Source: a virus. From it: 23,120 nucleotides of DNA. The stretch spans positions 1 through 23,120 of IMG/VR virus record IMGVR_UViG_3300046507_000614. The stretch is one strand, 5' to 3'. The position numbers were made by a program, and so were the translations under genes. Under the pieces are notes generated by a model, which was not told the origin of the DNA, did not search any database, and saw nothing but the letters and a program-made list of their open reading frames with translations. Each line of letters begins with the position of its first letter. Position 1 is the first letter of the stretch. This document shows, piece after piece, positions 1-23,120 of this stretch.

Positions 1-359
1 CGATGATTCCCGGCACCTCGCGTTCCGGCTCGACCATCATCGGCGGCTTGCTCTTCGGCCTGTCACGCAAAGCCGCTACCGAGTTCTCGTTCTTCCTCGC
101 CATGCCAACCATGGTCGGCGCCGCCGTTTACTCCGGCTATAAATACCGCGACTTGTTTCAGCCCAACGACCTGCCGGTGTTCGCGCTCGGCTTCGTCACC
201 GCGTTCATCTTCGCGATGATCGCCGTGCGCGGTCTGCTCAAGTTTATTGCCAACCACAGCTATGCCGCGTTCGCGTGGTATCGGATCGCGTTTGGTTTAC
301 TGATTCTGGCGACGTGGGCGTTTGGTTGGGTCAACTGGACAGCGGCAGCGGCGGGGTGA
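1..359 (+). CDS. uppP: Undecaprenyl-diphosphatase, 3' part
   Basis: This is the C-terminal part of the integral membrane enzyme that dephosphorylates undecaprenyl diphosphate to recycle the lipid carrier for peptidoglycan synthesis (BacA/UppP family). The reading frame is open from the window edge, so the true start lies upstream. The family signature [10 protein letters not shown] is at the very beginning of the visible part; its Arg and Ser residues belong to the active site. At least three hydrophobic membrane segments follow, including one around [11 protein letters not shown]. The gene ends in TGA and faces dusA, with about 50 bp between the two stop codons. It is a host gene outside the prophage. 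Confidence 0.93.
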
Positions 360-367
360 AGGTCAAG

Positions 368-389
368 CCAGGCGGATCAAACCGCCTGG
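368..389. terminator. Hairpin between convergent uppP and dusA
   Basis: A perfect 8-bp inverted repeat (CCAGGCGG, loop ATCAAA, CCGCCTGG) lies in the short gap between the two convergent stop codons. No long U-tract follows on either side, so it may be a weak bidirectional terminator or a 3'-end stabiliser. A smaller hairpin (AGGGC/GCCCT, 403-418) overlaps the dusA stop. Confidence 0.5.
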
Positions 390-408
390 TTGAAACTGGG
401 GGAGGGCA

Positions 409-1419
409 TCAACGCCCTTCAAGCAACTCGGCGGCTTGATCCAGCAACGCCAGCGGATCCTTGGCCTTGTGAATATCCACCGACAACAACTGACGGAATT
501 TACGCGCCCCCGGGAACCCCGTGCCCAGGCCCAGCACATGCCGCGTGATGTGATGCATCGCGCCGCCGGCCGCCAAATGCTCGGCTATATAAGGACGCAA
601 CTGCGCCAACGCCTCAGCCCGACTGATCACCGGCGCCGAACTGCCGAACAACTGCTGATCCACCTCCGCCAGCACATACGGATTGTGATATGCCTCGCGC
701 CCCAACATCACGCCGTCGAACGTCTGCAAATGCTCATGGCAAGCCTCCATCGTCTTGATCCCGCCGTTCAGCACAATTTCCAACTCCGGAAAATCCGCCT
801 TCAACTGCGCCGCCACGTCATAACGCAACGGCGGAATGTCGCGATTCTCCTTCGGCGACAACCCCTCCAGAATCGCAATCCGCGCATGCACGGTAAAACT
901 CGTGCACCCGGCATCGCGGACGGTGCCGACGAAATCGCACAGCTCGGCGTAACTGTCGCGACCATTGATGCCGATGCGGTGCTTCACCGTGACCGGAATT
1001 GACACCGCGTCACGCATGGCCTTGACGCAATCCGCCACTAACTGTGGGTGACCCATCAGGCAGGCGCCGATCATGTTGTTCTGTACGCGATCGCTTGGGC
1101 AGCCGACGTTGAGGTTTACCTCGTCGTAGCCGTGCTCCTGCGCCATGCGTGCGCAGGCGGCCAGGTCGAGGGGGACGCTACCGCCGAGTTGCAACGCCAA
1201 AGGATGCTCGGCTTCGTTGTGACGGAGGAAGCGTTCGTGATCGCCGTTGAGGAGAGCGCCGGTGGTGACCATTTCGGTGTAGAGCAGGGCGTTCTTCGAC
1301 AGGAGGCGTAGGAAGAAGCGGCAGTGACGGTCGGTCCAATCCATCATGGGCGCAACAGAGAAGCGCCGAGACAGCGCAGGGCTTGTGTTTACTGGGCTGG
1401 AGTGCTTGTTTTGTACCAT
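409..1419 (-). CDS. dusA: tRNA-dihydrouridine(20/20a) synthase DusA
   Basis: This FMN-dependent enzyme reduces uridine to dihydrouridine in the D-loop of tRNAs. The FMN-binding start of the TIM barrel is seen as SVAPMMDWTDRHCR near residues 21-34. The catalytic cysteine is in NLNVGCPSDRVQ (about C107), and VKHRIG and LNGGI motifs follow. The length of about 336 aa is normal. I chose the ATG at 1419, which has a GAG-type ribosome site about 7 bases upstream. The frame stays open to an ATG at 1431 and a TTG at 1494. The first ~18 residues before LSRRFSVAP and all the upstream DNA may come from the phage, because the integrase gene begins only 87 bp away. The gene therefore looks functional but re-promoted by integration. 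Confidence 0.93.
   Translation of the reverse strand: MVQNKHSSPVNTSPALSRRFSVAPMMDWTDRHCRFFLRLLSKNALLYTEMVTTGALLNGDHERFLRHNEAEHPLALQLGGSVPLDLAACARMAQEHGYDEVNLNVGCPSDRVQNNMIGACLMGHPQLVADCVKAMRDAVSIPVTVKHRIGINGRDSYAELCDFVGTVRDAGCTSFTVHARIAILEGLSPKENRDIPPLRYDVAAQLKADFPELEIVLNGGIKTMEACHEHLQTFDGVMLGREAYHNPYVLAEVDQQLFGSSAPVISRAEALAQLRPYIAEHLAAGGAMHHITRHVLGLGTGFPGARKFRQLLSVDIHKAKDPLALLDQAAELLEGR
1349..1367. other. Candidate att core within the 5' end of dusA
   Basis: A 5-bp inverted repeat with a 9-base spacer (GGCGC, AACAGAGAA, GCGCC) lies where dusA encodes the residues just before the MMDWTD motif. Integrases encoded next to dusA are known to use a conserved site at the 5' end of that gene, and this dyad is the best core-like structure I see there. 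The second att copy would be outside the window, so the exact core cannot be confirmed here. Confidence 0.35.
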
Positions 1420-1516
1420 TTCGCTCAACATGTTTACGGCGTGTTTTTGGGCGTTTTCAGGCGTTTTTTCGATGGTACTGGTACAATGTACCAACCAATT
1501 TAAGAAATGTACCAGT
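1413..1516. repeat. Cluster of five TGGTAC/GTACCA hexamers at the int-dusA junction
   Basis: The hexamer occurs as GTACCA at 1413-1418, 1488-1493 and 1509-1514, and as TGGTAC at 1473-1478 and 1479-1484. Two of them form a perfect 9-bp inverted repeat (ACTGGTACA 1477-1485, TGTACCAGT 1508-1516). A tighter pair forms TGGTACA-A-TGTACCA (1479-1493). The cluster covers the integrase start region and the dusA upstream region. Likely roles are arm-type binding sites for integrase or an operator controlling int. Confidence 0.55.
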
Positions 1517-1521
1517 CGACT

Positions 1522-2646
1522 ATGGCAACGATCAGAGCACGAAAACGCACCGATGGCTCAGTCAGCTACACGGCACAAATACGCCTGTTTCGCGACGGAA
1601 CGCAAGTCTATCAAGAGAGCCAGACCTTTGCCCGGAAACAGGCGGCACAGGCGTGGGTGCGTCGACGTGAGGCTGAGTTGGATCAGCCAGGTGCAATTGA
1701 GCGAGCGAACCGGAAGGGCGTCACTGTCCAGGACATGATCAATCAGTACCTCGATGAAATGAAGAAAGTCCGCCCTCTTGGTAAGACAAAGGAGTGGACT
1801 CTTAACGCCATTGCAGCATCGGAATTTGGGCAAACTGTTGACTCGGCCATCAATAGCCAACGGCTAGTGGATTTTGCACTCTGGCGCATGAGTAAAGAGG
1901 GTGGAGGCGTGCAGCCGCAGACTGCCGGCAACGATCTGGCGCATTTGGGCGCTGTCCTGTCCATCGCTCGACCTGCATGGGGGTATGAAGTCGACATCCA
2001 CGCTATGGCAGACGCTCGCAAGGTTCTGAGGAAGTTGGGGTACAACATGAAAAGCCGGGAGCGAGATAGACGCCCGACTAAGGACGAACTGGATAAATTG
2101 ATGGAGCACTTCGTAGGCATTCAGCAGCGTCGACCCACTTCGATCAACATGCTCAAAGTCACAGGTTTTGCACTGTTCTCTACGCGCAGGCAGGACGAGA
2201 TAAGCCGAATGCTTTGGGAGGACGTTGATGAAGAGCGTCAGCAGGTGATGGTTCGAGATATGAAGAATCCGGGTCAGAAAATTGGCAACAATGTTTGGTG
2301 CCACCTCCCGGATGAAGCTTGGCGCATTCTCCAGAGCATGCCGAAAGAACGGGCCGAAATTTTCCCCTATAACTCATCTTCGATCGCGACGGCCTGGGCG
2401 AAAGCGTGCAAGTTTCTGGAGATTGAAGATCTGCACTTCCACGATCTGCGGCACGACGGCGTAAGCCGGTTATTTGAAATGGATTGGGACATCCCGCGAG
2501 TGGCTAGTGTTTCCGGGCATCGAGATTGGAATTCTCTACGTCGGTATACCCACCTGCGTGGAAGAGGTGACCACTATGCCCAATGGACGTGGTTAGAGAA
2601 GATAATCCAGGCGCCAGTGAAACTGGGCGCCTGGGGTAAGCAGTGA
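1522..2646 (+). CDS. int: Tyrosine-family phage integrase (dusA-targeting)
   Basis: A site-specific recombinase that inserts and excises the prophage. The N-terminus (about residues 1-60) looks like an Arm-type DNA-binding domain (MATIRARKR, then an SYTAQIRLFRDG strand pattern). A SAM-like core-binding region follows (about 65-170), then the catalytic domain. Counting from the chosen start, catalytic residues are Arg223 (RRQDEIS), Lys248 (MKNP), His307 and Arg310 (HFHDLRH), His333 (SGHRD) and the nucleophile Tyr342 (RRYTHL). The set is complete, so the enzyme should be active. An in-frame ATG at 1507 is possible. I prefer 1522 because MATIRARKR is the usual N-terminus of this group, although neither start has a strong ribosome site. 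It is oriented away from dusA and convergent with the leftward operon; the stop codons are one base apart. Confidence 0.92.
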   Translation: MATIRARKRTDGSVSYTAQIRLFRDGTQVYQESQTFARKQAAQAWVRRREAELDQPGAIERANRKGVTVQDMINQYLDEMKKVRPLGKTKEWTLNAIAASEFGQTVDSAINSQRLVDFALWRMSKEGGGVQPQTAGNDLAHLGAVLSIARPAWGYEVDIHAMADARKVLRKLGYNMKSRERDRRPTKDELDKLMEHFVGIQQRRPTSINMLKVTGFALFSTRRQDEISRMLWEDVDEERQQVMVRDMKNPGQKIGNNVWCHLPDEAWRILQSMPKERAEIFPYNSSSIATAWAKACKFLEIEDLHFHDLRHDGVSRLFEMDWDIPRVASVSGHRDWNSLRRYTHLRGRGDHYAQWTWLEKIIQAPVKLGAWGKQ

Positions 2647-2647
2647 A

Positions 2648-2923
2648 TCAGCTGGCTCTGCGGTAGCCGTTGAGCTGGTTGAATTCCTTAACCGCTGCCT
2701 CCCGTTGGAGATCCAAGTAAGCTGCCAGATCAGTGATATGGATTCCTTTGGCGCTTTTTTGGCTCGGCTCCATCCGCATGATTGGGATTTTGATCTGCCC
2801 GGCCATAACCTTGCGCTGGAACATATCGGTGGTGAGGTGAGTAAAGTAGTCCTTGCAAATCATGTCCAGCGGGATGATCGCTTGGCCGTTGTACTGAGCC
2901 ATCAGGATAAAAGCAGTGTTCAT
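2648..2923 (-). CDS. prtN: PrtN-like pyocin activator family protein (copy 1)
   Basis: A 91-aa protein of the PrtN (pyocin activator) family. In Pseudomonas aeruginosa PrtN switches on pyocin genes after the repressor PrtR is inactivated. The family pattern is clear: MNTAFILMAQYNGQAIIPLD at the start, FQRKVMAGQIKIPIMRME in the middle and SAKGIHITDLAAYLD towards the end. The start is fixed by a strong AAGGAGG ribosome site five bases upstream. It overlaps the preceding gene by ATGA, so the two are probably translationally coupled. It is the last gene of the leftward early operon. A role as a prophage-encoded transcription activator is inferred from the family. Confidence 0.85.
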   Translation of the reverse strand: MNTAFILMAQYNGQAIIPLDMICKDYFTHLTTDMFQRKVMAGQIKIPIMRMEPSQKSAKGIHITDLAAYLDLQREAAVKEFNQLNGYRRAS

Positions 2924-3555
2924 TTTTCCTCCTTGGCTGCAGGTTGATCCTGTTGTCCTCTGCTGGTTTTCGGCCACTTCAGTGCTTCCTGCTTCCACGC
3001 TCTTCGCTTCCAAGCTGCGTAGCCGGCCCGGTACGCGTAATGTTCTCGGGCGAACGAGTCAGATGTCTTCGCACCTGGCGCGGTGATGTACGTGCCTCGC
3101 TGGGTGCAGTACTGCAGGCCTTCGTGGATTGGGAACTCTTTCTCGAACTCAATCCGCTCATCGATCGGAATCCGGTCGGCGGCTTCTTGAGACGGGCTTT
3201 CAGTTTTTCTCTCAGGGTGCGTATACCCCACAGCAGGCTGCGCGGGCGGGCGATTCTGAGCGATTAGCGTTGCATTGAGTGTGGCTGCCTCGCGCAGCTT
3301 CTCGTGGGGTATAAGCGCCTCGGTGGTGGTGCTGAGAGGAGCAATAATGCCTGCTGCTACGCAGCAGTGGCTGTTCGTTTCTAGTGTGTCGACGCTGGTT
3401 TCTCTGCAGAACAAAGCGGTCGTGGATTGGGTGCTTTGCAGTTCCTTTTGCATGCCGCTTTCCTCCGAGATTTGATGGCAAGTTGGTTCTTCAAGCGCAG
3501 GTGAGGCGATAGCCGGGTTGTGGTGGTTGCGCGAGTGATTGCACGTTTTAGTCAT
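2920..3555 (-). CDS. Hypothetical phage protein of the leftward operon
   Basis: A 211-aa soluble protein that I cannot assign. The first ~100 residues are of low complexity, rich in Thr, Ser, Ala, Pro and His, and look disordered. The C-terminal ~75 residues look folded and carry a pattern seen in many small phage proteins of unknown function (HEGLQYCTQRGTYITAP, then HYAYRAGYAAWKRRAWKQE). The ATG at 3555 has an AGGGGGA ribosome site and overlaps the previous stop by ATGA; the 3' end overlaps prtN copy 1 in the same way. Coding is supported by this chain of ATGA overlaps and by the strong ribosome site of the next gene lying at its 3' end. Confidence 0.75.
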   Translation of the reverse strand: MTKTCNHSRNHHNPAIASPALEEPTCHQISEESGMQKELQSTQSTTALFCRETSVDTLETNSHCCVAAGIIAPLSTTTEALIPHEKLREAATLNATLIAQNRPPAQPAVGYTHPERKTESPSQEAADRIPIDERIEFEKEFPIHEGLQYCTQRGTYITAPGAKTSDSFAREHYAYRAGYAAWKRRAWKQEALKWPKTSRGQQDQPAAKEEK

Positions 3556-3971
3556 GCTGCGTCCCCCTGTTTTACTGTCTGCAACAAAGCTGCGAGGGCG
3601 AGGGCCTGGTCTTGCAAGGCGCGGGTTTCGCGTTCGAGTTTTTTGCCAGTGCGGAAGGCGGCGAAGGTCTCAGCGGCGATGCGCAGCTTCTCGGCGATGT
3701 CGATTAATGTCTGGCGTTCTGTTTCGCCAAATTCCGATGTTTGCTGCAAGCGCTTGCTGAATTGCGCCAGTCGGGTGTGATCCGCTTTGATGAAGTCGAG
3801 AGATGCCCTGAGTTCGCAAATGGTTTTGGCGTTTTCAGCGCGTTCGGTATTCTTCCCATCCTCTCGTCCTTCATATCGGCCATCAGCCATCCCGTTGCGA
3901 TAACCAACCCAGTAAACAAGGATTGCGCCTGCAATGAGGCCTATCAGTGCGCATGTTTGAATTACGGTCAT
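3552..3971 (-). CDS. Small membrane-anchored coiled-coil protein
   Basis: A 139-aa protein of unknown function. Residues about 3-24 (IQTCALIGLIAGAILVYWVG) form one N-terminal membrane helix. A charged stretch rich in Gly, Glu and Asp follows, then a long helical, coiled-coil-like region (about 45-135). The plan resembles an inner-membrane spanin, but it sits in the early leftward operon and no partner gene is visible, so I do not call it Rz. An upstream in-frame ATG exists at 3995. I prefer 3971 because an AGGAG ribosome site lies eight bases before it. The stop overlaps the next gene by ATGA. Confidence 0.72.
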   Translation of the reverse strand: MTVIQTCALIGLIAGAILVYWVGYRNGMADGRYEGREDGKNTERAENAKTICELRASLDFIKADHTRLAQFSKRLQQTSEFGETERQTLIDIAEKLRIAAETFAAFRTGKKLERETRALQDQALALAALLQTVKQGDAA

Positions 3972-4028
3972 GTGGTGTGCTCCTGGTGATGTCATTGGCT
4001 GGTGGTGGCAGCCGTTTGGTTTATGGTG

Positions 4029-4346
4029 TTACTCGTTCGCGTCGTCCTGGTGTCGATGCATGTCTTCGTCGGCTTTGTAGGCGCGGATGTCGATCAGTGA
4101 GGCTACGTGCCGGATGTGGGCGTACTTGGGTGCCTTGCGGCTGGTATCCAGCGTGGTGATGGGGAGCTGGATGCGGCCGCTGCTGATCTCGGCCACGAAC
4201 GATTGCTCGTTGAGGTTGCGGAAGTACTGCTCGCGCACTTTGTCCAGCGGGATCAGGACGTCGCCGAAGATGCGGTAAAGCAATTCGACGGTGGCTGACT
4301 CCGGCGCCGGGTGCAGGCGTAACGGGTTTTGTGCTGTGTTACTCAT
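4029..4346 (-). CDS. PrtN-like pyocin activator family protein (copy 2)
   Basis: A second, divergent PrtN-type protein of 105 aa in the same operon. The family layout is visible from about residue 20: VELLYRIFGDVLIPLDKV, then FVAEISSGRIQLPITTLD, then KYAHIRHVASLIDIRAYKAD. A ~20-residue N-terminal extension precedes it. Compared with copy 1 the sequence is strongly diverged, so this is not a recent duplication. An AAGGAGG ribosome site lies 12 bases upstream, a little far. The gene overlaps its upstream neighbour by 8 bp. It may bind a different site, or modulate copy 1; nothing in the sequence decides between these. Confidence 0.78.
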   Translation of the reverse strand: MSNTAQNPLRLHPAPESATVELLYRIFGDVLIPLDKVREQYFRNLNEQSFVAEISSGRIQLPITTLDTSRKAPKYAHIRHVASLIDIRAYKADEDMHRHQDDANE

Positions 4347-4518
4347 GGCTTTGTTGGGCCTCCTTGCGTTGTTTTCTGGCCGGGTGGTTCCAGGCGTTCA
4401 GGCAATGCGTTCTGGTCAGCTCGCGCAGATGTTCGGGCACTTCGAGGAGCGCGGCGTTGCGCTCCTCTCGTGTCCGCATGGCGATGATCTGGCTGGCGTA
4501 TTCCCTAGGCCACGTCAC
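4339..4518 (-). CDS. Small phage protein of unknown function (59 aa)
   Basis: A short protein with a pattern familiar from Pseudomonas phage operons: TWPREYASQIIAM, then RTREERNAALLEVPEHLREL, then a basic tail. It looks like a compact helical protein; no function is known to me. I chose a GTG at 4518 because the conserved part begins with TWPREYA, and this start overlaps the upstream stop by 14 bp. An internal ATG (MRTREERN) is a shorter alternative. The 3' end overlaps the next start by 8 bp. The reading frame stays open far upstream, but that part is a shadow of the KilAC-type gene. Confidence 0.6.
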   Translation of the reverse strand: MTWPREYASQIIAMRTREERNAALLEVPEHLRELTRTHCLNAWNHPARKQRKEAQQSHE

Positions 4519-4789
4519 GGCAGTCTGCCGGAATGGCGGGTAGGTCGATTCCCAACTGTTCAGCCAGCCAACGGATACCGGGCTGTTTGATCCGGGTCGA
4601 TTGGCTGTACTGCATGCCGAGCTGATCGTGGTACCACTGGCCGTCCTTGATTCGCAGGTAATCGCGATCACGGGTGGGGTAAGTCGGTAGGTTCCGCTCG
4701 TTGAGCAGACCTTTTTCACGCATGCGTGCAATGAGCTTCGGGCGAGTCAGGCCGAGGTGGGTTGCGGCTTGGGCAAGGGTGCGTTCCAT
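4505..4789 (-). CDS. Stand-alone KilAC-type DNA-binding domain protein
   Basis: A 94-aa protein resembling the C-terminal KilAC domain of phage antirepressors. The typical pattern is visible: TLAQAATHLGLTRPKLIARM (helix-turn-helix), then LNERNLPTYPTRDRDYLRIK, then a paired-strand region with YSQSTRIKQPGIRWLAEQLG. Antirepressors normally carry a second N-terminal domain (Bro-N or Rha), which is absent, so this is a single-domain version, probably a regulator. The ATG at 4789 has a GAGGGG ribosome site about seven bases upstream. It follows the 196-aa gene by ten bases and overlaps the next small gene. Confidence 0.75.
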   Translation of the reverse strand: MERTLAQAATHLGLTRPKLIARMREKGLLNERNLPTYPTRDRDYLRIKDGQWYHDQLGMQYSQSTRIKQPGIRWLAEQLGIDLPAIPADCRDVA

Positions 4790-4799
4790 GGTGTGCCCC

Positions 4800-5390
4800 T
4801 CATGCCGCGGGCGCAGCTGGTGTTGCCGCTGCAGCAAGGTGGTTGATGGACTCGCTGACTTTGCCGTAGATCTCGACATCGCTGCCGTATACGGTGAAGC
4901 AGCGGGTGTGGGGGCTTTTGTTACCGATGCTCAGGATGGTGGTGACACCTGATCGAGATTGAGTGCGGTGCAGCGCGACTATTAGCGGGTAGTCGAAACC
5001 CATGTCGAGGTTCAGCACACCTCCGGTGCACACCAGCTCAAACACTCGCTGCTTGTCCGAGACTTCAAAGCGGCCGTATTCGCGGCTGGCGTGGGGGCGA
5101 TGCAGCAGATCGCTGGAATTGCTCGCGTCGAACGGGCCGTTGGCAATCTCTTCGATGAAGTCGGCCAGCTTGAGATGCATTTTTTTTTCGTTCGGCAGGG
5201 TCAACGTGTGTCGGTCGCTGCCCAGCTCCACGACGAAGGTGCTTGCTGAGATGCCACGTTCAACCTTGAGGCGAAACGCCAGGCACTCGCGCCTAGGCGC
5301 AGTCCGCAAGACGTGGTTGAAGGTCTCGGTCAGGTTGACCTGGGCATTGAGCAACTGCAGGGTGCGATTGTCGATTTTGTACTTGATCAT
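4800..5390 (-). CDS. Hypothetical phage protein (196 aa)
   Basis: I do not recognise this protein. It is soluble, without membrane segments, of mixed alpha/beta character, and ends in an Ala/Pro-rich tail (LAAAATPAAPAA). A good ribosome site (GGAGGG) lies eight bases before the ATG, and the start overlaps the preceding stop by ATGA. On the coding strand there is a run of nine A residues (plus-strand T run 5180-5188) inside codons for NEKKM. Such a run can cause transcriptional or sequencing slippage, but the frame is intact here. Position in the operon suggests an early accessory role. Confidence 0.72.
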   Translation of the reverse strand: MIKYKIDNRTLQLLNAQVNLTETFNHVLRTAPRRECLAFRLKVERGISASTFVVELGSDRHTLTLPNEKKMHLKLADFIEEIANGPFDASNSSDLLHRPHASREYGRFEVSDKQRVFELVCTGGVLNLDMGFDYPLIVALHRTQSRSGVTTILSIGNKSPHTRCFTVYGSDVEIYGKVSESINHLAAAATPAAPAA

Positions 5391-5563
5391 GCTGTATGCC
5401 CTCCGCCGTTCGGATCGATTTGGGCTGGAGTTGCGCGTGCTTGCAGCTTAGGTTTGCTGGTCACAAACGCGCAGCCGCACTCGCGGGCTAACCGGCGGGT
5501 CTCGAATATTATGAAAGCGTTGGCGGCGGCGGGGTGGACGTGCAGGGTTGCTGTGGTGCGCAT
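5387..5563 (-). CDS. Small phage protein, first gene of the leftward operon (58 aa)
   Basis: A 58-aa reading frame begins with MRTTATLHVHPAAANAF and ends GGGHTA. It has a central FETRRLARECGCAFV segment and a Pro/Gln-rich tail. It starts at an ATG with GAGGA about ten bases upstream and ends with an ATGA overlap into the 196-aa gene, which is the main evidence that it is real. It is the first gene behind the operator-controlled leftward promoter. Function unknown. Confidence 0.65.
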   Translation of the reverse strand: MRTTATLHVHPAAANAFIIFETRRLARECGCAFVTSKPKLQARATPAQIDPNGGGHTA

Positions 5564-5600
5564 GGTTTTATCGTCCTCTGTGGTGGAGAGAACGGCAATA

Positions 5601-5619
5601 ATTAACCCAAAAGGTTAAT
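5601..5619. promoter_or_regulatory. CI operator, leftward copy
   Basis: A perfect inverted repeat ATTAACC-N5-GGTTAAT. Near-identical copies flank the cI-cro start region at 8304-8322 and 8344-8362. It is the only copy I found away from cI-cro, placed to control the leftward operon. Confidence 0.75.
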
Positions 5620-5626
5620 GTGTCAA
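5601..5626 (-). promoter_or_regulatory. Leftward early promoter (PL-like) with embedded operator
   Basis: On the minus strand a perfect TTGACA (plus 5621-5626) is followed 16 bases later by TAATTA as a poor -10. The 19-bp operator ATTAACC-CAAAA-GGTTAAT (5601-5619) fills the spacer, so bound repressor would block RNA polymerase. The layout matches the cro promoter at 8336-8364. The stop codon of the ADP-ribosyltransferase gene lies inside the -35 box. Confidence 0.7.
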
Positions 5627-6243
5627 ATGCAAAGTATACCTTGGTGGTGATTTTTCCGGGGCGAGGTATGTATTTTTGATTGATCTATATGGATTGCGCT
5701 CGAATGGATAAAATCAATATTTGTAACGCAGCAGACAGTGGCGTTCGGATAGCTAGATTCTAAAACTAGTTTTCGCTGCATCTCATTCTTGATATAGGTA
5801 TTATGAATTAATACTTGGATGTCAAGTTTTTCCAATACTAGGTTTGTGATTATCTGATCATCCAGTCGGATATCTCGTCTTTTCTTTATAGCTAAGTCTC
5901 GCCTGTTTTCGAGTTCTTCAGCATGTGTAGTTACGATCCAGTCCCTAGCTTCGTTATAAATTTTCAATTGGGTAACCGATGTCAGATCAAGAAAGTGTTT
6001 TTCAGGGACACTTATTTCTGACCGTACTATTGTTGTAGGTGTTTCACCATGGCAGTTTTTGGCCCACTCTTGAGCATTTTTTTTTGGGCAGGAGATCCCA
6101 TTGGTGAAAAAATATACACCATGACCTAGCCAGTTTTCAGGATGGAAATGTATAATAAAATTACTGCTAATAATGGATTCTGCATTTTCTTGAGTGGTTC
6201 CATGAAATGCAGATAGCGTAATTGTTTTTTGGGGAGGGAGCAT
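5623..6243 (-). CDS. PARP-like (ART-fold) ADP-ribosyltransferase, putative toxin or signal enzyme
   Basis: A 206-aa protein with the N-terminal hallmarks of the H-Y-E ADP-ribosyltransferase fold. FHGTT gives the NAD-binding His14-Gly-Thr, and an AESII helix follows. WLGHGVYFF supplies Tyr44, and a helix with AQEWAKN comes next. The third (Glu) position cannot be assigned by eye. The family moves ADP-ribose from NAD to protein, nucleic acid or a small molecule, or hydrolyses NAD; which applies here is unknown. The ATG at 6243 overlaps the macrodomain gene's ATG in the sequence CATG; a TTG at 6255 is an upstream alternative. The DNA is AT-rich with rare codons, unlike its neighbours, which suggests recent transfer. 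It does not look like DarT. Fold call moderately sure; function inferred. Confidence 0.68.
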   Translation of the reverse strand: MLPPQKTITLSAFHGTTQENAESIISSNFIIHFHPENWLGHGVYFFTNGISCPKKNAQEWAKNCHGETPTTIVRSEISVPEKHFLDLTSVTQLKIYNEARDWIVTTHAEELENRRDLAIKKRRDIRLDDQIITNLVLEKLDIQVLIHNTYIKNEMQRKLVLESSYPNATVCCVTNIDFIHSSAIHIDQSKIHTSPRKNHHQGILCI

Positions 6244-7183
6244 GATCACTTTCAAGATGATAGTTTTATTGGGTTTTGGATGGCTGCACAGGGCTTATGA
6301 GCAATGGCGGCGTCAAAACGTATTTAGAAAAGCTGCGCCGTTATTGATTGCTACAGGTGGAGGGCTTTTGACTCCTTCGATTTGGGAAATTGTTTTCACC
6401 AAGTCGTTAGCTTCTTATGAGGCAATCAATTCGTTAAAAACAGAAAGTTCTCCAGATTACGGTTCATTCGTAGGTATGTTCCTGGTTGGGGTTGGGGTGA
6501 TATTTTATGTTGTTTCACATTTTTGTAAAGTCGAAGAGGTAAAGGAGTTTATTTTTGATAAAAAAATTTATGGGCCCTTTTTAATAGACAAGGCTAGGGT
6601 GCATTGCTATTCCGGCTCCGTTACTCAGATTAGTGGAATTGATGTTGTTGTTACATCGGAGGATACCGATCTTAATCTCGGCAGTCTTTCAGGTACTTCT
6701 GTCTCAGGGCGCATGCGTAACATGGCTGCGAACCATGGGGTGTCAGGGGTTTCGTCTGACAACCTGTCACTTTGGATTCAAGATTGGAAGAAAAGTGTCG
6801 GTATGTTTTCCAATTTTCCTCTCGGAGAAACTGTTCCGCTAAACAATACATTCGAAGCTGCTTCTTGGGGCGTTAAGGCTATAATTTTTGCTGTAGCGCT
6901 TCGAAAAAACTCCAATCGAGTTGGAACAGTTGAAAAAGGTGCAATAGATAAAATAGTTCATAGCGCAATTACTTATGCTATAGCTAACGGATACAAAAGC
7001 ATCTTTTTTCCTGTGTTCGGAATAGGTAGTGGTAATGTCCCTCCTAAGATTGCACTTGGCTATACGGTCGATTCGGTATGTAATTATCTAAAGACTGGGG
7101 GCTATGATTTGGATGTATACATAGGTGTGTATACTTTTCATGATACTGTGAGCGTCACCACCTCTCTGGCGAAATGGGTTTGA
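6242..7183 (+). CDS. Two-helix membrane protein with C-terminal macrodomain
   Basis: A 313-aa protein with two predicted membrane helices, about residues 31-53 and 74-94. A soluble macrodomain (about 116-300) follows, the fold that binds ADP-ribose and its derivatives. Macro features seen: the strand IDVVVTSED (133-141), a helix, the strand VKAIIFAVAL (211-220), an AI..A...A helix, then SIFFPVFGIGSGNVPP (253-268), the phosphate-binding loop. The usual NAAN catalytic motif after the first strand is replaced by TSED, so MacroD-type hydrolysis is unlikely and binding or sensing more likely. Two helices plus macro is also the plan of the ThsA effector of type II Thoeris. The ATG has a GGGAGG ribosome site five bases upstream. 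The DNA is very AT-rich (6541-6600: 18 of 60 G+C). Confidence 0.75.
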   Translation: MITFKMIVLLGFGWLHRAYEQWRRQNVFRKAAPLLIATGGGLLTPSIWEIVFTKSLASYEAINSLKTESSPDYGSFVGMFLVGVGVIFYVVSHFCKVEEVKEFIFDKKIYGPFLIDKARVHCYSGSVTQISGIDVVVTSEDTDLNLGSLSGTSVSGRMRNMAANHGVSGVSSDNLSLWIQDWKKSVGMFSNFPLGETVPLNNTFEAASWGVKAIIFAVALRKNSNRVGTVEKGAIDKIVHSAITYAIANGYKSIFFPVFGIGSGNVPPKIALGYTVDSVCNYLKTGGYDLDVYIGVYTFHDTVSVTTSLAKWV

Positions 7184-7186
7184 CCT

Positions 7187-7642
7187 ATGGTAGTGGAGGA
7201 TCTGCGCTGCCTTAGGTTGACTTGTAATTCTATAAGGCTCGGTTATACGTCGGGTGTTTTTGATCTTTTTCATCATGGGCACGCTTCCTATTTGGAAGAG
7301 TGCAGAAAACTATGTGATGTACTTGTGGTGGGTGTAGATGCTGATGCCATGGTTAGGCGTAATAAAGAAGAAGGGAGACCAATTCAGTCGGCAAAGGATC
7401 GTCTAGCAAAAGTCAGCGAGATGGTTGAGTATTGCTTTTTGAAAGAGAAGCCATCTATTTTTTATATTGAAATTTTGCGTCCTTCTTATCATTTTTTCTC
7501 CAGTGAGAAAATATTGCGTCCTGAACATGTTTCAATAATATCGTCAATTGAAGGATTTGTGGGGCTGTTTACAATTCCATACGTTGATGGCATATCAACA
7601 ACGGAAATTTTGCGGCTGAAAATGGACAAGTCGATCAGCTAA
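7187..7642 (+). CDS. TagD/RfaE-like HxGH nucleotidyltransferase
   Basis: A 151-aa protein of the cytidylyltransferase-like superfamily, which joins a nucleoside monophosphate from CTP or ATP to a phosphorylated substrate. The two diagnostic motifs are present: GVFDLFHHGH (HxGH at 29-32) and GISTTEI (135-141). Between them RRNKEEGRPIQSAKDRL matches the loop of TagD and of the adenylyltransferase half of RfaE/HldE. It lies three bases after the macrodomain stop, with no clear ribosome site, which suggests coupled translation. Its stop overlaps the cI stop by three bases. The substrate is unknown; an ADP-ribose or NAD-related substrate is only a guess from the neighbours. It shares the low GC of the cassette. 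Confidence 0.78.
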   Translation: MVVEDLRCLRLTCNSIRLGYTSGVFDLFHHGHASYLEECRKLCDVLVVGVDADAMVRRNKEEGRPIQSAKDRLAKVSEMVEYCFLKEKPSIFYIEILRPSYHFFSSEKILRPEHVSIISSIEGFVGLFTIPYVDGISTTEILRLKMDKSIS

Positions 7643-8286
7643 AGCTCTGAGATGATCCATCTGGCTCTGCCGCAGATTGTCCATTCCTCTGTCATGCGGA
7701 TAATTCTTTCTGGCCAATCAGGGTTTATGGCATAAAGATATTGTTCGCCACCTTCTTGTTTAAGTTGCTTCAATGTCGCGGCTTGATCACGTGTTCTCTT
7801 CGCAGCGACGTAATGGCCGGGTAGAGCTTCAAGCGCAGGATCAATTACGATTTTATCGCCCTCCATAAATTTGGGTTCCATGCTTATTCCCTCAACCCGA
7901 AGGATGAAAGCACGGGGCCCCACGGGGCCGGGCGCATCAATCCATTCTTCTGCATCTCTCGGATCGAAAGTGCCGTGAGCCTCACACCACGCTCCCGCAG
8001 CAATTGATCCTATCACTGGCAATTTACGTCCTGTGTGGCTGAGAACCGTAGCGTTATTGAATTCACCTAACCCGTAAGGCATGTCTAGATAGCCGCTGTG
8101 GAGGCTTAAAGCTTTCTCAATCTCACGAGCTATCTGATCGCCGATCCCCTTCGTTGGATTCTTGCCGCCGAACGCGCTGACCTGGGCAGGTGCTTTACCC
8201 AATAGATCGGCTATGTCAGTCAGGCGAAGTTTTTTCTCGGCCAAAACTCGTCGGAAATTTTGTAGGCGTGTGTCAGAGATTTTCAT
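7639..8286 (-). CDS. cI: Phage repressor CI (HTH + S24 peptidase)
   Basis: A 215-aa lysogeny repressor of the LexA/CI type. The N-terminus carries a helix-turn-helix (RLTDIADLLGKAPAQVSAFG, residues 21-40). The C-terminal half is an S24 autoprotease: cleavage site Ala97-Gly98 (IAAGAW), nucleophile Ser135 (VEGISMEPKF) and Lys173 (ATLKQL). RecA-stimulated self-cleavage in the SOS response should therefore induce the prophage. The ATG at 8286 has no obvious ribosome site; a TTG two codons upstream is an alternative. The transcript may have little or no leader, since operator 8304-8322 sits only 18 bases upstream. It is divergent from cro. Confidence 0.92.
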   Translation of the reverse strand: MKISDTRLQNFRRVLAEKKLRLTDIADLLGKAPAQVSAFGGKNPTKGIGDQIAREIEKALSLHSGYLDMPYGLGEFNNATVLSHTGRKLPVIGSIAAGAWCEAHGTFDPRDAEEWIDAPGPVGPRAFILRVEGISMEPKFMEGDKIVIDPALEALPGHYVAAKRTRDQAATLKQLKQEGGEQYLYAINPDWPERIIRMTEEWTICGRARWIISEL

Positions 8287-8303
8287 CTGCAAATATTGGC
8301 GAA

Positions 8304-8322
8304 ATTAACCAACAGGGTGAAT
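8304..8322. promoter_or_regulatory. CI operator next to cI
   Basis: ATTAACC-N5-GGTGAAT, one mismatch from the perfect dyad seen at 5601. It lies 18 bases before the cI start codon and so probably serves autoregulation of cI. Its start is 40 bp from that of the cro-side copy, close to a whole number of helical turns. Confidence 0.68.
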
Positions 8323-8335
8323 GTCCTTGTGGGTG

Positions 8336-8364
8336 TTGATAAAAATAACCTTATAGGTTAATTT
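8336..8364 (+). promoter_or_regulatory. cro promoter (PR-like) with embedded operator
   Basis: TTGATA (8336-8341), a 17-base spacer and TAATTT (8359-8364) form a plausible sigma-70 promoter. The operator AATAACC-N5-GGTTAAT (8344-8362) fills the spacer. Transcription would enter cro about 20 bases downstream and then the replication genes. Confidence 0.65.
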
Positions 8365-8383
8365 ATGGCTGGGAGAACATCAC

Positions 8384-8617
8384 ATGAAGCTTCGCAAATA
8401 CATCAATTCTCTGGACGCAGATGGCTTGGCGGGTTATGCCGGCCGTTGCCGTATTGCAGAGAGCTATTTACGCCTCCACGTCAAATATGCGAGCAAGGAT
8501 CCTAGCGTTTCTCTGATCAAGTCTTTGGCCCGAGAAAGCGAGGGTTACGTTTCGTTGGCTGAGGTTCTGGAGCATTTTGGTGTCACCGAAAATGTTTCGA
8601 TAAACAAAATGAAATAA
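8384..8617 (+). CDS. cro: YdaS-like Cro regulator
   Basis: A 77-aa DNA-binding protein of the YdaS/Cro type, the usual opponent of CI in such immunity regions. The pattern KLRKYINSLDADGLAGYAGRC, then AESYLRLHV, gives the helix-turn-helix with a characteristic GRC-x4-YLRLHV stretch. A GGGAGA ribosome site lies eight bases before the ATG. It is the first gene of the rightward early operon, driven by the promoter at 8336-8364 and divergent from cI. Calling it Cro rests on position and family; direct DNA binding to the shared operators is expected but not shown here. Confidence 0.8.
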   Translation: MKLRKYINSLDADGLAGYAGRCRIAESYLRLHVKYASKDPSVSLIKSLARESEGYVSLAEVLEHFGVTENVSINKMK

Positions 8618-8948
8618 CTAGAAAAAAGGCGACCAAAAGGTCGCCCAGTTCCTCCCGGCACGCACCACCACAGCGCTGTCGGGTCGCGATAAAGATAGGC
8701 GGGCACACCACATGCAACCACCTCTCTTTATCGCGCTTTCCCAAGGCTCGGAAGCCTTGGTGTTGCTGCCTTTTCCACCACAGATTAGGCAGCTGTTGCG
8801 CCAAGGGTGAGCAACGGATTGCTCGCCCCGGCACGGTGCCGGTATCGATCCCGAAGATCTAGCCGGCGTTTGGGCCCTTTCAAGCCACGCGGCAAATGTA
8901 TCACCACTGCATGCCGCGCGGCACTGGCAACTTACAAGGATTAATGCC
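8618..8948 (-). ncRNA. Hairpin-rich gap, possible structured RNA or Ash-like region
   Basis: This 330-bp gap between cro and the CII-like gene is full of perfect hairpins. There is an 11-bp stem (8685-8695 with 8725-8735), an 8-bp stem (8741-8760, loop CGGA), a 6-bp stem (8809-8824, loop CGGA again), another 6-bp stem (8828-8842, loop CGG) and a 12-bp palindrome (8912-8923). Together with the minus-strand terminator at 8628-8645 this suggests a leftward structured RNA. A minus-strand frame of up to 110 aa (from 8950) contains SNTKASEPWESAIKRGG and ends WATFWSPFF inside the terminator. It resembles the poorly understood Ash/Icd-like frames of P4-type immunity regions and may be a by-product of the RNA. 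No convincing plus-strand gene lies here. Confidence 0.4.
8628..8645 (-). terminator. Intrinsic terminator for leftward transcription
   Basis: A perfect 7-bp stem (GGCGACC, loop AAAA, GGTCGCC) has six A residues directly before it on the plus strand, so a minus-strand transcript would end in a hairpin plus U6. No such U-run follows on the plus strand. It therefore ends an RNA coming leftward from the 8.65-8.95 kb gap and shields cro from antisense transcription. Confidence 0.7.
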
Positions 8949-9467
8949 ATGAGCCGTATCGCTCTGAGTTCTGTTGAGCGGGCGCAGCGGGAAGTTTTGC
9001 CGCTCGATCTCGCGCTTTACCATGCCGCACGGGACTACCCCGGCGGCGCTGCTGCCATCGCCGCCACTACCGGCCGGAATGCGACCACGCTGCAGCACAA
9101 GCTTTCCCCAACCCACCCCAGCCACACGGTGAACATCCAAGAGTTCGGCGAGATTCTGGAGCTGACCAAGGATCGCCGCATTCTGGATGCGGTGCATGCA
9201 TTGGTCGGTGATACGACTTGGCAGGAGCTGGCTGAGGCGTACACCAATGACATGCCGGAGACGTTGACCACCGGGATTGCCGAGTACTTCCGACAGGTCG
9301 CGGATCTGGCGGATACCTGGGCCAAGAGCATTGGCGACGGGGTAGTTTCTGATGAAGAACTGGCCGCGATACGCCTGCAGGTTTTTCGAGGCATTCAAGG
9401 ATTGTTGGGGTTGTTCAACCGCGCCACCTACGTCAATCAGACGACGCGGGGTACTGATCGTGGTTGA
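8949..9467 (+). CDS. CII-like phage regulatory protein (CP76 family)
   Basis: A 172-aa protein of the CII/CP76 phage regulator family. The N-terminal half has the family pattern ALYHAARDYPGGAAAIAATT, then TLQHKLSPTHPSHTVNIQEF, then ILELTKDRRILDAVHAL, i.e. a helix-turn-helix domain. The C-terminal half is helical (EYFRQVADLADTWAKSI) and probably serves oligomerisation. Such proteins influence the lysis-lysogeny choice or early gene expression. An AAGGA ribosome site precedes the ATG. The 3' end overlaps the TraR-like gene by 8 bp, tying it to the replication operon. Confidence 0.8.
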   Translation: MSRIALSSVERAQREVLPLDLALYHAARDYPGGAAAIAATTGRNATTLQHKLSPTHPSHTVNIQEFGEILELTKDRRILDAVHALVGDTTWQELAEAYTNDMPETLTTGIAEYFRQVADLADTWAKSIGDGVVSDEELAAIRLQVFRGIQGLLGLFNRATYVNQTTRGTDRG

Positions 9468-9690
9468 TATCGTCGACTTCGCTAATGAACTGGTGCAAGA
9501 GCGTATTGATCAAGCGCTCGCTGCACGTCTCCTCGCCGCCAAGCCAGCTTTGGCGGCGCATTCGTTTCTGTTCTGTGAAACCTGCGATGGCCCGATCCCG
9601 GAGGCTCGCCGTTTGGCGCAGCCAGGCTGTACACAATGCGTCGATTGTCTTTCCCTCGCGGAATTGAAGGGGGCGCGTCATGCTCGATGA
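9460..9690 (+). CDS. TraR/DksA-type C4 zinc-finger protein
   Basis: A 76-aa protein of the TraR/DksA family, whose members bind in the secondary channel of RNA polymerase and alter promoter output without needing ppGpp. The C4 zinc finger is complete: FCETCDGPIPEARR, then GCTQCVDC. The N-terminal helix (ANELVQERIDQALAARLL) is shorter than in DksA, as usual for phage and plasmid versions. I start it at the GTG at 9460, which is followed directly by the typical VDIVDFAN beginning and overlaps the CII-like gene. The frame continues upstream to an ATG at 9352, but that part is a shadow. It overlaps the primase gene by 11 bp. Confidence 0.82.
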   Translation: MVDIVDFANELVQERIDQALAARLLAAKPALAAHSFLFCETCDGPIPEARRLAQPGCTQCVDCLSLAELKGARHAR

Positions 9691-11896
9691 AGTGTTGGGG
9701 CAGTTCACAGATTACGGTCTTGAGCCAGCGCAGCCCTTGGTGTTCGGCAAGCTGACTCGCTGCAAGACTTCTCAGGACAAGGGCAAGGAAAAGAACGGTT
9801 GGTATGTCGTTCACGAGCAGCGCACGGAGAAAGGCGAGACGCTGATCTTCGGCGCGTTCGGTGACTGGCGCTCCGGTGAGTCTCAAAAGATCAAGGTCAA
9901 GGCTGGACGGATGTCGCCTGAAGAACGCGAAGTTATGCGCGCTCGACAGGAGGAGGCCAAACGCCGCGCGGCTGAGATCTCGGCCAACGCGGCACGTCGT
10001 GCTGCGAAGCGTGCAGCGGGTATGTTCAAACGCATGCCAGAGAAGGGCCGTAGCGACTATCTGGATCGCAAGCAGATTGTTGGCTTTGGCGTTCGGTATG
10101 CGCCCCGCACCGGTGCGTTTCTGGTGCCGATGAGCAATTTGCGCGACGAGATTGTCGGACTGCAGGTGGTGTTCCCGACCAAGCAAGAGGACACCGGTCG
10201 GGACAAGTCCTATTGGCCTTACGGCATGTCGAAGGAGGGCGCTTTCCATCTGATCGGGCCGCACCCGGATCCGGGCGAGCCGGTGCTGGTGTGTGAGGGC
10301 TACGCGACCGGCGCAAGTCTGCATATGGCCACGTCATTGACCGTGGCCGTTGCGTTTGATGCGGGCAATTTGCTGGTGGTTTGCAAGGCCGTGCGCGAGC
10401 GTTTCGCCGGTTGCCCGTTGATCATCTGCCGAGACGATGACTGGAAGACCACGAAGCCGAATGGCGATGCGTGGAACCCCGGTGAAGAGAAAGCGAACAA
10501 CGCGGCGCTGATTGTCGGCGGCCAGGTGGTCGCGCCGATCTTTTCCGGTGAACGGGAAGCCAAGTGGACTGACTTCAACGACCTGCATGTTGCAGAAGGT
10601 TTGGAAGCTGTGCGTCGTCAGGTGCTGGCAGTGGTCAAGCCGCCGGCTGCTGGTGGTTGGAAGGATCTGCTGGCGCGTAGCGAAAGTGGCGCACTGATTG
10701 CGCACATGCAGAATGTCGAGTTGATCTTGGCCAATGATGAGCGTTGGGCCGGGGTCATCAGTTACAGCGCGTTCAGTTCAAAGCTCGTCAAGCTACGTGC
10801 GGCGCCGTATGGCGGCGGCACGGGCGATTGGGCGGACATTGACGATGTGCGGGTGATGAAGTGGCTCGCGCAGCAGTACAACTTGCGGGTCAAGGCCTCG
10901 CATGTGATCGAGGCGGTGAGTGTGGTTGCGCATGACCATGCTTTTCATCCAGTACGGCAATACCTGCGCAAGCTTGAGTGGGACAGGGTGCCGCGTCTTG
11001 AAAGTTGGCTGACTGAGGTCATGGGCGTTAAGGCGACTGACTACTCGTCGAAGGTCGGCAAGCGCTGGTTGTTGTCGGCAGTGGCGCGGGTGATGAAGCC
11101 TGGCTGTAAGGCAGACTCGGTGATGATTCTGGAGGGTGCGCAGGGCGCGGGTAAATCTACGGCGATGAGTATTCTGGGCGGCGAGTGGTTTATGGACACG
11201 CCGTTTGCGTTGGGTGACAAGGACGGCTTTCAAGCGATCCGGGGCAAGTGGATCGTTGAGTTGGGAGAGCTGGACAGCTTCAACAAGGCTGAGAGTACCA
11301 AGGCCAAGCAGTTCTTTTCGGCGTCCACCGACACTTATCGCGAAAGCTATGGCCGCAGAACGATGGACGTGCCACGCCAGTGTGTTTTCGTGGGTACGAC
11401 CAACCAAGACGAGTACCTGAAAGATGCCACGGGCAACCGGCGGTATTGGCCGGTGGCGTGTACCAAGGTGGATCTTGAGCTGTTGCGATCGATGCGCGAT
11501 CAGCTGTGGGCCGAAGCGGTGTTCTGTTACGACGCGGGCGATCTTTGGTGGGTGACGCTGGACGAGGCGCCTATGTTCGGCGAGGAGCAGGACGAGCGCT
11601 TCGTCGTGGATGAGTGGGAAGGGCCGATTCTGACCTGGTTGGAAGAGTCGCAGATTGGCGAAACCACCACCGGCAGTGAGGTGCTGGCCAGTGCGCTGAA
11701 GTTGGACTTTGGGCATTGGGGCAAGCCGGAGCAGATGCGGGTCGGGGCGATCATGCATCGATTGGGTTGGCGGCGCGTGCGGTTGCCTGCGTTGGCTAAG
11801 AGCGGGCAGCGGCCATGGGCTTACAAGAAACCGGCAGGGTGGGGCGGTGCCTCGGCGCTGCAGCGTGAAGCGTTGGAGGAGCCTTGTTTTGATTAA
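9680..11896 (+). CDS. Phage DNA primase-helicase (Toprim + VirE-type P-loop)
   Basis: A 738-aa replication protein. The N-terminal third holds a Toprim primase domain (about 130-300) with acidic residues at VLVCEGYATGASL (Glu206) and ICRDDDW (about 252-254). A P-loop ATPase of the VirE type follows, with Walker A GAQGAGKS (486-493) and Walker B around KWIVELGELD (523-532). GTTNQDEYLKDATGNRRYW (about 572-590) contains the usual sensor and arginine-finger region. It primes and unwinds phage DNA at the origin. The ATG has a GGGGG-type ribosome site and overlaps the TraR-like gene. No N-terminal zinc ribbon is obvious. The TAA overlaps the next start by 8 bp. Confidence 0.88.
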   Translation: MLDEVLGQFTDYGLEPAQPLVFGKLTRCKTSQDKGKEKNGWYVVHEQRTEKGETLIFGAFGDWRSGESQKIKVKAGRMSPEEREVMRARQEEAKRRAAEISANAARRAAKRAAGMFKRMPEKGRSDYLDRKQIVGFGVRYAPRTGAFLVPMSNLRDEIVGLQVVFPTKQEDTGRDKSYWPYGMSKEGAFHLIGPHPDPGEPVLVCEGYATGASLHMATSLTVAVAFDAGNLLVVCKAVRERFAGCPLIICRDDDWKTTKPNGDAWNPGEEKANNAALIVGGQVVAPIFSGEREAKWTDFNDLHVAEGLEAVRRQVLAVVKPPAAGGWKDLLARSESGALIAHMQNVELILANDERWAGVISYSAFSSKLVKLRAAPYGGGTGDWADIDDVRVMKWLAQQYNLRVKASHVIEAVSVVAHDHAFHPVRQYLRKLEWDRVPRLESWLTEVMGVKATDYSSKVGKRWLLSAVARVMKPGCKADSVMILEGAQGAGKSTAMSILGGEWFMDTPFALGDKDGFQAIRGKWIVELGELDSFNKAESTKAKQFFSASTDTYRESYGRRTMDVPRQCVFVGTTNQDEYLKDATGNRRYWPVACTKVDLELLRSMRDQLWAEAVFCYDAGDLWWVTLDEAPMFGEEQDERFVVDEWEGPILTWLEESQIGETTTGSEVLASALKLDFGHWGKPEQMRVGAIMHRLGWRRVRLPALAKSGQRPWAYKKPAGWGGASALQREALEEPCFD

Positions 11897-12248
11897 GGAG
11901 ATCGATTCGCTGCTTCGGTTGTGGGCGCAGGAGCTGCATTCAGAACATTCGAAAGGGGGCCTGGCTGGGGGAAATATGGTTGCCATGATGATGGAGAGCA
12001 ACGGGCAACTGATCAGAGGGCGGCGTGCATTCCGTGCGCCGCTCGAAAGTTCGTTGGACATTGAGCTGATCGTGACTAAGCACCTCGCGCCGGAGCTGGA
12101 GACGGTGGTGCGTGAGCATTACTGCACGCTTGATGTTGATATGCGCCTGCGGTATGCCCACTGCGGTTGCGGCCGCGACACGTACTACCAGCGTTTGCAT
12201 GAGGCACATCTGCAGATCTTCGGCGTGATGATGGGGCAGGCTGCGTGA
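11889..12248 (+). CDS. Probable late-gene regulator (Q/ArpU-like)
   Basis: A 119-aa protein placed between the replication and late genes. The C-terminal part (PELETVVREHYCTLDVDMRL, then CGCGRDTYYQRLHEAHLQI) looks like the sigma-70 region 4-type helix-turn-helix of Q-like and ArpU-like phage regulators. I chose the TTG at 11889 because it sits eight bases after a strong GGAGGAG ribosome site and overlaps the primase stop by 8 bp. The frame is open upstream, but there it is a shadow of the primase gene. The terminator at 12733-12758 downstream fits a protein that lets polymerase reach the late genes. Whether it acts by antitermination or as an activator cannot be read here. Confidence 0.6.
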   Translation: MIKEIDSLLRLWAQELHSEHSKGGLAGGNMVAMMMESNGQLIRGRRAFRAPLESSLDIELIVTKHLAPELETVVREHYCTLDVDMRLRYAHCGCGRDTYYQRLHEAHLQIFGVMMGQAA

Positions 12249-12274
12249 CCCCAAGTATTCGTCCGGCTGTTACT

Positions 12275-12550
12275 GTCCCACTGGCCCGTCTTGTCTCGCT
12301 GCGTTTTGATGCAGTAGGACAGGTGCGGGCCTTGTCGTTGTTGGGTTGTCCCACCGTCCCGCCTAGTAGTGCCTCCCGCCCGTGTGAGCGTAGCGGGCGA
12401 GCACTACGCGCTTACGCGCGAACGCGTGTTCTTTAAATTTCTTCCTTTACACGAGAAAGTAGAAAGATAAGTAGGACAGTGGGACGAAGCCCCGAATTTA
12501 GGCGCTCTCAGGCGTCCCACTTCGATTCTGAAAAGTGGGACGTATGGGAC
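12275..12550. repeat. GTGGGAC heptamer repeats, candidate replication origin or RNA switch
   Basis: In a stretch without convincing genes, GTGGGAC occurs at 12479-12485 and 12535-12541, and its complement GTCCCAC at 12275-12281, 12348-12354 and 12514-12520. One-mismatch copies lie at 12314-12320, 12356-12362, 12471-12477 and 12544-12550. An AT-rich stretch (about 12428-12475) lies between the copies. This is the layout of an iteron origin beside its primase-helicase gene. As RNA, GTGGGACG 12479-12486 and 12535-12542 could each pair with CGTCCCAC 12513-12520, giving two exclusive hairpins. Which reading is right is open. Confidence 0.45.
12366..12407. repeat. Two-step hairpin in the late-leader region
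   Basis: An outer 7-bp stem (GTAGTGC 12366-12372 with GCACTAC 12401-12407) encloses an inner 6-bp stem (CGCCCG 12377-12382 with CGGGCG 12394-12399). No U-run follows, so it is not a simple terminator. It lies among the GTGGGAC repeats and could belong to an origin or leader structure. Confidence 0.45.
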
Positions 12551-12684
12551 ACCACAGCAGCAACAGATTGCCGGGGAGGTGTATTCGCCGACATTCGCTA
12601 GGCGTTCACCCTGCGTTACCCACTTATTCACCGGGTGGCATTAAAACAGGGTTGCTGCCACCGGAATCGACCTGTAAAAAGTAG
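12535..12684 (+). CDS. Possible small phage ORF (low confidence)
   Basis: An open frame of 49 codons from a GTG at 12535, or 46 from the ATG at 12544, reads MGHHSSNRLPGRCIRRHS and ends PPESTCKK. It has no good ribosome site and overlaps the repeat region. The basic, Cys- and Pro-containing composition is unremarkable. I list it because the end resembles short frames I associate with this position in Pseudomonas prophages, but it may be non-coding leader. Confidence 0.2.
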   Translation: MGRMGHHSSNRLPGRCIRRHSLGVHPALPTYSPGGIKTGLLPPESTCKK

Positions 12685-12732
12685 TCATCTTCGATAGGTG
12701 CGACCGCAGAGAGCGGCAGGCACCACACCACC

Positions 12733-12758
12733 AAACCCGGCCATTGCGCCGGGTTTTT
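12733..12758 (+). terminator. Intrinsic terminator before the late operon
   Basis: A perfect 9-bp stem (AAACCCGGC 12733-12741, loop CATTGC, GCCGGGTTT 12748-12756) runs into a run of five T. It should stop transcripts from the early operon 18 bases before the holin gene, as expected if late expression needs an antiterminator. Confidence 0.8.
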
Positions 12759-12776
12759 GCGTTCATGGGGTAGGCG

Positions 12777-13115
12777 ATGACAAGCGAGCAACAAGCACTG
12801 GCAGAGATGCCGATCTGGTTAGTGATCGTCCTGGCGTTGGTCGGTGGCGTGTCGGGGGAGATGTGGCGGGCGGACAAAGATGGAGCACGGGGCTGGGCGT
12901 TGTTGCGCAGGCTCGCGCTTCGGTCGGGTGCCTGCATTGTCTGCGGGGTAACGGCAATGATGTTGATGATCGCTGCCGGCATGACGATCTGGACGGCGGG
13001 CGCTTTGGGTTGCCTCACAGCTATGGCCGGCGCCGATGTTGCTATCGGGTTGTACGAACGATGGGCTGCCAAGCGGCTTGGCCTTTCCGAATCGGCATCG
13101 ACCGACCGCACCTAA
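12777..13115 (+). CDS. Phage holin (LydA-type)
   Basis: A 112-aa protein with about three membrane helices: IWLVIVLALVGGVSGEMW, then SGACIVCGVTAMMLMIAAGM, then IWTAGALGCLTAMAGADVAI. The tail is basic (RWAAKRLG). The plan and the phrase MWRADKDGARGW fit the LydA-type holins of Proteobacterial phages, which time host lysis by forming lesions in the inner membrane. It is the first gene after the terminator. No endolysin follows directly, so the rest of the lysis genes must lie further right. The ribosome site before the ATG at 12777 is weak; a start at Met11 is possible and would still give all three helices. Confidence 0.83.
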   Translation: MTSEQQALAEMPIWLVIVLALVGGVSGEMWRADKDGARGWALLRRLALRSGACIVCGVTAMMLMIAAGMTIWTAGALGCLTAMAGADVAIGLYERWAAKRLGLSESASTDRT

Positions 13116-13178
13116 GAGGCAGGGGCGGAGCGGGGCGCCGGTTTTTCCGGGTCCTCCCCGAGGGCCGCCCCCTACACG

Positions 13179-13196
13179 GGTTACGGAACTCGCGGG
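13179..13196. other. Candidate cos packaging site
   Basis: GGTTACGG followed by AACTCGCGGG lies about 50 bp before the small-terminase gene, the position of cos in lambda-type phages. Lambda cosN has GGTTACGG and, a few bases later, CTCGCGGG, so both halves are recognisable with a shorter middle. The flanking GC-rich inverted sequences (13118-13172) fit a terminase recognition region. Confidence 0.5.
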
Positions 13197-13249
13197 ATCT
13201 CTGCAGCTGAGAATTTCACAGGGATGTCCGTCTTTTCAAAGGGTTAGAC

Positions 13250-13774
13250 ATGGGAAGAACAGTCAGCAAGGCCGACTTGAGCGAGATCGTCGGCCGCGAT
13301 GAACGCACCTTGACCCGCTGGCAGAACGACGGCATGCCTGTGACCGAGTTCGGCCTCGGTCGGGGCAACGAAAACCAATACGACACCGAAGCCGTGATTC
13401 AGTGGCTGATGCACCAAGCCGCACTCAACGGCAAAAAAGAATCTTCCCGCGATCGCCTCGACCGGATCCGCGCTGATCGTGAAGAACTCGCGATGGCCAA
13501 GGATCTTGGCGAGGTGGTCATCGCTGCCGATCTGATTGAGCGCTTCGAAGCAATGATCACCGCTGCAAAAGTGGAGCTGCTCAACTCTTTTCCCGACGTG
13601 CTGGCCGCCGAACTTTCGGCGCGCTACGACGTGGAAGTTGACGAGCAACTGATTCGCGACCCCATTGAAGCCATCCTGAGGAGGCTTTCTGACTATGACA
13701 AGGATGATGCCGCTTCAGATGGATATCCTGACGAATCGGACGATTCGGAGGGCCCTGAGGAAGACGGCGACTAA
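13250..13774 (+). CDS. Terminase small subunit (Nu1-like)
   Basis: A 174-aa DNA-recognition subunit of the packaging motor. The N-terminal winged helix-turn-helix is typical of lambda Nu1 (VSKADLSEIVGRDERTLTRW, then GMPVTEFGLGRGNENQYDTE, then AVIQWL). A long helix for oligomerisation follows (RDRLDRIRADREELAMAK). The C-terminus is very acidic (DYDKDDAASDG, then PDESDDSEGPEEDGD) and should bind the large subunit. An AAGGG ribosome site precedes the ATG. The 3' end overlaps the large-subunit gene by 80 bp, longer than usual, so that part is translated in two frames. The cos-like site lies just upstream. Confidence 0.88.
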   Translation: MGRTVSKADLSEIVGRDERTLTRWQNDGMPVTEFGLGRGNENQYDTEAVIQWLMHQAALNGKKESSRDRLDRIRADREELAMAKDLGEVVIAADLIERFEAMITAAKVELLNSFPDVLAAELSARYDVEVDEQLIRDPIEAILRRLSDYDKDDAASDGYPDESDDSEGPEEDGD

Positions 13775-15707
13775 AGCGCTGCGCGGCGCTTGCCGCAAGT
13801 GGGCGCCGCCGCCTCGCATGAGCATTATCGAGTGGGCGGACAAGTACCGCTGGCTCGCACCAGAAGAGGCAGCGCGCCCCGGCAAATATCGCTTTGACGT
13901 TACGCCTCACCTGATCTGGCCGGGCGGCCCACTGGAAGCGTTGGACGATCCAGCTGTCAGCGAAATCGTCGGCCGTAAGTCAGCGCAGGTTGCTTGGACG
14001 TCAGGCGTTTTGGGTAACGCCCTGGGTAAATGGATCGACATCGATCCGTCACCGATTCTGGTGCTTTTCCCCAAGGCCGAAGCGGCCAAGCAGTATGTTG
14101 GTGAAAAGCTCGAACCGATGATTGAAGCCACACCGCGGCTGCGCAAGAAAGTCGATCTGCGAAGCCGCAAGCTGCAGCAGCGGCAGGACTTCAAGCGCTT
14201 CCCGGGCGGCTTCCTGAAAATGGTGGGCTCAAACAGCCCGGCAAGTGTGAAGTCCACGCCAGTGCCGCGCGTTGCCATTGAAGAGCCGGACGACTGCAAC
14301 CTGAACCTGCGAGGCCAGGGCGACAGTATCAAGCTGGCCAAGGAACGACTGAAAACGTTTCGCCGTTCGAAGATCATCATCGGCGGTACACCGACGATCA
14401 AGGGCTTGTCCGCCATTGATGCGGAGCTGGAACTGTCGGACAAGCGCGTTGGCCTGGTGCCGTGTCATGAATGCGGCCAAGAGCACGCGTTGAGCTTCGA
14501 CAACTTGCACTGCGACGAGGATCCGGAATACCTGCATGAGGTGTACGGCAAGAAGCGGCCGGAGAAAACGTTCTACTCCTGCCCCCATTGCGGTGGAATC
14601 TGGGATGACAACCAGAAGAACGCCAACCTCAAGCACGGGCGCTGGTCGGCTACGGCTGAGTTTCGAGGTATCGCCGGTTACATCCTCAACGAGCTGTATG
14701 CGACGTTCTGGGGATCGCGTTTCCAAGTGCTAATGGAGAAAAAACTCCAAGCCGAACACGCGGCCTCACAAGGCAACATCGGCCCGATGATCGCCTTCGT
14801 CAACAGCTCCAAGGGCGAAAGCTACGAGTATCAGAGTGATGCACCGAAGACCGATGAGCTGGAAAAGCGTGCGGAACCTTACGCGGAGCTGACAGCGCCA
14901 AAAGGTGTCCTGCTGATCACCGTTGGCGTTGACGTCCAAGGCGACCGCCTCGCTCTCACCATCATCGGTTGGGGGCGAGGCGAGGAGTCGTGGCGCTTGT
15001 ACTGGGGTGAGCTTCACGGCAACCCCATTGATCCCCACGACGCCGTTTGGCAAGAACTGGATCGGGTTATTTCCCAACCCATACCGGTCGAAGGCGGTGC
15101 GCAACTGGCAGTATCGGCCGTCAGCATCGACAGCTCCGACGGCAACACCAGTGACGCGGTCTATGCCTACGTGCGAGATCGTCAACGCTACAACGTGATG
15201 GCGATCAAAGGCGCCTCTATCGACAGTCGCGACAAGGAAATCTTCACCAAGCCTCCGCAGTCGGTGGATACCTCACAGGACAACACCAAGGCTGCGAAAT
15301 ACGGCCTGCGCGTCCACATCGTCGGTACGCACAAAGCAAAGACGCTCATTGATGGGCGGCTGCGTCTCAAAGGTTCCGGGCCGGGGCGCATGCATTGGTA
15401 CAGCGAGATCCGCTCGGACTACTACGAGCAACTCACCAACGAAGTCTTGGCGCCGCACCCGCGTAACCCCAGCAAAATGGTTTGGCAAAAGAAAGCCGGC
15501 CGTCGCAACGAAGCGCTGGATTGCGAGGTGTATGCCTTGCACGCCGCTCGCAGCCTGAAAACTCACCTGTTACGCGATCACGAATGGGACCAGCTGGAGC
15601 AGCAGTTGCTGCAGCCAACCCTGTTCAGTACCGAACAACCGGTCGCACCGGTACCGCGTCGAGCAGCCGCTCGCGGGCGGGGCACCCGAAGTCGCGCGGG
15701 CTATTAA
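13695..15707 (+). CDS. Terminase large subunit (GpA family)
   Basis: A 670-aa packaging ATPase-nuclease of the lambda GpA family, which cuts cos and drives DNA into the head. The region WAPPPRMSIIEWADKYRWL opens the conserved part. The ATPase motif lies around GRKSAQVAWTSG (about 92-103) and the acidic Walker B in VAIEEPDD. A zinc-binding pair of CxxC motifs (PCHECGQEH and YSCPHCGG) comes next. The nuclease begins at GVDVQGDRLAL, with IDSSDGN and further acidic residues behind. A GAGGAGG ribosome site lies about ten bases before the ATG at 13695. The C-terminus is rich in Arg, Ala and Pro. Confidence 0.93.
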   Translation: MTRMMPLQMDILTNRTIRRALRKTATKALRGACRKWAPPPRMSIIEWADKYRWLAPEEAARPGKYRFDVTPHLIWPGGPLEALDDPAVSEIVGRKSAQVAWTSGVLGNALGKWIDIDPSPILVLFPKAEAAKQYVGEKLEPMIEATPRLRKKVDLRSRKLQQRQDFKRFPGGFLKMVGSNSPASVKSTPVPRVAIEEPDDCNLNLRGQGDSIKLAKERLKTFRRSKIIIGGTPTIKGLSAIDAELELSDKRVGLVPCHECGQEHALSFDNLHCDEDPEYLHEVYGKKRPEKTFYSCPHCGGIWDDNQKNANLKHGRWSATAEFRGIAGYILNELYATFWGSRFQVLMEKKLQAEHAASQGNIGPMIAFVNSSKGESYEYQSDAPKTDELEKRAEPYAELTAPKGVLLITVGVDVQGDRLALTIIGWGRGEESWRLYWGELHGNPIDPHDAVWQELDRVISQPIPVEGGAQLAVSAVSIDSSDGNTSDAVYAYVRDRQRYNVMAIKGASIDSRDKEIFTKPPQSVDTSQDNTKAAKYGLRVHIVGTHKAKTLIDGRLRLKGSGPGRMHWYSEIRSDYYEQLTNEVLAPHPRNPSKMVWQKKAGRRNEALDCEVYALHAARSLKTHLLRDHEWDQLEQQLLQPTLFSTEQPVAPVPRRAAARGRGTRSRAGY

Positions 15708-15717
15708 GGAAACATAC

Positions 15718-15933
15718 ATGACAGACGCACAACAGCGCCTCGCGGAAGTCCGGGCGGCGATCTCTGACGTCCTGAAAAAAGGCCAGCGCCTGCGCCGTTC
15801 AGATCGCGAGCTTTATCGCGCAGAGCTGAACAGCTTGCGTCTTCTGGAGCAGCAGTACGCCCGCGAGGTCGCGTTGGAACAGGCTCAACAAATGGGACGT
15901 GGCCGCAACCGCGTCTCCTACATGAAGATCTGA
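15718..15933 (+). CDS. Head-tail joining protein gpW
   Basis: A 71-aa protein of the lambda gpW family, which plugs the portal and prepares the neck for tail attachment. The typical helical pattern QQRLAEVRAAISDVLKKGQ, then DRELYRAELNSLRLLEQQY is visible, with a basic end (GRGRNRVSYMKI). An AAGGA ribosome site precedes the ATG. Its place between terminase and portal is the one found in lambda. Confidence 0.88.
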   Translation: MTDAQQRLAEVRAAISDVLKKGQRLRRSDRELYRAELNSLRLLEQQYAREVALEQAQQMGRGRNRVSYMKI

Positions 15934-15935
15934 CT

Positions 15936-17546
15936 ATGGGATTTTTTCGAAAAGACCCGGCCGAGCTGCTGATGCGCGAGGCCATCAAACTCGCCAAGAC
16001 GGCAAGCGAGTCCAGGCCTATCGTCGCCCAAGGGGGCGGGGGCGGTGTTGAGACGCGTTGGCGCGGCGCGTCTCGCGTGCTGCGCAGCATGGCCAGTTGG
16101 ATTCCCGGTCTCGGCAGTCCGCGTCGGGATCTAGACCAAAACGAGCGTCGAATGCTGGTTGCTCGCTCGCGAGATGCCATGCGCAACCACTTGATAGCCC
16201 GTGCGGCGATCACGCGCTTGCGCACCAATGTTGTAGGTACTGGGCTGGTTTGCCGGTCACAGATCGATCATGACGCATTGGGTATCGACGAGACGCAAGC
16301 TGAGAAAATCAACAATCAGCTTGATCGCTTGTGGTCGCTGTACGCCGACGATCCACGTGAATGCGATGCCGAAGCGACACTGAACCACTACCAGCTACAG
16401 GCCCTAGTATTGATCTCTTCCATGGTGGGTGGTGACGTGCTGATTGCCAGTCCTGACGATGAACGACCTGGCTGCATATTCAGCACGCGCTTGCAGTTGA
16501 TCGAATCTGACCGGGTTTGTAATCCAGCCGGGAAACTTGATGGCGCAAGTCTCGTGGACGGCGTCGAATTCGACCGGCTGGGGGCGCCGCTGGCGTATCA
16601 CGTCTGCACCGGATACCCCAACGAATACACCGCCGGCCAAGCGCTGAAATGGGAGCGTCTGCCAGCTTTTGGCGAGGCCACGGGCCGGCGTCGCGTCATG
16701 CACGTAATGGCCGACAAGGAACGTCCCGGGCAGAAGCGCGGAGCGCCTTATCTGGCTCCGGTGCTGGAACCGCTGCAGAAGTTGGAGCGCTACAGCAGCG
16801 CCGAGCTGATGGCGGCGGTGATCTCCGCAATGTTCACGGTGTTCATCAAAAAAACCAACGACTTTCAGGTCGGGAATCTCCCGCTGACCGCGTTAGCCAA
16901 CGAAGGCGACGGTACAGGAGGAGACACAACGGCTGACGGCGAACTGGCTCTGGGCGAGGGGGCGATTGTTGACTTGGGCCAAGGTGAGGAACCGGTAATC
17001 GCCAATCCTGCACGGCCTAATGCGCAGTTCGATCCGTTCTTTACGGCAGTGGTCAAGGAAATCGGCGCCGCTTTGGAGCAACCGATGGAAGAGCTGTTGC
17101 TCCACTACAGCAGCAGTTACAGCGCAGCCCGTGCCGCGATGTTGCAGGCGTGGCGTTTTTATAGCCTGCGCCGCTGGTGGTTGATATGTGACTTTTGCCA
17201 GCCCAGTCGGGAATTGCTGATAGATGAGGCGGTGGCCCGTGGACTGATCACTTTGCCGGGTTATGCGGATCCGGCGAAACGCAAAGCCTACTGCCAGGCC
17301 ATCTGGATCGGCCCCGCTCGGGGTGCCATTGATGAGCTGAAGGAAGCCAACGCTGCCGGTAAGCGCATCGAGATTGGCGTCAGCAACGAAACGCTGGAAA
17401 CCGCTGCGATGACCGGCGAGCCGTGGCAACAGGTATATCGGCAGCGCGTGCGCGAAGTCACTCAGCGGCGCAACGATGGCCTGCACGTTTTACCCAAAGG
17501 GCGGGAGCAAGAAACACCGCCGTCCGCCAACCCCAACGAGGAATAA
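15936..17546 (+). CDS. Portal protein (lambda gpB family)
   Basis: A 536-aa protein forming the dodecameric DNA-entry ring at the unique head vertex. The conserved N-terminal part is clear (ARSRDAMRNHLIARAAITRL, then TNVVGTGLVCRSQID). It is followed by the stem and wing region with LERYSSAELMAAVISAMFTV and the LLHYSSSYSAARAAMLQAWR motif typical of the family. The length is normal. It begins two bases after gpW and ends two bases before the protease gene, so the three form a tight block. Confidence 0.92.
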   Translation: MGFFRKDPAELLMREAIKLAKTASESRPIVAQGGGGGVETRWRGASRVLRSMASWIPGLGSPRRDLDQNERRMLVARSRDAMRNHLIARAAITRLRTNVVGTGLVCRSQIDHDALGIDETQAEKINNQLDRLWSLYADDPRECDAEATLNHYQLQALVLISSMVGGDVLIASPDDERPGCIFSTRLQLIESDRVCNPAGKLDGASLVDGVEFDRLGAPLAYHVCTGYPNEYTAGQALKWERLPAFGEATGRRRVMHVMADKERPGQKRGAPYLAPVLEPLQKLERYSSAELMAAVISAMFTVFIKKTNDFQVGNLPLTALANEGDGTGGDTTADGELALGEGAIVDLGQGEEPVIANPARPNAQFDPFFTAVVKEIGAALEQPMEELLLHYSSSYSAARAAMLQAWRFYSLRRWWLICDFCQPSRELLIDEAVARGLITLPGYADPAKRKAYCQAIWIGPARGAIDELKEANAAGKRIEIGVSNETLETAAMTGEPWQQVYRQRVREVTQRRNDGLHVLPKGREQETPPSANPNEE

Positions 17547-17548
17547 CC

Positions 17549-18781
17549 ATGCCCCGCGCATTCGAGCTGGCTGCATCGCAGCCGTGGCTGATGCTGCCTG
17601 GCGCCCTGGATAACTTGCTGACCATTGCAGACCGCATGGGTGATCCAGCGGCGCTGGAAACACGCACCGGCATGCGACTGGATAACAGCCGCACTGTCAG
17701 CGTACGCAATGGTGTGGCGATCATCCCGGTAGTCGGTCCGGTGTTTCGCTATGCCAACCTTTTTACCGAGATCAGCGGCGCGACCAGCACTCAGGTGCTG
17801 GCCACCGACCTGCAGACCGCGCTCGATGATCCCAAGGTAAGCGCGATCATCCTGAACATTGACAGCCCAGGCGGCGTCGCAGCCGGCATCAACGAACTGG
17901 CTGACCAGATCCATGCGGCCCGTGACCGTAAACGCATCGTCGCCTACATCGGCGGCACCGGTGCAAGCGCGGCCTATTGGATTGCTTCGGCTGCCAACGA
18001 GATCGTCATCGACGAAACGGCACTGGCCGGGAGTATCGGTGTGGTTGTTGAAGCCGTGGTCGGGGGCGAAGAAGCCAGCGGTCGTAAGCGCTACCAGATC
18101 GTCAGCCGCAATGCCCCGAACAAGCGCGTGGATCTTTCCACCGAAGAAGGGCGGGCCAAGGTTGGCGAAACGGTCGATGCCATGGGCGATGTGTTCGTCG
18201 CCAAGGTGGCCCGCAACCTGGGCGTGGAGCCGGAGCGTGTCCCAGAGATGGGCGACTTCGGAGGCCTTCGTGTTGGCGCCACAGCTGTCGAGTCCGGCTT
18301 GGCCCACCGTCTGGGGTCGCTTGAAACATTGATTACCGAACTGGCCAAACCGGCCGTCACTCAACCGAGGAAATACAACATGACCACCGTCAGCAGCACG
18401 GCGGAGTTGCGTGAGGCGCTGGCCGCCGGCACGGATCCGCAAACCATCGAAATCGCTCAGGCCAATCAACCGGATCTCGAAAGCATCCGAACCCAAAGTC
18501 GCGAGGAGGGCGCTACTGCAGAGCGGCAACGCATCACCGGCATCAATGCAATGGCCAGCAGGGGTTTCGAAACTGAAATCTCCGCTGCCATCGAAGCAGG
18601 CTCCACGGTTGAAGCTACAGCGCTACAGCTGTTCAAGGCTGCGCAGGATCGCGGCATTTCCCTTAACGCCATCAAGGCCGACGCCACCGGTGCATCAACG
18701 TCCACTCCTGCGGGCGATGCCGCTCAGGGTGAGCGCAAGGCCGTCGTAAACGCCATCGTCGAGGGCGCCTCGCGCCGCTGA
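17549..18781 (+). CDS. Head maturation protease, S49 family (lambda gpC-like) with scaffold domain
   Basis: A 410-aa capsid protease. Residues about 50-270 form the S49 (SppA/ClpP-fold) domain: LNIDSPGGVAAGI (103-115), then YIGGTGASAAYWIASAANE with nucleophile Ser140, then GSIGVV (161-166) and Lys192 as the probable base. The last ~130 residues are Ala-, Glu- and Gln-rich and helical, as in the lambda Nu3 scaffold. I chose the ATG at 17549 because a GAGGAA ribosome site lies just upstream; the open frame before it is a shadow of the portal gene. An internal in-frame start for a separate scaffold is listed separately. Confidence 0.9.
   Translation: MPRAFELAASQPWLMLPGALDNLLTIADRMGDPAALETRTGMRLDNSRTVSVRNGVAIIPVVGPVFRYANLFTEISGATSTQVLATDLQTALDDPKVSAIILNIDSPGGVAAGINELADQIHAARDRKRIVAYIGGTGASAAYWIASAANEIVIDETALAGSIGVVVEAVVGGEEASGRKRYQIVSRNAPNKRVDLSTEEGRAKVGETVDAMGDVFVAKVARNLGVEPERVPEMGDFGGLRVGATAVESGLAHRLGSLETLITELAKPAVTQPRKYNMTTVSSTAELREALAAGTDPQTIEIAQANQPDLESIRTQSREEGATAERQRITGINAMASRGFETEISAAIEAGSTVEATALQLFKAAQDRGISLNAIKADATGASTSTPAGDAAQGERKAVVNAIVEGASRR
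18380..18781 (+). CDS. Nested scaffold protein (Nu3-like), internal start
   Basis: Inside the protease gene an ATG (codon 278) is preceded by GAGGA eight bases upstream, a ribosome site as good as those of the neighbouring genes. Translation from here gives 133 aa beginning MTTVSSTAELREALAAG, wholly helical and without the protease domain. Lambda makes its scaffold Nu3 from the same kind of in-frame internal start in gene C. The nested product is inferred from the ribosome site and this parallel. Confidence 0.65.
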   Translation: MTTVSSTAELREALAAGTDPQTIEIAQANQPDLESIRTQSREEGATAERQRITGINAMASRGFETEISAAIEAGSTVEATALQLFKAAQDRGISLNAIKADATGASTSTPAGDAAQGERKAVVNAIVEGASRR

Positions 18782-18793
18782 TTGGAGAACTTC

Positions 18794-19144
18794 ATGAGCA
18801 ACCCAGAACGCCAAACCTATGTCCCGGACCAACTGTCCGCCGGTGCCTTCCCGGTGATGATTGACACCGCCGTGATCGCTTCCGGCCAGAAGCTCAGTCG
18901 AGGCGCTGTCCTTGGGCAAGTAACGGCCAGTGGTGAATACGTGCTGTGCAAGGCCGCAGCGACCGATGGCTCCGAAGCTCCTGCGGCTGTACTGGATCAG
19001 TCCACTGATACGACCTCAGGCGCGCAGGTAGCGCCCATCCGCCTGACCGGTGAAGTGCTGGCCAGTCAACTCACTCTCGGCGAGGGCTTTACTTTGGCGC
19101 AGGCAAAAGCTGCGCTGCGTTCCCTGTGCCTGTTCGTTCGTTAA
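18794..19144 (+). CDS. Head decoration protein (lambda gpD family)
   Basis: A 116-aa protein that trims the capsid surface at three-fold axes and stabilises the expanded head. The family pattern is visible (GAFPVMIDTAVIASGQKLSR, then GAVLGQVTASGEYVLCKAAA, then APAAVLDQSTDTT). I begin at the ATG at 18794, where GGAG lies seven bases upstream, rather than at the TTG at 18782. It sits between protease/scaffold and major capsid genes, as in lambda. Confidence 0.88.
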   Translation: MSNPERQTYVPDQLSAGAFPVMIDTAVIASGQKLSRGAVLGQVTASGEYVLCKAAATDGSEAPAAVLDQSTDTTSGAQVAPIRLTGEVLASQLTLGEGFTLAQAKAALRSLCLFVR

Positions 19145-19157
19145 TTCGGAGTCTTTG

Positions 19158-20186
19158 ATGGATATTTTTGATACCCGTACCATGCTTGAAGCAGTCGAGC
19201 AGATGCCAACCGCGCGGCGCTTTTTGCTGACCACTTTTTTCAACGGTGGCAGTCCTGTCACGTTCCCGACCAAAACCGTGGACATCGACATCATCAAAGG
19301 CAAACGCAAAATGGCGCCGTTTGTTAATCCTCGCCTGCCGGGCAGTGTGTCGTTGCGCGACGGCTATACCACCAGCACCTACAGCCCGCCGTACATTCAA
19401 CCCAAGCGCGAGACCACCGCCGAGCTGGTGCTCAAGCGTTCGGCCGGCGACAACCCGTTTTCCTCGCGTACTCCGCTGGAGCGTGCCGGGCAATTGCTCG
19501 GAAAGGATCTGCGCGATCTCGACGACGAAATCATCCGCCGGGAAGAATGGATGTGCGCCCAGGCACTCACCACGGGGAAGGTTCGCGTCGTGGGAGAAGG
19601 GGTGGATGACACCATCGACTTCCTGATGGCCAGCGATCACAAGATCAGCCTGGGCAGCGGTCAGTGGGGCACCGAAGACAGCGATCCGATTGCCAATCTT
19701 CGTAGTTGGAAGCGCAAGATTGCCAAGGATTCCGGCCGCACGGCAAACACCGTAGCCATGAGCGGCGAAGCGCTGGATGCATTTCAATCCAGCTCAATGG
19801 TGATGAAACAACTCAACACTCGCCGCGTTGACATGGGCTTGATCAAGCCAGAGGAACTGCCAGACGGCGTGACTTACCTGGGCTATCTGAATGATCCCGG
19901 CGTTGACCTTTACGGTTACGACGAGTGGTATCTGGATGACGAGGATGACGAGCAGCCAATGATTCCGGCAGGTGGCTTGATTCTCGGCTCGACTTCCACG
20001 CGCAACGCCATGCTGTACGGGGCGATTCAAGATCTGGAAGCCGTGGAAAGCGGCTTGGTCGAAGCGGCGCGCTTCCCGAAGAGCTGGGTGACCCAAGAGC
20101 CGAGCGCTCGTTGGCTGAAGCTGCAGAGCGCGGCGTTGGCTGGGCTGCTCGAGCCGGATGCGTTCATTTACGCCAAGGTGGTGTGA
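19158..20186 (+). CDS. Major capsid protein (lambda gpE family)
   Basis: A 342-aa HK97-fold capsid subunit of the lambda E family. It begins MDIFDTRTMLEAVEQM and has the conserved KRKMAPFVNPRLPG segment. YTTSTYSPPYIQPKRETTAE and ERAGQLLGKDLRDLDDEIIR follow. The C-terminal FPKSWVTQEPSARWLKLQSA, then PLEPD-type ending (LLEPDAFIYAKVV) is typical. A GGAG ribosome site lies before the ATG at 19158; the upstream open frame is a shadow of the decoration gene. Confidence 0.93.
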   Translation: MDIFDTRTMLEAVEQMPTARRFLLTTFFNGGSPVTFPTKTVDIDIIKGKRKMAPFVNPRLPGSVSLRDGYTTSTYSPPYIQPKRETTAELVLKRSAGDNPFSSRTPLERAGQLLGKDLRDLDDEIIRREEWMCAQALTTGKVRVVGEGVDDTIDFLMASDHKISLGSGQWGTEDSDPIANLRSWKRKIAKDSGRTANTVAMSGEALDAFQSSSMVMKQLNTRRVDMGLIKPEELPDGVTYLGYLNDPGVDLYGYDEWYLDDEDDEQPMIPAGGLILGSTSTRNAMLYGAIQDLEAVESGLVEAARFPKSWVTQEPSARWLKLQSAALAGLLEPDAFIYAKVV

Positions 20187-20187
20187 C

Positions 20188-20406
20188 ATGGCCAAGAAAG
20201 CGGATTTTCTGGTGATCGACGGTTGCGTGCAGGATGGCCGTGTCATTGTTGTGAAGGGCGAGCCTTACAGTCCACCAAGTAAAGAGGTTGTGGAAGCGTT
20301 ACTCGCCGAGGGGCGTATCGCTCCACTGAAGGATCCCAGAGCACAAGAACTGCTGCGCCAACAATCGGGCGTTGCCAATGGGGACGACGACAGCGGCGGT
20401 GAGTGA
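20188..20406 (+). CDS. Small head protein of unknown function
   Basis: A 72-aa protein directly after the major capsid gene, in the place of lambda FI. It begins MAKKADFLVIDGCVQDGRVI with a beta-rich first half and KGEPYSPPSKEVVEALLAEG, and ends in an acidic Gly/Asp tail. I see no FI similarity. By position it may act at the head-tail connection or in packaging. The start follows the capsid stop by one base, and the stop overlaps the next start. Confidence 0.72.
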   Translation: MAKKADFLVIDGCVQDGRVIVVKGEPYSPPSKEVVEALLAEGRIAPLKDPRAQELLRQQSGVANGDDDSGGE

Positions 20407-20720
20407 TGGGCTTTCGCGAATTGAGCGACGACATGGACGCCCTGGTGCTGGATGGCTTGGGCGACATGGCAACGGTCGGCGGTCGAGAGATCGCCGGATT
20501 CTTTTCCGCGCCATGGCTGCAGCCACGCATGGGGCGGATCAACACCGCATTGCGCGAGCCTCAATTTGAGATTCGCGTCGTCGATGCGGCGGGTGTAGAG
20601 CCGGGGCAACTGGTCTTAGTAGATCTGGCAAAGCAGGACGGGGGAGGCCAGTACGATCTGGTCAAGCTTGAGCCAGATGGTTCCGGCTGGGTGGCATTGC
20701 TTTTGAGGGCTAAAGCATGA
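20406..20720 (+). CDS. Head-tail connector protein (FII-like by position)
   Basis: A 104-aa protein. The part ATVGGREIAGFFSAPW, followed by strands QFEIRVVDAAGVEPGQLVLV and GSGWVALLLRA, resembles the small beta-barrel connectors of the lambda FII type. These close the head and contact the tail. The ATG at 20406 shares one base with the previous stop (TGATG); a GTG one codon earlier is possible. It overlaps the next gene by ATGA. The family call rests on size, predicted strands and position. Confidence 0.6.
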   Translation: MGFRELSDDMDALVLDGLGDMATVGGREIAGFFSAPWLQPRMGRINTALREPQFEIRVVDAAGVEPGQLVLVDLAKQDGGGQYDLVKLEPDGSGWVALLLRAKA

Positions 20721-21373
20721 GCGTCGGCAGCTATTTCAAACCCTCAGCCAGTGGCGGGATGATCTCGCTGCAATTCTCGGCGGCAGACTTGAAAGCCTTT
20801 CAGGACTTTGCAGCCTTGGTGCCGAAAGCAGCATCCAATGCCCAGCGCCGTGCGATCAACAAAACCCTGCGCTGGCTTGCTACCCATATCGCCCGCGCCG
20901 TCGGCCGGCAGGAACGCATTGCGGTCGCCGCTGTACGGCAACGTCTGCGGACTTACCCGGTAAGCGGCGGCGCGAAAAGCGGCAAATTGTGGTTCGGCCT
21001 CAACGCCATGGAAGCTAGCCGCATAGGCCGGGCACGGCAAACCCGATCCGGTGTGTCAGTCGCGGGGCGACGCTTCCAGGGCGCGTTCCACAAACGAGTC
21101 TATGGGAGCAGCGCAGATGTCTGGATCCGCGTTGGCAGCAAGCATTTCAAATCTTCGGATTATCCCGATAGCGATGTCAGTGCAGCCGGCGGCGCGAGTA
21201 CGGGCTGGATTGCCGAACATGACAACCGCTTCCCGCTGGCCAAGGCCAAGGTGTCGCTAGAGCAAGCCCGACCGCACTTCGATAGCTGGGTACGCAAAGC
21301 AGACGAACACCTGGTGCATGTCCTGCAGCAGGAACTCAATTTTGAAGTGCAGAAGTACTTGAAGGGGAAATGA
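20717..21373 (+). CDS. Minor tail protein Z-like (tail completion)
   Basis: A 218-aa basic protein similar to lambda minor tail protein Z. The typical part is PKAASNAQRRAINKTLRWLATHIARAV followed by R...IAVAAVRQRLRTYP. A beta region with GSKHFKSSDYP and a helical end (SWVRKADEHLVHVLQQEL) come next. In lambda Z is needed to finish the tail top. It starts with an ATGA overlap, which indicates coupled translation with the connector gene. Confidence 0.75.
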   Translation: MSVGSYFKPSASGGMISLQFSAADLKAFQDFAALVPKAASNAQRRAINKTLRWLATHIARAVGRQERIAVAAVRQRLRTYPVSGGAKSGKLWFGLNAMEASRIGRARQTRSGVSVAGRRFQGAFHKRVYGSSADVWIRVGSKHFKSSDYPDSDVSAAGGASTGWIAEHDNRFPLAKAKVSLEQARPHFDSWVRKADEHLVHVLQQELNFEVQKYLKGK

Positions 21374-21374
21374 C

Positions 21375-21899
21375 GTGATGGATTCAGTCGACGAACCATT
21401 CAGTCTTGAGCAGCTGTATCGGGCCATCGAACGACATCTTCACGATCATTTGCCGGGCGTTCAGACGGTTGCAGTCTGGCCCAACATTGATGATCGCGTC
21501 GCCTTGCCTGCGGTGCTGGTGGAACTCGCAGAAATGGAGCCGGGCGTTGATCCGGGGACGGGAGAAACATGCTTGTCCTGCAAGTTTGAGGCGCGGGTGA
21601 TCACCGACCCGATCCAGCCCGACCATAATCAGCAAGCAGTGTTCTTGGCGAGTCAGTTGGCCGTTCTGCTACGGGCGCAGTCATGGGGCGTAGAAGTCCA
21701 GCCAGCCGAGTTCGTTCAGGCCATGCAGGACTGGACCAAACCTGAACTGGACGGCTACACGGTCTGGGTCGTGGAGTGGACTCAGCATATCTATCTCGGC
21801 CTGGAGGAATGGCTTTGGCCTGAGGAGCCGCCGGGCATGTTGCTCATTGGATTCAACAACGACGCCAAAGAGGACTTTGTCTCTGCGGAGGATAAGTGA
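21375..21899 (+). CDS. Probable tail terminator or tail completion protein
   Basis: A 174-aa acidic protein (173 from the ATG at 21378) with a mixed alpha/beta layout: FSLEQLYRAIERHLHDHL, then VALPAVLVELAEMEPG, then LSCKFEARVITD, and a late YTVWVVEWTQHIYLG strand. Size, order of elements and place after the Z-like gene suggest the tail-terminator group (lambda U or P2-type completion proteins). I see no diagnostic motif. An AAGGGGA ribosome site lies before the GTG/ATG pair. The stop overlaps the spike gene by GTGA. Confidence 0.6.
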   Translation: MMDSVDEPFSLEQLYRAIERHLHDHLPGVQTVAVWPNIDDRVALPAVLVELAEMEPGVDPGTGETCLSCKFEARVITDPIQPDHNQQAVFLASQLAVLLRAQSWGVEVQPAEFVQAMQDWTKPELDGYTVWVVEWTQHIYLGLEEWLWPEEPPGMLLIGFNNDAKEDFVSAEDK

Positions 21900-22462
21900 G
21901 TGGCTACGCGAGTGCCCAGCACGACCGCATGCTCGCAGGGGCGGTCAAGGCTTGCTATGTGGTTGCGGTGGATCTTGCTGCTTCGCCGCCGGTGTGCCGG
22001 GTGTCTGATGGCGAATGGGTTAGCGCTTGGGTGCGCTGGCACAGCATCGCTGCCGGTAAGGCCAGACATTGGCGGGCGCCGTCCATGGGCGAGCAGGGCA
22101 GCTTGATCAGTCCCAGCGGCGACGTGTCGCAAGGCACGTTTGTCCCGGGCCTGTATGGCAATGCCGGCCCGCCGCCAGATAATCGCGACCACGTCGAGGT
22201 CTGGCGTTTCGATGATGGCGGTTCGCTGATCTACGACTGGCAGGCCAAGAGTTACAGCATCACGCTGCCGAGCGGGACGGTCACTATCAAAGTGGCCAGC
22301 ACGGAAGCGGTCGTAACCGATAGCGCGGTGAACGTAACCACCGGCAACATCAATCTGAAAGCGGCGGTGATGATCGACGGCGCGCTACACGTTACCAAGG
22401 GCATCACCAGCGCCGGCGCGATCATTGATGCCACCGGCAACAGCAATCACCACACGCATTAA
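21896..22462 (+). CDS. Baseplate spike protein V (P2 gpV-like)
   Basis: A 188-aa protein of the P2 gpV/phage spike family, the membrane-piercing tip of a contractile tail. The OB-fold part contains WVRWHSIAAGKARHWRAPSM, then GEQGSLISPSGDVSQGTFVPG and an FDDGG..I.Y turn. The C-terminus is a run of short beta strands (VTIKVAS, then TTGNINLKAAVMIDG) ending in NSNHHTH, whose HxH binds an iron ion at the tip. It starts with a GTG after GGAGG. This is the first clearly P2-type gene, after a lambda-type head. Confidence 0.85.
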   Translation: MSGYASAQHDRMLAGAVKACYVVAVDLAASPPVCRVSDGEWVSAWVRWHSIAAGKARHWRAPSMGEQGSLISPSGDVSQGTFVPGLYGNAGPPPDNRDHVEVWRFDDGGSLIYDWQAKSYSITLPSGTVTIKVASTEAVVTDSAVNVTTGNINLKAAVMIDGALHVTKGITSAGAIIDATGNSNHHTH

Positions 22463-22476
22463 TTTCAACTCACCCC

Positions 22477-22499
22477 AGCCCGCCTAGTGCGGGCTTTTT
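22477..22499 (+). terminator. Intrinsic terminator inside the late operon
   Basis: A 7-bp stem (AGCCCGC 22477-22483, loop CTAGT, GCGGGCT 22489-22495) followed by four more T residues (a run of five in all). It lies between the spike gene and the next gene, 18 bases before the latter's start codon. Confidence 0.78.
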
Positions 22500-22516
22500 C
22501 ATGCCTGGAGAAATAC

Positions 22517-22765
22517 ATGGCCAAGATCGATACGACCGCCACTGAGGTGAAAGCGTCCTCGGAACCGGCAATTGCGTCCTCAGCGTTCTCATCGCAAGAA
22601 TTCTTGAAATTCCGCGACAAGCTCTACACGTCGCGACAATTGATCGTGCCCGGTACTGACCGTTCCTATCCGGTCGAGAAGGCGACGGTCGTTGTGCCGG
22701 TCTCTGACTTCGAGGCGGTCAAGTTCCTGAAAGCCAGCGAAGAATACGAGCCGTTCAAGGAGTGA
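22517..22765 (+). CDS. Hypothetical tail-region protein (82 aa)
   Basis: A small soluble protein starting MAKIDTTATEVKASSE, with a Ser/Ala-rich first third followed by EFLKFRDKLYTSRQLIVPGT, then VEKATVVVPVSDFEAVKFL. I do not recognise a function. A GGAGA ribosome site lies before the ATG at 22517; the open frame before it runs through the terminator and is not coding. Placement between spike and gp25-like genes suggests a baseplate or chaperone role, but nothing in the sequence proves it. It could also be a small independent gene inserted behind the terminator. Confidence 0.6.
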   Translation: MAKIDTTATEVKASSEPAIASSAFSSQEFLKFRDKLYTSRQLIVPGTDRSYPVEKATVVVPVSDFEAVKFLKASEEYEPFKE

Positions 22766-22770
22766 CGTAG

Positions 22771-23097
22771 ATGATCGGAATGGATCGCCACACCGGCCTA
22801 CCCATATCCGGCATCGAGCACCTGCGCCAATCCATCGCAGACATCTTGGGCACGCCGCTGGGCAGCCGCCGGCACCGCATGGAGTACGGCAGCAAGCTGC
22901 GGCGGTTTGTCGATTTGCCCGTTAACGAGGGCTGGAAAAGCGCCGTACAGGCTGAGGTCGCCCGCGCCCTTGGACGTTGGGAACCGCGTTTGAAGCTCGA
23001 CCAGGTGCGCGTCATTTCCGTCATTGGCGGGCAAATCAATCTGCTAATCGTCGGGAAGTACCTGGGCGACAGCGTCACGTTGGAGGTGGCCGCATGA
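22771..23097 (+). CDS. Baseplate wedge protein W (gp25-like)
   Basis: A 108-aa protein of the P2 gpW/T4 gp25 family that nucleates sheath assembly on the baseplate. The family pattern is clear: MDRHTGLPISGIEHLRQSIA, then DILGTPLGSRRHRMEYGSKL, then FVDLPVN. The last half has the WEPRLKLDQVRV segment. It overlaps gene J by ATGA, as in other P2-type tails. Confidence 0.9.
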   Translation: MIGMDRHTGLPISGIEHLRQSIADILGTPLGSRRHRMEYGSKLRRFVDLPVNEGWKSAVQAEVARALGRWEPRLKLDQVRVISVIGGQINLLIVGKYLGDSVTLEVAA

Positions 23098-23120
23098 GTA
23101 CCGTTGATCTGTCGTCGTTG
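23094..23120 (+). CDS. Baseplate protein J, 5' end
   Basis: The last 27 bases open a frame MSTVDLSSL that overlaps the stop of the gp25-like gene by ATGA. In P2-type tails gene J follows W directly and commonly begins in this way. Only nine codons are visible, so the call is made mainly from order. Confidence 0.6.

Follow-up and report, generated by a model that had tools for sequence, protein, structure and literature searches.

Probable excision and late-activation roles for two paralogous PF11112 proteins in one CI-repressed operon of a Pseudomonas prophage

In a Pseudomonas prophage integrated at dusA, two paralogous PF11112 proteins are encoded by one operon that is predicted to be repressed by CI, and we consider it likely that they have different jobs: gene A in excision and gene B in activation of the late genes. 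This two-job model is drawn from sequence comparison, namely homology, clade, operator, operon order, co-occurrence and promoter homology, and from these we infer CI cleavage, excision by A, and binding and activation by B.

Results

The window, that is the whole stretch of DNA analysed, is the entire viral record IMGVR_UViG_3300046507_000614 (23,120 bases) and runs from the dusA-side end of the prophage to its head genes (Table 1). Homology of dusA to several other genome loci breaks off at 1362-1375; the use of dusA as a target, with replacement of its 5' end, has been described (PMC4482086).

Table 1. Features of the window, with predicted control elements
Feature	Position	Strand	Remarks
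dusA, integration target	409-1494	minus	element supplies the 5' end, about 1375-1494
dusA-type tyrosine integrase	1507-2646	plus	PF00589, E 1.2e-16
gene A, RdfN-type, probable RDF (excisionase)	2648-2923	minus	PF11112; phrog_1300 'excisionase'
211-aa protein	2920-3555	minus	stop overlaps start of A
139-aa protein	3552-3971	minus	phrog_28176
gene B, PrtN proper, probable late-promoter activator	4029-4346	minus	PF11112; pyocin PrtN clade
59-aa ORF	4339-4518	minus	start overlaps end of KilAC gene, stop overlaps start of B
lone KilAC (ANT) domain protein	4505-4789	minus	phrog_5689; PF03374, E 5.7e-8
196-aa early protein	4800-5390	minus	phrog_15582; present in 80/80 B loci
58-aa ORF, first gene of the leftward operon	5387-5563	minus	present in 80/80 B loci
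leftward promoter TTGACA-17-AATTAT	5626-5598	minus	predicted, sigma70-like; operator 5601-5619 inside
CI repressor with S24 peptidase domain	7639-8286	minus	PF00717, E 1.7e-21
predicted repressor operator	8304-8322		1 mismatch to the palindrome
predicted repressor operator	8344-8362		1 mismatch to the palindrome
phrog_4300 protein	11889-12248	plus	
P-box-like array	12583-12629	plus	RTT at 12583, 12593, 12604, 12615, 12626
late promoter TTGCTG-17-TAAAAA	12652-12680	plus	predicted; conserved leader GTAGTCATCTTCGATAGGTGCG downstream
leader hairpin, then T run	12733-12758	plus	RNA fold; precedes holin gene
holin, superfamily III	12777-13115	plus	PF16085, E 1.1e-52

The two distantly related PrtN-type genes of the original prediction are indeed present: both match PF11112 over their whole length (A, 91 aa, E 7.9e-31, 106.5 bits; B, 105 aa, E 1.8e-28, 98.9 bits; cut-off 24.2) and they are 33% identical to each other over 61 aa. 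The lone KilAC domain that was predicted with them was also recovered, as a protein of 94 aa matching PF03374 with 33.5 bits (cut-off 25.3). These three genes lie in one leftward gene run, in which the start of the first ORF is at 5563, and they are not adjacent; two genes separate B from A (the 211-aa protein of these gave no match in Pfam and PHROG searches), and the 59-aa ORF lies between the KilAC gene and B, overlapping both. A and the convergent integrase meet tail to tail, their ends one base apart. Read from its ATG, A has 91 aa; a longer reading from a TTG (to 3013) was not needed.

The original prediction placed the operon behind a CI-controlled promoter, and on sequence this is borne out. 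A perfect palindrome, ATTAACCnnnnnGGTTAAT, at 5601-5619 is the predicted repressor operator in the operon promoter, where the palindrome (ATTAACCCAAAAGGTTAAT) is positioned between the two hexamers. When the 23 kb were scanned for this palindrome with 3 mismatches allowed, the only other copies were the two listed in Table 1, both in the cI-cro gap, which separates cI from a small rightward gene at 8384. Three operators were found against 0.41 expected, and none of 100 shuffles reached three. Cargo genes at 5623-7642, with rightward ones at 6242-7642, separate cI from the operon. Gene B is thereby predicted to stand under an S24-type repressor, as expected of a PrtN-type activator.

As pyocin reference a locus with the gene order trpE-prtN-prtR (L310) was used; the same PrtN domain is found in loci L325-L328. 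B is identical to pyocin PrtN at 45 of 95 positions (47%) and A at 18 of 71 (25%). A tree was made from 65 representatives of 445 PF11112 ORFs, some genes being counted in more than one locus. It separates B and pyocin PrtN from A (UFBoot 98), with B closest to the PrtN of the prtN-prtR pyocin locus, as an activator of the PrtN type should be. A groups with homologues from mobile elements, apart from pyocin PrtN, as would be expected of an RdfN-type protein; the homologues from Salinivibrio SMHB1, Vibrio and mEp460 fall on its side of the tree, in which RdfN itself was not included. Judged from these sequences, B is probably PrtN proper, the activator of the phage late promoter.

A check suggested with the original prediction, a search for P-box-like repeats before late genes, turned up an RTT array with a pyocin-type promoter just before the holin and terminase genes. 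Over 111 aa the window and pyocin holins share 59% identity, and the stretches before the two holins are identical at 71 of 97 positions (E 8e-12). The hexamers of the late promoter were assigned by eye and are not reported by a consensus scan; similarly, the leader hairpin was seen by RNA fold and was not picked up by a terminator scan. An Rfam search gave no match.

A pattern made from the window and pyocin promoters was scanned over viral contigs and matched at least 119 stretches. Among the matches listed, a holin homologue lay within 900 nt of the pattern in 116 of 128 loci and was not seen within that distance in the other 12, in some because the sequence ends. The matches in L367, L386, L410 and L418 look like chance. 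In 86 distinct phage segments, which still include two that look pyocin-like (L422 and L452), RTT was present at -96, -85, -74, -63 and -52 in 74, 81, 84, 73 and 86 segments, respectively. At other offsets RTT averaged 6%, with one further conserved offset at -38 (97%). All four pyocin segments have RTT at -85, -74 and -52, and it is also found at -42; none of the four has it at -96 or -63.

The spacing of the array in the window is 10, 11, 11 and 11; according to published work the P-box mostly consists of four repeats, each 10-11 nt long, with the consensus ATTGnn(n)GTnn(n) (PMC4905994). A scan of the window with this published consensus found nothing, and the same scan scores the real pyocin box like random sequence: 16-17 of 24 in three of the four loci and outside the top five in the fourth, with maxima of 16-20 in random 23-kb sequence. 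The repeat periodicity gave z values of 6.2-7.3 at lag 11, while a control stretch gave 8.1 at lag 9; since the sequences are related the values at 11 bp are inflated, and the statistic is no proof.

By position, the phrog_4300 gene takes the place of the 119-aa ORF between prtR and the holin gene in pyocin clusters, a likeness judged by eye only.

The phrog_4300 gene and the leader hairpin that precedes the holin would together permit an additional step of antitermination. Taken further, antitermination at the hairpin by the phrog_4300 protein would itself switch the late genes, with B of minor importance and the repeats a residue of the lineage. The order of the elements agrees with this, as the gene precedes the promoter and the hairpin lies between promoter and holin, but the protein has no Pfam match to a Q-type antiterminator, and the repeats are conserved across the 86 distinct segments and, in part, in pyocin loci. 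Expression of the latter requires PrtN (PMC8609362, PMC9431673). We therefore regard a late switch made by antitermination in place of B as unlikely; activation by B and antitermination may act together.

Co-occurrence of B and the promoter was counted on contigs of more than 30 kb. The late promoter was found in 31 of 32 phage contigs with B and in none of 41 contigs that have A with no B near it. A PF11112 gene, and specifically a B-type gene, was present in all 27 contigs with the promoter. The 41 contigs with A and no B had no PF16085 holin, and three of them had a second, unclassed PF11112 gene. The B-bearing contigs and these 41 belong to separate lineages and differ in their holins, so that the promoter and B may be inherited together without direct contact. 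The pairing of B and promoter is also seen in pyocin clusters and in named P. aeruginosa phages, which speaks for something beyond common descent within a single lineage.

The same association was seen in bacterial genomes. Ten of 21 A-bearing genomes of the Pseudomonas group contain B. In seven of these ten the exact promoter motif lies at a distance of 6.5-8.8 kb from B. In the remaining three, blastn detected a homologous stretch, which in one genome runs off the contig; the exact motif was absent from all 11 A-bearing genomes lacking B. A search of 50,697 phage records for the promoter region, with matches to the hairpin alone set aside, gave only Haddon, LPPA36, U5 and OQ658366; B at more than 50% identity was found in the same four and in the 7.5-kb fragment MT837188.

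These counts also bear on the second idea of the original prediction, that prophage proteins switch on host pyocin (tailocin) genes. The likeness of B to PrtN and the homology of the promoters would agree with it, but in the 21 A-bearing genomes the exact motif, a pattern that would miss diverged tailocin promoters, never occurred more than once per genome: it was found in seven, each time beside the prophage's own B. In G001, a genome with a close relative of the prophage, a third PF11112 gene is absent; of 298 Pseudomonas genomes, 162 are without any PF11112 match. Activation of host pyocin genes is thus unsupported in hosts of this type and unlikely, though pyocin cross-talk could occur where host and phage both have PrtN, e.g. 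in P. aeruginosa with Haddon or U5.

Each of the 80 B loci has the KilAC gene, in 77 of them at a distance of 162 nt from B, and a homologue of the 59-aa ORF is likewise present in all 80, at a fixed spacing in 76. The near-constant spacing of both before B indicates that they form a cassette with it, and our guess is that their products may assist B. We do not class the KilAC protein as an antirepressor, since the second, N-terminal domain of the longer phage antirepressors (the phrog_63 profile is 431 long) is missing from it.

Relatives of A were collected from 121 loci, 80 from viral contigs and 41 from genomes. A dusA-type integrase, convergent with the A-type gene and abutting it (a gap of -100 to +11 between the two), was found in 99 of the 121, and one that is convergent at 1-4.5 kb in a further eight. 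In 11 loci, each with less than 400 nt beyond A, the integrase was not seen, and in three (Bosea, a Rhodospirillaceae MAG and Roseobacter) it is missing. Among 80 phage loci collected with B as the seed, A is present in 40, and the dusA-type integrase was seen in 38 of these; it was seen in none of the 40 loci without A. Of these A-less loci, 37 end in a co-directional ORF from two other groups (23 and 14 loci), and all 10 of these end ORFs that were scanned are PF00589 recombinases. A is therefore present or absent together with the dusA integrase across the B loci, showing that within one phage type it tracks the integrase and not the backbone.

The integrase of the window itself lies beside dusA, the context known for RdfN-type recombination directionality factors, and the size of A is in keeping with that of such factors (PF11112 proteins of about 76-90 aa). 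Excision of a Vibrio dusA element depends on the PF11112 protein RdfN, which together with Int is sufficient, and the authors of that study extend this role to most likely all dusA elements (PMC8409611). A prtN homologue was reported in 60 of 94 dusA islands, its role being unknown at the time (PMC4482086). On sequence and context, A is probably one of the RdfN-type excision factors. A search for attR in the 40 kb upstream of the prophage relative in G001 gave no dusA repeat that exceeded background.

A sequence search of A against the PDB gave no match. The AlphaFold models of both proteins were mediocre (mean pLDDT 78.6 for A and 69.6 for B), and no Foldseek match of either to the PDB was significant (best E 0.34 for A and 0.09 for B). 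Among the weak matches of the A model were 4lhf, a DNA-binding protein of phage P2 that we take to be Cox (E 0.48), and the Pukovnik Xis, 4j2n (E 2.2); at the level of the model, this likeness of A is suggestive only.

A PHROG search labels both proteins phrog_1300 'excisionase', which would fit a reading in which A and B are both excision factors, B being a second or old one. The B clade does not follow the integrase, however: on the tree, ORFs abutting a dusA integrase number 159 of 239 on A's side and 0 of 206 on the PrtN side. B is also kept in the 40 phage loci without a dusA integrase, 37 of which have the other recombinase-group ORFs at their end, and its clade holds pyocin PrtN, with related pyocin-like prophages being described without integrase genes (PMC2647930). 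An excision role for both is accordingly very unlikely. Also very unlikely is that A is a PrtN-like transcription activator and another gene of the operon the true excision factor, for although A carries the PrtN Pfam domain, its occurrence is tied to the integrase and not to the phage backbone, and its family member RdfN has been demonstrated to act as the RDF for a different dusA element (PMC8409611).

The original proposal that both PrtN copies might activate late genes can thus be kept for B, which is on the pyocin-PrtN branch and has a promoter of the matching type before the holin, and is given up for A, which tracks the dusA integrase and is of the RdfN type.

Discussion

In the division of labour that we favour, SOS induction would lead to self-cleavage of CI and thereby open the leftward operon. 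The RdfN-type protein A would then tip the integrase to excision. B would bind the 10-11 bp repeats of the array and activate the late promoter, leading to expression of the holin, the terminase and the following late genes (lysis, packaging, head).

A wider account could as well be right as wrong. It holds that the family has split into an excision factor and a late activator fired from a single SOS operon, coupling exit with the making of particles, and that the PrtR-PrtN-P-box-holin control of pyocins is a phage late switch kept by the host after the head and integration genes were lost. If this is true, PrtN is primarily an activator of phage late genes and only secondarily a regulator of pyocins. 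Separation of the two clades predicts an excision or activator role from sequence and corrects a mixed annotation; the PrtN homologues in many dusA islands have so far been given as 'role unknown', 'pyocin activator' or 'excisionase'. A phage model would also let the promoter of PrtN be studied outside a killing system. In addition, the CI-repressed operon would be a partial answer to the question, raised in PMC8409611, of what drives rdfN in prophage-like dusA elements.

RdfN as an RDF, PrtN as the pyocin activator and the two prtN-like genes of prophage 03 in P. protegens Pf-5 are already in print. In the open-access literature, we found no paper in which the two PF11112 clades are assigned to separate jobs, nor one that describes PrtN as activating phage late genes or gives a phage target for it.

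With RdfN of IMEVchUSA3 and the PrtN homologues of dusA islands (PMC8409611, PMC4482086), A shares the PF11112 domain and a place in a dusA-integrase element. It differs in lying in a CI-repressed phage operon, whereas RdfN is under AcaCD (PMC8409611). A is likened to RdfN without direct alignment; 29% is given in PMC8409611 for the Pf-5 homologue. The two prtN-like genes of Pf-5 prophage 03 were noted in 2009 and, in that account, are not separated by clade or role (PMC2647930).

The Pseudomonas phages Haddon and vB_Pae_U5 resemble the prophage of the window in having a B-type gene and a homologous late promoter. In Haddon there is in addition an A-type gene, beside an integrase of the window's type, while in vB_Pae_U5 a different excisionase lies near the end and the stretch examined gave no A-type match.

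The closest known counterpart of B is found in the R- and F-pyocin PrtN/PrtR system of Pseudomonas aeruginosa, with which it has in common the clade, 47% identity, an S24-type repressor and a homologous promoter and holin. In contrast to the pyocin system, the putative target of B is the late region of a phage, including terminase and head genes; an RDF-type gene and a KilAC gene lie in the same operon as B, and some units of the array differ.

Other PF11112 genes

On the PrtN side of the PF11112 tree an additional, third branch was found, with the signature MSNTL..QLR..FATPCP. In some elements that carry the RdfN-type gene A, a member of this branch replaces the PrtN-proper gene B. In phage vB_Pae_U5 (L166, 5174-5974) a gene annotated as 'integrase' immediately precedes the B-type gene, and another excisionase lies close to the genome end. 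Coliphage mEp460 (L340, 3974-6670) has a PF11112 protein, so coliphages too have RdfN-type proteins; its gene lies 3' of a putative exonuclease gene and about 1.3 kb from the integrase.

Features in the window and in comparison loci (L)
Feature	Locus	Position	Location
Third-branch PF11112 member	L175	6371-6679	
Third-branch PF11112 member	L203	7802-8095	
Third-branch PF11112 members	L172, L188		
Cargo block	window	5623-7642	between cI and operon
phrog_4300 protein	window	11889-12248	upstream of late promoter
Pyocin-cluster ORF	L326	7788-8147	between prtR and holin

Cargo and accessory genes

Three proteins are encoded in the cargo block. One is cytidylyltransferase-like (PF01467, E 2.5e-11), one is PARP-like (weak Pfam match to PF00644, E 0.001; PADLOC match to PD-T4-9_A, E 3.9e-5) and one has a weak match to the Macro domain (PF01661, E 0.0014). 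Judged from these matches, the set is possibly a phage-defence cassette of the PD-T4-9 kind.

DksA-like genes are annotated close to the primase in phages Haddon and U5, and in the pyocin cluster a short ORF 3' of prtR appeared DksA-like by eye. The listed pyocin-cluster ORF is, also by eye, similar to the phrog_4300 protein of the window.
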